This document shows, piece after piece, positions 1 through 64,000 of a stretch of 64,000 bases of DNA. How positions within the stretch are numbered: the first letter of the stretch is position 1; every line of letters begins with the position of its first letter. This stretch comes from Sanguibacter sp. HDW7. Lineage in GTDB: Bacteria > Actinomycetota > Actinomycetes > Actinomycetales > Cellulomonadaceae. The DNA lies in NCBI RefSeq assembly GCF_011300875.1, contig NZ_CP049862.1:496001-560000 (forward strand), read 5' to 3'. The translations under genes were made by a program, and so were the position numbers. The notes beneath the pieces were generated by a model. The model was not told the DNA's origin and searched no databases. It saw nothing but the letters and a program-made list of their open reading frames with translations.

Positions 1-201
1 GGCACGGAGGCGCTGACGACGGACGTCGGCGAGGTGCGCGTCGCGGCGGGCGCGGCGGGCGAGGTCCACGTGCTGCGCGGGGAGGCGTTCGCGAGCGTCC
101 AGGGCCATCTCGAGTCGGTCCTCTCGCGCGACGGCCTCGCGGTGCTGCGCACGCTCGTCGGGCACGCGCTCGCTGTGCGACCTGGCGTGCCGGCGGTCTG
201 A
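1..201 (+). CDS. C-terminal end of a class I glutamine amidotransferase (PhzE/TrpG-like), partial
   Basis: The reading frame is open from the first base of the window and stops at TGA 199-201, so only the last 66 residues are present. They contain VQGHLESVLS near residues 33-42, which matches the end of class I glutamine amidotransferase domains (usually FHPES), with the His and Glu of the catalytic triad. The ESVLSRDGLAVLR continuation is typical of anthranilate-synthase or PhzE-like fusions, in which the amidotransferase domain comes last. The domain would supply ammonia from glutamine to a chorismate-using partner. The upstream synthase part is outside the window, so TrpG, PabA and PhzE cannot be told apart. 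A strong terminator follows 38 bases after the stop. Confidence 0.6.
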   Translation, partial: GTEALTTDVGEVRVAAGAAGEVHVLRGEAFASVQGHLESVLSRDGLAVLRTLVGHALAVRPGVPAV

Positions 202-238
202 CGAGCCGCCGAGCGTCGCACCTCGGACCTCCGGCGCA

Positions 239-282
239 GCACGGCGCCCCCGCACCCTCGAAGGGGTGCGGGGGCGCCGTGC
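239..282. terminator. Bidirectional hairpin terminator
   Basis: Perfect 19-bp stem (239-257 with 264-282) around a 6-base loop. It sits between two convergent genes, whose stops are at 201 and 292, so it can serve both. There is no T-tract, as is common in high-GC actinobacteria. Confidence 0.8.
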
Positions 283-291
283 GCTACGAGG

Positions 292-3200
292 TCACCTCAC
301 GAACGAGTGGTGACCCTTCGACCGCGTGATGTGGTCACGGTGCTTGTGGTGCTTCTTGCCCTTCGGCGGCTTCGTCGGCGACGACGCCGCGGGCATGGTG
401 AGCACCTGGGCCCGCTCGCCCTCCTCGCCGTGGAGGTGGAGGACGAGCGCCTTCGCGCCCTTCGCCACGCCCGAGCCGAGCTTGTACCCGATGGTTCCGG
501 GTGCGTCGACGTAGAGCGGGGAGTCGACGACGATGTCGGGGTCGGCCGCGTCGTACGCGATCGCACCCGACGTGTCGACGTCCTCGCCCGTGTACCCGGA
601 GTACATGCCGACCTGGTAGGTCACCGGGAACGACGTGGCCCCCGCGGGCATGCCGATCGCCGCCGGGTCGACGGGGATGAGCAGCACGTTGGAGTCGAAC
701 ACGTTGGTGTCGGTGTCACCCTCGGCGAGGTTCGCCGGGATGATCGAGACCGGCGCGCCCGTGCGGAGGTCGACGAGCAGCGCCTCGAGGAGGTCGGTGC
801 TCGGGGCGTTCTGCACGTACACCTCGTAGTCGGCCCGGCCGTCGCCGTCGACGTCGAGGTCGACGTACGGGATGGTCGTGTTGCCGATGGTCGCCCAGTC
901 GCCCCACGTGGCGATGCCGAACCAGAGCAGGCCGTCGGCGTAGCCGCCGGACCCCGCCACGGAACCGGCGCCGACGTACCGCAGGTCGCCCGCGCGCTCG
1001 GAGGCGATCGACACGCAGCCGGTCGTCACCTTGGCCGTGCACCTCGGCAGCTTGCCCGAGGTCTCGCCGAGCGTGAGGACGGACGCGAGCGAGGTGTACG
1101 CGCTCGAGCCGGAGCCCTGGTCGATGCCGGTGCCGCGCAGGCGGATCACCGGGTCGGCCTTCTTCGACGTCTGCACGGTCGCAGTGGTCTGCGAGGTCGG
1201 CTTGGCGGCGCCGTAGACGGGCACGCGGAGCTCGTCGCCCCGTGCGGTGAGGACGATGCGGCCCGACGCGTCGGCGACGAACTGCCGTGCCTCGGTGCCG
1301 CCCGTGTACGGGTTGACCTGCGTGGCGTCCATCGTCGGGTCGATCGTGCGACGCAGCTTCGAGGGCTGCACCGTCATCGTCACGGTGACCTTCGCGGTGC
1401 CGCCCGCGCGCACGCGCACGCTGGACGGCGAGACCGTGTACCTGACGCCCGGCTGGGTCGTCGCGGCCTCGTAGGTGACGCGGACGTCCTTCGTCGTGCG
1501 TCCGGTGTTGCGGACCGTCACGGTGCGACGCTCGGTGACCTTGCTCTTCGTGATGGGCGCGGCGACGACGCCGAACGACGCCGAGACGGCGCCCGAGCCT
1601 GCCGAGGCGTACGCGACGAGGTCGGTCGTCACGGCGGACAGCGCGTCGACGCGGCCGGCGCCCACGCGGGCGGGGCCGTAGATCGTGCCGTCCGACGTGT
1701 GCAGGTCGTGCGTCGCGGTGTTCATGATCGCTGCCTTGACGCGCTCGACGTCCCACGAGGGGTGCGTCGCGCGGACGAGCGCGGCGATGCCCGCGACGTG
1801 CGGTGCGGCCATCGACGTGCCGTTGATCGTCATCGAGCCGGAGCCCGTGCCCATGCCGACCGAGGTGATCGTGTCGCCGGGGGCGGTGACGTCGGGCTTG
1901 ACGACGCCGAGCGAGCCGTGGACGCCGCGCGACGTGAACGAGCTGATCGTGTCGGCGATCGACGGCGTGACGTCCTTGATCGTGCCCTGGAGCGAGCCGT
2001 CGAAGGTCACGCGGAGCGTGCCGGCCGAGGCGGCGGGCTGGAGGCGGGCCGTCTGCGCGGCAGGCAGCTGGATGATCGGGATCGCCGCGTTGCCGGAGAT
2101 CCCGGCCCCGAAGACGTCGAGGCCCGAGGTGAAGATCGAGCCGATCGCGCCGGCGGCCGTGACGTTGTTGGCGCGTCCTGCGGAGCCGCAGCGTCGCGTC
2201 GCGTCGTTGTCGTCCCACGTGAGCCACGCGATCTTGCCCGCGACCTTCGCGGCGTCTGCGGCGCTCAGGGCCGCGCAGCCGTCGGCGTTCGCCCCGCCGA
2301 GGACGACGACGTCGCCGCTCACCGGTGCGCTCGACCAGTCGTACGCGACCGAGAACTGGCCGGACGCGGTGCCGGCGACGTTCGCGGGGGCGTCGACCAC
2401 GAGGCCGTCGCGGAGCTGGTAGGGGTCGACGGAGCTGGCGACGGCGAGGCCGCGCACGGCGTTGCCGGGGGAGCCGCCCGTGTCGGTGAGGTCGCCGTTG
2501 TTGCCCGCGGAGAGGACCGGCATGACGCCGTGCCGCGCGAGCTTGTCGATGACGAGGTTCTCGGGGTCGTCGGCGACGCCGTAGTCGGAGCCGAGCGAGA
2601 GGTTGACGACGTCGAGCTTGTCGGAGAGGTCGCCGTCGCCGTTCGGGTCGAGCGCGCGGTCGAGGGCGGCGATGACCTCGTTCGTGGAGCCCGTGCAGCC
2701 GAAGACCTTGAGGGCGTAGAGGCTTGCGGCGGGCGCGACGCCCGGCCCCACGGTCATGTCGAGCAGCGCGGCCGGGGTGAGCTTCGAGTAGTTGCCCGTG
2801 AACGTCGAGCCGTTGGCGAGGACGCCCTGCCCGGCGGCGGTGCCGGCGACGTGGGAGCCGTGGCCCTGGCAGTCGAGCGGGTTGGGGTCGGGATGGGGGA
2901 CGGGTTGGTAGTCGTCCGCGTCGGGGTCGGCGTTGTAGTTGTCGCCGACGAAGTCCCAGCCGCCGACGACCTTGGCTGTCGGGGTCCAGGCGTCCGACGA
3001 CGTCGCGAGCGCGGCCTCGTACGCGGCGACGGTCCCGGCGCCGCCGAAGCCCGCGTGGGTGTAGTCGATGCCGGTGTCGATGACCCCGATCGTCATGCCC
3101 TTGCCGGTCTCGCCGAGGGCCTGCCAGGTCTGCAGCGCCCGGGTGAGGGACGTCGCGCCGGCGTTGGACGGCTCCTTGGGGATGATCGGCAGGATCGCGA

Positions 3201-3663
3201 CGACGTCCGTGCGCTCGGCGAGCTGCACGAGCGTGTCGACGTCGGCGCGGATCGCGACGCCGGGCACGGCGTTGGCGACCTCGTAGAGCGCCGTCGCGCG
3301 CTTGTCGGTGCGGCGGGCCTCCTTGAGGACCGCGTCGGCCGTGCGGCTCACGGCCGCGCGGCGGTCCTTGACGGCCTTGCGCTTGGCGGTGGTGCCCGTG
3401 GCGGACGCGGCGGCGTCGGCCGCCCCGTCGCCCGCGAGCTGGACGAAGACGGAGCGGGTCCCGGTGAGCGTGCCGAGCCCGCCGAGGATCTTCGCGTTCT
3501 TGCCGAGGGCGCGGGGCGCTGCGGCGGGGACGGGGGACGCGGTGCCCCCGGGGTCGTCGGCGGCGGTCGCGGTGGCGGCGGCACCGACGGTGCCGACGGC
3601 GAGCGCTGCGGTGACGGTGGTGACGAGCCAGGCGCCTGGGCGCCGTGAGGTGCGAGCAGTCAT
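292..3663 (-). CDS. Secreted subtilisin-like (S8) serine protease with PA domain
   Basis: About 1123 residues. The start chosen is ATG 3661-3663, with a good GGGAGGA ribosome site just upstream; an ATG 48 bases further up lacks this. An Arg-rich N-terminus and a hydrophobic stretch (about residues 12-34) form a Sec signal peptide, followed by a propeptide-like region. The subtilase triad is visible: Asp196 in GVIDTGIDY, His268 in GHGSHVAG and Ser617 in GTSMAAPHVAG, with the oxyanion Asn in SAGNNG. The roughly 350 residues between His and Ser hold a protease-associated (PA) domain (about 435-545). After the catalytic domain come a beta-rich, Fn3-like region (TVTVRNTGRTTKDV) and a Lys/His-rich tail (KKHHKHRDH). 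No LPXTG motif is visible. It is probably an exported endopeptidase; its substrate is unknown. Confidence 0.9.
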   Translation of the reverse strand: MTARTSRRPGAWLVTTVTAALAVGTVGAAATATAADDPGGTASPVPAAAPRALGKNAKILGGLGTLTGTRSVFVQLAGDGAADAAASATGTTAKRKAVKDRRAAVSRTADAVLKEARRTDKRATALYEVANAVPGVAIRADVDTLVQLAERTDVVAILPIIPKEPSNAGATSLTRALQTWQALGETGKGMTIGVIDTGIDYTHAGFGGAGTVAAYEAALATSSDAWTPTAKVVGGWDFVGDNYNADPDADDYQPVPHPDPNPLDCQGHGSHVAGTAAGQGVLANGSTFTGNYSKLTPAALLDMTVGPGVAPAASLYALKVFGCTGSTNEVIAALDRALDPNGDGDLSDKLDVVNLSLGSDYGVADDPENLVIDKLARHGVMPVLSAGNNGDLTDTGGSPGNAVRGLAVASSVDPYQLRDGLVVDAPANVAGTASGQFSVAYDWSSAPVSGDVVVLGGANADGCAALSAADAAKVAGKIAWLTWDDNDATRRCGSAGRANNVTAAGAIGSIFTSGLDVFGAGISGNAAIPIIQLPAAQTARLQPAASAGTLRVTFDGSLQGTIKDVTPSIADTISSFTSRGVHGSLGVVKPDVTAPGDTITSVGMGTGSGSMTINGTSMAAPHVAGIAALVRATHPSWDVERVKAAIMNTATHDLHTSDGTIYGPARVGAGRVDALSAVTTDLVAYASAGSGAVSASFGVVAAPITKSKVTERRTVTVRNTGRTTKDVRVTYEAATTQPGVRYTVSPSSVRVRAGGTAKVTVTMTVQPSKLRRTIDPTMDATQVNPYTGGTEARQFVADASGRIVLTARGDELRVPVYGAAKPTSQTTATVQTSKKADPVIRLRGTGIDQGSGSSAYTSLASVLTLGETSGKLPRCTAKVTTGCVSIASERAGDLRYVGAGSVAGSGGYADGLLWFGIATWGDWATIGNTTIPYVDLDVDGDGRADYEVYVQNAPSTDLLEALLVDLRTGAPVSIIPANLAEGDTDTNVFDSNVLLIPVDPAAIGMPAGATSFPVTYQVGMYSGYTGEDVDTSGAIAYDAADPDIVVDSPLYVDAPGTIGYKLGSGVAKGAKALVLHLHGEEGERAQVLTMPAASSPTKPPKGKKHHKHRDHITRSKGHHSFVR

Positions 3664-3902
3664 GCGGTCCTCCCGGTCGGTCAGCGGGACCGTCGCGGGC
3701 GCAGGGGGCACGCGCGAGGGTGCATCGGCGCAGCCACGCCGAAGCGCCCGGGTGCACGACGTCGGGCACCCGGTCCCGAGTCGAGCGTGCGCCCTGCCCT
3801 CGGGGCCCGCAATCGGAACGGTCGGCCCGGCAGGATGACCTGCGGGGTGATCGTGAGAGCGCGGCCGCGACGGGCGGGTGGCCGCGCGTCCGGGCCCGGG
3901 CG

Positions 3903-3945
3903 CGCCGCAGCCCCCCGCACGCGGACGGTGCGGGGGGCTGCGGCG
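3903..3945 (-). terminator. Hairpin terminator of the YceI gene
   Basis: Perfect 18-bp stem (3903-3920 with 3928-3945) and 7-base loop, 17 bases past the stop of the minus-strand YceI gene. The remaining 3664-3902 should carry the promoter of the protease gene, but I see no clear -10/-35 pair there. Confidence 0.75.
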
Positions 3946-3961
3946 GTGCTGCTGCGGTGCG

Positions 3962-4510
3962 TCAGGCCTGCTTGATGGCCGAGACGTCGAGCGCGATGAC
4001 GACCTTGTCGGAGACGAGCACGCCGCCGGCCTCGAGGGCCGCGTTCCACGTGATGCCCCACTCCTTGCGGGAGATCGTCGTCGTGGCCTCGAAGGCTGCG
4101 CGCGGGTTGCCGAACGGGTCGGTGGCGGAGCCGGTGTACTCGAGCGCGAGCGTCGCGGGCTTGGTCACGCCGGCGATCGTGAGGTCGCCGACGACCTCGT
4201 AGTCGTCGCCGTCCGCCGTGACGGAGGTCGAGGCGAAGGTCCAGGTGTTGTGCTCGTCGGTCGAGAAGAAGTCGGCCGAGCGGAGGTGGCCGTCGCGGTT
4301 CGCGTCGCCCGTGGTGATGCCCGCGGCGTCGAGCGTCGCGGTGACGGAGGACGACTCGATGTCGTCGCCGACGACGATCGTCGCGGTGGTGACGGGCACG
4401 GTGCCACGGACCTTGGAGATGCCCGCGTGGCGGACGGTGAAGCCGGCCTGGGTGTGGGTCGGGTCGGCGACGTAGGTGCCGGCGGTGAGGTTCGTGGGCA
4501 GTGCGGTCAT
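3962..4510 (-). CDS. YceI family protein
   Basis: 182 residues. It starts with the family pattern (GTYVADPTHTQAGFTVRHAGISKVRG) and continues with alternating beta strands such as SADFFSTDEHNTWTF and DLTIAGVTKPATLALEY, the lipocalin-like barrel of YceI proteins. That barrel binds polyisoprenoids in characterised members. There is no signal peptide, so this copy is cytoplasmic, as in many actinobacterial homologues; some family members elsewhere are periplasmic. CAGGAGG lies just before the ATG. It is divergent from a MarR-type regulator across a short AT-richer spacer, an arrangement that suggests repression by that regulator. A role in isoprenoid-quinone handling or stress is only inference. 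Confidence 0.9.
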   Translation of the reverse strand: MTALPTNLTAGTYVADPTHTQAGFTVRHAGISKVRGTVPVTTATIVVGDDIESSSVTATLDAAGITTGDANRDGHLRSADFFSTDEHNTWTFASTSVTADGDDYEVVGDLTIAGVTKPATLALEYTGSATDPFGNPRAAFEATTTISRKEWGITWNAALEAGGVLVSDKVVIALDVSAIKQA

Positions 4511-4555
4511 GGGGTCCTCCTGGAAGATGCGGTGGTCGATCCACCTGCATCGGTT

Positions 4556-4585
4556 GTTGCTTCAAGTGAATCTTCAATCAGATTA
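4556..4585. promoter_or_regulatory. AT-rich candidate operator between yceI and marR
   Basis: This spacer is far more AT-rich than its surroundings. It contains the near-palindrome TTCA-AG-TGAA (4561-4570) and a second TTCAA at 4573-4577, 12 bases from the first. This is a reasonable MarR-type site controlling both divergent genes. Confidence 0.4.
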
Positions 4586-4649
4586 GCCCGCGCGGCTCGA
4601 GTCCGCAACACTGGGACCGGATTTGCCCGAAACTTCTTCCGGAGGCCTC

Positions 4650-5108
4650 ATGCCCGACACCACCGGGCCCTGGCTCGACGAGGCCGAGCAGTCCACGTGG
4701 CGCGCCTACCTCGAGGGCTCGATGCGCCTCGCGGAGGCCCTCACACGCCAGCTCGAGACCGACCACGGCCTCACCCTCGGCGAGTACGCCGTCCTCGTGC
4801 GCCTCGACGAGTCGCCCGAGCAGACCCTGCGCATGTCCGAGCTCGCCGACTCCCTCGCCCACTCCCGCAGCCGCATCACGCACACCGTCCGCCGCCTCGA
4901 GTCCCGGGACCTCGTGAGACGTGTCGCGTGCCAGGCGGACGGTCGCGGCGTCAACTGCGAGCTCACCGACGCGGGCCGCGCCGCGCTCGTCGCTGCCGCA
5001 CCTGGCCACGTCGCGTCCGTGCGACGCCACCTCGTCGACCTCCTCGAGCCCGCCGAGGCGGCGATACTGACGGAGATCATGCGCCGCGTGGCGGACTCGG
5101 CCCGCTGA
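4650..5108 (+). CDS. MarR family transcriptional regulator
   Basis: 152 residues, the usual MarR length. ATG 4650 follows GGAGG with 4-base spacing; a TTG 27 bases upstream stays in frame but has no ribosome site. A winged helix-turn-helix is visible: LGEYAVLVRLDESPEQTLRMSELADSL, then the recognition helix (SRSRITHTVRRLESRDLVRR) and the wing (ADGRGVNCELTDAG). C-terminal helices should form the dimer interface. MarR proteins bind palindromes and often repress a divergent gene, here yceI. The ligand cannot be predicted. Confidence 0.9.
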   Translation: MPDTTGPWLDEAEQSTWRAYLEGSMRLAEALTRQLETDHGLTLGEYAVLVRLDESPEQTLRMSELADSLAHSRSRITHTVRRLESRDLVRRVACQADGRGVNCELTDAGRAALVAAAPGHVASVRRHLVDLLEPAEAAILTEIMRRVADSAR

Positions 5109-5239
5109 GCCGCGCCCCGCCCGCGGCGCACCCGGGAACCCCCGCGCGTCCCGTTCGTTCAGGCTTGAGGACCTCGGACGCGTCCCACGTCACACCCCGT
5201 CCGGGACCGAGGTCCCTCGAACTCTGGAAGCATGGAGAC

Positions 5240-5920
5240 ATGGCACTGACGACGGTCCACCTCATGCGTCACGGTGAGGTCCACAACCCCGAGGGCATCC
5301 TCTACGGACGCCTGCCCGGCTACCACCTGTCCGAGCGCGGCCACGCGATGGCCCGCACGGTCGCCGCCCACCTCGCGGGCGAGCGCGTCGCGACGACCCC
5401 CGACGACGTCAAGCCGATCCGGCACGACATCACGCACGTCATCGCGTCCCCGCTCCAGCGCGCCCAGGAGACCGCGACCCCCATCGCCGCGGCCTTCGGG
5501 CTCGAGCTCGGCACCGACGAGCGTCTCATCGAGGCCGGCAACTACTTCGAGGGCATGACGTTCGGCGTCGGCGACGGCTCCCTGCGCCACCCCCAGCACT
5601 GGCCCAAGCTGTGGAACCCGTGGCGCCCGTCGTGGGGCGAGGCCTACAAGGACCAGGTCGCGCGCATGCGCGCCGCGATCGACGACGCCCGAGCGCTCGC
5701 CGAGGGCCACGAGGCCGTCCTCGTCTCTCACCAGCTGCCCGTGTGGATCACGCGCTCCTCGTTCGAGGGCCGCCGCTACTTCCACGACCCGCGCAAGCGC
5801 GAGTGCTCGCTCGCCTCGGTGACGTCGCTGCGCTTCGACGGCGACCGCTTCGTGGGCCTCAGCTACACCGAGCCCGCCGCGGACCTCCTCCCTGGCGCGA
5901 ACAAGGTCGCCGGGGCGTGA
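5240..5920 (+). CDS. Histidine phosphatase (phosphoglycerate-mutase-like) family protein
   Basis: 226 residues. The signature LMRHGEVHNPEG (residues 8-19) carries the phospho-accepting His in the RHG motif, and a second catalytic His lies in VLVSHQLPVW. It is first in a run of overlapping genes with the cytochrome c maturation set: its TGA overlaps the GTG of the TlpA-like gene. The same order is found in mycobacteria, where an Rv0525-type gene precedes the TlpA, CcdA, ResB and CcsA genes. The substrate is unknown, and a true glycolytic mutase role is unlikely. ATG 5240 is preceded by GGAAG. Confidence 0.88.
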   Translation: MALTTVHLMRHGEVHNPEGILYGRLPGYHLSERGHAMARTVAAHLAGERVATTPDDVKPIRHDITHVIASPLQRAQETATPIAAAFGLELGTDERLIEAGNYFEGMTFGVGDGSLRHPQHWPKLWNPWRPSWGEAYKDQVARMRAAIDDARALAEGHEAVLVSHQLPVWITRSSFEGRRYFHDPRKRECSLASVTSLRFDGDRFVGLSYTEPAADLLPGANKVAGA

Positions 5921-6504
5921 GCCGCCGCCGGACCCTCGCGCTCGCGGCAGCGTTCGCGGCCGGCGCGCTCGTGCTCGCCGGCTGCACGGCCGACGGCGAC
6001 GTGGGCGAGCAGGTCGCCAACCAGGGTTACGTCTCGGGCGACGGTTCGACGCGTCAGTGGGCGGTCGCCGAGCGCGGCGAGCCCGTGACGCTCACCGGGA
6101 CCGACTACGCGGGCGACCCTGTCGACACGAGCGCGTGGCGCGGCGACGTCGTCGTCGTCAACACGTGGTTCGCGGCGTGCCCGCCGTGCCGCGTCGAGGC
6201 GCCCGACCTCGCCGCGATCGCGGCCGACCGTGCCGCTGACGGCGTCCACCTCGTGGGGATCAACCGCACCGACGACGCGGGCGCGGCCCAGGCGTTCGAG
6301 AAGAAGTTCGAGATCCCCTACCCGACGATCGACGACCGCGAGGGCACTGCGACCGCCGCGCTCCAGGGCGTCGCGCCGATCGCGGCGACGCCGACGACGC
6401 TCGTCCTCGACCGTCAGGGCCGTGTCGCGGCCCGCGTCCTCGGTCTCCTCGACCGCACGACGCTCGACGCACTCATCGACGACGTCCTCGCCGAGCAGGC
6501 GTGA
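5917..6504 (+). CDS. TlpA-like thiol-disulfide oxidoreductase lipoprotein
   Basis: 195 residues, starting at GTG 5917 inside the upstream stop codon. A lipoprotein signal ends in LVLAGC (lipidated Cys23). The thioredoxin fold follows, with WFAACPPC (Cys88 and Cys91) as the redox-active pair and a cis-Pro region (AATPTTLVLDRQG). Such proteins (ResA/CcsX/TlpA type) reduce the CXXCH cysteines of apocytochrome c outside the membrane before heme attachment. Electrons probably come from the CcdA protein encoded next. Both ends overlap neighbours by 4 bases, so expression is translationally coupled. Confidence 0.92.
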   Translation: MSRRRTLALAAAFAAGALVLAGCTADGDVGEQVANQGYVSGDGSTRQWAVAERGEPVTLTGTDYAGDPVDTSAWRGDVVVVNTWFAACPPCRVEAPDLAAIAADRAADGVHLVGINRTDDAGAAQAFEKKFEIPYPTIDDREGTATAALQGVAPIAATPTTLVLDRQGRVAARVLGLLDRTTLDALIDDVLAEQA

Positions 6505-7316
6505 GCGTGCCCGCGGACGCCGTGACGACGGTCCTCGCGTCGGCGGGCACGACGGTCTTCTCCGGCTCGCTCCTGCTCGCCCTGCCGATCGCGCTCCTCG
6601 CGGGTGTCGTGTCGTTCGCGTCGCCGTGCGTGCTGCCGCTCCTGCCGGGCTACCTCGGGTTCCTCGGCGGCATGGCCGGGCAGGGCGCGGCGCGCCCCGT
6701 TCCTGCGGCCGACGGCACCCTTGCCGTCGCGGCCCCGCGGCGCGGCCGACTCCTGCTCGGCGTCGCGCTGTTCGTCCTCGGCTTCACCATTGTCTTCGTC
6801 GCGTACGGCGCGCTCTTCGGCCAGGTCGGCGCGCAGCTCGCGCAGCACCAGACGACGATCACCCGCTGGCTCGGCGCGATCGTCATCCTCATGGGTCTTG
6901 CGTTCCTCGGGGCGTTCGCGCCCCTCCAGCGCACGGTGCGCCTCCCCGTCGTCCCGACCGCGGGCCTCGGCGGCGCCCCCCTGCTCGGCGTCGTCTTCGG
7001 TCTCGGCTGGACGCCCTGCATGGGGCCCACCCTCGTCGCGATCTCCGCGCTGTCCCTCGAGCAGGGGACGGCCGCGCGTGGCGCGATCCTCGCGATCGCC
7101 TACTGCCTCGGCCTGGGCCTGCCGTTCCTCGGCATCGCCCTCGGCCTCGACTCCTCGAAGAAGATGGTGGAGCTCATGCGCGCGCACCGCGTCGGCATCT
7201 CCCGGGCGGGTGGGGTGATGCTCGTCCTCATCGGCCTCGCGCTCGTCACAGGCCTGTGGGCGAGCTGGACGCAGTCCCTCGCCGGGACCATCGGCGGATT
7301 CGAGACACTCCTGTGA
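6501..7316 (+). CDS. ccdA: CcdA-type membrane thiol-disulfide transporter (cytochrome c biogenesis)
   Basis: 271 residues with about six hydrophobic segments. The family's two membrane cysteines are present in FASPCVLPLLPGYLGFLGG and GLGWTPCMGPTL. CcdA passes reducing equivalents from cytoplasmic thioredoxin across the membrane to the TlpA/ResA-like protein. It starts at GTG 6501, overlapping the upstream stop, and its own stop overlaps the GTG of resB. Confidence 0.95.
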   Translation: MSVPADAVTTVLASAGTTVFSGSLLLALPIALLAGVVSFASPCVLPLLPGYLGFLGGMAGQGAARPVPAADGTLAVAAPRRGRLLLGVALFVLGFTIVFVAYGALFGQVGAQLAQHQTTITRWLGAIVILMGLAFLGAFAPLQRTVRLPVVPTAGLGGAPLLGVVFGLGWTPCMGPTLVAISALSLEQGTAARGAILAIAYCLGLGLPFLGIALGLDSSKKMVELMRAHRVGISRAGGVMLVLIGLALVTGLWASWTQSLAGTIGGFETLL

Positions 7317-9031
7317 ACGCGTACCGCCCCGAGGGCATCGACGACGCGTTCACCGAGGACGGCGCCGCGCCGCAGCGCACGTCGAAGGGCTCGGGCGAGC
7401 TGCCCGCGCTCGGCGTCGTCGGCTGGATCCGCTGGGGCTGGCGCCAGCTGACGAGCATGCGGGTTGCGCTCCTGCTCCTCATGCTCCTCGCGGTCGCGGC
7501 CGTGCCCGGCTCGACCATCCCGCAGCGCCCGCAGGACCCGTCGAAGGTCGTGGAGTTCTTCGACAAGAACCCGGACGTCGCACCGTGGCTCGACAAGCTG
7601 CAGATGTTCGACGTCTACGGCTCGGTGTGGTTCTCGGCGATCTACCTGCTGCTCTTCGTCTCGCTCGTCGGTTGCATCCTGCCGCGCGCGAAGGTCCACT
7701 GGGTCGCGCTGCGCGCGCGCCCGCCCCGCACCCCGCGCCGCCTGGGGCGCTACCCAGCGCAGGGGGCGCGCACGTACGCGGCCGAGTACACGCCGGACCA
7801 GGTCGCCGAGGCCGCCGCCGCGCACCTGCGGGGCCGCGGCCCGCTGCCGCGCTTCCGCGTCGAGCGCGGCACCGAGACGAGCCCCGGCGTGCGCGCTCCC
7901 GAGGGCGAGCCCGGGCCCGTCCACGTCGTCGCCGCCGAGCGCGGCTACCTGCGCGAGACCGGCAACATCCTCTTCCACCTCGCCCTCGTCGGTCTGCTCA
8001 TCTCGGTGGGGCTCGGGCAGGCGTTCCAGTACCGGGGCCAGGCGATCGTCGTCCAGGGCCGCGGCTTCGCGAACTCCGTGAGCGCGTACGACACCTTCGC
8101 GAAGGGCCCGTGGTTCCGCGAGGAGAGCCTGCCGCCGTTCACGATGGTGCTCGACGAGTTCACGTCGACGTTCACGGACGACCCCGTGCCCGTCGCGAAG
8201 GACTTCACGGCGTTCGTCTCCGTGACGGACCCGGCCGGCACGCGCCCCGAGACGGTGAAGGTCAACCACCCGCTGAAGATCGAGGGCGCCAAGGTCTACC
8301 TCCAGGGCAACGGCTACGCGCCGCGCCTCACGGTCAAGGACGCCGACGGCAACGTGACGTTCGCGGGCACGGTGCCGTTCATCCCCGAGGACCAGGTGTA
8401 CACGTCGCGCGGCGTCGTCAAGGTGCCCGACGTCGTCACGGGCGAGCAGATCGGCCTCGTCGGCTACCTCCTGCCGACCGCCCAGCTCACGGCTCAGGGC
8501 GTCCGGTCGCTGCACCCGGGCCTGCTCAACCCCGTCGTCGTCCTCACCGTGTGGACGGGCGACCTGGGTCTCGACGACGGCGTGCCGCAGAACGTCTACG
8601 AGCTCGAGACGAAGGACATGACGCAGGCGCGAACGTCCGACGGCGAGCCCGTGACGCTCATGCTCACGCCGGGGCAGACGCTCGACCTGCCTGACGGCCT
8701 CGGCACGCTCACGCTCGAGGACATCCCGCGCTTCGTGGCCCTCGACCTGCGCCACGACCCGGCGCTCACGTGGATCGCGATCTTCGCGTTCTCTGCGATC
8801 GGCGGGCTCATGCTGTCGCTCTTCACGCCGCGCCGCCGCGTGTGGCTGCGCGTGAGCACCCGTTCCGACGCGGACGGCACCGCGCGTACAGTGGTCGAGA
8901 CCGCAGGCCTGGCGCGCACGGACGATGCCGGCCTGCAACCCGAGGTAGACGCCCTGCTCGCGTACCTCGATGCCCATGATCCTGCGCCGGATACCCGTCC
9001 GACGACCGACGACCCTGGAGACACCCCATGA
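7313..9031 (+). CDS. resB: ResB, system II cytochrome c biogenesis protein
   Basis: 572 residues. GTG 7313 overlaps the ccdA stop. Transmembrane segments are visible near residues 45-65 (MRVALLLLMLLAVAAVPGS), 100-120, 222-240 (LFHLALVGLLISVGLG) and 480-500, with a large extracytoplasmic region (about 245-475) between the last two, as in ResB/Ccs1. With CcsB it forms the heme delivery and ligation complex of system II. The last about 60 residues form a cytoplasmic tail. The stop overlaps the ATG of ccsB. Confidence 0.95.
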   Translation: MNAYRPEGIDDAFTEDGAAPQRTSKGSGELPALGVVGWIRWGWRQLTSMRVALLLLMLLAVAAVPGSTIPQRPQDPSKVVEFFDKNPDVAPWLDKLQMFDVYGSVWFSAIYLLLFVSLVGCILPRAKVHWVALRARPPRTPRRLGRYPAQGARTYAAEYTPDQVAEAAAAHLRGRGPLPRFRVERGTETSPGVRAPEGEPGPVHVVAAERGYLRETGNILFHLALVGLLISVGLGQAFQYRGQAIVVQGRGFANSVSAYDTFAKGPWFREESLPPFTMVLDEFTSTFTDDPVPVAKDFTAFVSVTDPAGTRPETVKVNHPLKIEGAKVYLQGNGYAPRLTVKDADGNVTFAGTVPFIPEDQVYTSRGVVKVPDVVTGEQIGLVGYLLPTAQLTAQGVRSLHPGLLNPVVVLTVWTGDLGLDDGVPQNVYELETKDMTQARTSDGEPVTLMLTPGQTLDLPDGLGTLTLEDIPRFVALDLRHDPALTWIAIFAFSAIGGLMLSLFTPRRRVWLRVSTRSDADGTARTVVETAGLARTDDAGLQPEVDALLAYLDAHDPAPDTRPTTDDPGDTP

Positions 9032-10077
9032 CCACCGTCGGTGAGATGAGCGACCTCCTCGCCTGGGGGACCGCGAGCGCCTATGCCATCGCGTTCGTCG
9101 CCTTCGCGATCGACCTCTCCGGACGCCTCGGCGTCCGCTCCGTCGCCCGTGAGGAGGTCGCGGTCGGCGCTGCAACCGCGACGCCGACGTCCGGGGCGTC
9201 GACCGTCGCCACGGACGTCGTCGACCCTGCGGTCCGTGACACGACGAGCGCCGGCGCGGTCTCCGAGGCCACGGCCCGGCGCGCCGCGTCCCTCACCTCC
9301 CCGTGGAAGGCGTGGAGCGTCTCGAAGCCGCTCGGCATCGCGATGTCGGTCGCGTGGATGGGCCTCGCGCTGCACCTCGCCGCCATCGTCACGCGCGGCG
9401 TCGCCGCCGGGCGCGCGCCGTGGGCGAACCTCTACGAGTTCGTGCTCGTGGGCGCGTTCTTCGCGATGGGAGTGTTCCTCGTCGTGCAGCGGCGCTGGGA
9501 CATCCGCTTCCTCGGCGTCATCGTCTCGGGGCTCGTGACGCTCGCGATCGTCGTCGCGCTCAACGCGTTCCACGTCGCGGCCGCCGGCGTGCAGCCCGCG
9601 CTGCAGTCGTACTGGCTCGTCATCCACGTGGGCATCGCGGTGTTCGCGACGGGCATCTTCACGGTCGCGTTCGCGGCGTCGGTCACGCAGCTGCTGCGGG
9701 AGTCGCGCGACGAGGGTTCGCCGATGCTCGCGTCGCGCATGTGGTCGTGGCTCGACCAGGTGCCGACGGCTGCGCAGCTCGAGCTGCTGAGCTTCCGCAT
9801 CAACGCGGTCGGCTTCGTCCTGTGGACGTTCACGCTCGTCTCGGGCTCCGTGTGGGCAGAGGACGCGTGGGGCCGCTACTGGGGCTGGGACCCCAAGGAG
9901 GTCTGGTCGTTCGTCATCTGGGTCGTCTACGCGGCGTACCTGCACGCGCGGACGACGCGCGGCTGGTCCGGGCGTCGGGCGGCGTGGTTCGTCGTCGTCG
10001 GCTACCTGTGCGTCCTGTTCAACTTCACGGGCGTCAACATCCTCTTCAGCGGCAAGCACTCCTACTCGGGCGTCTGA
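9028..10077 (+). CDS. ccsB: CcsB/ResC, heme-handling cytochrome c synthase subunit
   Basis: 349 residues, about eight membrane segments. The WWD heme-binding motif is clear (WGRYWGWDPKEVWSF, about residues 281-295). The region from about residue 30 to 90 is a hydrophilic, Ala/Thr-rich insert typical of actinobacterial CcsB. It works with ResB to export heme and attach it to apocytochrome c. It is the last gene of the operon; two tandem hairpins follow the stop. Confidence 0.95.
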   Translation: MTTVGEMSDLLAWGTASAYAIAFVAFAIDLSGRLGVRSVAREEVAVGAATATPTSGASTVATDVVDPAVRDTTSAGAVSEATARRAASLTSPWKAWSVSKPLGIAMSVAWMGLALHLAAIVTRGVAAGRAPWANLYEFVLVGAFFAMGVFLVVQRRWDIRFLGVIVSGLVTLAIVVALNAFHVAAAGVQPALQSYWLVIHVGIAVFATGIFTVAFAASVTQLLRESRDEGSPMLASRMWSWLDQVPTAAQLELLSFRINAVGFVLWTFTLVSGSVWAEDAWGRYWGWDPKEVWSFVIWVVYAAYLHARTTRGWSGRRAAWFVVVGYLCVLFNFTGVNILFSGKHSYSGV

Positions 10078-10090
10078 CAACCCACTTCCA

Positions 10091-10141
10091 CGACTCGTAG
10101 GGCCCCAGCACCGTTCGATGGCGCTGGGGCCCTACGAGTCG
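10091..10141. repeat. Intergenic hairpin, GACTCGTAG type, copy 1
   Basis: Perfect 19-bp inverted repeat (10091-10109 with 10123-10141) beginning CGACTCGTAGG. The loop region holds CCGTTCGATGG, the core shared with other hairpins in this window. It lies 13 bases after the ccsB stop, between convergent genes, and probably also acts as a terminator. Confidence 0.8.
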
Positions 10142-10153
10142 CTGGCCCCTGGT

Positions 10154-10202
10154 GACTCGTAGGTCTGGAGCACCATCGGACGGTGCTCCAGACCTACGAG
10201 TC
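10154..10202. repeat. Intergenic hairpin, GACTCGTAG type, copy 2
   Basis: Perfect 21-bp inverted repeat (10154-10174 with 10182-10202) around a 7-base loop, 12 bases after copy 1. The outer arms begin with the same GACTCGTAGG as copy 1, but the inner halves differ. The core is CCATCGGACGG here. Confidence 0.8.
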
Positions 10203-10231
10203 GCGACGACAGGCGACGCCGCGCGGGATCG

Positions 10232-10363
10232 CTACGGCACGAGGTCGCCGAGGCCCTCGACCGCGCGCCCGGCGACCCTCGTCGCCCCGCCGAGCACGTG
10301 CCCTGCGGCCTCGCCGATCGCCTCGAACGGGAGGTCGATCCCGTCGCCGCGGCGACGGTCCCT
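10232..10363 (-). other. In-frame coding-like extension after the AIM24 stop codon
   Basis: After the TGA at 10364-10366 (minus strand) the same frame continues for 43 codons to TAG (10232-10234). Nearly every third position is G or C, and the peptide looks protein-like (IDLPFEAIGEAAGHVLGG, then an amphipathic helix). There is no start codon or ribosome site of its own before the last 21 residues. It may be the lost C-terminus of AIM24, a readthrough extension, or chance. Confidence 0.35.
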
Positions 10364-11032
10364 TCAACCGAGGTGGAAGCCCTCGCTCGGCTGGACGACG
10401 ACGACGCCCTGCCCGCCGAACGCGAGCTGGAACGTCTCGCCGGACCCGCCGCGGAGCATCGAACCGAGGCCGCCCGTGTCGACCTTGACGTTCATCTGCA
10501 CGCCCGAGGTCCACAGGACGACGGCCTGCGGGTCGCCGAACGTCGGCGCCTCGGCGACGTTGAGCGCGACGGGCTCGCCTGCCGTCGTCACGGCGACGTA
10601 GCCCGTGCCCTGGCAGACGACGTTCGAGAGCCCGCCCGCGGCCATGCCGGCGCCGGGCTTGATCATCTTGATGTCCCACTGGATCGAGTCGGAGATCGCG
10701 AGGACGCTGGCGCCGTTGATCGAGATCATGTCGTTCTCGAGGTAGATGATCTGGACGTTCGAGGCGCTGTCCGCGAGGAAGAGCTGGCCCGCGCCGGAGC
10801 ACTTCATGAGGTCGAGGCCCTCGCCGGTGACGGCGGACTTGAGGAAGCGGGCGGCACCTTGGCTCTTCTTCTCGAAGCGCACATCGCCCTGGTAGGCGAC
10901 CATGGCGCCCGACCGCGACCAGACGGGCCCGAAGCCCATGTTGATCTTGAGCATCTTGCTGCCCTGCAGGCTGAACTGGTCCTGCGAGGTGTTCTCGGCG
11001 AACTGCTGGAACAGGGCTCCGTAGAGCGTCAT
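10364..11032 (-). CDS. AIM24 family protein
   Basis: 222 residues. The AIM24/TerB-associated beta-rich fold is recognisable from GSKMLKINMGFGPVWSRSGAMVAYQGDV, FLADSASNVQIIYLENDMISING and GLSNVVCQGTGYVAVTTAGEPV. ATG 11030-11032 is preceded by AGGGGGT. The biochemical role is unknown; the name comes from a yeast mitochondrial gene. The TGA stop is followed by a further 43 coding-like codons in the same frame, so the natural product may once have been about 265 residues. The gene is separated from ccsB by a pair of tandem hairpins. Confidence 0.88.
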   Translation of the reverse strand: MTLYGALFQQFAENTSQDQFSLQGSKMLKINMGFGPVWSRSGAMVAYQGDVRFEKKSQGAARFLKSAVTGEGLDLMKCSGAGQLFLADSASNVQIIYLENDMISINGASVLAISDSIQWDIKMIKPGAGMAAGGLSNVVCQGTGYVAVTTAGEPVALNVAEAPTFGDPQAVVLWTSGVQMNVKVDTGGLGSMLRGGSGETFQLAFGGQGVVVVQPSEGFHLG

Positions 11033-11136
11033 GCTGCACCCCCTGGGTCGCGGTCCCCGTGCGGGACCTCCGTCGACAAGATATCGACGCGGGGGGTGGA
11101 TGCGCGCGGGGACGCCCCGTGCGGTGCGTCCGCAGG

Positions 11137-11520
11137 TCAGCGCGGGCTGTCGTCCGCGGTGGGCGGGGTCGTGCCGTCGGTCCCGGCCTCACCGGCACGA
11201 CGACGACGCTCCTGCTCGAGGCGCCAGAGGAACTCGGGGTCGTCGTCAGGCGCGACGGGTCCCTGGCGACCGGGTGCGGGTGCGCCGCCGGGGGCGGTGC
11301 GCATGCCGCCACGGGGGCCGCCGAGGGCCTCGCCGCGGCTGCGGCGGCCGTTGAGGCTCACGGCGAACCACACGACGGAGCCGAGCACGGGGATGAGGAC
11401 GACGAGGACGATCCAGATGCCGCGGGGCAGGCCGTGGAGGTCCTCGTCGGGAGCGTTGATGATGTCCGTGACCGTGTAGACGACGACGGCGACGAGCAGC
11501 AGGAACCCGACGTAGCGCAT
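11137..11520 (-). CDS. PLDc_N domain membrane protein
   Basis: 127 residues. Two membrane segments (about 4-20 and 33-54: GIWIVLVVLIPVLGSVVWF) with a short link match the PLDc_N domain, the membrane part seen before phospholipase D domains but here alone. A basic, Pro/Gly-rich cytoplasmic tail follows, with PEFLWRLEQERRRR near the end, as in other actinobacterial stand-alone PLDc_N proteins. The function is unknown. It is divergent from the DUF4229 gene over only 31 bases, with TAGGCT exactly 6 bases before the ATG, so the transcript is probably leaderless. Confidence 0.8.
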   Translation of the reverse strand: MRYVGFLLLVAVVVYTVTDIINAPDEDLHGLPRGIWIVLVVLIPVLGSVVWFAVSLNGRRSRGEALGGPRGGMRTAPGGAPAPGRQGPVAPDDDPEFLWRLEQERRRRAGEAGTDGTTPPTADDSPR

Positions 11521-11524
11521 GGGG

Positions 11525-11547
11525 CCAGCCTAGTGCGCCTAGGCTGG
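11525..11547. promoter_or_regulatory. Compact divergent leaderless promoter pair
   Basis: A 9-bp inverted repeat, CCAGCCTAG / CTAGGCTGG with a 5-base spacer, fills the 31-base gap between the two divergent genes. It places a TAGGCT -10 element 6 bases before each start codon: 11540-11545 for the plus gene and 11527-11532 for the minus gene. The -35 regions would fall inside the opposite gene. Confidence 0.6.
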
Positions 11548-11551
11548 TGCC

Positions 11552-11818
11552 GTGCCTCTCGTCGCCTACACGCTGTGGCGTGTGCTCATCTTCGTCGTGC
11601 TCATGCCGCTGCTGTGGCTCGTCGGAGCTCGTGACGTCCTGTGGCCGCTGCTCGCCGTCGTGCTGACGTTCCTCGTCTCGCTGCTCGTGCTGCGCCCGCA
11701 GCGGGACCGCGCGTCGCTGTGGCTCGCTGAGCGCGCGGAGGCGCGCAAGCAGAAGATCGCCGACGGCACCGACGACCCGGACGCACAGGCCGAGGACGCC
11801 GAGACCGACAACCTCTGA
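11552..11818 (+). CDS. DUF4229 domain membrane protein
   Basis: 88 residues, GTG start. Two hydrophobic segments (about 8-26 and 30-46: LWPLLAVVLTFLVSLLVL) are followed by RPQRDRASLWLAERAEARKQKIADG and an acidic tail, the pattern of the actinobacterial DUF4229 family. The function is unknown, but it is commonly a neighbour of menA, which lies convergently just downstream. TAGGCT lies 6 bases before the GTG, with no ribosome site, consistent with leaderless translation. Confidence 0.8.
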   Translation: MPLVAYTLWRVLIFVVLMPLLWLVGARDVLWPLLAVVLTFLVSLLVLRPQRDRASLWLAERAEARKQKIADGTDDPDAQAEDAETDNL

Positions 11819-11828
11819 CCCGCGTCCC

Positions 11829-11877
11829 ACGGATTGACGGCTTCCGACCGTTCAATGGTGGGAAGCCGTCAATCCGT
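11829..11877. repeat. Intergenic hairpin, GGATTGACG type, copy 1
   Basis: Perfect 17-bp inverted repeat (11829-11845 with 11861-11877) starting ACGGATTGACGG. The 15-base loop contains ACCGTTCAATGGT, which can pair ACC with GGT. It lies between the convergent DUF4229 and menA genes and probably terminates both. Confidence 0.8.
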
Positions 11878-11899
11878 CCGGAGAGCCGGGCCGGGTGCG

Positions 11900-12769
11900 C
11901 TACAGAGCCAGGCCCAGGGCCACGAGCGCGCCGAGCGCGAGCTCGTACATGCCCGTCCCGCCGAGGACCGGCACGAGCAGCTTGCCGCGCGCACCCGCGA
12001 GCACGGGCAGGCACAGCAGCACGACGGGCAGCCCGAGCAGCCCGACGACGAGCACCCACGGCGACGCGAGCGCGAGCGAGAGCGCGAGCAGCCACGACCC
12101 GGCGATCATCCCGACGTACGCGCGCCGCGCACGACGGTCGCCGAACCGCACCGCGAGGGTGCGCTTGCCCGCGACGACGTCGGTGGGGATGTCGCGGATG
12201 TTGTTGACCATGAGGATCGCGCACGCGACGAGACCGATCGCGACGGCGCCGACGACGGACGGCCACGTGACGTGGCCGACCTGCGTGTACGTCGTACCGA
12301 TCGTCGCGACGAGCCCGAAGAACACGAAGACGAAGATCTCGCCGAGCCCGAGGTACCCGTACGGCTTCTTCCCGCCCGTGTAGAACCAGCCGGCGGCGAC
12401 GCACGCGGCGCCGACCGCGACGAGCCACCACTGCCCTGTGAGCGCGACGAGCCACAGGCCGAGGAGAGCGCCGATGCCGAACGCGAGGAACGCAGCGCGC
12501 TTGACGTGCTTCGCGGGCGCGAGCAGCGACGCCGTGAGGCGCAGCGGGCCGACCCGGTCGGTGTCCGTGCCGCGGATGCCGTCGGAGTAGTCGTTCGCGT
12601 AGTTGACGCCCACCTGGAGCGCGAGCGCGACGCCGAGGGCGAGGAGCGCACGACCGCCGTCGAACGCGCCCGCGTGGGCGGCGGCGCCCGAGCCGACGAG
12701 GACGGGGGCGGCGGCTGCGGGCAGTGTGCGGGGACGCGCTCCGGCGACCCACTGCGCTGGTGTGGCCAT
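11900..12769 (-). CDS. menA: 1,4-dihydroxy-2-naphthoate polyprenyltransferase
   Basis: 289 residues. MenA attaches the polyprenyl chain to DHNA at the membrane to give demethylmenaquinone. The two Asp-rich motifs of the UbiA superfamily are visible: NYANDYSDGIRGTDTDR (about 58-74), which binds the Mg-diphosphate, and DIPTDVVAGKRTLAVRFG (about 193-210). About eight membrane helices follow the family pattern. The ATG at 12767-12769 has TAGTCT 7 bases upstream and no ribosome site, suggesting a leaderless transcript separate from menE, which lies upstream on the same strand. Confidence 0.95.
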   Translation of the reverse strand: MATPAQWVAGARPRTLPAAAAPVLVGSGAAAHAGAFDGGRALLALGVALALQVGVNYANDYSDGIRGTDTDRVGPLRLTASLLAPAKHVKRAAFLAFGIGALLGLWLVALTGQWWLVAVGAACVAAGWFYTGGKKPYGYLGLGEIFVFVFFGLVATIGTTYTQVGHVTWPSVVGAVAIGLVACAILMVNNIRDIPTDVVAGKRTLAVRFGDRRARRAYVGMIAGSWLLALSLALASPWVLVVGLLGLPVVLLCLPVLAGARGKLLVPVLGGTGMYELALGALVALGLAL

Positions 12770-12776
12770 GGTCCCG

Positions 12777-12782
12777 AGACTA
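12777..12782 (-). promoter_or_regulatory. -10 element of menA (leaderless)
   Basis: TAGTCT on the minus strand, 7 bases before the menA ATG. No Shine-Dalgarno sequence lies between them. No good -35 box is visible. Confidence 0.55.
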
Positions 12783-12846
12783 TCGGCACGTCGCGCGTGC
12801 CCCGGCAGGCGGGTACGTGCTGGCCGCGTGACGTGCGCGACGACGC

Positions 12847-14097
12847 TCAGGCGTCGCCGAGGTCCTGCGTCGGCAGCGGCGTCACGGTGCCGGGCCGGCG
12901 CCCGACGACGAGGTCGCGCACCGCGTCACGGTCGGGCTTGCCGATGCCGAGAGTCGGCACGGCGTCGACGATCTCGAGCGCGCGGGGAGCGGCGGGCGGG
13001 GCGACGGTCGCGCGGACGTGCGCGCGCACCTCGTCGAGCGTCGGTGCGGCCGCGCCGGGGGCGAGGGTCGCGACGGCGACGACGGCCGTGCCCCACTCGT
13101 CGTCGGGCACCCCGACGACGGCGACCTCGCCGAGCCCCCGCCAGCCGGCGAGCGCCGCCTCGACGGCACCCGCGACGACCTTCTCGCCGCCCGTGACGAT
13201 GACGTCGTCCGAGCGGCCGTGGACGGTGAGGGTGAGGAACGACGTGTCCTCGGACAGCTCGAGCGTGCCGAGGTCTCGCGTGCGCAGCCAGCGGCCGCCG
13301 TGGATCGTCGTGTACGACTGCGCGTCAGCGATGTCGTCGTCGAGGTAGCCGATCGACAGGACGCGACCGGAGACGAGGACGTGCCCCTCGGCAGACGTGC
13401 GGATGCGCACGCCCGTGAGCGGGATCCCGTCGTACACGCAGCCGCCGCACGTCTCGGACATGCCATACGTCGTGACGACGCGGACGCCCGCGGCGGCGGC
13501 GCGCGCCGCAAGCTCGGGTGCGAGCGCGGCGCCGCCCACGAGGATCGCGTCGAACGACCGCAGGGCCTCGAGCGCCGCGGGGGCGTCGGGCCCCGGCTCG
13601 AGGAGCCGGTGGAGCTGCGTCGGCACGAGCGACGTGAACCGCCCGCCGCCCGGCGCGGCCGTGCGGGCCGGCATGCGTCCGACGGCCTCGACGAACGCCG
13701 CCGCACGGAACGGGCCCTCGAGGAGCGTCGGCGTCGTCCCCGCGAGGACCGAGCGCACGACGACCTGCATGCCTGCGACGTGCGTCGTCGGCAGCGCGAG
13801 GAGCCAGGAACCCTGCCCCCCGAGCCGCTCGGCGCTCGCCGCGGCCGACGCACGCAGGGCGGCAGCCGTGAGCATGACGCGCCGCGGCAGCCCCGTCGAA
13901 CCGGACGTGCCGACGATGAGCGCGACGTCCTCGGGAACACCCGCAGGGGCCGTGGCCGAGGCCGCCAGAGCGTCGGAGGGGGGCACCGGCTGAGCGAGAA
14001 GTGCAGGCCCCGAGCCGTCGAGGGCCGCCCGCAGGAGGTCGGGCAGCGAGTGGTCCGAGAATCCTGAGACTGCAGGCCAGATGACGGGACGGTGCAC
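12847..14097 (-). CDS. menE: o-Succinylbenzoate-CoA ligase
   Basis: 416 residues, GTG start at 14095-14097. It is an ANL-superfamily AMP-forming ligase: the P-loop VGTSGSTGLPRRVM lies near residues 61-74, TYGMSETCGG gives the A5 motif, RTRDLG the A7/A8 region, and the C-terminal Lys motif is in GIGKPDRDAV. MenE activates o-succinylbenzoate to its CoA ester, which MenB then cyclises. It is shorter than generic acyl-CoA ligases because the N-terminal part is reduced, as usual for actinobacterial MenE. TAGGGT lies 6 bases before the GTG, so it is likely leaderless. Confidence 0.93.
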   Translation of the reverse strand: MHRPVIWPAVSGFSDHSLPDLLRAALDGSGPALLAQPVPPSDALAASATAPAGVPEDVALIVGTSGSTGLPRRVMLTAAALRASAAASAERLGGQGSWLLALPTTHVAGMQVVVRSVLAGTTPTLLEGPFRAAAFVEAVGRMPARTAAPGGGRFTSLVPTQLHRLLEPGPDAPAALEALRSFDAILVGGAALAPELAARAAAAGVRVVTTYGMSETCGGCVYDGIPLTGVRIRTSAEGHVLVSGRVLSIGYLDDDIADAQSYTTIHGGRWLRTRDLGTLELSEDTSFLTLTVHGRSDDVIVTGGEKVVAGAVEAALAGWRGLGEVAVVGVPDDEWGTAVVAVATLAPGAAAPTLDEVRAHVRATVAPPAAPRALEIVDAVPTLGIGKPDRDAVRDLVVGRRPGTVTPLPTQDLGDA

Positions 14098-14103
14098 CGG
14101 ACC

Positions 14104-14125
14104 ACCCTAGCCGCGGACGTAGGCT
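14104..14125. promoter_or_regulatory. Divergent -10 elements of menE and the DUF3048 gene
   Basis: TAGGGT (minus strand, 14104-14109) lies 6 bases from the menE start. TAGGCT (plus strand, 14120-14125) lies about 47 bases before the DUF3048 ATG, giving that gene a short leader with a GAGAGG ribosome site. Confidence 0.5.
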
Positions 14126-14172
14126 TGCGGACGCGTGCGCAGCCGAGGCGCACGGGGCAGGCACGAGAGGTG

Positions 14173-15270
14173 ATGAACGTGAACCGTAGGACCACGCGAG
14201 GGCGGGGTGCCGTCGTGGCCCTCGTCGGGACGCTCGTCGCGACGCTGGGGCTCGCCGCGTGCAGCAAGGACGCGGACCCGCAGCCTGCGCCGCCGACGCC
14301 GACCGTGACGGTCGATGCGTCCGTCGAGCCGACGAAGACCGACGCGCCGACCCCCGAGGGGCCGATCGTCTACCCCCTCACGGGCGTCGCGGTCGACGAG
14401 GTCCCCAATCGTCCTGCGATCGCTGTGAAGGTCGAGAACACGGCTGCGGCTCGCCCTCAGTCCGGGCTCGAGGACGCCGATATCGTCTGGGAGACGATCG
14501 TCGAGTTCGAGGTCTCGCGCTTCATCGCGGTCTACCAGTCGAAGACCCCCGAGACGGTCGGCCCGGTCCGTTCCGCGCGACCGGTCGACCTGCGTGCGAT
14601 CTCCCCGCTCAAGCCGCTCTTCGTGTTCTCGGGCGCGCAGTCGAAGATGCTCGGCCGGATCAGCCGCGCCGAGGCTGTCCAGGCGATCTCCAATGACGCG
14701 GGCGCGGCGGGTCTCTCGCGCAGCTCGGCGCGTCGAGCCCCCCACAACGTCTACGCGGACCTCGTGACGATCTGGAAGGCCGCTGACTCCACCCACTCCG
14801 CCGCCCCTGCACAGCAGCTGCAGTACGCCGCTGACGCGAAGGACGCGACCGCGACCGTGGACGGCAAGTCGACGTCCTCGATCGCGATCGCGCTGTCGTC
14901 GGCCGCGCGGCCCGGCTGGGCGTGGGACGGCGAGGCCGACGTCTGGCTGCGGTCTGAAGGTTCGGCGAAGGCGATGGGCGCGAACGGCAAGCAGCTCCGC
15001 GCGACGAACGTCGTCCTCATCGAGACCGAGCAGCGTGACTCGAAGATGGACGCGCAGGGCGGCGCGCCCGTCCCCGACCAGGCGTTCAGGGGGAAGGGGA
15101 AGGCGCTGGTGCTCACGGGCGGCCGATCGATCGTCGCGACGTGGACGAAGACCGACGACTCCACGCCGTTCGAGCTCGTCGGCAAGGACGGCGAGCCGAT
15201 CCTTCTCGCTCCCGGCAACACGTGGATCGAGATGCTCAACAAGGGCAAGAGCACGTACACGGTCGACTGA
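14173..15270 (+). CDS. DUF3048 domain lipoprotein
   Basis: About 365 residues. The basic N-terminus, hydrophobic core and LGLAAC lipobox (Cys30) predict a lipoprotein. A Pro/Thr linker leads to the DUF3048 N-terminal domain (YPLTGVAVDEVPNRPAIAVKVENTAAARPQSGL, FEVSRFIAVYQ, VGPVRSARPVDL), and the C-terminal half holds the second domain (GKALVLTGGRSIVATWTK, TPFELVGKDGEPILLAPGNTWIEML). The family is related to YerB; the molecular role is unknown. The start is ambiguous among GTG 14170, ATG 14173 and GTG 14179, all in frame after GAGAGG. Confidence 0.85.
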   Translation: MNVNRRTTRGRGAVVALVGTLVATLGLAACSKDADPQPAPPTPTVTVDASVEPTKTDAPTPEGPIVYPLTGVAVDEVPNRPAIAVKVENTAAARPQSGLEDADIVWETIVEFEVSRFIAVYQSKTPETVGPVRSARPVDLRAISPLKPLFVFSGAQSKMLGRISRAEAVQAISNDAGAAGLSRSSARRAPHNVYADLVTIWKAADSTHSAAPAQQLQYAADAKDATATVDGKSTSSIAIALSSAARPGWAWDGEADVWLRSEGSAKAMGANGKQLRATNVVLIETEQRDSKMDAQGGAPVPDQAFRGKGKALVLTGGRSIVATWTKTDDSTPFELVGKDGEPILLAPGNTWIEMLNKGKSTYTVD

Positions 15271-15285
15271 GTCCGACCCCGGTAT

Positions 15286-15319
15286 GACGGCGTCTCCCCC
15301 GCACGGGGGAGACGCCGTC
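15286..15319 (+). terminator. Hairpin terminator of the DUF3048 gene
   Basis: Perfect 15-bp stem (15286-15300 with 15305-15319) with a GCAC loop, 15 bases after the stop codon. No T-tract. Confidence 0.8.
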
Positions 15320-15377
15320 GTCATGTCCAGCCTCGCGGCCGACGCGCGGCCGAGGTGCCGGACGCGAGGGTGGAGCC

Positions 15378-15602
15378 ATGACCACGACCCACGCGCACCA
15401 CATCCCCCGACCGTCCGGCTCCGACGGCGCGGTGCGCCGCGTCGTCCGCCCCTCCCGCACCCGTCGCGACCACGACTCGTGGCGCACGTCGACGGCGCCC
15501 GCGGCGCTGTCGGTCGCGCTCCTCACCGGACTCGCGACCGCACTCGCGCTCGGCCTGCGCGAAGCCGTCGAGCTCGCGCTGAAGTTCTTCGTCACGGGCT
15601 GA
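15378..15602 (+). CDS. Small single-pass membrane protein, unknown
   Basis: 74 residues. The N-terminal half is basic and His/Arg-rich; one membrane segment (about 45-62, LSVALLTGLATALALGL) lies near the C-terminus, and the tail is EAVELALKFFVTG. ATG 15378 follows AGGGTGGAG. It is bracketed by its own terminators on both sides, so it is probably a free-standing transcription unit. I do not recognise the family. GC bias and a sensible hydrophobicity profile support coding. Confidence 0.5.
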   Translation: MTTTHAHHIPRPSGSDGAVRRVVRPSRTRRDHDSWRTSTAPAALSVALLTGLATALALGLREAVELALKFFVTG

Positions 15603-15650
15603 GGCGAGGCCTCCCTGAGCAGCCCCGCCCCGCAGGGGGGAGCGTGGCCC

Positions 15651-15698
15651 ACGACGACGGGGCCCCGGCAGCATGCGCTGCCGGGGCCCCGTCGTCGT
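15651..15698. terminator. Bidirectional hairpin terminator
   Basis: Perfect 22-bp stem (15651-15672 with 15677-15698) with a 4-base ATGC loop, between the convergent small membrane protein gene and the aldo/keto reductase gene. It ends 7 bases before the reductase stop. Confidence 0.85.
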
Positions 15699-15705
15699 AC
15701 GTGCG

Positions 15706-16545
15706 TCAGTCGCGGTACTGCGTGAAGGCGGCCGTCGCGGGGTGGGCGCCGAGGCGGTTGCCCTCCTCGAGGGCGTCGATCGCGGCACGGTCGGCGTCCG
15801 TGAGCTCGAGCTCGACGGCGGCGAGGTTGGCGCGGTAGCGCTCGGGCGTCACCGACTTGGGGATGACGATGCGGCCGGCGTCGAGGTGCCAGCGCAGGAT
15901 GACCTGGGCGGGAGTCGCGCCGAGTCGCGCGGCGATCGCGGCGACGGCGGGGTCGTCGAGGTCCTTGCCGCGGCCGAGCGGGGAGTAGGCCTCGACGGCG
16001 ATGCCGTGGCCGAGGGTGTTCGCGAGGACGTCGGCCTGCTGGAGCGTCGGGTGGACCTCGACCTGGTTGACGACGGGCAGGATCTCGGCCTCGGCGACGA
16101 GGCGGTCGAGGTGGTCGGGGAGGAAGTTCGAGACGCCGATCGCGCGGACGGCGCCGTCCGCGTAGAGCTTCTCGAAGGCGCGCCACGTCTCGACGTAGAG
16201 GTCGAGGCTCGGCACGGGCCAGTGGATGAGGTAGAGGTCGACGACGTCGACGCCGAGGGCCTTGCGGGAGCTCTCGAACGCCCTGAGGGTCTTGTCGAAG
16301 CCCTGGTCGCCGTTGCGGAGCTTCGTCGTGACGAAGATGTCCTCGCGCGGCAGGCCGGACGCGGCGAGGGCGGCGCCGACGCCCTCCTCGTTGTAGTAGC
16401 CGGCCGCGGTGTCGATGTGGCGGTAGCCGGACGCGAGGGCGTCCTCGACGAGTGCCTGCGTGCCGTCCTCGGGGACCTGGAAGACGCCGAGCCCGAGCTG
16501 GGGGATCTCGACGCCGTTGTGGAGGGTGACGGTGGGGATGCTCAT
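15706..16545 (-). CDS. Aldo/keto reductase
   Basis: 279 residues, typical for bacterial AKR5-like enzymes. The catalytic tetrad is complete: Asp45 and Tyr50 (HIDTAAGYYNEEGVG), Lys75 (FVTTKL) and His108 (LYLIHWP). NADPH-binding segments are IGVSNF, VVNQVEVHP, EAYSPLGRG and RIVIPKSVTPERYRAN. Close relatives reduce 2,5-diketo-D-gluconate or small aldehydes and ketones; the substrate here is unknown. AGGATGG precedes the ATG. It is downstream of menB on the same strand but separated by a hairpin, so it is probably a separate unit. Confidence 0.92.
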   Translation of the reverse strand: MSIPTVTLHNGVEIPQLGLGVFQVPEDGTQALVEDALASGYRHIDTAAGYYNEEGVGAALAASGLPREDIFVTTKLRNGDQGFDKTLRAFESSRKALGVDVVDLYLIHWPVPSLDLYVETWRAFEKLYADGAVRAIGVSNFLPDHLDRLVAEAEILPVVNQVEVHPTLQQADVLANTLGHGIAVEAYSPLGRGKDLDDPAVAAIAARLGATPAQVILRWHLDAGRIVIPKSVTPERYRANLAAVELELTDADRAAIDALEEGNRLGAHPATAAFTQYRD

Positions 16546-16630
16546 GGCACCATCCTGCGGGCTGTCCGCCCTCCGGTCCAGTCGTTGCGCAGGGCGGTAC
16601 GCCTGCCCGGCGTCGGCCCACCCTTTCGCC

Positions 16631-16681
16631 CGACTCGTAGGTCTCCAGCACCGTTCGACGGTGCTCCGGACCTACGGGTCG
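16631..16681. repeat. Intergenic hairpin, GACTCGTAG type, copy 3
   Basis: Imperfect 23-bp inverted repeat (16631-16653 with 16659-16681, four or so mismatches) starting CGACTCGTAGG, with the core ACCGTTCGACGGT. It lies 31 bases past the menB stop (minus strand). Confidence 0.75.
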
Positions 16682-16711
16682 AGAGGGTCGGAGGGGGAGG
16701 GGGAGCAGGCG

Positions 16712-17674
<963 letters not shown>

Positions 17675-17680
17675 GACCCA

Positions 17681-17686
17681 ACCCTA
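17681..17686 (-). promoter_or_regulatory. -10 element of menB (leaderless)
   Basis: TAGGGT on the minus strand, 6 bases before the menB ATG, with no ribosome site in between. Confidence 0.6.
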
Positions 17687-17741
17687 ACGACCCGGCCGGT
17701 GACGTCGGCCACCGTCCCCGTCCGACGCGGGGCGTCTCGGG

Positions 17742-17747
17742 TAGCCT
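17742..17747 (+). promoter_or_regulatory. -10 element of the ChaA-like gene
   Basis: TAGCCT, about 91 bases before the ATG at 17839. The implied leader carries a GGAGA ribosome site. A GTG at 17761 is in frame but would add 26 unlikely residues. Confidence 0.4.
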
Positions 17748-17838
17748 GGGGCTCACGCGCGTGCCCACCCCGCGCCGTCCGGGACGACCCGGACGTCCCT
17801 CACGGGCCGAGGACGACCTCGGCACGGAGAAGCACACC

Positions 17839-18987
17839 ATGACCACCACGTCCGCCCCCCTCGTCACGCGCGCCGACATCGTCCGCGCAGGCCTCGGCTG
17901 GGTCGCCTACGCGGTCCTCCTCGCCGTCGGCGGCATCCTCGAGCCCCCGCTCCCGGGCCCGCTCCTCGTGGCCGCCCTCGTCGTCATCGTCGGTGTCGTC
18001 GTCGTCTGCGCCTTCGGCGTCGTCACGCAGGCCGAGGCCCTGGCCCACCGTCTCGGCGACCCGTACGGCACGCTCGTCCTCACGCTGTCGATCGTCATCA
18101 TCGAGGTCGTGCTCATCGCGGCCGTCATGCTGGGCCCTGGCGAGCACGCGAGCATCGCGCGCGACTCGGTCATGGCCGTGTCGATGATCATCCTCAACCT
18201 CGTCGTCGGTGCCTCTCTGCTCGTCGGCGGGCTGCGCCGCGGGTCGCTCGGGCACAACCGTGCCGGCGTCTCCACATACCTCGCGCTGCTCGTCGTCCTG
18301 CTCGCGCTCGCGTTCGCGCTTCCCGCGTACGTCGGCTCCGAGGGTTCCTACTCCGTGGTCCAGGCGGTGCCGGTCGTCGTGCTCACTGTCGGCCTCTACG
18401 CGTTCTTCCTCCAGCAGCAGACGGGGCCGCGGGCGGACGACTTCCGCGAGGTCGACGCCGACGTGAGCCCCGCCGCCGGCGAGGCCCCCGCCCCTGCGCC
18501 GAGGGAGCCGTTCGCGCGCACCCTGCGCGAGCACCGGCGCGAGATTCTCACGCGCCTCGGCCTGCTCGTCGCGACCGTGCTCCCGATCGTCCTGCTCTCC
18601 CACGACATGGCGTCGCTGCTCGACGACGGGCTCGGCCGGCTCGGTGCGCCCGTCGCGCTCGCCGGCGTGCTCATCGCGCTCATCGTCTTCCTGCCTGAGT
18701 CGCTCACGTCGGTGCGGGCGGCGCTCGCGGGCGAGGGGCAGCGGGTGAGCAACCTCTGCCACGGTGCGCTCGTGTCGACCGTCGGCCTGACGATCCCCGT
18801 CGTCCTCGTCATCGGCATGCTCACGGGGCAGCGGGTGCTGCTCGCGGAGTCCCCGGCGAACCTCGTGCTGCTCGCGACGACGCTCCTGCTGTCGGTCGCG
18901 ACCTTCTCGGGCCGACGGGCCACGGCCGTCCACGGCGCGGTGCACCTCGTGCTCTTCGGCATCTACGTGCTCGCGCTGCTCAGCTGA
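17839..18987 (+). CDS. ChaA-like calcium (cation):proton antiporter
   Basis: 382 residues with about ten or eleven membrane segments. The two CaCA-type repeats carry the signatures LAHRLGDPYGTLVLTLSIVIIEVVL (first half) and LIVFLPESLTSVRAALAGEGQRVSN (second half), with the acidic residues that bind the cation. They are separated by a central hydrophilic, acidic loop (about 200-240). It should exchange Ca2+ or Na+/K+ for protons across the plasma membrane. ATG 17839 is preceded by GGAGA. It stands between menB and the fructose operon with no evident functional link to either. Confidence 0.85.
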   Translation: MTTTSAPLVTRADIVRAGLGWVAYAVLLAVGGILEPPLPGPLLVAALVVIVGVVVVCAFGVVTQAEALAHRLGDPYGTLVLTLSIVIIEVVLIAAVMLGPGEHASIARDSVMAVSMIILNLVVGASLLVGGLRRGSLGHNRAGVSTYLALLVVLLALAFALPAYVGSEGSYSVVQAVPVVVLTVGLYAFFLQQQTGPRADDFREVDADVSPAAGEAPAPAPREPFARTLREHRREILTRLGLLVATVLPIVLLSHDMASLLDDGLGRLGAPVALAGVLIALIVFLPESLTSVRAALAGEGQRVSNLCHGALVSTVGLTIPVVLVIGMLTGQRVLLAESPANLVLLATTLLLSVATFSGRRATAVHGAVHLVLFGIYVLALLS

Positions 18988-19127
18988 CCGGCTGGCGCGT
19001 CGGACGGGCGCGATGTCCCCGGCGTGCGTCCGGCCGCTGCGGGGTGACGGCGGAGCTGCGTCGCGGGTTCGTCAGGCGTCGCCGTCTGCGGTTTCGTTCC
19101 TTTCCGGACTGCTGGGCTGGAGTCGTC

Positions 19128-19206
19128 CCACAAGATCGGGCATGAATACTGCCCGATCTTGTGGTTACCGTTGACCGGCCAGGCTGGATCGGGCATGATC
19201 GGTCAT
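19128..19206. promoter_or_regulatory. Candidate operator region of the fructose operon
   Basis: The sequence GATCGGGCAT occurs at 19134-19143 and 19187-19196, with a one-mismatch tandem copy at 19197-19206. An inverted near-copy forms the right arm of a perfect 15-bp hairpin (19128-19142 with 19150-19164). Direct repeats with 10-bp spacing just before a DeoR-type gene suggest the repressor's own binding sites. The hairpin itself could instead be a terminator for the antiporter gene 140 bases upstream. The rest of the gap 18988-19267 holds nothing I recognise. Confidence 0.5.
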
Positions 19207-19267
19207 GTCGACGACGACAGGTCGACGACGCACCGCCCGCACCGCCGCGCCGTGAGGAGCACCCGCC

Positions 19268-20029
19268 GTGTACGCCCCGGAACGCCAGACCGAGATCGTC
19301 ACCCGAGCCCGCAACGCCGGCCGCGTCGACGTGGCGACGCTCGCCGCGGAGCTCGACGTCGCCGCCGAGACCATCCGCCGAGACCTCGGTCTCCTCGAGC
19401 GCCGCGGCCTGCTGCGCCGCGTCCACGGCGGCGCCGTCCCCGTCGAGCGGCTCGCGCTCGAGCCCTCCGTCGACGAGCGCGACCTCGCCAACACCGAGGC
19501 GAAGGACGCGATCGCCCGCGCGGCGCTCACCCTCCTCGGCGACGCGTCGACGATCGTCCTCGACGGCGGCACGACGACCGCGCGGCTCGCCGCGCTCCTG
19601 CCCGAGGGCCGCGAGCTCACCGTCATCACCCACGCGCTGCCCGTCGCCGCCGCCGTCGCGACCCGCCCCGGCATCACGCTCCACCTCGTCGGAGGTCACG
19701 TCCGCGGCCGCACGCTCGTCGCGACCGGCCCCTGGACGACGGCGGCACTCGCCGAGCTCCGCGCGGACGTCGTCGTCCTCGGCGCCAACGGTGTGAGCGT
19801 CGACCGCGGCCTCACGACGCCCGACCTCGCCGAGGCCGAGGCCAAGCGTGCGCTCGCCGCCGCCGGCCGCCGCGTCGTCGTCCTCGCCGACCACACGAAG
19901 ATCGGCCGCGACGAGCTCGTCACGTTCGCCCCGCTCGAGCGCGTCGACATGCTCGTCACCGACGCCGTCGTCGCCCCGGACCTCGTCGCGGAGCTTGTCG
20001 CAGCCGGGGTCGAGGTCGTGACGGCATGA
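19268..20029 (+). CDS. fruR: DeoR/GlpR family repressor of the fructose operon
   Basis: 253 residues, GTG start with GAGGAG 8 bases upstream. The N-terminal DeoR helix-turn-helix is clear (VDVATLAAELDVAAETIRRDLGLLERRGLLRRVHGGAVP). The C-terminal DeoRC sugar-phosphate sensor domain has LDGGTTTARLAALLP, LHLVGGHVRGRTLVATGPWT and DHTKIGRDELVTFAPL. In such operons the effector is usually fructose-1-phosphate or fructose-1,6-bisphosphate. Its stop overlaps the ATG of fruK, so repressor and enzymes are made from one message and the repressor is autoregulated if the upstream repeats are its sites. Confidence 0.9.
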   Translation: MYAPERQTEIVTRARNAGRVDVATLAAELDVAAETIRRDLGLLERRGLLRRVHGGAVPVERLALEPSVDERDLANTEAKDAIARAALTLLGDASTIVLDGGTTTARLAALLPEGRELTVITHALPVAAAVATRPGITLHLVGGHVRGRTLVATGPWTTAALAELRADVVVLGANGVSVDRGLTTPDLAEAEAKRALAAAGRRVVVLADHTKIGRDELVTFAPLERVDMLVTDAVVAPDLVAELVAAGVEVVTA

Positions 20030-20979
20030 TCGTCACCCTCACCCCCAACCCGTCCGTCGACCGCGCCTACGACGTCGAGGCCGTCGCGCGCGGCGGCGTC
20101 AACCGCGCGGGCGCCGTCCACGTGCACCCCGGCGGCAAGGGCATCAACGTCTCGCGCGCGCTCGCCGCGCACACCGTCCCGACGGTCGCGGTCCTGCCCG
20201 TCGGCGGCGCCGACGGCGACCTGCTCGTCGCGCTCCTCGGCGCCACCGACGTCACCGTGCGAGCCGTGCCCGTCCCGGGCGACACCCGCTCGAACATCAC
20301 GCTCCAGGAGTCCGACGGCACGACGACGAAGATCAACGCCCCCGGCCCGGTGCTCGACGCCGACGGGGGAGCCCGCCTGCTCGCCGCCGTCGTGAGCGCC
20401 GTCGGCCCGGGCGACACCGTCGTCGGCGCAGGTTCCCTTCCCCGCGGTCTCGCACCCGACTTCTACGTCACGCTCGCGGACGCCGTCCGCGAGCGCGGCG
20501 CACGCCTCGTCCTCGACACCTCGGGCGCCCCGCTCGCCTCGGCCGCCCGGGCGGGCGGCATCGCGCTCGCCAAGCCCAACGACGACGAGCTCGCCGAGCT
20601 CGTCGGCCGCGAGCTCGCGACCGTCGGCGACGTCGTCGAGGCGGCCCGCGAGATCCTCGCGCGCGGGACCGACGCTCTCCTCGTCTCTCTCGGCGCGCAC
20701 GGCGCGCTCCTCGTCACGGCCGACCGCTCCTGGTGGGCCGGCGGCCCCCCGCTCCTGCCCGCGTCGACCGTCGGCGCGGGCGACACGACCCTCGCCGGCT
20801 ACCTCGCCGCCGAGCACGCAGGCGGCGACCCTGCCACCTGCCTGCGCACCGCGGTCGCCTGGGGGCGCGCCGCGGTGCTCCTGCCCGGGACCGCCGTCCC
20901 GGGACCCGACCTCGTCGACGTCGACGCGGTCACCCTCACCCCCGACCCCGCACCGACCACCCCCGTCAAGGAGATGTAG
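20026..20979 (+). CDS. fruK: 1-Phosphofructokinase
   Basis: 317 residues, a PfkB-family sugar kinase. It starts MIVTLTPNPSVDRAYDV, with the first signature HPGGKGINVSRALAAH (about 40-55) and the ATP/catalytic motif STVGAGDTTLAGYLAAEHAGG containing the base Asp. It phosphorylates fructose-1-phosphate, the product of the PTS encoded next, to fructose-1,6-bisphosphate. ATG 20026 overlaps the fruR stop. Confidence 0.93.
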   Translation: MIVTLTPNPSVDRAYDVEAVARGGVNRAGAVHVHPGGKGINVSRALAAHTVPTVAVLPVGGADGDLLVALLGATDVTVRAVPVPGDTRSNITLQESDGTTTKINAPGPVLDADGGARLLAAVVSAVGPGDTVVGAGSLPRGLAPDFYVTLADAVRERGARLVLDTSGAPLASAARAGGIALAKPNDDELAELVGRELATVGDVVEAAREILARGTDALLVSLGAHGALLVTADRSWWAGGPPLLPASTVGAGDTTLAGYLAAEHAGGDPATCLRTAVAWGRAAVLLPGTAVPGPDLVDVDAVTLTPDPAPTTPVKEM

Positions 20980-20981
20980 AC

Positions 20982-21434
20982 ATGACCAGCCAGCTCATCA
21001 CCGCGGACCTCGTGGCCATCGACCTCGCTGCCGCGACGAAGGACGTCGTCATCGAGGCGCTCGCCGAGCGTCTCGCCGCCGCCGGACGCGTCACCGACGG
21101 CGAGACCTTCGCCGCCGACGTCCGCGCCCGCGAGGCGCAGACCCCGACCGGCCTGCCCGGACAGGTCGGCCTCCCGCACGCGAAGTCGGACGCTGTCCTC
21201 ACCCCCTCGCTCGCCGTCGCGACCGTCCCCGGCGGCGTCGACTTCGGCGGGCCCGACGGCCCCTCGACGCTCGTCTTCCTCATCGCGGCCCCCGCGCTGG
21301 GCGACAACGTCCACCTCCAGATCCTCGCGAAGCTCGCGCGCAAGCTCATGAACGCCGAGTTCATGGCGTCCGTGCGCGCCGCCACCGACGGCGAGACGCT
21401 CGCCGCCCTCGTCAACGAGGCGGTCACGGCATGA
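20982..21434 (+). CDS. Fructose-specific PTS EIIA component
   Basis: 150 residues, a stand-alone EIIA of the mannitol/fructose family. The phospho-accepting residue is His66 in QVGLPHAKSD. LVFLIAAPALGDNVHLQILAKLARKLMNAEF is the usual second half. It takes phosphate from HPr and passes it to the EIIB domain of the next gene. AAGGAG precedes the start, and its stop overlaps the ATG of the EIIBC gene. Confidence 0.92.
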   Translation: MTSQLITADLVAIDLAAATKDVVIEALAERLAAAGRVTDGETFAADVRAREAQTPTGLPGQVGLPHAKSDAVLTPSLAVATVPGGVDFGGPDGPSTLVFLIAAPALGDNVHLQILAKLARKLMNAEFMASVRAATDGETLAALVNEAVTA

Positions 21435-22933
21435 GGTTCGTCGCCGTGACGTCCTGCCCCACGGGCATCGCCCACACCTACATGGCTGCCGAGGCCCTCG
21501 AGCAGACGGGCAAGGCACAGGGCCACGAGGTGACGGTCGAGACGCAGGGCTCGATCGGCTCGGAGCCGCTCGACCCCGCGGTCATCGCGGCGGCCGACGG
21601 CGTGATCTTCGCCGCCGACCTCGAGGTCAAGGAACGCGACCGCTTCGCAGGCCTGCCGACGGTCGACGTCGGCGTCAAGCGTGCCGTGCACGACCCGGCC
21701 GCCGTCCTCGCCGAGGCCGTCGCCGCCGTCGAGGCCGCCGCAGCGCTCCCTGCCGCCGAGCGTCCCGTCGCGGCCCCTGCGCCGTCGCGGGCCACGTCGG
21801 CGTCGGGGGCGACGAGGGTCCGCCAGTGGCTCATGACGGGTGTCTCGCACATGATCCCGTTCGTCGCTGCGGGCGGCATCCTCATCGCCCTGAGCTTCAT
21901 GCTCGCGCAGGTCGCGTGGGGCGGCGCCGAGGGCGCCGTCGAGGTGACGGGCGCCGACGCGGCCGCGATCTTCGCGTCGTTCGACCCGCTGAGCCTTCAG
22001 CACTGGTCGGTCGTCCTCCTCAAGACCGGCCAGCTCGCGTTCGGGTTCCTCGTGCCGGTCCTCTCGGGCTACATCGCGTACGCGATCGCCGACCGTCCCG
22101 GCCTCGTTCCCGGCTTCGTCGGCGGTGCGGCCGCGGGCTTCATCGGAGCGGGCTTCCTCGGCGGCCTCGTCACCGGCTTCGCGGCGGGCTTCGTCGCCCT
22201 GTGGATCAGCCGCTGGAAGGTCGCCAAGGGTGTGCGCGGCATCATGCCGGTCGTCGTCATCCCGCTGCTGTCGTCGCTCGTCATCGGTGTGCTCATGCTC
22301 GTCCTCCTGGGCCGGCCGATCGCCGCAGCGATGGATGGCCTCACGGACTGGCTCGGTGGCCTCCAGGGTGGCTCGATCATCCTGCTCGGTGCGCTGCTCG
22401 GCGCCATGATGGGCTTCGACCTCGGCGGCCCGGTCAACAAGGTCGCCTACACGTTCGGCGTCACGGGTCTCGCGACCGCAGGCCTCACGCCCGACTCCCC
22501 GCAGTACAAGGTCATGGCCGCGGTCATGCTCGGCGGCATGGTCGCGCCCCTCGCGCTCGCCCTCGCGACCGTCGTGCGCCCGCGCCTCTTCACGGAGGTC
22601 GAGCGCGAGAACGGCAAGGCCGCGTGGCTGCTCGGCGCGTCGTTCATCTCCGAGGGCGCGATCCCGTTCGCGGCGGCCGACCCGTGGCGCGTCATCCTCG
22701 CCTCGACGGTCGGCTCGGCCGTCACCGGGGCCGTGTCGATGGGTATGGGTGTCTCGCTCGTCGCACCGCACGGAGGTGTGTGGGTGCTGCCGCTCGTCGG
22801 CAACGCGCTCGGCTTCGTCGTCGCGATCCTCGCCGGTGTCGCCGTCGCGTGCGCGCTCGTCGTCCTCCTCAAGCAGACGCGCAGGGTGCCCGTGGCGGCC
22901 GCGGGGCCCGTCCTGGCCGGCCAGGACGCGTGA
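21431..22933 (+). CDS. fruA: Fructose-specific PTS EIIBC component
   Basis: 500 residues. EIIB domain (about 1-100): VTSCPTGIAHTYMAAEAL with phospho-Cys9. A 30-residue Ala-rich linker is followed by the membrane EIIC domain (about 130-490): WLMTGVSHMIPFVAAGGILIALSFML, GFDLGGPVNKVAYTFG and LGASFISEGAIPFAAADPWR, the motifs of fructose permeases. It imports fructose as fructose-1-phosphate. The domain order is B-C, with EIIA as a separate protein. Its stop shares a base with a short Enzyme I-like reading frame. Confidence 0.95.
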   Translation: MRFVAVTSCPTGIAHTYMAAEALEQTGKAQGHEVTVETQGSIGSEPLDPAVIAAADGVIFAADLEVKERDRFAGLPTVDVGVKRAVHDPAAVLAEAVAAVEAAAALPAAERPVAAPAPSRATSASGATRVRQWLMTGVSHMIPFVAAGGILIALSFMLAQVAWGGAEGAVEVTGADAAAIFASFDPLSLQHWSVVLLKTGQLAFGFLVPVLSGYIAYAIADRPGLVPGFVGGAAAGFIGAGFLGGLVTGFAAGFVALWISRWKVAKGVRGIMPVVVIPLLSSLVIGVLMLVLLGRPIAAAMDGLTDWLGGLQGGSIILLGALLGAMMGFDLGGPVNKVAYTFGVTGLATAGLTPDSPQYKVMAAVMLGGMVAPLALALATVVRPRLFTEVERENGKAAWLLGASFISEGAIPFAAADPWRVILASTVGSAVTGAVSMGMGVSLVAPHGGVWVLPLVGNALGFVVAILAGVAVACALVVLLKQTRRVPVAAAGPVLAGQDA

Positions 22934-23064
22934 TGACCGCGCCACGGACCCTCGAGGGAGTGGGCGTCGGCCGCAGCGCGGTCGTCGGCCCGGTCGCGCG
23001 GTCCGTGCGCGGTGTCCTGCGGCGCGCCCGGCGTGCCGCAGGACACCGCGGGCGCTGTCACTAG
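22933..23064 (+). pseudogene. Enzyme I (PTS) N-terminal remnant
   Basis: A 43-residue reading frame starting at ATG 22933 within the fruA stop. Its first part, RTLEGVGVGRSAVVGPVAR, matches the start of PTS Enzyme I (xLxGxGVxxGxxVGPV), the gene often found at this spot in actinobacterial fru operons. The match ends after about 25 residues and the frame runs into a perfect terminator-like hairpin. The swivelling His domain and all later parts are missing. I read it as a deletion remnant; no HPr gene is present either. A translated short peptide cannot be excluded. Confidence 0.55.
23008..23050 (+). terminator. Hairpin terminator of the fructose operon
   Basis: Perfect 16-bp stem (23008-23023 with 23035-23050), 11-base loop. 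It lies inside the Enzyme I-like remnant frame, and its right arm overlaps the expected -35 position of menC. Confidence 0.7.
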
Positions 23065-23067
23065 TCT
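23062..23067 (+). promoter_or_regulatory. -10 element of menC (leaderless)
   Basis: TAGTCT exactly 6 bases before the menC ATG. CAGGAC lies 17 bases upstream, the same hexamer and spacing as before menG. Confidence 0.55.
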
Positions 23068-23073
23068 GGGGCG

Positions 23074-24039
23074 ATGCACGTCTACTCGATCCCGCTGACG
23101 ACCCGCTTCCGCCGCATCGACGTGCGCGAGGGCGTGCTCCTGCACGGCCCGGGGGGATGGGCCGAGTTCTCGCCCTTCGCCGACTACGACGACGTCGAGT
23201 CGTCGTCCTGGCTGCGTGCCGCGCTCGAGGCGGCGCGCGAGGCGCACCCGCCCGCCGTGCGTGACCGCATCCCCGTCAACGTCACGGTGCCGGCGGTCGA
23301 CGGGCCGCGCGCCCACGCGGTCGTGCGCGCGTCCGGTGGCTGCGAGACGGCGAAGGTCAAGGTCGCCGAGCCGGGGCAGTCGGAGGCCGACGAGATCGAG
23401 CGGCTCGAGGCCGTGCGCGACGCGCTCGGCCCGTCGGGCCGCATCCGGATCGACGCGAACGGCGGCTGGGACGTCGCCACCGCGCTCGCACGTCTCACGG
23501 TCCTCGACCGGGCGGCGGGCGGCCTCGAGTACGTCGAGCAGCCGTGCGCGAGCGTCGACGATCTTGCGGCGGTGCGCCGCCGCACGCACGTACTGGTCGC
23601 GGCCGACGAGTCGATCCGCCGCGCGGAGGATCCCTTCGAGGTCGTGCGGCGCGAGGCGGCGGACGTCGTCGTCCTCAAGGTGCAGCCGCTCGGCGGCGTC
23701 CGCGCGTGCCTGCGGCTCGCCGAGGAGATCGGTCTGCCCGTCGTCGTGTCGTCCGCGCTCGAGTCGTCGGTCGGCCTGGCCGACGGCCTCGCGCTCGCGG
23801 CCGCGCTGCCGGAGCTTCCGTACGCGTGCGGCCTCGCGACCGCGCACCTGCTCACCGACGACACCGTGGTCCGGCCGCTCGTGCCCGTCGGCGGGTCGAT
23901 CGGCGTGCGTCGGCCCGTCGTGGCCCCGGCCGCTCTCGCGCGCACCGCCGCGTCCGACGACGTCGCCGCCGCGTGGCGCGACCGGCTCGAGCGGTGCGCG
24001 GCCGTGCTCGGCGAGGACCTCGCCGACGTCCTGGGATGA
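23074..24039 (+). CDS. menC: o-Succinylbenzoate synthase
   Basis: 321 residues, enolase-superfamily MenC. Catalytic residues are visible: Lys94/Lys96 in AKVKV, metal ligands Asp127 (RIDANGG), Glu155 (YVEQPC) and Asp178 (AADES), and Lys202 in VLKVQPLGG. It dehydrates SHCHC to o-succinylbenzoate. The ATG has TAGTCT 6 bases upstream and no ribosome site. menD follows after 7 bases, so the two are co-transcribed. Confidence 0.94.
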   Translation: MHVYSIPLTTRFRRIDVREGVLLHGPGGWAEFSPFADYDDVESSSWLRAALEAAREAHPPAVRDRIPVNVTVPAVDGPRAHAVVRASGGCETAKVKVAEPGQSEADEIERLEAVRDALGPSGRIRIDANGGWDVATALARLTVLDRAAGGLEYVEQPCASVDDLAAVRRRTHVLVAADESIRRAEDPFEVVRREAADVVVLKVQPLGGVRACLRLAEEIGLPVVVSSALESSVGLADGLALAAALPELPYACGLATAHLLTDDTVVRPLVPVGGSIGVRRPVVAPAALARTAASDDVAAAWRDRLERCAAVLGEDLADVLG

Positions 24040-24046
24040 TGGGCCA

Positions 24047-25873
24047 GTGACGTCCCCGTCGGCGACCGCCGCCCGTACCCTGCTCGCCGCGCTCGTGCGC
24101 CTCGGTGTGCGCGAGGTCGTCCTCGCCCCCGGCTCGCGCTCCGCGCCGCTCGCGTACGCGGCGGCCGAGGCCGCCGAGGCGGGGCTCCTCGATCTCACGG
24201 TGCGCGTCGACGAGCGCGAGGCCGGGTTCACCGCGGTCGGGCTCGTCCGTGGTGCCGCGCTCGGCGGCTCGCACCACCGCGACGTCGCGCCCGTCGCGGT
24301 CGTGACGACGTCCGGCACGGCGGTCGCCAACCTCCACCCGGCGGTGCTCGAGGCCCACCACGCGGGCCTGCCGCTGCTGCTCCTCACGGCCGACCGCCCG
24401 CACGAGGTGCGGGGCACGGGTGCGAGCCAGACGATCGACCAGCCCGGGATCTTCGGGGGAGCCGTGCGGCTCGCGGTCGACGTCCCCGCGCCCGACGGGC
24501 GCCCGGGCGAGGAGAACGACCTCGTGCACCTCGCGGCGCGTGCGGTCGACGCCGCGTCCGGCGCCCGTTCCGGGTTTCCCGGCCCGGTCCAGCTCAACCT
24601 CGCGTTCCGCGACCCGCTCGTGCCGGACGCCGACGACGCCACGCAGTGGCCGGACGTCCGCCCGCCGCGGGTCCTGCCGCCGCCGGCAGCGTCGCTCGAC
24701 GTGAGCCCGTGGACCGCCGGCGAGCTCACGGACGGCGGCACGCTCGTCGTCGCGGGCGACGGCGACGACGGTTCCGCTCGGCGCCTCGCCGAGGCGCGCG
24801 GCTGGCCGCTCCTCGCCGAGTGCGTGACGCCGTCGGCGGGCGGCCCGCGGCTCGTTCCCGCGCACGCGCACGTCCTCGCTGCCTCGCCGCTCACGGCGGA
24901 CGTCCGGCGCGTGGTCGTCGTCGGCCGCCCGACGCTCTCGCGGCCCGTCCAGCGGCTGATCGCGCGCGAGGACGTCGATGTCGTCCTCGTCGCCCCGGCC
25001 GGAGCGCCGTGGGCCGACGCACCGCGGGGCGCGCGCACGGTGCTGCCGGAGGTCCCGCTCGGCTGGTTCCTGCCCGACGCCATGCTCGGCGACGGCCTGC
25101 GCACCGTGCGCCGTGACCGGTGGCGCGACGCGTGGAGCGCCGCGGGCGTCGCGGCTGCAGCGGCTGTCGACCGCGCGCTCGACCTTGACCGGCTCGGCGG
25201 GGGACAGGGCACTGCGACCTCCGCGGAGGGTCCAGGCCCACTCACGGCCGAGGCCGCGGTGCGGATCCTGGCCGACGCGCTCACGCCCGTCGACGTCCTC
25301 GTCGTCGGCTCCTCGAACCCCGTGCGCGACCTCGACCTCGTCCACCGCTGGACCGCCCAGCCGCGCGTCGTCGCGAACCGCGGTGTCGCGGGCATCGACG
25401 GGCTGCTCTCGACTGCCGTCGGCACGGCTCTCGCTCTCGGGCGACCCGACCGCGGCGGGATCGAGGGGCGCACCGTGCGTGCTCTCGTCGGCGACCTCAC
25501 CTTCCTCCACGGCGCGGGCGGGCTTGCCGCTGCGCGCGGCGAGGCGCGCCCCCAGCTGCAGGTCGTCGTCGTCAACGATGCCGGGGGCTCGATCTTTACG
25601 GGCCTCGAGCACGGAGCGCTCGCGGAGTCGGCGCCGTCGCGTGCCGCCGCCGTCGAGCGAGTGTTCGGCACGCCGCACGACGTCGACCTCGGCGCGCTGT
25701 GCGCCGCGCACGGGCTGCCGCACGTCGTCGTCACCGACGCCGCCGCGCTGCGGGCCGCGCTCGCCACGCCGGGCCGAGGCACCAGCGTCGTCGAGGTGCG
25801 CGTCGACCGTGACGGACGCCGTGCACGGGCCGCCGCGGTCGCGGACGCGCTGCGCACGGCCCTCGCGGACTGA
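24047..25873 (+). CDS. menD: SEPHCHC synthase (2-succinyl-5-enolpyruvyl-6-hydroxy-3-cyclohexene-1-carboxylate synthase)
   Basis: 608 residues, GTG start. It is a thiamine diphosphate enzyme that joins 2-oxoglutarate and isochorismate. The N-terminal domain has VVLAPGSRSAPLAYA and the conserved Glu in VDEREAGFTAVGLVRG, with TSGTAVANLHPAVLEA after it. The C-terminal domain carries the ThDP/Mg motif from GDLTFLHGAGGL to VVVNDAGGSIFTGLE. A 20-30-residue longer linker near 360-400 explains the size above the usual 550-580. It is coupled to menC. Confidence 0.95.
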   Translation: MTSPSATAARTLLAALVRLGVREVVLAPGSRSAPLAYAAAEAAEAGLLDLTVRVDEREAGFTAVGLVRGAALGGSHHRDVAPVAVVTTSGTAVANLHPAVLEAHHAGLPLLLLTADRPHEVRGTGASQTIDQPGIFGGAVRLAVDVPAPDGRPGEENDLVHLAARAVDAASGARSGFPGPVQLNLAFRDPLVPDADDATQWPDVRPPRVLPPPAASLDVSPWTAGELTDGGTLVVAGDGDDGSARRLAEARGWPLLAECVTPSAGGPRLVPAHAHVLAASPLTADVRRVVVVGRPTLSRPVQRLIAREDVDVVLVAPAGAPWADAPRGARTVLPEVPLGWFLPDAMLGDGLRTVRRDRWRDAWSAAGVAAAAAVDRALDLDRLGGGQGTATSAEGPGPLTAEAAVRILADALTPVDVLVVGSSNPVRDLDLVHRWTAQPRVVANRGVAGIDGLLSTAVGTALALGRPDRGGIEGRTVRALVGDLTFLHGAGGLAAARGEARPQLQVVVVNDAGGSIFTGLEHGALAESAPSRAAAVERVFGTPHDVDLGALCAAHGLPHVVVTDAAALRAALATPGRGTSVVEVRVDRDGRRARAAAVADALRTALAD

Positions 25874-25914
25874 CCGTCCCGCCCGCTCGCCCCCGCCCGT
25901 GCGTCCCGACGGAA

Positions 25915-25938
25915 GCGACTCGTAGCGCTCCTGCACAC
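25915..25938 (+). repeat. GCGACTCGTAG half-repeat, copy 1
   Basis: 24-base sequence beginning GCGACTCGTAGCGCTCC, repeated exactly at 25987. It shares its first 10 or so bases with the arms of the GACTCGTAG hairpins but lacks a full matching right arm here; only short internal pairing (GCGCT with AGCGC) is possible. Confidence 0.6.
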
Positions 25939-25986
25939 AGCGCGAGCACCCGCCGGCCCTTCGCCGCCCCGTGCCGGCCAACATCC

Positions 25987-26010
25987 GCGACTCGTAGCGC
26001 TCCTGCACAC
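25987..26010 (+). repeat. GCGACTCGTAG half-repeat, copy 2
   Basis: Exact second copy of the 24-base element, 72 bases after the first. Both are followed by similar G/C-rich sequence ending GAGC. They lie between menD and the htrA promoter. Confidence 0.6.
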
Positions 26011-26058
26011 TGCGTGAGCTGCCCCGCGTGTGGCGGCGGCCGCTGCCGCTCGCTCGAA

Positions 26059-26099
26059 ACTCTCAGAAAACTCCCAGGGCCGTCGACGGATCTGCTCAG
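26059..26099 (+). promoter_or_regulatory. Direct-repeat response-regulator-type site before htrA
   Basis: ACTCTCAG (26059-26066), ACTCCCAG (26070-26077) and CTGCTCAG (26092-26099) are spaced 11 and 22 bases apart, that is on one helical face. Such phased direct repeats are typical of OmpR-type response regulators. In mycobacteria the pepD/htrA-type gene is controlled by MprA through direct repeats; this analogy is inference. Confidence 0.5.
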
Positions 26100-26138
26100 G
26101 CTCGGCTGGTCGACTGTGGGTGTCGAAGGAGGTCCACC

Positions 26139-27893
26139 ATGGACGAGAACACCACACAGCCGATCCCCACAGCCGGTGACGAGCCGACCCACGAGGGTCA
26201 CGCCGGGACCACCGACGCCCAGCCGACGGCCCCGCTGCCGAGCGCCTTCGCGGCGCCCGACGGCTCCACGCCGCGGCCCGTGCCGCCGGCCCCGCAGCCC
26301 GACCCCGGCCAGCAGCCCCACGCGCCCTACGCTTCAGCGCCCCAGGCCGCCGCACCGCAGGTCCCCGCGCCTCAGGCCCCGTACGGGTCGCAGCCCACGC
26401 CCGCTCCTCAGGGTGTCCCGTACCCGCCCCAGGGTGCGCACGGCGCTCCGACGGGTGCCCCGTACGCCACGGCGAGCGGTCCCTACGCCGCGCCTGCGGC
26501 CCACAACCCCTACGGCCAGCACCCCCAGGGCGCGTCGTTCGGCCCCGGAGCCATTCCCTCGCCGTCCGTGCCCCGCGCGCCCCGCAAGGCACGCACGTGG
26601 CCCGCCGTCGTCGCGACCGCCGCAGCCACGGCGCTCGTCGTCGGCGGTGGCTCCGCCTACGTCACGTCGCAGCTCGTCGACAGCCCCGCACAGAGTGCCG
26701 CCGTGTCCTCCTCGGTCCACGGCCTCGGCAAGGGCTCGACGATCAGCGTCGACTCGGTCGCCCCCGCGAGCTGGGAGGAGGTCGCCGCGCGGGTCGCCCC
26801 GTCGGTCGTCGCGATCGACGTGGTCTCCCAGGAAGGCGAGGCCCAGGGCTCGGGCGTCATCATCGACACGTCCGGCCACATCCTCACGAACAACCACGTC
26901 GTGTCCGGCGCGAAGAACGACACCGTCACGGTGACGCTGAGCGACGGCAGGCTCTTCGACGCGAAGATCGTCGGTGTCGACGCCTCGACGGACCTCGCGA
27001 TCGTCAAGCTCGTCACCCCTCCGAGCGACCTCACGGCCGCGACGCTCGCCGACTCGGACGACGTCGTCGTCGGCAACGCCGTCATGGCGGTGGGCAACCC
27101 GCTCGGGCTCGCCAACACGGTGACGACCGGCATCGTCTCGGCCGTCGACCGGCCCGTCTCGACGTCGGACGGCACGCAGGCGTCGGCCGCGGTGACGAAC
27201 GCGATCCAGATCGACGCGGCCATCAACCCCGGCAACTCGGGCGGCCCGCTCTTCAACGCTCAGGGCGAGGTCATCGGCATCACGTCGTCGATCGCGACGC
27301 TCTCGAGCGGCTCGGGTCAGTCCGGCTCGATCGGCCTGGGCTTCGCGATCCCGTCGAACCTCGCGCGCTCGGTCGGTGACCAGCTCATCGCGAAGGGTGT
27401 GGCTCAGCACGCGTTCCTCGGTGTCTCGCTCAGCGACGGCACGGCCACGGCCGACGGTTCGACGCGGCGCGGCGCTCAGGTCGTCGACGTGACGGCCGGG
27501 TCGGCGGCGGCGACGGGCGGCGTGCTCAAGGGCGACGTCATCGTCGCGATCGACGGCAAGGCTGTGAGCGGCGCCGAGTACCTCACGGCGGCCGTCCGGG
27601 AGCGGGTCGGTGGGGACCGCGCGGTCCTCACGGTCGTGCGCGACGGCGCGGCGAAGGACCTCACGGTGACGCTCACCGCGAAGACCGACGCCGCGGCGAC
27701 GCCCGACAGCGGGTCGGGCAGCGGCGACGGGTCCGGCAGCGGGTCGGGCAGCGGCGACGGGTCCGGCAGCGGCAACGGCGACAACACCCCTGGTCAGGGG
27801 CGTCCGGGCCGGTCGAACGAAGGGTCGGAGGACTCCTTCCCGGGGGGTATGACCCAGGACGAGTTCTTCCAGTGGCTCCAGGAGAACCTCTGA
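26139..27893 (+). CDS. HtrA/DegP-type membrane-anchored serine protease with PDZ domain
   Basis: 584 residues. ATG 26139 follows a near-perfect AAGGAGG. The first about 145 residues are a Pro/Ala/Gln-rich cytoplasmic region, then a membrane anchor (about 150-172, TWPAVVATAAATALVVGGGSAYV). The trypsin-like domain has the complete triad His253 (LTNNHVV), Asp285 (STDLAIV) and Ser367 (NPGNSGGPL). One PDZ domain follows (about 420-515: AFLGVSLSDG to GDRAVLTVVRDGAAKDLTV). A Gly/Ser/Asp repeat linker leads to a conserved-looking end, EFFQWLQENL. It degrades or refolds damaged proteins outside the membrane, like mycobacterial PepD. A phased direct repeat upstream suggests two-component control. Confidence 0.93.
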   Translation: MDENTTQPIPTAGDEPTHEGHAGTTDAQPTAPLPSAFAAPDGSTPRPVPPAPQPDPGQQPHAPYASAPQAAAPQVPAPQAPYGSQPTPAPQGVPYPPQGAHGAPTGAPYATASGPYAAPAAHNPYGQHPQGASFGPGAIPSPSVPRAPRKARTWPAVVATAAATALVVGGGSAYVTSQLVDSPAQSAAVSSSVHGLGKGSTISVDSVAPASWEEVAARVAPSVVAIDVVSQEGEAQGSGVIIDTSGHILTNNHVVSGAKNDTVTVTLSDGRLFDAKIVGVDASTDLAIVKLVTPPSDLTAATLADSDDVVVGNAVMAVGNPLGLANTVTTGIVSAVDRPVSTSDGTQASAAVTNAIQIDAAINPGNSGGPLFNAQGEVIGITSSIATLSSGSGQSGSIGLGFAIPSNLARSVGDQLIAKGVAQHAFLGVSLSDGTATADGSTRRGAQVVDVTAGSAAATGGVLKGDVIVAIDGKAVSGAEYLTAAVRERVGGDRAVLTVVRDGAAKDLTVTLTAKTDAAATPDSGSGSGDGSGSGSGSGDGSGSGNGDNTPGQGRPGRSNEGSEDSFPGGMTQDEFFQWLQENL

Positions 27894-27949
27894 TCTAGAT
27901 TAGGTACTGGTCGCGGTCCCGCTCCCCTGTCGGGCGCCGTGGCCCCCGC

Positions 27950-27976
27950 CCGACGGTGCATCCCTGACACCGTCGG
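27950..27976. terminator. Small hairpin with TCCCTGA loop
   Basis: 9-bp stem (27950-27958 with 27968-27976) and 9-base loop CATCCCTGA, 57 bases after the htrA stop. It resembles the next hairpin, whose loop is ATTCCCTGA. Confidence 0.5.
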
Positions 27977-28014
27977 AGCCGCGGCGAGTCGGTCCCCCTG
28001 CCGATGGCGCCGCC

Positions 28015-28051
28015 GGAGGGCCGAGGCGATTCCCTGACGCCTCGGCCCTCC
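28015..28051. terminator. Hairpin terminator downstream of htrA
   Basis: Perfect 14-bp stem (28015-28028 with 28038-28051) with loop ATTCCCTGA. After it, short direct repeats containing TTCCCCCGTCAT occur at about 28070-28105. Confidence 0.65.
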
Positions 28052-28125
28052 CTTCATGTCTGTGCAGGGTTCCCCCGTCATATGGGGAGGATTCCCCCGT
28101 CATGTCCGTGCGGGGTTCCCCCTCC

Positions 28126-28178
28126 CGACGGATTGACGCTGCACCCCCGTTCGATGGGGGTGCAGCGTCAATCCGTCG
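28126..28178. repeat. Intergenic hairpin, GGATTGACG type, copy 2
   Basis: Perfect 23-bp inverted repeat (28126-28148 with 28156-28178). The outer arm CGACGGATTGACG matches the hairpin at 11829. The loop is GTTCGAT, giving the shared core CCGTTCGATGG. Confidence 0.85.
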
Positions 28179-28238
28179 AGGAGCCCTTGATGGGCAGGAT
28201 CACGGCTGCGGGCAGGAGCCCCGCGATGGCCGGTGCCC

Positions 28239-28306
28239 GCGGCCTGCCGGTGCCCGCGAGGGGCCGGTGCTCGCGGCCTGCCGGTGCCCGCGAGGGGCCG
28301 GTGCTC
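28239..28306 (+). repeat. Two perfect tandem copies of a 34-base unit
   Basis: A GC-rich 34-base unit (28239-28272) is repeated exactly at 28273-28306. No credible reading frame covers it. It sits in the roughly 600-base non-coding gap 27894-28491 between htrA and menF. Confidence 0.7.
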
Positions 28307-28309
28307 GCG

Positions 28310-28356
28310 GCTCGTTGCGCCCCGGGACCTCTGAGAGGTGCGTCAGCGCAACGAGC
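28310..28356. repeat. Intergenic hairpin, ACCTCTGAG-loop type, copy 1
   Basis: Outer 11-bp inverted repeat GCTCGTTGCGC / GCGCAACGAGC (28310-28320 with 28346-28356) with an inner ACCT-CTGAG-AGGT hairpin (28327-28339). Confidence 0.6.
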
Positions 28357-28383
28357 TCGGCGCGGCCAGGGACGCGTCGCGAT

Positions 28384-28428
28384 CTGGTTGCGCACCGGAA
28401 CCTCTGAGGGGTGCGTCCACACAACCAG
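28384..28428. repeat. Intergenic hairpin, ACCTCTGAG-loop type, copy 2
   Basis: Outer 7-bp inverted repeat CTGGTTG / CAACCAG (28384-28390 with 28422-28428), inner segment ACCTCTGAGGGGTGCGTC nearly the same as in copy 1. Different arms with the same centre again suggests a repeat family. Confidence 0.55.
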
Positions 28429-28491
28429 CCGAGGGCGGAGGCGCGGATGATCCGCGGCGAGAGGCCGGAGCAGCCCGAAGGGCGTGCCCGC

Positions 28492-29808
28492 TCAGTCGCC
28501 CAGGGCGTAGCGCATGGGCTCGAGCTTGGCCTCGGTCTCGGCGAGCTCGTCGGCCGGGACGGAGGCCGCGACGATCCCGCACCCGGCGAAGAGCCGCAGC
28601 TCGCGCGGGTCCTCGGGGTCGAGCTCCGCGGAGCGCAGGCCGATGCCCCACTCGCCGTCGCCGTCGGCGCCGAGCCAGCCGACGGCTCCCGCGTAGCGGG
28701 CGCGGTCGAGGTGCTCGATCTCGCGGATGAGCTCGCGCGCGACGGACGTGGGCGTGCCGCACACGGCGGCGGTCGGCGCGAGGGCGTCGGCGAGCGCGAG
28801 GCTCGTCGCGCCGGGTGCGGCGAGAACTCCCGTGACGTCGGTCGCGAGGTGGAGGACGTTGGGCAGGTGGAGGACGAACGGCGTCTCGGGGACGTTCGTC
28901 GACGTGCAGAACGGGGTGAGGGCCTGCGCGACGGAGCTCACGGCGTACTCGTGCTCCTCGAGGTCCTTCGAGGAGTGCGAGAGGTGCGCGGCGCGGGCGA
29001 GGTCGGCGTCGTCGTCGCCCGTGCGGCGGACGGTTCCGGCGAGGACGCGGGAGATGACGAGGCCCTTCTCGGAGCGCACGAGGAGCTCGGGCGTCGCGCC
29101 GACGAGCCCGTCGACGGAGAAGGTCCAGCAGCCCGAGAACCTGTCGGCGAGCCGTCCGAGCAGGTAGCGGGGGTCGACGGGGTGCGTCGTGCGGGCGCGG
29201 ACGTCGCGCGCGAGGACGACCTTGTCGACGGCGCCGTCGCGGATGCGGCTGACGGCGTCGGCGACGACGTCGAGCCACGCGTCGGGCGTGAGCGCGCCGT
29301 CGGCGTACGTCACGGGGCCGGGCGAGGTCACGGGGGCGGCGCCGACGCGGAGCAGCTCGGCGACGGTCGGCTGGGGTGCGGGGGAGGTGGTCTCCTCGGC
29401 GAGGGTCGTCACCCAGGCGAGGGGGCCGCGGCGGCCGACGACGACGCGTGGCACGACGAGCGCGCCGCCCGCGGGGGAGGCTGGGTCGAACGAGAACGAG
29501 CCGAACGCGACGGGGCCGGTGCCGGGGGTGCGGACGTCGTCGTGGACGGTCATGGTGCGCAGCAGCCGCGTCCATGCCTGCTCGGCGTGGGCGAACTGGC
29601 CCTCGCCGCCGACCTCGACGCGCGCGAGCTCGCCCCAGGCGACGATGCCGTCGCCGCGCCGCACCCAGGAGAGCGGGGAGTCGGCGGGCAGGAGGTCGAG
29701 GAGGGCGCCCGGGTCGGTGGCCGCGTCGGGCAGGTCGAGCGCGGTGGTCCGCACGACGACGCGTCCCGCGGGGACGTGGTCCGCGGGCGTGGGCTGGTTG
29801 GCGTTCAT
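28492..29808 (-). CDS. menF: Isochorismate synthase
   Basis: 438 residues, chorismate-binding family. The C-terminal catalytic domain has DKVVLARDVRART (general-base Lys), GCWTFSVDGLVGATPELLVR, LAGTVRRT, SKDLEEHEY, LHLATDVTG, PTAAVCGTP, YAGAVGWLGADGDGEWGIGLR and FAGCGIVAAS, the signature set of isochorismate, salicylate and anthranilate synthases. The location among men genes supports conversion of chorismate to isochorismate for MenD. ATG 29806-29808 has TACCCT 8 bases upstream. It is divergent from menG. Confidence 0.92.
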   Translation of the reverse strand: MNANQPTPADHVPAGRVVVRTTALDLPDAATDPGALLDLLPADSPLSWVRRGDGIVAWGELARVEVGGEGQFAHAEQAWTRLLRTMTVHDDVRTPGTGPVAFGSFSFDPASPAGGALVVPRVVVGRRGPLAWVTTLAEETTSPAPQPTVAELLRVGAAPVTSPGPVTYADGALTPDAWLDVVADAVSRIRDGAVDKVVLARDVRARTTHPVDPRYLLGRLADRFSGCWTFSVDGLVGATPELLVRSEKGLVISRVLAGTVRRTGDDDADLARAAHLSHSSKDLEEHEYAVSSVAQALTPFCTSTNVPETPFVLHLPNVLHLATDVTGVLAAPGATSLALADALAPTAAVCGTPTSVARELIREIEHLDRARYAGAVGWLGADGDGEWGIGLRSAELDPEDPRELRLFAGCGIVAASVPADELAETEAKLEPMRYALGD

Positions 29809-29816
29809 CGCCGTCC

Positions 29817-29860
29817 AGGGTACGTCTCCGGCAGGACCAGTCCCGCACCGTCGTTAGGCT
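29817..29860. promoter_or_regulatory. Divergent -10 elements of menF and menG
   Basis: TACCCT (minus strand, 29817-29822) lies 8 bases before menF. TAGGCT (plus strand, 29855-29860) lies 6 bases before menG, with CAGGAC 17 bases further up. Both genes lack a ribosome site in the remaining space, so both look leaderless. Confidence 0.6.
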
Positions 29861-29866
29861 GGGGGC

Positions 29867-30568
29867 ATGTCGCGCGCAAGCCTGGAGAAGAAGCCCCGTG
29901 AGGTCGCCTCGATGTTCGACGGCATCGCCCGTCGCTACGACCTCACGAACGACGTCATCTCGCTCGGTCAGGACCGCCGCTGGCGGCGCCTGACGATCGA
30001 TGCGGTCGGTGCGGCTCCGGGTGAGAAGGTGCTCGACCTGGCGGCCGGCACGGGCACGTCGTCGGAGCCGTTCGCGGACGAGGGCGTGCGGGTCGTGCCG
30101 TGCGACTTCTCGATCGGCATGCTGCAGGTCGGCAAGGCGCGTCGTCCGGACCTCTCGTTCACGGCGGGCGACGCGACGCGGCTGCCGTTCGCGGACGCGT
30201 CGTTCGACGCGGTGACGATCTCGTTCGGGCTGCGCAACGTCGTCGACACGGTGGGTGCGCTGAGCGAGATGCTGCGGGTGACGCGTCCGGGCGGGCGGAT
30301 CGTCGTGTGCGAGTTCTCCTCGCCGACGTGGGCGCCGTTCCGGACGGTGTACCAGGAGTACCTCATGAAGGCGCTGCCGAAGGTCGCGGGCGTCGTGACG
30401 AAGGACGCCGGCTCGTACGAGTACCTCGCGGAGTCGATCTCGTCGTGGCCCGACCAGGTGGCGCTCGCGCACCTCATGCAGGAGGCCGGGTGGCGCAAGG
30501 TTGCCTACCGCAACGTCTCCGGCGGGATCGTCGCTCTGCACCGGGCGACGCGGCCCGAGGCCGTCTGA
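29867..30568 (+). CDS. menG: Demethylmenaquinone methyltransferase
   Basis: 233 residues, the UbiE/MenG family. Signatures: [25 protein letters not shown] at the N-terminus, the SAM-binding motif [12 protein letters not shown], then [27 protein letters not shown] and VCEFSSPTW. It methylates demethylmenaquinone in the last head-group step. It is probably leaderless (TAGGCT 6 bases before the ATG). A weak 5-bp hairpin follows the stop. Confidence 0.95.
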
Positions 30569-30587
30569 CCAGGACGTCCGTCTTCTC

Positions 30588-30601
30588 CCGGCCTTCGCCG
30601 G
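30588..30601 (+). terminator. Short hairpin after menG
   Basis: CCGGC-CTTC-GCCGG, a 5-bp stem with a 4-base loop, 20 bases after the menG stop. Weak on its own. Confidence 0.35.
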
Positions 30602-30633
30602 TGGCGTAGGCCCTAGGTCCCGGTGTTTGCTGA

Positions 30634-30652
30634 CGAGGTGAGGCTTACCTTG
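30634..30652. promoter_or_regulatory. DtxR/IdeR-like iron box
   Basis: The core AGGTGAGGCTTACCT (30636-30650) matches 13 of the central 15 positions of the DtxR/IdeR consensus TTAGGTTAGSCTAACCTAA; the outer two bases on each side do not match. It is itself nearly palindromic. It lies about 45 bases before the Rex-like site and upstream of a TAGAGT -10 candidate (30677-30682). Confidence 0.4.
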
Positions 30653-30693
30653 GCAGACATCGGCCACAGGTGAGACTAGAGTGGCGAGGGCGC

Positions 30694-30711
30694 TTGTGCC
30701 TTCGTGCACAA
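30694..30711. promoter_or_regulatory. Rex-type redox operator before menJ-nuo
   Basis: TTGTGCCTTCGTGCACAA is an 18-bp site with arms TTGTG and CACAA exactly 8 bases apart, as in the Rex consensus TTGTGAANNNNTTCACAA. The palindrome extends to CTTGTGC / GCACAAG. It lies just after a TAGAGT -10 candidate, where a bound repressor would block transcription. Rex releases DNA when NADH is high and is known in Streptomyces to control nuo and cyd genes. Confidence 0.7.
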
Positions 30712-30765
30712 GGTCTGCGCACACCGGGCAGCACCCCTCCCGACAAGCATCACAAGGATTCAGCG

Positions 30766-32061
30766 ATGGCGACGAACCACCCCGACGACGCGGACGTCGT
30801 CGTCGTCGGTGCAGGCCCTGCGGGGGCCACCGCCGCGCACTACCTGGCCTCCGTCGGCCTGGACGTCGTCGTCCTCGACAAGGCCCGCTTCCCGCGCGAC
30901 AAGATCTGCGGCGACGGCCTCACACCGCGCGCGGTCGCGGAGCTCGTGCGCGCGGGCGTGAGCATCGACGAGTCCGACGGCTGGATCCGCAACATCGGCC
31001 TGCGCGTCGTCGGCGGCGGCCACCGCATCGAGATCCCGTGGCCCGAGCTCTCGTCCTACCCGTCGTACGGCCTCGCGCGCTCGCGCATGTCGTTCGACCA
31101 CCTGCTCGTCGAGCACGCACGGAAGTCGGGCGCGACGGTCCTCGAGGGCATGAACGTCACCGAGCCCGTCCTCGACGAGCGCACGGGTCGCGTCGTCGGC
31201 GTCCGCGCGCGCGTCCTCGACGCGGACGGTCGTCGTACGGGTGAGGAGCGCACGTTCCGGGCGCCCGTCGTCATGGCGGCCGACGGTGTCTCGTCGCGCC
31301 TCGCGACGGCGGTCGGCATCGAGAAGCGCAACGACCGCCCCATGGGTGTCGCGGTCCGCACGTACTTCGAGTCCCCGCGCCACGACGACGCCTGGATGGA
31401 GTCGCACCTCGAGCTGTGGGACGGCAAGCCGGGGGAGTCGAACCTCATGCCCGGCTACGGCTGGATCTTCGCGCTCGGCGACGGCACGGTCAACGTGGGC
31501 CTCGGCTCGGTGTCCTCGAGCGCCGCCGCCACGAAGGTCGACTACAAGGACCTCTTCCAGCGGTGGATCGCCAACGTCCCCGAGGAGTGGGGCATCTCGG
31601 AGGAGACGCAGCGCGGCCCGGTCCGCGGCGCGGCCCTCCCCATGGCGTTCAACCGCTCGCCGCTCTACGACCGCGGCCTCATGCTCCTCGGCGACGCCGG
31701 CGGCATGGTCTCTCCGTTCAACGGCGAGGGCATCGCGTACGCGATGCAGGCGGCGCGCGTCGCGTCGGACACCGTGGCCCAGGCACTCACGCGCCCGACG
31801 GACTCCGCGCGCGAGCGTGCGCTGCACCGCTACGCGCAGGTCATGAGGGACGACATCGGCGGCTACTACCGTCTCGGCACGTACTTCGTGAAGCTCATCG
31901 AGAACCCGCACATCATGCACCTGTGCACCAGGTACGGGCTGCCGCGGCCGCTGCTCATGAAGTTCGTCATGAAGCTCCTCTCCGACGGCTACGAATCGCG
32001 TGGAGGGGACCTCATGGACCGCGTCATCGCAGGACTCACCCGGGTGGTGCCGTCCGCATGA
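30766..32061 (+). CDS. menJ: Geranylgeranyl reductase family flavoprotein, probable menaquinone reductase MenJ
   Basis: 431 residues, ATG 30766 after AAGGA. The FAD-binding Rossmann motif VVVVGAGPAGATAAHYLASVGLDV (about residues 9-32) is followed by KARFPRDKICGDGLTPRAV, then VMAADGVSSRLA and LMLLGDAGGMVSPFNGEGIAYAMQAAR, the signatures of geranylgeranyl reductases. The place next to menG and before a polyprenyl synthase matches mycobacterial MenJ (Rv0561c type), which saturates one isoprene unit of menaquinone. This specific assignment rests on context. It is first in line before nuoA and shares the Rex-like control region. Confidence 0.8.
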   Translation: MATNHPDDADVVVVGAGPAGATAAHYLASVGLDVVVLDKARFPRDKICGDGLTPRAVAELVRAGVSIDESDGWIRNIGLRVVGGGHRIEIPWPELSSYPSYGLARSRMSFDHLLVEHARKSGATVLEGMNVTEPVLDERTGRVVGVRARVLDADGRRTGEERTFRAPVVMAADGVSSRLATAVGIEKRNDRPMGVAVRTYFESPRHDDAWMESHLELWDGKPGESNLMPGYGWIFALGDGTVNVGLGSVSSSAAATKVDYKDLFQRWIANVPEEWGISEETQRGPVRGAALPMAFNRSPLYDRGLMLLGDAGGMVSPFNGEGIAYAMQAARVASDTVAQALTRPTDSARERALHRYAQVMRDDIGGYYRLGTYFVKLIENPHIMHLCTRYGLPRPLLMKFVMKLLSDGYESRGGDLMDRVIAGLTRVVPSA

Positions 32062-32237
32062 CCCGCCTCGCAGCGACGACGACGTCCCTGGCGGCCGCAG
32101 CCCGCGGCTCGCACCCTGCCTCCGGCATGCCCGCAGGCTCCCTCCACGCCCGGCCCGCACACCTCCGTGCGGCGTCGACGACCGATCACGGACCGACGGT
32201 CCGCACCGACCTCCCGACAAGGAGAGCGACGCGATGA
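32058..32237 (+). CDS. Possible 59-residue peptide between menJ and nuoA
   Basis: ATG 32058 overlaps the menJ stop (ATGA), and its own TGA (32235-32237) overlaps the nuoA ATG (ATGA). The peptide is rich in Ala, Thr, Arg and His with no known domain. Exact 4-base overlaps at both ends fill the only gap over 30 bases between menJ and nuoL, suggesting a coupling ORF. In such GC-rich DNA this could be chance. Confidence 0.3.
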   Translation: MTRLAATTTSLAAAARGSHPASGMPAGSLHARPAHLRAASTTDHGPTVRTDLPTRRATR

Positions 32238-32596
32238 GCAACCCCTACGTGCCCCTGCTGTTCCTCATGGGGGTCGCCGCCGTGCTCGCCCTCGGGGGCG
32301 TCGGCGCCAGCGCGATCATCGGGCCCAAGCGTTACAACAAGGCCAAGCTCGAGGCGTACGAGTGCGGCATCGAGCCCACGCCGCACGCCATCGGCGGCGG
32401 CCGGTTCCCCATCAAGTACTACCTCGTCGCGATGACGTTCATCATCTTCGACATCGAGGTCGTGTTCCTCTACCCCTGGGCGGTCGAGTTCCGCACCCTC
32501 GCGGTGTTCGGGCTCGTCGCCATCCTCGCGTTCATCGCCATGATCACGGTGCCGTTCATCTATGAGTGGCGCCGCGGCGGGTTCGAGTGGGACTGA
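32234..32596 (+). CDS. nuoA: NADH-quinone oxidoreductase subunit A
   Basis: 120 residues with three membrane helices (about 6-30, 60-82 and 88-108). The family signature [47 protein letters not shown] is clear. It is a small membrane subunit at the junction of the peripheral and membrane arms of complex I, near the quinone site. ATG 32234 follows AAGGAG. It begins the 14-gene nuo operon. Confidence 0.96.
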
Positions 32597-32624
32597 CCGG
32601 GCTGACGCGGAAGAAGGACTGCAG

Positions 32625-33176
32625 ATGAGCAACGAGACCGCCCCCTCGGGCTTCCTCCTCACGACCGTCGAGGACTTTGCGGGCTGGGCCCGCAAGTCGT
32701 CGATCTGGCCGGTGACGTTCGGCCTCGCGTGCTGCGCGATCGAGATGATGGCTGCGGGTGCGTCCCGCTTCGACCTCGCTCGGTACGGCATGGAGGTCTT
32801 CCGTGCCTCGCCGCGCCAGGCCGACCTCATGATCGTCGCCGGCCGCGTCTCCCAGAAGATGGCTCCCATCGTCCGTCAGGTCTACGACCAGATGGCCGAG
32901 CCCAAGTGGGTCCTCTCCATGGGCGTGTGCGCGTCGTCCGGCGGCATGTTCAACAACTACGCGATCGTCCAGGGCGTCGACCACGTCGTGCCCGTCGACA
33001 TCTACCTGCCCGGCTGCCCGCCGCGTCCGGAGATGCTCATCAACGCGATCAACGAGCTGCAGCGGCAGATGCAGAAGGAGCCGCTGCTCACGCACCGTCG
33101 TGAGGTCGTCAAGGCCGTCGAGGCGGCGGCGCTCGAGGCGACGCCGACGCACCAGATGAAGGGGCTCCTGCGATGA
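32625..33176 (+). CDS. nuoB: NADH-quinone oxidoreductase subunit B
   Basis: 183 residues. Cluster N2 ligands are visible: tandem Cys36-Cys37 ([10 protein letters not shown]), Cys102 (MGVCASSGG) and Cys131 (LPGCPPRP). It carries the terminal 4Fe-4S cluster that reduces menaquinone. ATG 32625 follows AAGGA, and the stop overlaps nuoC by 4 bases. Confidence 0.97.
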
Positions 33177-33897
33177 GCGACGAGATCACTCCCGTCGGCG
33201 GCGAGGTCGCCGCCGCGCCTGCGGGCGCGCTGCGCGGACCCGACGTCGTCGAGGTGCGCGCGGGCCTGTGGGGCATCCACGGCACGGGTGACACCTCGGG
33301 CTTCGGCGGTCTCGTCCGCCAGGTCGCGATGCCCGGCTCCTCCGCGCGTCCGTACGGCGGCTACTTCGACGAGGTCGTCGACGTGCTGCTCGAGGTCCTC
33401 GAGGAGACCGAGCCCGGTCTGGCCGCGAAGGCCGTCACGGGCGTCGTCGTCGACCGCGACGAGCTGACGGTCGAGGTCGCCCGCGAGCACCTCGTCGCCG
33501 TGTGCCGTGCGCTGCGCGACGACCAGGACCTGCGCTTCGAGCTGTCGCTCGGCGTCTCGGGCGTGCACTACCCCGAGTCGACCGGCCGCGAGCTGCGGGC
33601 CGTCTACCACCTCACGTCGGTGACGCACAGCCGCCGCGTGCGGCTCGAGGTCGCGGCTCCCGACGCCGACCCGAACATCCCGTCGACCGTCGCGATCTAC
33701 CCGACGAACGACTGGCACGAGCGCGAGACCTGGGACTTCTTCGGCATCGTCTTCGACGGACACCCGGCCCTCGCCCGCATCCAGATGCCTGACGACTGGC
33801 CCGGCCACCCGCAGCGCAAGGACTACCCGCTCGGCGGCATCCCCGTCGAGTACAAGGGCGCCACCATCCCCTCGCCGGACACGCGGAGGTCCTACTC

Positions 33898-33901
<4 letters not shown>
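33173..33901 (+). CDS. nuoC: NADH-quinone oxidoreductase subunit C
   Basis: 242 residues. The 30-kDa subunit signature is [40 protein letters not shown]. The N-terminal 60 residues ([17 protein letters not shown]) are an extension typical of actinobacterial NuoC. It is a peripheral-arm subunit that packs against NuoD. ATGA overlaps on both sides. Confidence 0.96.
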
Positions 33902-35246
<1,345 letters not shown>

Positions 35247-35250
<4 letters not shown>

Positions 35251-36044
35251 CCACGACCGGATACGCCCCCGAGGTGCGTGCGCGCCTCGACGCCGACGCG
35301 GCTGCCGTCGTCTCCCGCTACCCGCAGGCGCGCTCCGCGCTCCTGCCGCTGCTGCACCTCGTGCAGTCGGAGGACGGCTACGTCTCGCGCCACGGCATCG
35401 AGTTCTGCGCCGAGACCCTCGGCCTCACGACGGCCTCGGTCTCCGCGGTCGCGACGTTCTACACGCAGTACAAGCGCCGTCCCAACGGCGAGTACACGGT
35501 GGGCGTCTGCACGAACACGCTCTGCGCGATCATGGGCGGCGACGAGATCTTCGAGCAGCTCTCGGAGCGGCTCGGCGTCGGCCACGACGAGACGACCGAG
35601 GACGGTCGCATCACGCTCGAGCGCGTCGAGTGCAACGCGGCGTGCGACTTCGCGCCCGTCATGATGATCAACTGGGAGTTCTTCGACAACCAGACGGCAG
35701 ACTCGGCCCTCGGGGTCGTCGACCGCCTCATCGCGGGCGAGGACGTCACCCCGACGCGCGGCCCCGAGAAGGTCGTGTCGTTCAAGGAGATGTCCCGCGT
35801 GCTCGCCGGCTTCGACGACGGTCTCGCCGACCAGGGCGTCGCTGCGGGCGGTGCGAGCCTCGCCGGGCTCGAGATCGCTCGTGAGCACGGCTGGACCGCC
35901 CCGTCGTTCGACGCCGGGGAGCGCGAGGCCGTTGCCGCGGCCGCAGCCGCGCCGGCCGACGCCGCTCCCGGCGTGGGCGAGGAGCACTCGAGCGCGGACC
36001 GGCCCGCGCCGTCCGACGCCGACGTCGACATCGAGGAGAAGTGA
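35247..36044 (+). CDS. nuoE: NADH-quinone oxidoreductase subunit E, long form
   Basis: 265 residues, about 100 more than the E. coli subunit. The thioredoxin-like 2Fe-2S domain ends near residue 165; ligands are in [14 protein letters not shown] (about 85-98) and [10 protein letters not shown] (about 127-136). The extra C-terminus ([11 protein letters not shown] to DVDIEEK) is Ala/Asp/Glu-rich and probably disordered. It carries cluster N1a next to the FMN subunit. ATGA overlap with nuoD. Confidence 0.95.
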
Positions 36045-37384
36045 TGACCTCCCTCACCCCGATCCTCACGCGCTCCTGGGGCGACGAGACGCCCTGGCAG
36101 CTCGCGAGCTACGAGAAGGCGGGCGGCTACGAGGGCCTCAAGAAGGCGCTCGGCCAGTCGCAGACGGACCTCGTGCAGCTCGTCAAGGACTCCGGCCTGC
36201 GCGGCCGCGGTGGTGCAGGCTTCCCGACGGGCATGAAGTGGGGCTTCCTCCCCGCGCCCGACGGCGGCCCGCGCTACCTCGTCGTCAACGCTGACGAGTC
36301 CGAGCCCGGCACGTGCAAGGACATCCCGCTCATGATGGCGGACCCGCACCTGCTCATCGAGGGCGTCGCGATCACGAGCTACGCGATCGGCTCGCACCAC
36401 TCGTTCATCTACATCCGTGGCGAGGTCGTCCACGTCTACCGCCGCCTGCTCAAGGCTGTCGCCGACGCGTACGCGGCCGGTCACCTGGGCAAGAACATCC
36501 ACGGCTCGGGCTTCGACCTCGACGTCACGGTCCACGCGGGCGCGGGCGCCTACATCTGCGGCGAGGAGACCGCGCTCCTCGACTCGCTCGAGGGCCGTCG
36601 TGGTCAGCCGCGCCTCAAGCCCCCGTTCCCTGCGGTCGCGGGACTCTACGCGCGCCCGACGGTCGTCAACAACGTCGAGTCCATCGCCTCGGTCCCCGCG
36701 ATCGTGCGCGGCGGCTCGGACTGGTTCACGTCGATGGGCACGGAGCGCTCGACGGGCCACGGCATCTTCTCGCTCTCGGGCCACGTGACGCGTCCCGGCC
36801 AGTACGAGGCGCCGCTCGGCATCACGCTGCGCGAGCTCCTCGAGATGGCGGGCGGCATCCGCGACGGCCACCGGCTGAAGTTCTGGACGCCGGGCGGCTC
36901 CTCGACGCCGATCTTCACGGACGCGCACCTCGACGTGCCGCTCGACTACGAGTCGGTCGGCGCGGCGGGCTCGATGCTCGGCACGCGTGCGCTGCAGATC
37001 TTCGACGAGACGACGTCGGTCGTCCGCGCAGTGTCGCGCTGGACCGACTTCTACGCGCACGAGTCCTGCGGCAAGTGCACGCCGTGCCGCGAGGGCACGT
37101 ACTGGCTCAAGCAGATCCTTCACCGTCTCGAGCACGGTCAGGGTGAGGCGGGCGACATCGAGAAGCTCGTCGACATCTGCGACAACATCCTCGGGCGCGC
37201 CTTCTGCGCGCTCGGCGACGGTGCGACCTCCTCGATCACCTCTGCGGTCCAGCTGTTCCGCGAGGAGTTCGAGGCCGGCATGACGCAGCCCGCGAGCGAG
37301 CTGTTCCCGCCGGCGCGGTCCGCGCTGTTCGACTACACCCCGCGCCGGTCCGCCGGCGCCGCAGCAGGGGCGGTGCACGCATGA
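36044..37384 (+). CDS. nuoF: NADH-quinone oxidoreductase subunit F (FMN/NADH-binding)
   Basis: 446 residues. FMN/NADH motif [18 protein letters not shown] (about 52-69), then [12 protein letters not shown] and [18 protein letters not shown]. The N3 cluster ligands are in [12 protein letters not shown] (about 339-350) with the last Cys in RAFCALGDG. It oxidises NADH and passes electrons to the Fe-S chain. I chose ATG 36044, with GAGGAG at 5-base spacing, over the in-frame GTG 36041, which would sit too close. Confidence 0.96.
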
Positions 37385-39939
37385 CCTCCACGACCGACTC
37401 CCAGGCGCCGGTCGCCGTCGACCCGAACCTCGTCACGTTGACGATCGACGGGGTCGAGACCGCCGTGCCGAAGGGCACGCTCATCATCCGTGCGGCGGAG
37501 GAGATCGGGATCGCGATCCCGCGCTTCTGCGACCACCCGCTGCTCAAGCCCGTGGGTGCGTGCCGTCAGTGCCTCGTCGACGTGGCGATGCCGGACCGTG
37601 AGGGCAACGTCCGCTCGATGCCGAAGCCGCAGCCGTCGTGTGCGATGGAGGTCTCGCCGGGCATGGTGGTGCACACCCAGAACACCTCGGCGGTCGCCTC
37701 GAAGGCGCAGCACGGTGTCATGGAGCTGCTGCTCATCAACCACCCGCTCGACTGCCCGACGTGCGACAAGGGCGGCGAGTGCCCCCTGCAGAACCAGGCG
37801 ATGACCGACGGTCGGACGACGTCGCGCTACACGGACGTCAAGCGGACGTTCGCGAAGCCGCTCAAGGTCTCGACCCAGGTGCTCCTCGACCGTGAGCGCT
37901 GCATCCTCTGCCAGCGCTGCACGCGCTTCAGCAAGGAGATCGCGGGCGACCAGTTCATCGACCTGCAGAAGCGTGGCGCGAGCCAGCAGATCGGCACGTT
38001 CGACGAGGCCGTGCTCGGTTATGCGCCGCTCGGCGACGCGACCGTCGGCCCGGCCGCCGAGGACGAGTCGGGCCGTGCGTTCGCCTCGTACTGGTCGGGC
38101 AACACCGTGCAGATCTGCCCGGTCGGCGCCCTGACGTCGGCCGCGTACCGCTTCCGGTCGCGTCCGTTCGACCTCATCTCGACGGAGTCGATCGCCGAGC
38201 ACGACGCCAACGGCTCGGCCATCCGCATCGACCACCGCCGTGGCACCGTCATGCGTCGCCTCGCGGGCGACGACGCGGTGGTCAACGAGGAGTGGATCTC
38301 CGACAAGGACCGCTTCGCGTTCCACTGGCAGACCGCGCCCGACCGTCTCACGCACCCGCTCGTGCGCGACCGTGCCGCCGACGGCACGCGCGGCGAGCTG
38401 CGCACGGCGTCGTGGGCCGAGGCCCTCGAGGTCGCGGCGACGGGCCTCGCTGCGGCACGTGACGCCGGCGGCGTCGGCGTCCTCCCGGGCGGCCGTCTGA
38501 CGATCGAGGACGCGTACGCGTACGGCAAGCTCGCGCGCGCCGCGCTCGGCACGAACGACGTCGACCACCGCGCGCGCCCCGCGTCCGTGGAGGAGGAGAC
38601 GTTCCTCGGCCACGCGGTCGCGGGCCGCGGCATCGACGTGACGTTCGGCGACCTCGAGAAGGCGCCGGCGGTCCTGCTCGTCGGGTTCGAGCCCGAGGAG
38701 GAGGGTGGCATCGTCTTCCTGCGCCTCCGCAAGGGCACGCAGGCCCGCCGCACCCGTGTCTGGTCGCTCGCGCCGTTCGCGACGCGCGGCCTCGAGCGAC
38801 TCGACGGCACGCTCGTCCCGACGGCTCCCGGCCTCGAGGCCGAGGTCGTCGACGCGCTCGCCGCGGGCTCCGACGAGCCTTCGCTCGCTCCGCTGCGCGA
38901 GGCGCTTGGCGCCGAGGGTGCTCTCGTCCTCGTGGGCGAGCGTCTCGCCTCGGTGCCCGGTGCGCTCTCGGCGGTCCTGCGGCTCTCTTCGGCGACGGGT
39001 GCGCGTCTCGCGTGGATCCCGCGCCGCATCGGAGAGCGCGCCGGCGTCGAGATGGGCACGCTGCCCGGTCTGCTGCCGGGCGGTCGTCCCGTGGCAGACG
39101 CGGCCGCGCGCGTCGACATCGCCGCCGCGTGGGGCGTCGAGAACCTTCCGACGGCCCCCGGCCGTGACGCCGAGGGCATCCTCGGGGCGCTCGCCGCGCG
39201 CGAGCTGCGTGGCGTCCTCGTCGGCGGTGTCGAGATCGGCGACCTCACCGACCCGGTCGCGGCGCGTGCCGCGCTCGAGGCGGCGGACGTCGTCGTGAGC
39301 CTCGAGGTCCGCGCGAGCGAGGTCACCGACCTTGCGGACGTCGTCCTCCCGGTCGCGCCGCCCGCCGAGCGCTCGGGCACGTACCTCAACTGGGAGGGAC
39401 GCGTCCGCGCGTTCCGCCAGGCCCTCGAGTCGCACGCCCTGCCGGACCACCGCGTGCTCGACGAGATCGCACGTCACCTCGGCGTCGACCTCGGCGCGCG
39501 CGACGGCAACGTCCTGCGCAAGGAGATCGACCAGCTCGGCGCGTGGGACGGCGAGCGCCTCGCGGCCCCCGGGGCCGACGTGGTCGCTCCCGCGGGCGTT
39601 GCGCCCGGCACGGCGGTCCTCGCGAGCTGGCACCTCCAGCTCGACGCGGGCCGTGGCCAGGACGGCGAGCCGTTCCTCGCGGGCACCGCGCGCAAGGCGG
39701 TCGCGCGCCTCTCGGCCGCGACGGCCGAGGGCGCGGGGGTCGCCGACGGCGACGTGCTGCGCGTCTCGACCGCGGCCGGCCGCATCGAGCTGCCGGCGGT
39801 CGTCACGGACATGCCGGACCACGTCGTCTGGCTGCCGACCAACTCGCCCGGCTCCGCGGTCCGCGCGGCTCTCGGCGTCCTGCCCGGTGCGGTCGTGCAG
39901 ATCACCGCGGGCACCGTCACCACCACCGAGGAGGCATGA
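37381..39939 (+). CDS. nuoG: NADH-quinone oxidoreductase subunit G
   Basis: 852 residues. The N-terminal ferredoxin-like domain has Cys ligands in [19 protein letters not shown] (about 49-67). The next clusters are in [14 protein letters not shown] (about 124-137) and [14 protein letters not shown] (about 175-188), followed by [13 protein letters not shown]. The rest is a molybdopterin-oxidoreductase-like domain without visible Mo-cofactor function, as in other NuoG. It carries several Fe-S clusters of the peripheral arm. ATGA overlap with nuoF. Confidence 0.95.
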
Positions 39940-41342
39940 TGGGCGCCCTCGCCCTCGCTGCGACGGTCGCGACGGAGACGCCGGCGGTGCCCGGCATCGC
40001 CGCCGACTTCAGCAGCGACAACATCTGGGTGTACCTCGTCAAGGCGGTGCTCATCATCGTCTTCCTGCTGACGAGCGTCCTCATGGCGCTGTGGTTCGAG
40101 CGCCGCCTCGTCGCCCGCATGCAGGTGCGCGTCGGCCCGAACGTCCACGGTCCGCTCGGTCTGCTCCAGGCCGTCGCCGACGCGATGAAGCTCCTCATGA
40201 AGGAGGACATCACGGTGAAGATGGCCGACAAGGTCGTCTACATCATCGCGCCGATGATCTCCGTGTTCTGCTCGCTGCTCATCTACGCGGTCATCCCGTT
40301 CGGGCCCGAGGTCCGGATCCCGTTCACGGACTTCTCGACGCCCGCGCAGCTCACCGACTTCCCGGTGGCCGTGCTCTACATCCTCGCTTGCGCGGCCCTC
40401 GGCGTGTACGGCATCGTCCTCGGCGGCTGGTCGTCGGGCTCGACGTATCCGCTGCTCGGCGGCGTCCGTTCGACGGCGCAGATCATCTCCTACGAGCTCG
40501 CGATGGGCCTCTCGCTCGTCTCGGTGTTCCTGCTCGCGGGTTCGATGTCGACCTCGGAGATCGTCAGCCAGCAGGAGCGCTTCTGGTACGCGCTGCCGCT
40601 GCTGCCGGCCTTCATCCTCTACATCATCTCGATGATCGGTGAGACCAACCGTCTGCCGTTCGACCTCCCCGAGGCCGAGGGCGAGCTCGTCTCGGGATAC
40701 ATGACCGAGTACTCGTCGATGAAGTTCGCGTGGTTCTTCCTCGCGGAGTACATCAACATGCTCAACGTGTCGGCCGTCGCCACGACGCTCTTCTTCGGCG
40801 GCTGGCGCGCCCCGTGGCCGCTGTCCGCGATCAACGACGGCATGTTCAACCAGGGCTGGTGGCCGATCCTCTGGTTCCTCGCCAAGGTCTGGTTCTTCAT
40901 GTTCATCTTCGTGTGGGTCCGCGGCACGCTGCTGCGCTTCCGCTACGACCAGTTCATGAAGCTCGGCTGGAAGATCCTCATCCCCGTCGCGCTCGTGTGG
41001 CTCGTCGTCGTCGCCATCTACCAGGGCGTCGTCGAGTTCGGCGAGATCGACCGTCAGCTCTTCATCTACGCCTCGATCGCGCTGTTCGTCATCGCGATCC
41101 TCGGCCTCGTCGTCTCGTCGTTCACGACGAAGGCGGAACCGGAGGCGGAGAAGGCCGAGGCAGCGCCGTTCGACGCCTTCGCGGACGGGTTCCCCGTCCC
41201 GCCGCTCCCCGGCCAGCAGCTCCCGCCGTCGCCGCGCGCCGCCCGGCGTGCCGCAGCCGCCGCTGCGGCCGCGACCGCGGTGCTCGAGGTCACGGCCGAG
41301 TCCGATACCACCACGTCGACGGAAGGGACCTCCGGTGACTGA
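39939..41342 (+). CDS. nuoH: NADH-quinone oxidoreductase subunit H, with C-terminal tail
   Basis: About 467 residues. Nine or so membrane helices. Signatures: [39 protein letters not shown] and [32 protein letters not shown], the quinone-channel loops. The family core ends near residue 395; an Ala/Pro-rich tail of about 75 residues follows. Two ATG codons lie in tandem (39936 and 39939); the second has the better spacing from GAGGAGG. The end overlaps nuoI by 8 bases. Confidence 0.95.
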
Positions 41343-41991
41343 GAACCCGAAGAAGCCCGGGCCGATCGCCGAGCTGCTGGCGCCCGTCGCCGGGTTCGGC
41401 GTGACCTTCGCGAACCTGTTCCGCCCCGTCGTCACGGAGCAGTACCCGTTCGAGAAGGTGCCGACGAAGCCGCGCTACCACGGCCGCCACCAGCTCAACC
41501 GGTACGCGGACGGTCTCGAGAAGTGCATCGGCTGCGAGCTGTGCGCGTGGGCGTGCCCGGCGGACGCGATCTACGTCGAGGGCGGCGACAACGCCGACCT
41601 CCCCGAGGGCGCGCACGTCTCTCCCGGTGAGCGCTACGGACGCGTCTACCAGATCAACTACCTGCGCTGCATCTTCTGCGGCCTGTGCATCGAGGCGTGC
41701 CCGACGCGGGCGCTCACGATGACGAACGACTACGAGCTCGCGGGCCCGACCCGCGAGGGCATGATCTTCGAGAAGGACGACCTGCTCGCGCCGCTGCGCG
41801 CGGGCATGCTCGCCGGACCTCACCCCATGGTCGAGGGCACGGACGACCTCGAGTACTACCGCGGCGAGATCACGGGTCCGACGCAGGCGCAGGTCGACTG
41901 GGTGCGCGAGCGCCGGCCGGACGACGCCTCGCTCGGCGAGGCCGCGAAGGCCACCGTGGCCGCTCCCGACGCGAACGGAGGAAACCGATGA
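41335..41991 (+). CDS. nuoI: NADH-quinone oxidoreductase subunit I
   Basis: 218 residues, GTG start after GGAAGGGA. Two 4Fe-4S ferredoxin motifs are visible: [12 protein letters not shown] (Cys64, 67, 70, 74) and [12 protein letters not shown] (Cys112, 115, 118, 122). These hold clusters N6a and N6b that pass electrons to N2. The C-terminal 40 residues extend past the core. It overlaps nuoH and nuoJ. Confidence 0.96.
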
Positions 41992-42833
41992 TGACCTCGA
42001 CCGGGGAGGCGGTGCTCTTCTGGGTGATCGCCCCCGCCATGGTGCTCGGGGCGCTCGGGCTCGTCTTCGCGCGCAAGGCGGTGTACGCGGCGCTCTCGAT
42101 GATCTTGGTCATGGTGAGCCTCGCCGTCGTCTACGTCATGCAGCAGGCGGAGTTCCTCGGCATCGTCCAGGTGGTCGTCTACACGGGCGCCGTCATGATG
42201 CTCTTCGTCTTCGTCCTCATGCTCGTGGGTGTCGATGCGTCGACGTCCGCGGTCGAGACGATCAAGGGGCAGCGCTGGATCGGCATCCTCATGGGTGTCG
42301 GCACGGGCACGCTGCTCGTCACGGTGACCGCGCGAGCTGCGCTCCCCGCCACGATCGGGCTCGACGAGGCCAACTCGGAGACGAACCCCGCGGGCCTCGC
42401 CCGCATCCTCATGAGCGACTTCGTGCTCGACCTCGAGATCGTCGCGGCGCTGCTCGTCACGGCCGCGCTCGCCGCGCTCGTGCTCACGCACCGCCGCCGG
42501 CTCACGCCGAAGATCGGGCAGCCGGAGCGTGCAGCCGAGCGTCTGCGCGCGGGCGAGCACATCGTCAACCTGCCGGCCCCCGGCGTCTACGCGCGTCACA
42601 ACGCGATGGACGTGCCGGCGCTCGACCCCGAGGGCAACCCGATCGAGGCCTCGGTCTCCCGCGTCCTGCGGATCCGTGGCCAGGAGCACGGTCTGGACAC
42701 CGACGTGACGACGCTCGTCGCGGCGCGCGCCACGGCCGAGCTCACGACGGGCGACCAGGCCACCGACACGGCCGCCGAGCGCGGCGGCCACGTCGACGAT
42801 ACCGACGCTGCGACCACGGAGGGAGAAGCCTGA
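41988..42833 (+). CDS. nuoJ: NADH-quinone oxidoreductase subunit J, with C-terminal extension
   Basis: 281 residues. Five membrane helices fill about the first 165 residues ([60 protein letters not shown]). The last about 110 residues are hydrophilic and acidic, far beyond the E. coli length of 184. ATG 41988 follows GGAGGAAA; another ATG follows at once. Confidence 0.94.
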
Positions 42834-43132
42834 TGGAGGTCAGCAACTACCTGTACCTCGCGATGATCCTCTTCGCGATCGGCGCCATGACCGTCCTGCT
42901 GCGCCGCAGCGCGATCATCGCGTTCATGGGCGTCGAGCTCATGCTCAACGCCACGAACCTTGCGTTCGTGACGTTCGCCCGCATCCACGGCGATCTCACG
43001 GGCCAGGTCATCGCGTTCTTCGTCATGGTCGTCGCCGCGGCCGAGGTCGTCGTCGGCCTCGCGATCATCGTGGCGATCTTCCGCACCCGGAAGTCGGCCT
43101 CGGTCGACGACGTCAACCTGCTGAAGGGCTGA
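42833..43132 (+). CDS. nuoK: NADH-quinone oxidoreductase subunit K
   Basis: 99 residues, three membrane helices, with [15 protein letters not shown] carrying the conserved Glu of the proton channel and [23 protein letters not shown] its second Glu. It is an antiporter-like linker subunit of the membrane arm. The ATG shares one base with the nuoJ stop. Confidence 0.97.
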
Positions 43133-43139
43133 GGCGCTG

Positions 43140-45101
43140 ATGCTTCCCATGCTTCCCGTCGCGACCGAGGTCGCCCCCGCCATGGCCGCTGCCGGCTTCT
43201 GGCAGGAGAACGCGTGGCTGCTCGTCGCGGCACCCCTCGTGAGCGCGGGCATCCTGCTCCTCCTCGGTCGGCGTGCCGACCGGTGGGGCCACTGGCTCGG
43301 CCTCATCGCGTCGACCGCAGCGTTCGTCGTCGGCGCGGGTCTCCTTCTCGACCTGCTCGGCTCGCCCGCGGGCGAGCGGGTGCGCGAGGTCGACCTCTTC
43401 TCGTGGATCTCGACGTCCGAGCTCGACCTCGTCGCCGGGCTGCGGCTCGACCCGCTGTCGCTGACGTTCGTCATCCTCGTGACGTTCGTCGGCTCGCTCA
43501 TCCACCTGTACTCGGTCGCCTACATGGAGCACGACGTCGCCCGTCGGCGCTTCTTCGCGTACCTCAACCTCTTCGTCGCCTCGATGCTCCTGCTGGTGCT
43601 CGCCGACTCCTACCTCCTGATGTTCGTCGGCTGGGAGGGCGTGGGTCTCGCGTCGTACCTGCTCATCGGCTTCTGGAACCACGTCCCGGCGTACGCGACG
43701 GCGGCCAAGAAGGCGTTCGTCATGAACCGCGTCGCTGACGTCGGCATGATCGTCGCGCTCGGTCTCATGTTCTCGACGTTCGGCGGCCTCGACTTCACGA
43801 CGGTGCTCACGGGGGCCGCGGGCGCGGACGAGGGCAGGCTCACGGCGATCGGCCTCATGCTGCTCCTCGCGGCGTGCGGCAAGTCGGCGCAGTTCCCGCT
43901 GCAGGCGTGGCTCGGTGACGCGATGGCGGGCCCGACGCCCGTCTCCGCTCTCATCCACGCCGCGACCATGGTGACCGCGGGCGTCTACCTCATCGTCCGC
44001 TCGGGCGCGATCTTCGAGGGCGCGCCCACGGCGCTCCTCGTCGTCGCGATCGTCGGTGCGATCACGCTCCTCTTCGGTGCGATCGTCGGCTGCGCCAAGG
44101 ACGACATCAAGAAGACCCTCGCGGCCTCGACGATGTCCCAGATCGGCTACATGATGCTCGCCGCGGGCCTCGGCCCGATCGGCTACGCGTTCGCGATCTT
44201 CCACCTGCTCACGCACGGCTTCTTCAAGGCCGGCATGTTCCTCGGTGCCGGCTCGGTCATGCACGGCATGAACGACCAGGTCGACATGCGCCGCTTCGGC
44301 GGCCTGTCGAAGTACATGAAGATCACGTGGCTGACGTTCGGCGCGGGCTGGCTCGCGATCCTCGGCATCCCGCCGTTCTCCGGCTTCTGGTCGAAGGACA
44401 AGATCATCGAGTCCGCGTTCGTCGGCGAGGGCTGGCAGCCGTGGGTGTTCGGCACGGTCGCGCTCCTCGGCGCCGGCATCACGGCGTTCTACATGTCGCG
44501 TCTCTTCTTCATGACGTTCCACGGCAAGCAGCGCTGGACGTCGGAGAAGGAGGGGACCGGTCCGGACCAGCACCCGCACGAGTCGCCGATCCTCATGACG
44601 CTCCCGATGATCGTCCTCGCGGTCGGCTCGGTCGCCCTCGGCGGCGTGCTCGCGATCGGCGACGGCTTCGTCACGTGGCTCGAGCCCGTGACCGGCCACG
44701 TCGAGCACCACGCCCCGGTCATCGCGGTCCCCGTCATCATGGTCTCGACGATCCTCGTCGTCCTCGTCGGCGCGTTCCTCGCGTGGCGCCAGTACGCGGC
44801 GTCGACCGTCCCTGCCGAGGCGCCCCGCGGCTCGCTGCTCACGCGTGCGGCCCGCCAGGACCTCTATCAGGACGCGGTGAACGAGGGGCTCGTCATGCGC
44901 CCCGGCCAGTACCTCACCCGCTCGCTCGTCTTCGGCGACGCGACGCTCGTCGACGGCGCGTTCGCCGGCCTCGGCCGGACGAGCTCGGGTCTGGGACGCG
45001 CGCTGCGCGCCCTGCAGAACGGTTTTGTCCGCTCCTACGCCGCCATGATGACGGTCGGGATCCTCGTGATCGCCGTCCTCGTCCTGGCCGTGCAGGGCTG
45101 A
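43140..45101 (+). CDS. nuoL: NADH-quinone oxidoreductase subunit L
   Basis: 653 residues, about sixteen membrane helices. Proton-pump motifs: [19 protein letters not shown] (with the key Glu), [40 protein letters not shown] and [25 protein letters not shown]. It is the distal antiporter-like pump with the long lateral helix at its C-terminus. Confidence 0.96.
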
Positions 45102-45117
45102 GGAAGGACCTGAAGGA

Positions 45118-46653
45118 ATGGAATCCCTCGTGCCCGAGAACCTCACGGCCTCGTTCCCGTGGCTCACGGCCCTCGTCGTCGTCGCCGCCCTCGGCGCCGT
45201 CGTCCTGTGGTGCCTGCCGCGTGGTGCCCGCAGCCGCGTCCGCGAGATCGCCCTCGGCATCTCGCTCGTCAACGTCGGCCTCCTCGTCGGGGCGTTCACG
45301 CAGTTCGACATGTCGAGGGCGGGTGACCACCAGCTCTACGAGCAGCACGCGTGGATCCCGCAGATCGGCACGTCGTACGCGGTGGGCGTCGACGGCCTGG
45401 GGCTCGCCCTCGTCGCGCTCGGCGTCGGCCTCGTGCCGCTCGTCATCCTCGCGGCGTGGCGGGAGCAGGGCGACGACGTCGAGCGGCTGCGCCACTACCT
45501 CGCGCTCGTCCTCCTCACCGCCGCGTTCATGACGCTCGTCTTCGCGGCGCGCGACGTCTTCCTCTTCTACGTCGTGTTCGAGGCGATGCTCATCCCGATC
45601 TACTTCATGATCGGCGCGTTCGGCGGACCTCAGCGCCGCGGCGCCGCGGTGAAGTTCCTGCTCTTCTCGCTCGCGGGCGGGCTCGTCATGCTCGTCGCGG
45701 TCATCGCGCTCTTCCTCCAGGGGCCTGGCGGCGCGGAGGGCTTCCTCACCGCGAACCTCACGGGCCTCGAGCTCTCGAGCGACGCCGAGCGGCTGCTGTT
45801 CGTCGGCTTCTTCCTCGCGTTCGCGATCAAGGCGCCGATGTTCCCCGTGCACACGTGGCTCCCGGACGCGGCCCAGCAGGCTCCGGCCGGCACGTCGACG
45901 CTGCTCGTCGGCGTGCTCGACAAGGTCGGCACGTTCGGCATGCTCACGCTGTGCATCCCGCTCTTCCCGAACGCCTCGGCGTGGGCAGCGCCGGTCATCG
46001 TCGTGCTCGCGGTCGTCTCGGTCCTTTACGGCGCGCTCCTCGCGCTCGGCCAGAAGGACCTCATGCGACTCATCGCGTACACCTCGGTGTCGCACTTCGG
46101 CGTCATGGTGCTCGGCATCTTCACGTTCGCGCAGACCTCGGTCGCGGGTGCGTCGTTCTACATGCTCGGTCACGGCCTCGCGACCGGCCTGCTGTTCCTC
46201 ACGGCAGGCATGATCATCGCGCGGCACCCGCAGCGTTCGCAGCGCATCGCCGACTTCGGCGGTCTGCAGCGGACGACGCCGATCATCGCGGGCGTCTTCC
46301 TCATCGCCGGTCTCGCGACGCTGTCGCTCCCGGGCCTCGCGCCGTTCGTCGGCGAGATCATGGTCCTCATCGGTTCGTTCGAGGCCTACCCGGCGGCCGT
46401 CATCGTCTCGGCGTTCGTCGTCATCCTCGCCGCGCTCTACGTCCTGCTGACGTACCAGCGGATGTTCACGGGGCCGGAGCAGGAGCACCTCAGCGGGCTT
46501 CCGGACATGGTGGGCCGTGAGAAGTGGGTCGTCGCCCCGCTCGTCGTGGCGCTGCTCGTCCTCGGCTTCTACCCGCGTCCGGCGCTCGACCTCGTCGAGG
46601 CACCCGCCGACGTCACAGTCTCGACCATCGCCCTCGAGGGGAGCGCGTCATGA
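45118..46653 (+). CDS. nuoM: NADH-quinone oxidoreductase subunit M
   Basis: 511 residues, about fourteen membrane helices. Motifs: FYVVFEAMLIPIYFMIGAFGG, FAIKAPMFPVHTWLPDAAQQAPAGTSTLLVGVLDKVG and LGQKDLMRLIAYTSVSHFGVMVLG with the conserved Lys and Glu residues of the proton channel. ATG 45118 follows AGGAAGGACCTGAAGG. The end overlaps nuoN by 4 bases. Confidence 0.96.
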   Translation: MESLVPENLTASFPWLTALVVVAALGAVVLWCLPRGARSRVREIALGISLVNVGLLVGAFTQFDMSRAGDHQLYEQHAWIPQIGTSYAVGVDGLGLALVALGVGLVPLVILAAWREQGDDVERLRHYLALVLLTAAFMTLVFAARDVFLFYVVFEAMLIPIYFMIGAFGGPQRRGAAVKFLLFSLAGGLVMLVAVIALFLQGPGGAEGFLTANLTGLELSSDAERLLFVGFFLAFAIKAPMFPVHTWLPDAAQQAPAGTSTLLVGVLDKVGTFGMLTLCIPLFPNASAWAAPVIVVLAVVSVLYGALLALGQKDLMRLIAYTSVSHFGVMVLGIFTFAQTSVAGASFYMLGHGLATGLLFLTAGMIIARHPQRSQRIADFGGLQRTTPIIAGVFLIAGLATLSLPGLAPFVGEIMVLIGSFEAYPAAVIVSAFVVILAALYVLLTYQRMFTGPEQEHLSGLPDMVGREKWVVAPLVVALLVLGFYPRPALDLVEAPADVTVSTIALEGSAS

Positions 46654-48449
46654 CCCCGCTCATCGCGGCCGCACCGCAGTTCACCCAGCCGGAGATCTGG
46701 TGGGAGTGGCTCGCGCCCTACCTGCTCGTGCTCGGCGCGGCCGTCGTCGGCGTGCTCGTCGAGGCCTTCGTGGCCCCGCGCGCTCGCCGCACGACCCAGC
46801 TGACGCTCGCGCTCGTCGCGCTGCTCGGCGCCGCAGGCGTCAACGTGTGGCTCTGGGCTGACCAGCTCGCCCCGACCGAGTACAAGATCAACGCGGTCAT
46901 GGGCGGGTCGCTCATGGTCTCGTACTTCACGCTCGCGCTCCAGGTCGTCATCCTTGTCGTCGCCGCGATCGCGCTGCTCGTCGTCGCGGACCGCTCACGC
47001 GGTGCTGACGACTTCGCTCCGACGGCCGCCGCGATCCCGGGCTCCGACTACGAGGAGCTCGCGCGGTCGAAGGGCCTGCAGCAGACGGAGATCTATCCGC
47101 TGTTCCTCTTCGCTGTCGGCGGCATGATCCTCTTCCCCGCCGCGGGCGACCTGCTGACGATGTTCATCGCGCTCGAGATCCTCTCGCTGCCGCTCTACGT
47201 CATGTCTGGCATGGCGCGGCACCGTCGCCTGCTGTCGCAGGAGGCGTCCCTCAAGTACTTCCTGCTCGGCGCGTTCTCGTCGGCGTTCTTCCTCATGGGT
47301 ATGGCGCTCGTGTACGGCTACTCCGGCACGATCAAGCTCTGGAACATCACGAGCGCCCACGCGCTCCAGGTGCCCGAGGCGCTCGTGGGCGGACGTCCGC
47401 TGCTCATCACGGGCATCGTCATGCTGCTCGTCGGCGTGCTCTTCAAGGTCGGCGCGGTGCCGTTCCACCAGTGGACGCCCGACGTCTACCAGGGTGCCCC
47501 GACGTCGATCACGGGCTTCATGGCGGCCTGCACGAAGGCCGCGGCGTTCGGCGCGGTCATGCGCCTCGTCCTGTGGTTCGCGCCGTTCATCGGGCTCGAC
47601 CTCCGCGAAGAGGTCCAGCTGGCGATCGTCGTCGTCGCGGTCCTCTCGATGCTCGTCGGCTCCGTGCTCGGAGTCGTCCAGCACGACGTCAAGCGTCTGC
47701 TCGCGTACTCGTCGATCGCTCATGCGGGCTTCGTGCTCGTCGCGGTCGCGGCCGTCCCGGCCTACGACGGCACGGTGTTCCTCTTCCCGATGAACAGCGC
47801 GGTCGTCTTCTACCTGCTCGCGTACGGCCTCGCGACGGTCGGCGCGTTCGCCGTCGTCACGCTCGTGCGCGAGTCGCAGGGCCGTGGGGCGGACGCCGTC
47901 ACGCTCGGTGAGGCGACGCACCTGTCGCAGTGGGCGGGCCTCGGTCGACGCAGCCCGTTCCTCGCGACGGCGTTCTCGGTCTTCCTCCTGTCGTTCGCGG
48001 GCATCCCGCTGACGGCCGGCTTCATCGGGAAGTTCACGGCGTTCAAGGTCGCGGTCGACGGCGGCCTGTGGTGGCTCGCGGTCCTCGCGGTGCTCTGCTC
48101 GGCGATCGCCGTGTTCTTCTACGTGCGCATCATCGTCCTCATGTTCTTCGTCGACCCGGCGTCCGACGACGACGAGCCCGCGCCTGCGCGCGAGGTCGTC
48201 GCGGTCGGTGCGCTCGGCGCGACGTCGGACGTCCCGGTGGGCACGCCGCTCGCGGGTGAGCCGGAGGCGGGCGTCGGCCTGCGTCTGTCGGAGGAGCTGC
48301 GTCGGACGGGCGCGGGTGTGACGGTCCTCAAGGGCTCCGTGGGCACGCGCGTCGCGATCGTCGTGGCGATGGTGGGTACTCTTCTTCTCGGGGTCCTGCC
48401 CGGACCCGTCCTGGACCTGCTCGAGAAGACGGTGAACTTCCTCCCGTGA
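46650..48449 (+). CDS. nuoN: NADH-quinone oxidoreductase subunit N
   Basis: 599 residues, about fourteen helices. Motifs: FIALEILSLPLYVMSGMAR, LFKVGAVPFHQWTPDVYQGAPTSITGFMAACTKAA and VVQHDVKRLLAYSSIAHAGFVLV. An insert of about 60 hydrophilic residues (DPASDDDEPAPAREV to VLKGSVGT) lies before the last helix, as in other actinobacterial NuoN. It is the last nuo gene; its stop overlaps the GTG of the polyprenyl synthase gene. Confidence 0.96.
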   Translation: MTPLIAAAPQFTQPEIWWEWLAPYLLVLGAAVVGVLVEAFVAPRARRTTQLTLALVALLGAAGVNVWLWADQLAPTEYKINAVMGGSLMVSYFTLALQVVILVVAAIALLVVADRSRGADDFAPTAAAIPGSDYEELARSKGLQQTEIYPLFLFAVGGMILFPAAGDLLTMFIALEILSLPLYVMSGMARHRRLLSQEASLKYFLLGAFSSAFFLMGMALVYGYSGTIKLWNITSAHALQVPEALVGGRPLLITGIVMLLVGVLFKVGAVPFHQWTPDVYQGAPTSITGFMAACTKAAAFGAVMRLVLWFAPFIGLDLREEVQLAIVVVAVLSMLVGSVLGVVQHDVKRLLAYSSIAHAGFVLVAVAAVPAYDGTVFLFPMNSAVVFYLLAYGLATVGAFAVVTLVRESQGRGADAVTLGEATHLSQWAGLGRRSPFLATAFSVFLLSFAGIPLTAGFIGKFTAFKVAVDGGLWWLAVLAVLCSAIAVFFYVRIIVLMFFVDPASDDDEPAPAREVVAVGALGATSDVPVGTPLAGEPEAGVGLRLSEELRRTGAGVTVLKGSVGTRVAIVVAMVGTLLLGVLPGPVLDLLEKTVNFLP

Positions 48450-49471
48450 CCTCCCCGACGACGCCGACCGCCGGCGTCGGGCTCCCTGTGCCCGACGCCG
48501 AGCTGGCCCAGCTGCTCGCCGACCGGCTCGAGACCGTGGAGTCCGTGCTGCGTGAGTCCGTCACGCAGACGGACGAGCTCGCGGACGATGCCTCGCGGCA
48601 CCTCGTCAACGCGGGCGGCAAGCGGCTGCGCCCGCTCCTCGCGCTCCTGTGCGCGGAGCTGGGCGACGGCACGCGTCCCGAGGTCGTCGACGCGGCGGTC
48701 GTCGTCGAGCTGACGCACCTCGCGACCCTGTACCACGACGACGTCATGGACTCCGCGCCCCTGCGGCGCGGAGCCCCGGCGGCGCACGAGGTCTGGGGCA
48801 ACTCGGTCGCGATCCTCACGGGCGACCTCCTCTTCGCGCGGGCCTCGGGCCTCGTCGCGGGGCTCGGCACGGAGGCCGTGAAGATCCAGGCCGCGACGTT
48901 CGAGCGCCTCTGCCTCGGGCAGATGCGCGAGTCGATCGGTCCGCGCGAGTCCGACGACGCGGTCGAGCACTACATCGGGGTGCTCGCCGACAAGACGGCG
49001 TCGCTGCTCGCGACCTCCGCACTCTTCGGTGCGCGTTTCGCAGGCTGCTCGGACGAGGTCGCGCAGATGGTCGCCGCGTACGGCGAGCGTCTGGGCGTCG
49101 CGTTCCAGCTGGCCGACGACGTCATCGACCTCACGAGCACGGGCGACCTCACGGGCAAGACCCCGGGGACCGACCTGCGCGAGCAGGTCCCGACGATGCC
49201 GACGATCCTGCTGCGCCGTCGTGCCGCGGCGGGGGAGGGCACCTCGGCGGATGCTGAGCTCGTCGCCCTGCTCGACTCGGACCTCTCCGACGACGAGGTG
49301 CTCGCTGACGTGCTCGAGCGGCTCCGGAGCCACGAGGTCGTCGGCGCGACTCGCGAGCTCGCCGCCCGGTGGGCACGGGACGCTGTCGCGGAGATCGCCG
49401 GCCTCCCCGAGGGCCGGGTCAAGGCGACCCTCGTCGCGTTCGCGGACGCGATGGTCGACCGGGCCTCCTGA
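48446..49471 (+). CDS. Polyprenyl diphosphate synthase
   Basis: 341 residues, GTG start coupled to nuoN. It is a trans-isoprenyl diphosphate synthase: VNAGGKRLRPLLALL, the first Asp-rich motif YHDDVMDSAPLRRGAPA (about 96-112), GDLLFARAS, KTASLLATSALFGA and the second Asp motif FQLADDVIDLTSTGDLTGKTPGTDLREG-like region (about 219-245). The residues before the first DDxxD are small, consistent with a long-chain product. Its coupling to the nuo operon and the mycobacterial parallel (GrcC1 type) suggest it makes the menaquinone tail used by MenA. Chain length cannot be read from the sequence. Confidence 0.9.
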   Translation: MTSPTTPTAGVGLPVPDAELAQLLADRLETVESVLRESVTQTDELADDASRHLVNAGGKRLRPLLALLCAELGDGTRPEVVDAAVVVELTHLATLYHDDVMDSAPLRRGAPAAHEVWGNSVAILTGDLLFARASGLVAGLGTEAVKIQAATFERLCLGQMRESIGPRESDDAVEHYIGVLADKTASLLATSALFGARFAGCSDEVAQMVAAYGERLGVAFQLADDVIDLTSTGDLTGKTPGTDLREQVPTMPTILLRRRAAAGEGTSADAELVALLDSDLSDDEVLADVLERLRSHEVVGATRELAARWARDAVAEIAGLPEGRVKATLVAFADAMVDRAS

Positions 49472-49499
49472 CGCCTCTGCGCAGGTCGGCGGTGCTTGC

Positions 49500-49573
49500 C
49501 GCGGCGGGTGCCGCGCGAGCGCCGAGATCGTCGCGGTCCCCCTGATGCCGGGGAACGGGGGCGCGTGTACCCT
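49500..49573 (+). promoter_or_regulatory. Gap with small hairpin and candidate -10 element
   Basis: CGCGGC-GGGT-GCCGCG (49500-49515) may end the nuo transcript. TACCCT at 49568-49573 is a candidate -10 for the signalling operon that follows, implying a leader of about 100 bases. Both are weak. Confidence 0.3.
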
Positions 49574-49678
49574 TGCACAGCACGGCCGGACCGTGCCACG
49601 GGGCCCGAGCGCGGCCCCGGCGACGCCGGGCCCGGACGGCGCCAGGCAAGTGGTACGACAGGGAGAGTGACGTCAACG

Positions 49679-51316
49679 GTGAGCAGCTACTCCATGGCCG
49701 CAGCAGGGGGCGTCGGCGTTCCCGCGACGCTCGGCAAGCGCTTCGGCGCCCGACTGGTCGACGGGTTCCTCAGCAGTCTCCTTCTCATCCCGTTCTCCAT
49801 GGGGCTGGCCTCGGCGACGACGGCGGAGGAGCTCGCCGCGGCCGCCGGACGCATGGGGATCGGGTCTCTCCTCGTGGGTGTTCTCTTCTTCGTCCAGGTC
49901 TGGTTGGTCGGCTCGAAGGGCTGGTCGATCGGCAAGAAGGTCATGGGCATCTCGATCGTCGACGCGACGACGGGTTCGACGATCGGTTTCGGTCGGGCCT
50001 TCGTCCGTGAGCTCGTCAACGGCCTTCTCGCGTGCATCGTCTTCCTCAACGTCATCTCGATCTTCATGGACTCCTCGGGCCGGCGGGCCGGCTGGCACGA
50101 CAAGGCCGCGTCCTCGAACGTCATCGACGGCACCGCCGCCGGGTCGCGTTCCGGTGCGCCCCGGGCGTCGAGGTCGTCGGCGGCGTCCGGCGCTGTCCCC
50201 ACCTTTGCGGTGCCGGGGCAGCCCATGAGCCCGCGTCCTGTCCGCGCCGAGGCCGCTCCGGTCGCCGCATCCGTGCCTGCGGGCTACCCGGGTGCCGGCG
50301 TGCCCGCCGCTCCCGCACCGCACCCCGGTGCCGGACTGCCCCCGCAGCCGCCGGCCGCCGTCCCCGGCCCGCCCGCTCCCGGCTACCCGGCGGCCCCCGC
50401 CGCGGCGTACCCGGCACCGCCCGCGCCCTCCGGGTACCCCGCGCCTCCAGCGCCGGCCGCCCCCGCCGCCGCGTACCCCGCGCCGCCCGCTCCCGGCTAT
50501 CCGGCAACGCCTGCGCCGGGCTACCCGGCACCGCCTGCGCCCGGCTACCCGGCGACGCCGGCTCCAGGTCACCCCGCGCCCCCGGTGCCTGCTGTGGCCG
50601 CACCCGGCAACCCCGCGGCTCCTGGCGTCCCGGACCCCGCCCCGGGGTACCCGGCGGCGAGCGCGCCCGCCCCCGTGTCTGCGCCGGTCCAGCCTGCGCC
50701 CGCGGTCGCGGGCGGTCCGCTCATCACGAGCGTCCCTGGCCGTCTTCACCAGCCTGCGGCCGTCGCGCCCGCGGCGTACCCGGCCCCGCCAGCCCCCGCG
50801 TACGGGGAGCAGCCAGCCCCCGGCTACGCGGCGCAGCCTGCCACCCCGGCCTACGGCGCCCAGCCCGCTGCGGCGCCCGCACCGGTCCACGGCGGCCTCG
50901 AGCTCGACGAGGACCTCGAGCTCACGCGCCTGCGCCCGGAGACCCCCGCGGTGGCGGACGCGACGGACGACTCGATCCCGGTCTCGGCGCTCCTGCGGAT
51001 CTCTGACGGCCGCGAGCTGACGATCACGGAGACGGTCCTCATCGGCCGCAACCCCGCCGCGGGCGAGGGTGAGCAGGTCGGCGAGCTCGTCCGGGTCTCG
51101 GACCCGGGCCGCTCCGTGTCGAAGACGCACGTGATGATCGGCGTCGACTCCGAGGGCATCTGGGCAGCCGACCGTGCGTCGACGAACGGCACTGTCGTGA
51201 CGCTTGCCGACGGGCAGCAGATCATCTGCGCCGAGCACCAGGTGGTCCGTCTGCCTGAGGGGTCGAGCGTCACCTTCGGTGACTACTCCGTCTCGTTCGA
51301 GTTCCGCGGCGCCTGA
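49679..51316 (+). CDS. RDD domain membrane protein with Pro-rich linker and C-terminal FHA domain
   Basis: About 545 residues; the start is uncertain (GTG 49667, GTG 49679 or ATG 49694, all in frame after GGGAGAG). The N-terminal RDD domain (about 15-140) starts LGKRFGARLVDGFL and has two or three membrane helices and SIGKKVMGISIVDATTG. A 200-residue linker consists of imperfect APGYPAPP-type repeats (nucleotides about 50281-50870). The C-terminal FHA domain (about 440-545) has ETVLIGRNP, RSVSKTHVMIGV and DRASTNGTVV, the Gly-Arg, Ser, His and Asn of a phosphothreonine pocket. First gene of the kinase/phosphatase operon, so the FHA probably binds targets of that kinase. Confidence 0.85.
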   Translation: MSSYSMAAAGGVGVPATLGKRFGARLVDGFLSSLLLIPFSMGLASATTAEELAAAAGRMGIGSLLVGVLFFVQVWLVGSKGWSIGKKVMGISIVDATTGSTIGFGRAFVRELVNGLLACIVFLNVISIFMDSSGRRAGWHDKAASSNVIDGTAAGSRSGAPRASRSSAASGAVPTFAVPGQPMSPRPVRAEAAPVAASVPAGYPGAGVPAAPAPHPGAGLPPQPPAAVPGPPAPGYPAAPAAAYPAPPAPSGYPAPPAPAAPAAAYPAPPAPGYPATPAPGYPAPPAPGYPATPAPGHPAPPVPAVAAPGNPAAPGVPDPAPGYPAASAPAPVSAPVQPAPAVAGGPLITSVPGRLHQPAAVAPAAYPAPPAPAYGEQPAPGYAAQPATPAYGAQPAAAPAPVHGGLELDEDLELTRLRPETPAVADATDDSIPVSALLRISDGRELTITETVLIGRNPAAGEGEQVGELVRVSDPGRSVSKTHVMIGVDSEGIWAADRASTNGTVVTLADGQQIICAEHQVVRLPEGSSVTFGDYSVSFEFRGA

Positions 51317-51324
51317 GGACACAC

Positions 51325-52260
51325 GTGCACACTCTCTGGGGATCAGCCACCGACCGCGGGCGCATCCGCTCGCTCAACGAGGACGCGCTCCTCGCGGTGC
51401 CGCCCGTCTTCCTCGTCGCCGACGGCATGGGCGGTCATGACGCGGGCAACGTCGCGAGCCGGATCGTCGTCGACGCGTTCTCGACGCTCGTCGGCCACGA
51501 CTCGGTCGCGCCCGACGCGGTGCACGACGCGTTCACGCTCGCGGGCGCCCGCATGCGCGAGACCCTCGGGGCCCGCATCGGCGGCACGACCGTCGCGGGT
51601 GCTGCGGTCACCGAGGTCGACGGCGCGGAGTACTGGCTCGTCTTCAACATCGGAGACTCGCGCGTCTACCGCGTCAACGACGGTGCGCTCGAGCAGGTGA
51701 GCGTCGACCACTCGGTCGTCCAGGAGCTCGTCGACAGGGGAGAGATCTCTCTCGCCGACGCGCGTGTGCACCCCGAGCGCCACGTCATCACGCGGGCGGT
51801 CGGCACGGGCTCGGACCCGGACCCGGACTACTGGCTCATCCCCGTCGCGGCCAACGACCGGCTCATGCTCTGCTCGGACGGTCTGACGAGCGAGCTCGAC
51901 GACGAGACGATCCTCCAGGCGCTCACGACGCTCGACGACCCCCAGCAGGCTGCTGACTGGCTCGTCGGTGCGGCGGTCGAGGCCGGCGGCCGGGACAACG
52001 TCACGGTCGTCGTCGTCGACGTCGCATCGACGTGGATGGACCTGCCGATCGACGACGCGACGGTGACGCGCGGCTCGCTCGAGAAGATCCGCGCGCAGCG
52101 TCGCGCGGCGGGCGGCACGCGCTGGGACGAGGAGCTCCACGGCGAGACCGTGCCCCGCGAGGCCGTGCGCACGCCCGCAGCCGGGTCCGCGAGGGTCGCG
52201 CCTGCCGGCGTCGGTCCCGTCCCGCCGCCACCCCCGCCCCCGGTGGGAGGTGCGCTGTGA
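51325..52260 (+). CDS. PP2C-type Ser/Thr protein phosphatase
   Basis: 311 residues, GTG start after TGAGGA. The PP2C (PPM) motifs are complete: RGRIRSLNEDALLA, FLVADGMGGHDAG (metal-binding Asp), ARIGGTTVAGAAV, FNIGDSRVYRV, LMLCSDGLTSELDD and GGRDNVTVVVVDV. A Pro-rich cytoplasmic tail ends the protein; no membrane segment is present. It should reverse phosphorylation by the kinase two genes downstream. Its stop overlaps the GTG of the FHA gene. Confidence 0.94.
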   Translation: MHTLWGSATDRGRIRSLNEDALLAVPPVFLVADGMGGHDAGNVASRIVVDAFSTLVGHDSVAPDAVHDAFTLAGARMRETLGARIGGTTVAGAAVTEVDGAEYWLVFNIGDSRVYRVNDGALEQVSVDHSVVQELVDRGEISLADARVHPERHVITRAVGTGSDPDPDYWLIPVAANDRLMLCSDGLTSELDDETILQALTTLDDPQQAADWLVGAAVEAGGRDNVTVVVVDVASTWMDLPIDDATVTRGSLEKIRAQRRAAGGTRWDEELHGETVPREAVRTPAAGSARVAPAGVGPVPPPPPPPVGGAL

Positions 52261-53756
52261 TCGTCCCCCGTTCGGTCCCGGGCGACTGGTACGCGGTCGT
52301 CACGGACGGCGTCGCCGTCCTGCTCCCGTCGCTCACGACGCCGGGCCTCCTCGGTGAGGTCTGGGACGCGTTGCGTGACGGTGCAGGCATCTCTGAGGTG
52401 CGCGGTCTCGTCGGCGATGCGGTGCCTGCGTGCGGCGCCGTGTCCGTCGTCGGCGGTGCCGTCCAGGCCGCGCTGCTCGGTGACGTCGTGCTCTCGGTGC
52501 GCACCCTGACCGGGCAGGACGTCCACCGTGGCGAGCCCGGCCGGTGGAACGAGCTCGAGATCGGTGAGGCGAGCAGCCTCGTCCTCGAGGCCTTCGGTGC
52601 CGTGCGCGCGCCCGGCGGGTCGCTCCCTGTCCTCGCCGCGGTCGTGCCGTCAGCGGCCGTCGAGCTCGGACTGGTCGCCGAGGCCTCGCCCCACGGGACG
52701 GGGACCGTCCTCGTGGCGCCAGCGGCGCCGGTCGAGGACCCGATTCCCGAGGGGGACCTCGACGAGGACGACGACACGGTCCTGCGCGTGACGCCCGAGC
52801 TTCGGGCGCAGGTCGAGGCCATCGCCTCGGCGACGGAGCCTCCGGAGCAGGACGTCACGACGGCCGACTCGCCACTGACCCCCTCGGCCGGCGTCCACAT
52901 CGTCGACGCGGAGCCTGAGCAGGACCTCCCGTCCGACGAGGACCACCTCGATGCCATGACGATCCTCGGTGTCGACAGCGGCCTGCGGGCGCAGGTCGAC
53001 GCGATCGGGGCCGCGCACGGCGCAGCACCGCAGCGCGATCTCTCGTTCGACGAGGACCACCTCGATGCCATGACGATCCTCGGCGTCGACGGCGGCCTGC
53101 GGGCGCAGGTCGACGCGATCGCCGCGGCGGAGGCTCAGAAGGCTGCGGCGCCGCCGCTGCCGCCGGCCACGCCGGAGCCGTCGATCTCGCTGCCCCAGGC
53201 CCCCGTGCCCCCGCCCGTGCCTGCTCTCCTTCCCCCGCCCGTGCCGGCGCCGGTCGCCGCGAGCTCGCGCGTCGACGCGGTCGCGGACCACGACGGGTTC
53301 ACGGTCATGAGCTCGGACCTGGTCGAGATCCGCAAGAACCTCCCCACGTGGAAGGGTGACCGTGTGCCGGGTCCGTTCGCGGTCCCGGCCGAGCGCGGCC
53401 CAGCAAAGCTCGTCATGTCGTCCGGCCTCGTCATGTCGTCCGGCCTCGTCGTCACGCTCGAGCGCACGGTCCTCATCGGCCGCGCTCCCGTCGTGAGCCG
53501 CGTGCCCAACCGTTCGCTGCCGCGTCTCGTCACGGTGCCGAGCCCGCACCACGACATCTCGCGCACGCACGCGCAGGTGCAGGACGACGGAGACCGCGTG
53601 TTCGTCACGGACCTCCACTCGACCAACGGTGTCGTCGTCCACGCCGCCGGAGGCGCACCCGTGCGCCTCGCCCCGGGCGTGCCGACGCTCCTCGCCCTCG
53701 GCGCGACCGTCGACATCGGCGACGGCGTCACCTTTTCGGTGGTGCGCGACCGGTGA
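52257..53756 (+). CDS. FHA domain protein with three internal DE-D-T repeats
   Basis: 499 residues, GTG start after GGGAGG. The N-terminal about 160 residues form an unknown domain found in this gene context. Then three related segments follow: DEDDDTVLRVTPELRAQVEAI (about 169-189) and two almost identical DEDHLDAMTILGVD-GLRAQVDAI units (about 227-250 and 265-288). Each has a Thr after acidic residues and a conserved LRAQV helix. After a Pro-rich linker the FHA domain (about 395-495) shows TVLIGRAP, DISRTHAQV and LHSTNGVVVH. A perfect 18-base tandem duplication gives VMSSGLVMSSGLV just before it. It is probably both a phospho-acceptor and a phospho-reader. Confidence 0.8.
   Translation: MIVPRSVPGDWYAVVTDGVAVLLPSLTTPGLLGEVWDALRDGAGISEVRGLVGDAVPACGAVSVVGGAVQAALLGDVVLSVRTLTGQDVHRGEPGRWNELEIGEASSLVLEAFGAVRAPGGSLPVLAAVVPSAAVELGLVAEASPHGTGTVLVAPAAPVEDPIPEGDLDEDDDTVLRVTPELRAQVEAIASATEPPEQDVTTADSPLTPSAGVHIVDAEPEQDLPSDEDHLDAMTILGVDSGLRAQVDAIGAAHGAAPQRDLSFDEDHLDAMTILGVDGGLRAQVDAIAAAEAQKAAAPPLPPATPEPSISLPQAPVPPPVPALLPPPVPAPVAASSRVDAVADHDGFTVMSSDLVEIRKNLPTWKGDRVPGPFAVPAERGPAKLVMSSGLVMSSGLVVTLERTVLIGRAPVVSRVPNRSLPRLVTVPSPHHDISRTHAQVQDDGDRVFVTDLHSTNGVVVHAAGGAPVRLAPGVPTLLALGATVDIGDGVTFSVVRDR
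52935..53121 (+). repeat. Two near-identical 73-base repeats inside the FHA gene
   Basis: 52935-53007 and 53049-53121 differ at about two positions and are 114 bases (38 codons) apart. Silent sites are also conserved, so the duplication is recent. Confidence 0.75.
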
Positions 53757-55372
53757 GAGCACGTCGAGAGCCCGCGAGCCCGCCGCTGATCCCTGGCTTC
53801 GAGTACGTCAAGCTTCTCGGGCTCGGTGGGTTCGCGGACGTCTTCGAGTACCGCCAGGACCTGCCGTCACGTTCCGTGGCGGTCAAGGTGCTGCTCGCGA
53901 GCTCGCTCGACGACGAGACGCGCGTGCGGTTCTCGACCGAGGCCAACCTCATGGCCCAGCTCTCGCACCACCCGTCGATCGTCACGATCCACCACGCCGA
54001 CATCTCGGCCGACGGCCGGCCGTACCTCGTCATGGAGTACTGCTCGCGGCCAGGCATCGGGGCGCGCTACCGCACCGAGCGGATCTCCGTGCAGGAGACG
54101 CTGCGCACGGGGATCCGGCTCGCGTCCGCGGTCGAGTCCGCGCACCGGCTCGGGATCCTCCACCGTGACATCAAGCCGGCGAACATCCTCACGACCGACT
54201 TCGGCTACCCCGCGCTCACGGACTTCGGCATCGCCGCCGCGACCGGTGGTGCGGGCGCCGCGGGCACGGGCATGTCGATCCCGTGGTCCCCGCCCGAGCT
54301 CCTGCAGTCGGACCCGCACGGCGACACGCGTGCCGACGTCTACTCGCTCGGCGCGACCGTCTACTCGATGCTCGCCGGCCGCTCTCCGTTCGAGATCGCG
54401 GGGCAGCCGAACGGCGCCGCCGACCTCATCTACCGCATCGAGCGCTCGCCGCTGCCGAACATCGACCGCGACGACGTGCCGCCCGCGCTCCAGGCGGTGC
54501 TCGCCCGCTCGATGAGCAAGGACCCGGTGCGGCGTTACCCGACGGCCGTCGGCCTCGCGCACGCTCTCCAGCAGATCGAGCGCTCGCTCGGTCTCACGGT
54601 GACGCAGATCGACGTGCTCGACCCCGCGGAGCGCGCGGTGCCGCGCGCACGTCCGGCGACGGCCGAGGTCACGGCGGAGGCGACGCGTGCGCGTCCCATC
54701 GTGACGATCGACCCGTCGGCGCAGTCGCCGGCTCCGCCGCAGGCCCCTGTGGCGCCCGTCCCCGCGCCCTACGCCCCCGTGGCGTCGGCCCCCGCGGCGG
54801 CGCCCTTCGGCACCCCGGCGGCTCCGGGCGCGTACGGCTACCCGGGTGCGCCGGTCGCGCCGAGCAGCCCGAGCTACCTCGCGCCGGCGCCCCAGCCCAT
54901 GGCCGCCGCGCCCGCCACGGTGCAGGCCCCGGGTGCGTCGCGGGGCGGCGCGGGCCGCACCGTCGCGATCGTCGTCTCCGTCATCGTCCTCGCAGGGGTG
55001 CTCCTCGGCGCCGCCTACCTCGCCTTCGGTCGCGACGCCGGCGTCGGGCCGAGCCCGAGCCCGACGGTGACGACGGCCGAGCCGAGCCCGGAGCCGACGA
55101 CGATCACGTCGGGACGCGTGCCCTCGCCCACGAACCTCCAGTCGTCCGTGGTGAGCGAGGGTCTCGTGCGCTTCACGTGGGTCAACCCGGAGCCGCTCGA
55201 GGGCGACGGCTACCTCTGGGGCCTCGAGGACTCCGAGAACCGTGAACGCGTCGAGCTCCCGTACGTCGACGTGCCCGTGCCGGACGGCGAGGACCGCGTG
55301 TGCATCGAGGTCTCGCTCGTGCGGAGCAACGGCCAGATGTCGACGACCCCGCTCGAAGGGTGCTTCCGGTGA
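53753..55372 (+). CDS. Membrane Ser/Thr protein kinase with extracellular Fn3-like domain
   Basis: 539 residues, GTG start overlapping the FHA stop. The kinase domain (about 15-280) is complete: Gly-loop LLGLGGFADVF, Lys45 (VAVKV), Glu63, catalytic HRDIKPANIL (Asp139) and DFG Asp157. The activation loop is unusually Gly/Ala-rich (ATGGAGAAGTGMSIPWSPPE), unlike PknB. A Pro/Ala-rich juxtamembrane region of about 100 residues leads to one membrane helix (about 402-425). The outside part (about 455-539) is Fn3-like with two Cys (CIEV and GCF) near the end. There are no PASTA repeats, so its signal is probably not muropeptide. It is coupled to the giant surface gene. Confidence 0.93.
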   Translation: MRARREPASPPLIPGFEYVKLLGLGGFADVFEYRQDLPSRSVAVKVLLASSLDDETRVRFSTEANLMAQLSHHPSIVTIHHADISADGRPYLVMEYCSRPGIGARYRTERISVQETLRTGIRLASAVESAHRLGILHRDIKPANILTTDFGYPALTDFGIAAATGGAGAAGTGMSIPWSPPELLQSDPHGDTRADVYSLGATVYSMLAGRSPFEIAGQPNGAADLIYRIERSPLPNIDRDDVPPALQAVLARSMSKDPVRRYPTAVGLAHALQQIERSLGLTVTQIDVLDPAERAVPRARPATAEVTAEATRARPIVTIDPSAQSPAPPQAPVAPVPAPYAPVASAPAAAPFGTPAAPGAYGYPGAPVAPSSPSYLAPAPQPMAAAPATVQAPGASRGGAGRTVAIVVSVIVLAGVLLGAAYLAFGRDAGVGPSPSPTVTTAEPSPEPTTITSGRVPSPTNLQSSVVSEGLVRFTWVNPEPLEGDGYLWGLEDSENRERVELPYVDVPVPDGEDRVCIEVSLVRSNGQMSTTPLEGCFR

Positions 55373-58300
55373 CCACGAGCAATCGCAGGGCCAGGCAGCT
55401 CGACCGGGCGGCAGGTCTCTCGCCGCGCCGCCGCTGGGCGACGTACTCGGCCGTCGGCCTCGTGCCCGCGATCCTCGCGACGCTCGCGCTCGTCAACCCC
55501 GGCGTCACGGTCGAGCAGGTCGAGCTCAACGACGGCGGCGTGTGGCTGACGTACCGGCACCAGCAGAAGCTCGCGCGCTACAACTCACAGGTCAAGGAGC
55601 TCGAGGAAGGACTCGTCGCGCAGTCCGGCAACCTCTTCGAGGTCCTGCAGTCGGGCTCTGACGTCGTGCTCGTCGAGCCTGGTGGTCTCACGGTCGTCGA
55701 CCCGGCGTCCGTGGCTCTCACCAGCACGGTCGAGACGACGGGCACGGAGCGCGTGTCCGTCGCCGGCGGCTCCTACGTGGTGACGTCGGCGGACGGCCAC
55801 GTGTGGGCGGGCCGTGCGAGCGACCTCGGTGCGCTCAAGCTCGACCCGGACACGGCGACGCTCACGCTCGGCGCGGGGGCTCTCGCCGTCGCGACCGAAT
55901 CCGGCGACGTCGTCGCGCTCGACCCCGCCACAGGTGTCGTGCACCGGGGCGACCTCGACGATGAGGCGCTCTCGTTCACGGAGGACGGCACGATGAAGGC
56001 TGCGGGGGAGGCCGTCACCGCGGCGCTCGCAGCGTCCGCGAACCCGCCGGCCGGCGTCGACGCGGTCGTCGGTGGCATCGCGCAGCCGGTCCAGGCGGCG
56101 GCGGTCGGCGACCGTCTCGTGGTCCTCGCAGGCACGACGATCTTCAGCGACGACTGGTCGCGCGACATCTCGGACGCGGGAGCGGACCCCGTCCTGCAGC
56201 TCACGGGCCCCGCGCACGACGTCGCGCTCGTCGCGACCGGCACGAACCTCGTCCGCATCCCCATGGACGGCGGCAAGCACGAGCTCGTCACGCCAGGATC
56301 GACGGGAGACGCTGCCGCACCCGTCGTCGCGCGCGGCTGCGAGTACGGCGCGTGGTCGACGCCCACGGCGAGCTACCTGCGCCGCTGCGCGGGTCAGGAC
56401 GACCAGGTCGAGAGCCTCGACGGCATGACGCCGACGACCAAGCTCCGCTACCGGGTCAACCGCGGGGTCGTCGTCCTCAACGACGTCGTCGGGGGCATGA
56501 TGTGGCTCCCCGAGGACGTCCCGCAGATGCTCACGCCGAACTGGCAGGACATCGAGGACCGGACGGAGTCGGAGAACGACGCCGACGCTGACGCGCAGGA
56601 CCAGGAGAAGGACGACTCGGTCGACGCGTGCCGGGAGGAGGAGTCGGAGCCGATGCCGGAGGCCGACACGTTCGGCGCCCGCGCGGGCCGCACGACAGTC
56701 CTGCCGGTGCTCGACAACGACGTCAACACGGAGTGCGGCGTCCTCACTGTCGCGACCGTCGAGCCGCTCCCCGAGGACGTGGGTCGCATCCAGCCCATCG
56801 CGGGTGGACGTGCGCTCCAGGTCGTCGTGCGCCCGGGGGCGTCCGGTACGTACACGCTCGCCTACACGGTCTCGGACGGTCGCCGGCGCACCACGCCGCC
56901 CACGTCGACCGTGACGATCCGCATCGCGGCCGACGGCGTCGATGGCCAGCCCAAGCAGGTCCGGGTGCCGGTCGTCGAGGTCGAGGCGCGTGCGATGACG
57001 GAGATCGACGTGCTCGCGGCGTTCGTCGACCCCGACGGCGACGACCTGCGTCTCGTCGGTGCGAGCACGGGCGAGGGCGCGCAGGTGACGTCGCGCCAGG
57101 ACGGGCTGCTGCGCTTCCAGGCGGGCGACCGTCTCGGCCGGCACAAGGTCGTCGTGCGCGTGACGGACGGCACGTCGGAGCCCGTCGAGGGCGAGGTCTT
57201 CGTCGACGTGCGGGCCGCGGGCACGCTGCCGCCCCGGCTCGACCCGGTGCTCGCCGAGACGTTCGTCGACACGCCCGTGCAGGTCGACGTCCTCGAGGCG
57301 GTGCGCCCGACGACGGTGGCGCCCGTCGCGCTCACGGCCGTCGACGTCGTCGATGGCGTCGACATCGCGCCCGACCTCGCGACCGGGACGTTCTCTTTCT
57401 CGGCGCCGACGGCGGGCTCCTACTACGTTCCGTTCACGGTGACCGCGGGCTCGCAGACGGCGCGCGGTCTTGCGCGCATCGAGGTGCTTCAGCGCCCCGA
57501 GAGCGTCCTGCCGCCGGTCGCGGTGAGCGACCGCGCGATGCTGCCGAACGGCGGCGAGGTGACGATCGCGCCGACGGCCAACGACACCGACCCCAACGGG
57601 CTCGTGCTCGTGCTGACGTCGGTGCGTGCGGAGGAGGGCTCCGCGCTGCGCCTCGGCATCGTGCAGCACGAGCTGCTGCGCATCACGTCGACGAGGCAGC
57701 TCGAGCGCCCCGAGAAGGTCCGCTACACCGTCTCCAACGGCCTCACGGAGTCGACGGGGGAGATCCTCGTCATCCCGACGGCCGCCGAGGCGAAGGACCG
57801 GGCCCCCGTCGTCCAGGACGTCGAGGTGTCGGTCCGCACGGGCGGCGTCGTGACGATCCCCGTCCTCGACGGGGCCTCCGACCCGGACGGTGACACGGTG
57901 TCGCTGCGCCGCACGCTCGTCGAGGAGCCGACCGACGGCCTCATGTTCGTCTCGGGCGACGTCCTGCGCTTCCAGGCGCCGTCGTCGCCGTCGACGGCGA
58001 CCGCGCGCTTCGCGGTCGTCGATCCGCACGGCAACGAGGCCGCGGCGCGCGTGACGATCAACGTGCGCGCGTCCGACCCGGCGACGAAGGCGCCGCCGCG
58101 CCCCAAGGACGTTGAGGCGCGCGTGTTCTCGGGCCAGCGGGTGCGCGTGCAGATCCCGCTCGTCGGCATCGACGACGACGGTGACGGCGTCCAGCTGCTC
58201 GGACAGGCGTCCGCGCCCGCGCTCGGGCGCATCATGTCCGTCGGGCCCGACTACCTCGAGTACGAGGCGTTCGCTGAGTCGAGCGGCACGGACACGTTCA

Positions 58301-61300
58301 CGTACGCGGTCGAGGACTGGGTCGGCCAGCGTGCCGTCGCGACGGTGCGCGTCGGCGTCGCGAAGGCGCCCGCCGACCCGCCGGCGATCGTCGCGCGCGA
58401 CGACGAGGTGCGCGTCCGACCCGGCGAGCGCGTCGAGGTGCGCGTCCTGCTCAACGACGTCGACCCGTCCGGCGGCGACCTCACGCTCGACCCGGAGCTC
58501 AAGCCGGTCGAGGGCATCGCGGAGCTGACCGTCGAGGGGCGCCGCATCGTCGCGACGGCCCCCGAGAAGCCTGGCACGTACAACGTGCCGTACCGCGTGA
58601 CGAACCAGTTCGGGAGCTGGGCGACGGCGACGCTCGCGATCGTCGTGTCGACCGACGCGACGATCCTGCCGCCGGTCGCCAACGACGTCGTCGTGCCCGC
58701 GACGGAGACGATCGGCAAGACGTCGGTCGCGGTCGACGTGCTCGCGGTCGCGGTCAACCCGTCGGGCCCGCTGTCCGACCTCGCGCTCACCGTCCCGGCG
58801 TCGCACGCCGACATGGCGCGGGTGACGCCGGACGGCAAGGTCGAGGTGACGCTCGGCGACACCGGTCGCACGGTGCCGTTCCTCCTGACGAACACCCGAC
58901 CCGAGGCCGAGGGCGCTCACGCGTACGCGTTCGTCACGGTCCCGGCCTACGGTGAGTTCCCGCCGATCAAGCGCCCCAAGGCGCGTGAGCTGCGCGTCGG
59001 CGCCGGCGAGGAGCTCCTCATCGACATCGCCGAGTTCGTCCAGGTCGGCCCCGGCAAGACGGCGCGCATCGCGTCCGAGGAGTCGGTCTCGGCGACGCGT
59101 CACGACGGCTCGAAGCTCGTCCAGGACGAGACGACGCTGCGCTACGTCTCCGACAAGTCGTTCCAGGGCGGCCCCGCGTCGATCACGTTCGACGTCATCG
59201 ACGGCCCAGTCGGCATGCCCGGTACTCGCACGGCGACGATCTCGCTGCCCATCACGGTGTTCGCGACCGCGACGGTCCCGCCGACGTTCGCGCCGCGCCT
59301 CCTCGAGGTCGCGCAGGGCGGCGAGGCGATCTCGCTCGACCTCACGCGCGTGACGATCGGCCCCGAGGGCATCGTCGCCGAGCAGAACCGGTACACGTAC
59401 TCGCTCGTCCAGGCGCCGAGCGGTTCCTCGGGCGTCACGGCGACACTCTCGGGTTCCGTCCTCACGCTCTCGGCCGCAGCGGGTGCGACCCGCGGCGCCG
59501 TCGGCACGGTGAGCCTCGCGATCGGATACGGCGACGGGCAGAGCCTGCCGGCGCAGATCGACTTCCGCGTGCTCGCGTCGGACAAGCCGCTCGCGCGTGT
59601 CTCGAACGTCGAGCGTGACGTGACGGCCGGCGAGACGGTGACGTTCGACGTGCTTGACGGCTCGTTCAACCCGTTCACACGCGCACTGCACGTCGTGTCA
59701 GCGGCGAACGAGACGCCCGGCGTGTCCGCTGCGGTCTCGAAGAGCGACTCGAGCGTCACGGTGACGCCGCCCGCCGACCACGTCGGGCGGATCACGGTGC
59801 GCTTCGCGGTGCGGGACGAGACCGACGACCCGACGCGCGAGGTCGGCGGTCAGATCGTCCTCAACGTGCGGTCCGTGCCGGACGCCCCGACGGGCCTGAG
59901 GATCGGCACCGTCGGCAACCGGTCGGTCGAGCTCTCGTGGCTCGCACCCGCGGCGAACGGGTCGCCCATCACGGGCTACACGGTCGTCGACCAAGCGGGC
60001 AAGGAGTACGCGTGCGCGGCGACGAGCTGCACGCTCAACGACCTCACGAACGGCACCGACTACACGTTCAGCGTCCGCGCGACCAACGCGATCGGTTCGT
60101 CGGAGCAGTCCTCGAAGGCGGGTCCGGCGACACCCGACACGCTGCCCGAGGCCCCGGCCGTGCCGACGGTGACGTTCGGCGACGGAACCCTCGACGTGCG
60201 ATGGAACGAGCCGAAGACGGAGGGCTCGCCGGTCGCGAAGTACCGCGTCGAGCTCCGGGGCACGGGCGCGCCGGCGGGCACCGTCGACGTGAGCGGCCTC
60301 TCGCGGACCTTCGAGGGTCTGCGCAACGGGGAGCAGTACTCGGTGCGCGTGCGCGCGGTCTCGAGCCGCGACCAGGAGGGCCCGTGGTCCCCGACGGCGA
60401 CCGAGGTCCCCGCGGGCAAGCCGGGGGCACCGACTAGCGTCACCGCGATCCGCAACGCCAAGAGCGCGATCGGTAGTGGAGTCGTCGACGTCAGGTGGGA
60501 GGCCTCGGCGACCAACGGGGCGGCGATCAAGAGCTACGTGGTGACGGCGACACCGGAGGGTGGCGGAAGTCCAATCACCGGCAGAACGTCAAGCGGCACT
60601 TCGGTCCAGCTCGAAGGCGCGCGTAACGGCGTCGTCTACCAGATTGCCGTCGTCGCCTCGAACAAGGCAGGCGACGGAATGCCCGGAAACACGACCGTCC
60701 GGACGTGGGCAGCCCCCCTCTCCGCGACAGGAGGCAAGGCACAAGGGTTCGAGGACAACCAGTTCGGAAACGGCCGCGTGACCTACTCATGGAGCGCTCC
60801 CAAGGAGACGGGTGGGGTGGGCATTCAGATCGATCACTACCGAGTCAAGTTCGGATCGAGAGAGTCCACGGTGACCTCGGAGTCCTTCACCGCTGACGGG
60901 GTCGCGGGAGGCACGGACTCGCCGACTGTGAATGTCAAGGCATGCACCGTTCCGGAGTCGGGTTCGAGCGAGGTTTGCTCGGCCGATTGGTTGTCGATCC
61001 CGGGCCTGCCGGTGATCACTGCTCCATTGGCTGGCAAGGTGACCCCGGACCCCGGCTCGGGGCCCGCAGCCTACAAGATCTCTGTCAGGGCGCCAGAAGG
61101 GGCGGAGCTCGGCGGCGACCTTGGCGCGAGCACGGTCGCGCGCCTGTTCATCGACGGCGTCAAGACCGAGGAGCGGACGGTGCCGTCGGGCGAGACCGTC
61201 GTCTTTTCCAGCGGTTCGACGGAGATCCCCGCAGGTACGGTCGTCAAGGCGAGTTTGGCGACGATGAACCGCTACGGGCAGAGTGCGGTATCGGAGGAGT

Positions 61301-61698
61301 CATACAGCGTGACTGCTCCTCCGGAGCCTGGGGCACCCATCGCGTCTGTTGTCACGTGTGACTATGGCCGGGCGTGCATCAGCTGGACCTACGACAACCC
61401 GTCAAAGTTCTGGAAGCTGCAGAAGTTCCTGGTGCGCATCCGGATCGACGGCGGCGAGGTCAAGGAGTACGAAGCCACCAAGGGACAGCGTGCGTGGACG
61501 CACCCTGACGTGCTCGACGGAACGAAGTTCCAGGTCCAGGTGGGCGCGGTGACGGAGTTCCTCGGTGGGCAACGTACCAAGTGGAGTGATGAGCGACCCG
61601 GAGTCATCGCTCACCCGGATCCGGACCCGACGGATCCGCCGACGACGCCGGCCCCGACAGAGACCACGAGCCCGCCCGCCGCGGGCGGAGGTGACTGA
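55369..61698 (+). CDS. Giant membrane-anchored protein with Ig/cadherin-like and Fn3 repeats
   Basis: 2109 residues, GTG start overlapping the kinase stop. A basic N-terminus and one membrane segment (about 22-42) are followed by a propeller-like region (about 55-420), then an acidic linker. Next come tandem beta-sandwich repeats recognisable by DND or DPDGD motifs near residues 447, 548, 734, 832, 930, 1027 and 1123, a period of about 97 residues. Fn3 domains (about 1503-1780) and more diverged sandwiches complete it, ending in a Pro/Thr tail without LPXTG. It should face the cell exterior. The last about 1.1 kb uses codons unlike the rest (GGA, AGA, TCA, ACA, GCA, CAA). Confidence 0.88.
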   Translation: MTTSNRRARQLDRAAGLSPRRRWATYSAVGLVPAILATLALVNPGVTVEQVELNDGGVWLTYRHQQKLARYNSQVKELEEGLVAQSGNLFEVLQSGSDVVLVEPGGLTVVDPASVALTSTVETTGTERVSVAGGSYVVTSADGHVWAGRASDLGALKLDPDTATLTLGAGALAVATESGDVVALDPATGVVHRGDLDDEALSFTEDGTMKAAGEAVTAALAASANPPAGVDAVVGGIAQPVQAAAVGDRLVVLAGTTIFSDDWSRDISDAGADPVLQLTGPAHDVALVATGTNLVRIPMDGGKHELVTPGSTGDAAAPVVARGCEYGAWSTPTASYLRRCAGQDDQVESLDGMTPTTKLRYRVNRGVVVLNDVVGGMMWLPEDVPQMLTPNWQDIEDRTESENDADADAQDQEKDDSVDACREEESEPMPEADTFGARAGRTTVLPVLDNDVNTECGVLTVATVEPLPEDVGRIQPIAGGRALQVVVRPGASGTYTLAYTVSDGRRRTTPPTSTVTIRIAADGVDGQPKQVRVPVVEVEARAMTEIDVLAAFVDPDGDDLRLVGASTGEGAQVTSRQDGLLRFQAGDRLGRHKVVVRVTDGTSEPVEGEVFVDVRAAGTLPPRLDPVLAETFVDTPVQVDVLEAVRPTTVAPVALTAVDVVDGVDIAPDLATGTFSFSAPTAGSYYVPFTVTAGSQTARGLARIEVLQRPESVLPPVAVSDRAMLPNGGEVTIAPTANDTDPNGLVLVLTSVRAEEGSALRLGIVQHELLRITSTRQLERPEKVRYTVSNGLTESTGEILVIPTAAEAKDRAPVVQDVEVSVRTGGVVTIPVLDGASDPDGDTVSLRRTLVEEPTDGLMFVSGDVLRFQAPSSPSTATARFAVVDPHGNEAAARVTINVRASDPATKAPPRPKDVEARVFSGQRVRVQIPLVGIDDDGDGVQLLGQASAPALGRIMSVGPDYLEYEAFAESSGTDTFTYAVEDWVGQRAVATVRVGVAKAPADPPAIVARDDEVRVRPGERVEVRVLLNDVDPSGGDLTLDPELKPVEGIAELTVEGRRIVATAPEKPGTYNVPYRVTNQFGSWATATLAIVVSTDATILPPVANDVVVPATETIGKTSVAVDVLAVAVNPSGPLSDLALTVPASHADMARVTPDGKVEVTLGDTGRTVPFLLTNTRPEAEGAHAYAFVTVPAYGEFPPIKRPKARELRVGAGEELLIDIAEFVQVGPGKTARIASEESVSATRHDGSKLVQDETTLRYVSDKSFQGGPASITFDVIDGPVGMPGTRTATISLPITVFATATVPPTFAPRLLEVAQGGEAISLDLTRVTIGPEGIVAEQNRYTYSLVQAPSGSSGVTATLSGSVLTLSAAAGATRGAVGTVSLAIGYGDGQSLPAQIDFRVLASDKPLARVSNVERDVTAGETVTFDVLDGSFNPFTRALHVVSAANETPGVSAAVSKSDSSVTVTPPADHVGRITVRFAVRDETDDPTREVGGQIVLNVRSVPDAPTGLRIGTVGNRSVELSWLAPAANGSPITGYTVVDQAGKEYACAATSCTLNDLTNGTDYTFSVRATNAIGSSEQSSKAGPATPDTLPEAPAVPTVTFGDGTLDVRWNEPKTEGSPVAKYRVELRGTGAPAGTVDVSGLSRTFEGLRNGEQYSVRVRAVSSRDQEGPWSPTATEVPAGKPGAPTSVTAIRNAKSAIGSGVVDVRWEASATNGAAIKSYVVTATPEGGGSPITGRTSSGTSVQLEGARNGVVYQIAVVASNKAGDGMPGNTTVRTWAAPLSATGGKAQGFEDNQFGNGRVTYSWSAPKETGGVGIQIDHYRVKFGSRESTVTSESFTADGVAGGTDSPTVNVKACTVPESGSSEVCSADWLSIPGLPVITAPLAGKVTPDPGSGPAAYKISVRAPEGAELGGDLGASTVARLFIDGVKTEERTVPSGETVVFSSGSTEIPAGTVVKASLATMNRYGQSAVSEESYSVTAPPEPGAPIASVVTCDYGRACISWTYDNPSKFWKLQKFLVRIRIDGGEVKEYEATKGQRAWTHPDVLDGTKFQVQVGAVTEFLGGQRTKWSDERPGVIAHPDPDPTDPPTTPAPTETTSPPAAGGGD

Positions 61699-61718
61699 TC
61701 CCTCCCTCCCTCCCGCCC

Positions 61719-61745
61719 GCACGACACGCACGACACGCACGACAT
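61719..61745 (+). repeat. Three tandem 9-base GCACGACAC units
   Basis: Two exact copies and one with a single change, in the 93-base gap before the MoxR gene. A CCTCCCTCCCTCCC run precedes it. Confidence 0.6.
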
Positions 61746-61791
61746 CCCCGTCGCCGCACCCGCGGCACGAACCTTGCGAGGAGAACGCACA

Positions 61792-62757
61792 GTGATCACC
61801 CCCGAGCAGGCCGGCTGGTTCCGAGAGACGTTCGAGACGCTCGTCGACAACGTCTCGCAGGCCGTCCTCGGCAAGCCGAACGCGGTTCGTCTCGCCTTCA
61901 CCGCGCTCTTCGCCGAGGGGCACGTGCTCCTCGAGGACGCGCCGGGCACGGGCAAGACGATGCTCGCCCGTTCGCTCGCCGCAACGGTCCAGGGCACGCA
62001 CAACCGCATCCAGTTCACGCCGGACCTGCTGCCGTCCGACGTCACGGGCGTGTCCGTGTACGACCAGTCGACCGGGCGCTTCGCGTTCCATCGCGGCCCG
62101 ATCTTCGCGTCGATCGTCCTCGCGGACGAGATCAACCGTGCGTCGCCCAAGACGCAGTCGGCGCTCCTGGAGGTCATGGAGGAGTCCCGGATCACCGTCG
62201 ACGGCGAGGCCCACGGGGTCGGCCGTCCGTTCATGGTCATCGCGACGCAGAACCCCATCGAGCAGGCCGGCACCTACCGCCTGCCGGAGGCCCAGCTCGA
62301 CCGCTTCCTCATCAAGACGTCGCTCGGCTACCCCGACCACGCAGCCACCGTGCAGATCCTCGCGGGATCCGCGACGCGTGACCGCTCGGCAGGGCTCAGC
62401 CCGCGCATCACGACGGACGCGGTCGCCGACATGGCAGACATGGCGGCGGACGTCCACGTCGACGACGCGGTGCTCGACTACGTCTCGCGGATCGCCGAGG
62501 CGACCCGCACCGACACCCGCACGCGTCTCGGCGTCTCCGTGCGCGGCTGCCTCGCCCTCGTGCGCTGCGCCAAGGTGTGGGCCGCGTCGCAGGGCCGCTC
62601 GTTCGTCGTTCCGGACGACGTCAAGGATCTCGTCGAACCCGTGCTCGCGCACCGCCTCGTGCTCGACGTCGAGTCGGAGTTCGCCGGCGTCACCGCGCCC
62701 GAGATCATCCAGGACGTGCTCGCGACGACCGCACCGCCCGTGGAGCGGGTCGCCTGA
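61792..62757 (+). CDS. MoxR family AAA+ ATPase
   Basis: 321 residues. GTG 61792 has GAGGAG 8 bases upstream; an in-frame TTG at 61774 lacks one. The Walker A motif is EDAPGTGKTMLARSLA, Walker B ADEINRASPKTQSALLEVMEE, sensor 1 ATQNPIEQAGTYRLPEAQLDRF, and the arginine-finger/sensor 2 region is in TRTRLGVSVRGCLAL. MoxR ATPases act as chaperones for partner proteins, typically with a DUF58 protein encoded next, as here. Likely co-transcribed with the surface gene. Confidence 0.95.
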   Translation: MITPEQAGWFRETFETLVDNVSQAVLGKPNAVRLAFTALFAEGHVLLEDAPGTGKTMLARSLAATVQGTHNRIQFTPDLLPSDVTGVSVYDQSTGRFAFHRGPIFASIVLADEINRASPKTQSALLEVMEESRITVDGEAHGVGRPFMVIATQNPIEQAGTYRLPEAQLDRFLIKTSLGYPDHAATVQILAGSATRDRSAGLSPRITTDAVADMADMAADVHVDDAVLDYVSRIAEATRTDTRTRLGVSVRGCLALVRCAKVWAASQGRSFVVPDDVKDLVEPVLAHRLVLDVESEFAGVTAPEIIQDVLATTAPPVERVA

Positions 62758-62758
62758 C

Positions 62759-64000
62759 ATGGTTCGACGCGACCTGAGCGCAGCACGCGCGCGCACGAGG
62801 TCGGGGGTGCGTGCAGCAGGCGCGCACGCCCGGGGTCTCGGCGTGCGCGCGCGTGGCGCGGTCGGTCCGCTGCGGCGGCTCGGCTCGTGGGTCGGCCGGC
62901 ACGTCAGCCCCCTCGGGTGGCTCGTTCTCGTCGGCGCGGTCGGCGCGCTCGTCGTCGGCCGCCGCTACGGGTGGGACGAGCTCGTCGCCGCGGGCGCGAC
63001 CCTCGCCGCGCTGCTGCTCATCTCGATCGTCCTCACGCTCGGTCGGTCGACGTACCGCGTCGAGCTCGACCTCGCCGACCATCGCATCGTCGTCGGCGAG
63101 CGCGCCGTCGGACGGCTCAACGTGACGAACGTCGGCCGTGCCCGCACGCTCCCCGCGCGCATCGTCCTGCCCGTCGGCGCCGGCCAGGCGGACGTCGACC
63201 TCCCGTCGCTCGCGTCGGAGGCAGAGTTCGAGGAGGTGTTCGCCGTCGCGGGTGCTCGCCGCTCCGTCCTCACCGTCGGCCCCGTCCGCTCGGTGCGCGG
63301 CGACGCCCTCGGGCTCGTGCGCCGGCAGGTCATGTGGACCGAGCCCGAGCACCTCTACGTCCACCCGCGCACCGTCTCGCTCGGCACGGCCCGCACGGGA
63401 GTCCTGCGCGACCTCGAGGGCGAGGCGACGCGCGTCATCTCCGACCACGACATGTCCTTCCACGCGCTGCGCGAGTACATCCCGGGCGACGACCGCCGCT
63501 CGATCCACTGGCGCTCGTCCGCGCGCCTCGGTCGGCTCATGGTCCGCCAGTTCGAGGACACCCGGCGCACGCACACCGCGCTCGGCCTCGTCGACACGCT
63601 CGCCGACTACCGCGACGAGGACGAGTTCGAGCTCGCCGTCACCGTGTACGCGTCGATCGGGCAGCAGGCGCTCCGTGAGGAGCTCGAGGTCACGGCGCTC
63701 ACGTCGACCCGATCGCTGCGGACGACGACCCCGCCCGCGTTCCTCGACGACTGCGCCGGCCTCGAGGTGCGCGACGCCGGCGCCGACGAGGTGCCCGTCG
63801 CGCAGGAGATCGCCCGCTCCGTCCCGCACGCGTCCCTCGTGCTCGTCGTCACCGGCTCGACCCTCACGGCGCCCGAGCTCCGCGCGACCGCGTCGCACGT
63901 CCCGGCAGGCATCCGCACCGTCGTCATCTCCGTCGGCGCCGACCACGAGCTCGCGCTGCAGACCCGCAACCTCCTCACCGTCGCGACGCTCGGCTCGGTC
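62759..64000 (+). CDS. DUF58 domain protein, cut by the window end
   Basis: The frame opens at ATG 62759, one base after the MoxR stop, and is still open at 64000, so at least 414 residues. The first about 45 residues are Arg-rich. Two membrane segments follow (about 52-67 WLVLVGAVGALVVG and 75-92). The DUF58 core is recognised by HALREYIPGDDRRSIHWRSSARLGRLMVRQFED (about 236-268), the conserved part of the vWA-like fold. It is the usual partner of MoxR. A transglutaminase-like gene often comes next in such operons, but that would lie outside the window. Confidence 0.9.
   Translation, partial: MVRRDLSAARARTRSGVRAAGAHARGLGVRARGAVGPLRRLGSWVGRHVSPLGWLVLVGAVGALVVGRRYGWDELVAAGATLAALLLISIVLTLGRSTYRVELDLADHRIVVGERAVGRLNVTNVGRARTLPARIVLPVGAGQADVDLPSLASEAEFEEVFAVAGARRSVLTVGPVRSVRGDALGLVRRQVMWTEPEHLYVHPRTVSLGTARTGVLRDLEGEATRVISDHDMSFHALREYIPGDDRRSIHWRSSARLGRLMVRQFEDTRRTHTALGLVDTLADYRDEDEFELAVTVYASIGQQALREELEVTALTSTRSLRTTTPPAFLDDCAGLEVRDAGADEVPVAQEIARSVPHASLVLVVTGSTLTAPELRATASHVPAGIRTVVISVGADHELALQTRNLLTVATLGSV

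Follow-up and report, generated by a model that had tools for sequence, protein, structure and literature searches.

The fru operon in the stretch of the Sanguibacter sp. HDW7 chromosome analysed here (64,000 nucleotides; hereafter the window) is followed by a frame of only 43 codons, which a preliminary description had read as an N-terminal remnant of PTS Enzyme I (EI). Is this frame what is left of a ptsI gene, and from where could the fructose transporter FruA then draw its phosphate?

A short frame between fruA and menC

The window has the order fruA, 43-codon frame, hairpin and menC (Table 1). Operon context and resemblance suggest the name fruA for the IIBC gene, in which no Pfam IIC model was matched at 1e-5. 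The kinase gene is presumably fruK, from its place in the operon, and the enolase-superfamily gene is one that we take to be menC. The frame starts with an ATG at 22933, its TAG ends at 23064, and it encodes the 43 residues MTAPRTLEGVGVGRSAVVGPVARSVRGVLRRARRAAGHRGRCH, exactly as first described. Base 22933 is common to the fruA stop codon TGA (22931-22933) and the ATG of the frame, thereby confirming the coupling to fruA through one shared base. The statement that neither HPr nor a full EI is encoded here also held, as no match to EI and none to HPr was found anywhere in the window. Six bases before the menC-like ATG lies the sequence TAGTCT (23062-23067), the first three bases of which are the stop codon of the 43-codon frame, and TAGGGT occupies the same place in the nearest genome of the genus, G003 (locus L103, 10545-10550). 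Both resemble the -10 element of a leaderless transcript.

Table 1. Features of the fru locus in the window and at locus L103 of G003, the nearest genome of the genus
Feature	Sequence	Coordinates	Strand	Remarks
fruR-like DeoR regulator	Window	19268-20029	+	Pfam DeoRC 6.9e-49, HTH_DeoR 1.5e-13
fruK-like kinase (PfkB family)	Window	20026-20979	+	Pfam PfkB 2.8e-45
Fructose-type PTS IIA	Window	20982-21434	+	Pfam PTS_EIIA_2 1.9e-30
fruA IIBC	Window	21431-22933	+	Pfam PTS_IIB 2.6e-20; 93% identical to G003 FruA
43-codon frame	Window	22933-23064	+	22951-23001 (residues 7-23) align to EI start; remainder enters hairpin
Near-perfect hairpin, possible terminator without T-run	Window	23008-23050	+	Arms 23008-23028 and 23030-23050
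menC-like enolase-superfamily gene	Window	23074-24039	+	Pfam MR_MLE_C 1.4e-36, Enolase_like_N 1.5e-25
fruA	L103 (G003)	6805-8292		
HPr	L103 (G003)	8439-8702		
EI	L103 (G003)	8699-10411		Begins MTAGGRRLAGVGVGRGAVVGPVALVRAP
menC-like gene	L103 (G003)	10557-11522		

Likeness of the frame to the start of Enzyme I

We prepared a profile of 27 columns from 16 EI starts of named records, all lying beside fruA, and searched with it a set of 20,957 sequences consisting of the 43-mer, 956 six-frame pieces of the window and 20,000 composition shuffles. The 43-mer took the top rank at 19.4 bits (E 7e-4 within this set), as compared to 14.5 bits for the best of the shuffles. A window piece that also reached 14.5 bits was the longer stop-to-stop piece enclosing the 43-mer. 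The 43-mer again came first when G003 and G004 were included in the profile (19.8 bits) and when G004 alone was added (18.9 bits). By the profile of 16 starts, an EI start sequence is thus present in the frame, and the claim that it begins like EI stands. The part aligned was residues 7-23, 17 residues only, which makes the original figure of about 25 matching residues slightly generous. The start of the stub, L-GVGVGR-AVVGPV, is closer to the fru-type EIs of Cellulomonas and Jonesia than to the EI resident elsewhere in the genome (MTSMLTGVPVSPGRVVG). On sequence likeness, the first 17 to 25 codons or so of the frame are the start of a fructose-operon-specific EI.

That the likeness arose by chance, in a glycine- and valine-rich frame downstream of fruA, is a reading of practically negligible probability. 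It would agree with the 17-residue extent of the alignment and with the lack of any match to the 43-mer in Pfam or NCBIfam even at E 10, a blank probably due to the shortness of the piece, but it is opposed by the first rank among all sequences searched, shuffles included, and by the agreement of position, start and downstream gene with a sister locus holding the intact gene. The model PF05524 was not relied on; the complete EI of G003 gave no match to it at 1e-5, and the genome search there gave 2.2e-13. The stub lacks the phospho-histidine mobile domain PF00391, which a whole-genome search placed at two other sites only. It also lacks the PEP-binding domain PF02896, the frame being 43 aa long and free of Pfam matches; PF02896 was found in the resident EI as well as in the EI of G003. 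Devoid of both domains, the stub therefore cannot transfer phosphate.

A stable hairpin inside the frame

The frame had been described as running into a terminator hairpin. The hairpin is present, with arms of 21 nt that are 95% complementary, and the region 22990-23075 has an MFE of -59.3 kcal/mol with a z of -3.88. The structure at 23008-23050 has the stable, G+C-rich hairpin of an intrinsic terminator. The T-run expected after the stem is absent and a terminator scan of 22800-23300 gave 0 sites, leaving the terminator part of the claim unproven. We rejected the hairpin as a dispersed repeat, since besides itself and its reverse complement it had 41 other matches, all short and with E 4.6e-4 or worse; a second full copy was not found in the genome.

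The 43-mer might instead be a functional small protein or a regulatory leader, the translation of which carries the ribosome through the hairpin with read-through into menC, a reading that we consider very unlikely. The frame starts on the fruA stop and spans the whole hairpin, its own stop ending 14 nt beyond, and translation coupled to fruA would open the hairpin and therefore permit such read-through. However, the G+C content by codon position in codons 27-43 (0.94/0.76/0.71) departs from that in codons 1-26 (0.81/0.65/0.92), few as these codons are, and the menC-like gene would seem to own the presumed -10-like element just upstream. Retention of the stub as a switch coupled to translation is highly improbable; ribosomes leaving fruA would then restart on the stub ATG and pass the hairpin so that menC is transcribed, and such a switch, if true, would link fructose uptake to the menC gene.

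Enzyme I and HPr beside fruA in related genomes

One genome per species was compared. Within the genus, a FruA match was present in 4 of 6 genomes, that of the window counted, and the remaining three all carry an additional EI next to fruA; all 6 genomes have at least one EI. At locus L103 of G003, fruA is followed by HPr, a complete EI of 570 aa and the menC-like gene, and the stop codon of HPr and the start codon of EI overlap (ATGA), whereas the window keeps only the start of EI and no HPr. An intact EI orthologue occupies the position of the stub in G003, G001 and G004 and in 25 of 30 family loci. Relatives do therefore keep ptsI after fruA, as had been expected, with HPr in between. The fru-operon EIs of G003, Cellulomonas iranensis (L010) and Jonesia quinghaiensis (L009) follow fruA just as the stub does and share with it the start L-G-GVGR-AV-GP-; in G003 the following gene is shared as well. 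The loci of relatives and the purpose-built profile both support the reading of the frame as an EI remnant.

In a draw of 121 family genomes, FruA was matched in 35 and EI in all 121. We read 30 family fruA loci, each reaching about 1.5 kb beyond the FruA match, and found fruA followed by HPr and EI in 21, by EI only in 4 (L124, L126, L140 and L141, without detectable HPr), by neither in 4 (L123, L125, L127 and L135) and by a stub in 1, the window. EI lies at most 2 kb downstream in at least 27 of the 35 genomes with a FruA match, 5 of these 35 being judged by coordinate lists only. Among these five, EI adjoins fruA in G065 and G076, and none was found beside fruA in G009, G010 and G050 among the matches listed, where a weak neighbour could escape. 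Named records gave EI on the same strand downstream of fruA in 16 of 80 loci (best 80 of 591), including all 6 Cellulomonas records, Jonesia and Oerskovia. The named and family sets overlap (for example, L009/L118, L015/L135, L016/L134 and L017/L131 share identical fruA tails), and therefore their counts must not be summed. Other EI stubs were found neither in the 64 named loci without EI, some on short contigs (best other match E 0.49), nor in the 4 further family loci that lack EI, which argues against a functional small protein.

Two named loci of Cellulomonas hominis (L011 and L012) have EI and no HPr match. In these and in L124, L126, L140 and L141, EI comes after fruA with no detectable HPr between them, 96-331 nt separating the fruA stop and the EI match; such loci would therefore need HPr from elsewhere. 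L012 and L126 may represent the same organism.

General Enzyme I and HPr elsewhere in the chromosome

The chromosome is a single contig of 3,351,553 bases with a completeness of 99.99. It contains one EI N-domain above the family cut-off and one EI match, at 2.54 Mb, as compared to 0.52 Mb for fruA (contig coordinates). This resident EI (L007, 5484-7157), of 557 aa and with all three EI Pfam domains, belongs to the same protein family as the stub but has a start of the other paralogue type. An HPr gene lies beside it, convergent with the EI gene. Of two HPr domains in the genome neither adjoins fruA, and the second sits in what is presumably a DhaM-like protein, beside genes that we take to be DhaK/DhaL-like. 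An assembly artefact, with the strain in fact carrying an intact fru EI and HPr, has a very slim chance of being the explanation. Dependence on a single assembly speaks for it, but the single-contig chromosome, its completeness and the genome-wide tally of EI and HPr domains speak against it.

The claim that phosphate must come from elsewhere in the genome is in line with the complete ptsI and ptsH found in the same chromosome, and FruA can therefore be fed from there. Given the presence of both genes, the most likely phosphate donors for FruA and its IIA are the general EI and HPr, and the resident EI probably supplies the function that the stub has lost. The resident EI also adjoins an apparent PTS sugar transporter, recognised by eye.

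Proposed loss of HPr and Enzyme I

We consider it very probable that the frame represents the 5' remainder of a paralogous, fru-operon-specific ptsI, that HPr was lost too, and that the general EI and HPr would be taking over. Both genes are lost at the fruA position of the window, where no match to either follows fruA; a complete general set is kept elsewhere, and the case is therefore one of ordinary, fairly recent gene decay. The order seen in the sister, fruA-HPr-EI-menC, would be ancestral. One loss would have excised HPr together with the spacer between fruA and HPr, perhaps at stretches of similar sequence with which the two genes end. What remained of HPr would be a short tail, now read as the C-terminus of fruA, and the EI start codon would have come to lie on the fruA stop. 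A second loss would have removed the bulk of EI, starting near codon 25 and ending shortly upstream of menC.

A 36-nt segment of the window that ends in ATGACC agrees with the junction of HPr end and EI start in G003 at 26 of 36 positions, and of 15,965 positions in the 16-kb locus only this one attains such agreement. With the EI bases left out, the 14 nt preceding the ATG show 10 identities, as many as are attained at 36 of 15,987 positions. The last fruA codons, at about 22904-22933, may thus derive from the end of the HPr gene that was lost, a reading that becomes weaker once the EI start bases are removed. In G003, fruA and HPr both end in a copy of a 19-nt direct repeat (18/19), which is seen there and not in the window; codon shuffles scored as high in none of 300 trials in one series and in 1 of 60 in another. 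When the two repeat copies were joined and the product was aligned without gaps to the window, only 32 of 42 bases were identical, and EI bases account for 9 of them. Deletion between such repeats is a reasonable, though unproven, cause of the HPr loss, and under that model the last FruA residues of the window would be an HPr relic. Long repeats of the fruA and HPr tails found no support as a family-wide cause, as among the loci with HPr only G003 stood out (score 16, against 6-11 in the others). The sharing of one base with fruA seems to have come about through the HPr loss; in the sister it is the stop of HPr that the EI start overlaps.

For the second deletion, neither the 30-nt tandem repeat after the G003 EI nor G+C-rich microhomologies, considered as deletion ends, fixed the joint. 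The repeat (L103, 10399-10505) has 3.6 copies and lies at the end of EI towards menC.

Across the 16 core codons alignable between the window and G003, first and second positions show 2 differences in 32 and fourfold sites 5 in 14; fourfold divergence of the two genomes is 84/334 in fruA and 61/220 in menC. The probability of at most 2 changes in 32 is 0.007 at a neutral rate of 0.25, 0.03 at 0.20 and 0.12 at 0.15, in what is a small and rough test. The EI-like piece was probably under coding constraint during most of the time since the split from G003. The low divergence at first and second positions therefore means that either EI was truncated only recently or constraint on the piece persists. 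The latter would suit a small protein, but the conservation is also accounted for if the parental EI was active until recently. Most likely the remnant has no function and is young.

Comparison with described fructose operons

In Corynebacterium glutamicum, a cluster of ptsI, ptsH and fructose genes has been described (PMC2222622), in which ptsI is divergent and transcribed, whereas in the window an extra copy has decayed. Operons of the order deoR-fruK-fruA-ptsH are described for Propionibacterium acnes, Nocardia and corynebacteria (PMC2405797), with HPr directly after fruA as in most of the family loci read here; no EI is named in that operon. Lineage-specific loss of PTS genes in Actinobacteria is already on record (PMC2405797). 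Among the papers found by a literature search on actinobacterial fructose operons and ptsI pseudogenes, no description of this stub was noted.

The remnant thus presents a PTS operon caught losing its private phosphate-transfer pair, and relatives display HPr with EI, EI only, a stub, or nothing after fruA. The series suggests a route from a self-contained fructose PTS to dependence on the general EI and HPr, relevant mainly for the annotation of PTS genes and for studies of paralogue loss.

Two further observations concern other members of the group. The fruA match comes in two pieces in G049 (L138), with a TAG inside, and in G076 (G076:C1:1324366-1325867); frameshifts may have affected the genes of these family members. 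G005, which belongs to the genus but gave no FruA match, carries a fru-type EI with HPr before it (L107, 4351-6266), and the two are 62% and 49% identical, respectively, to their counterparts in G003.
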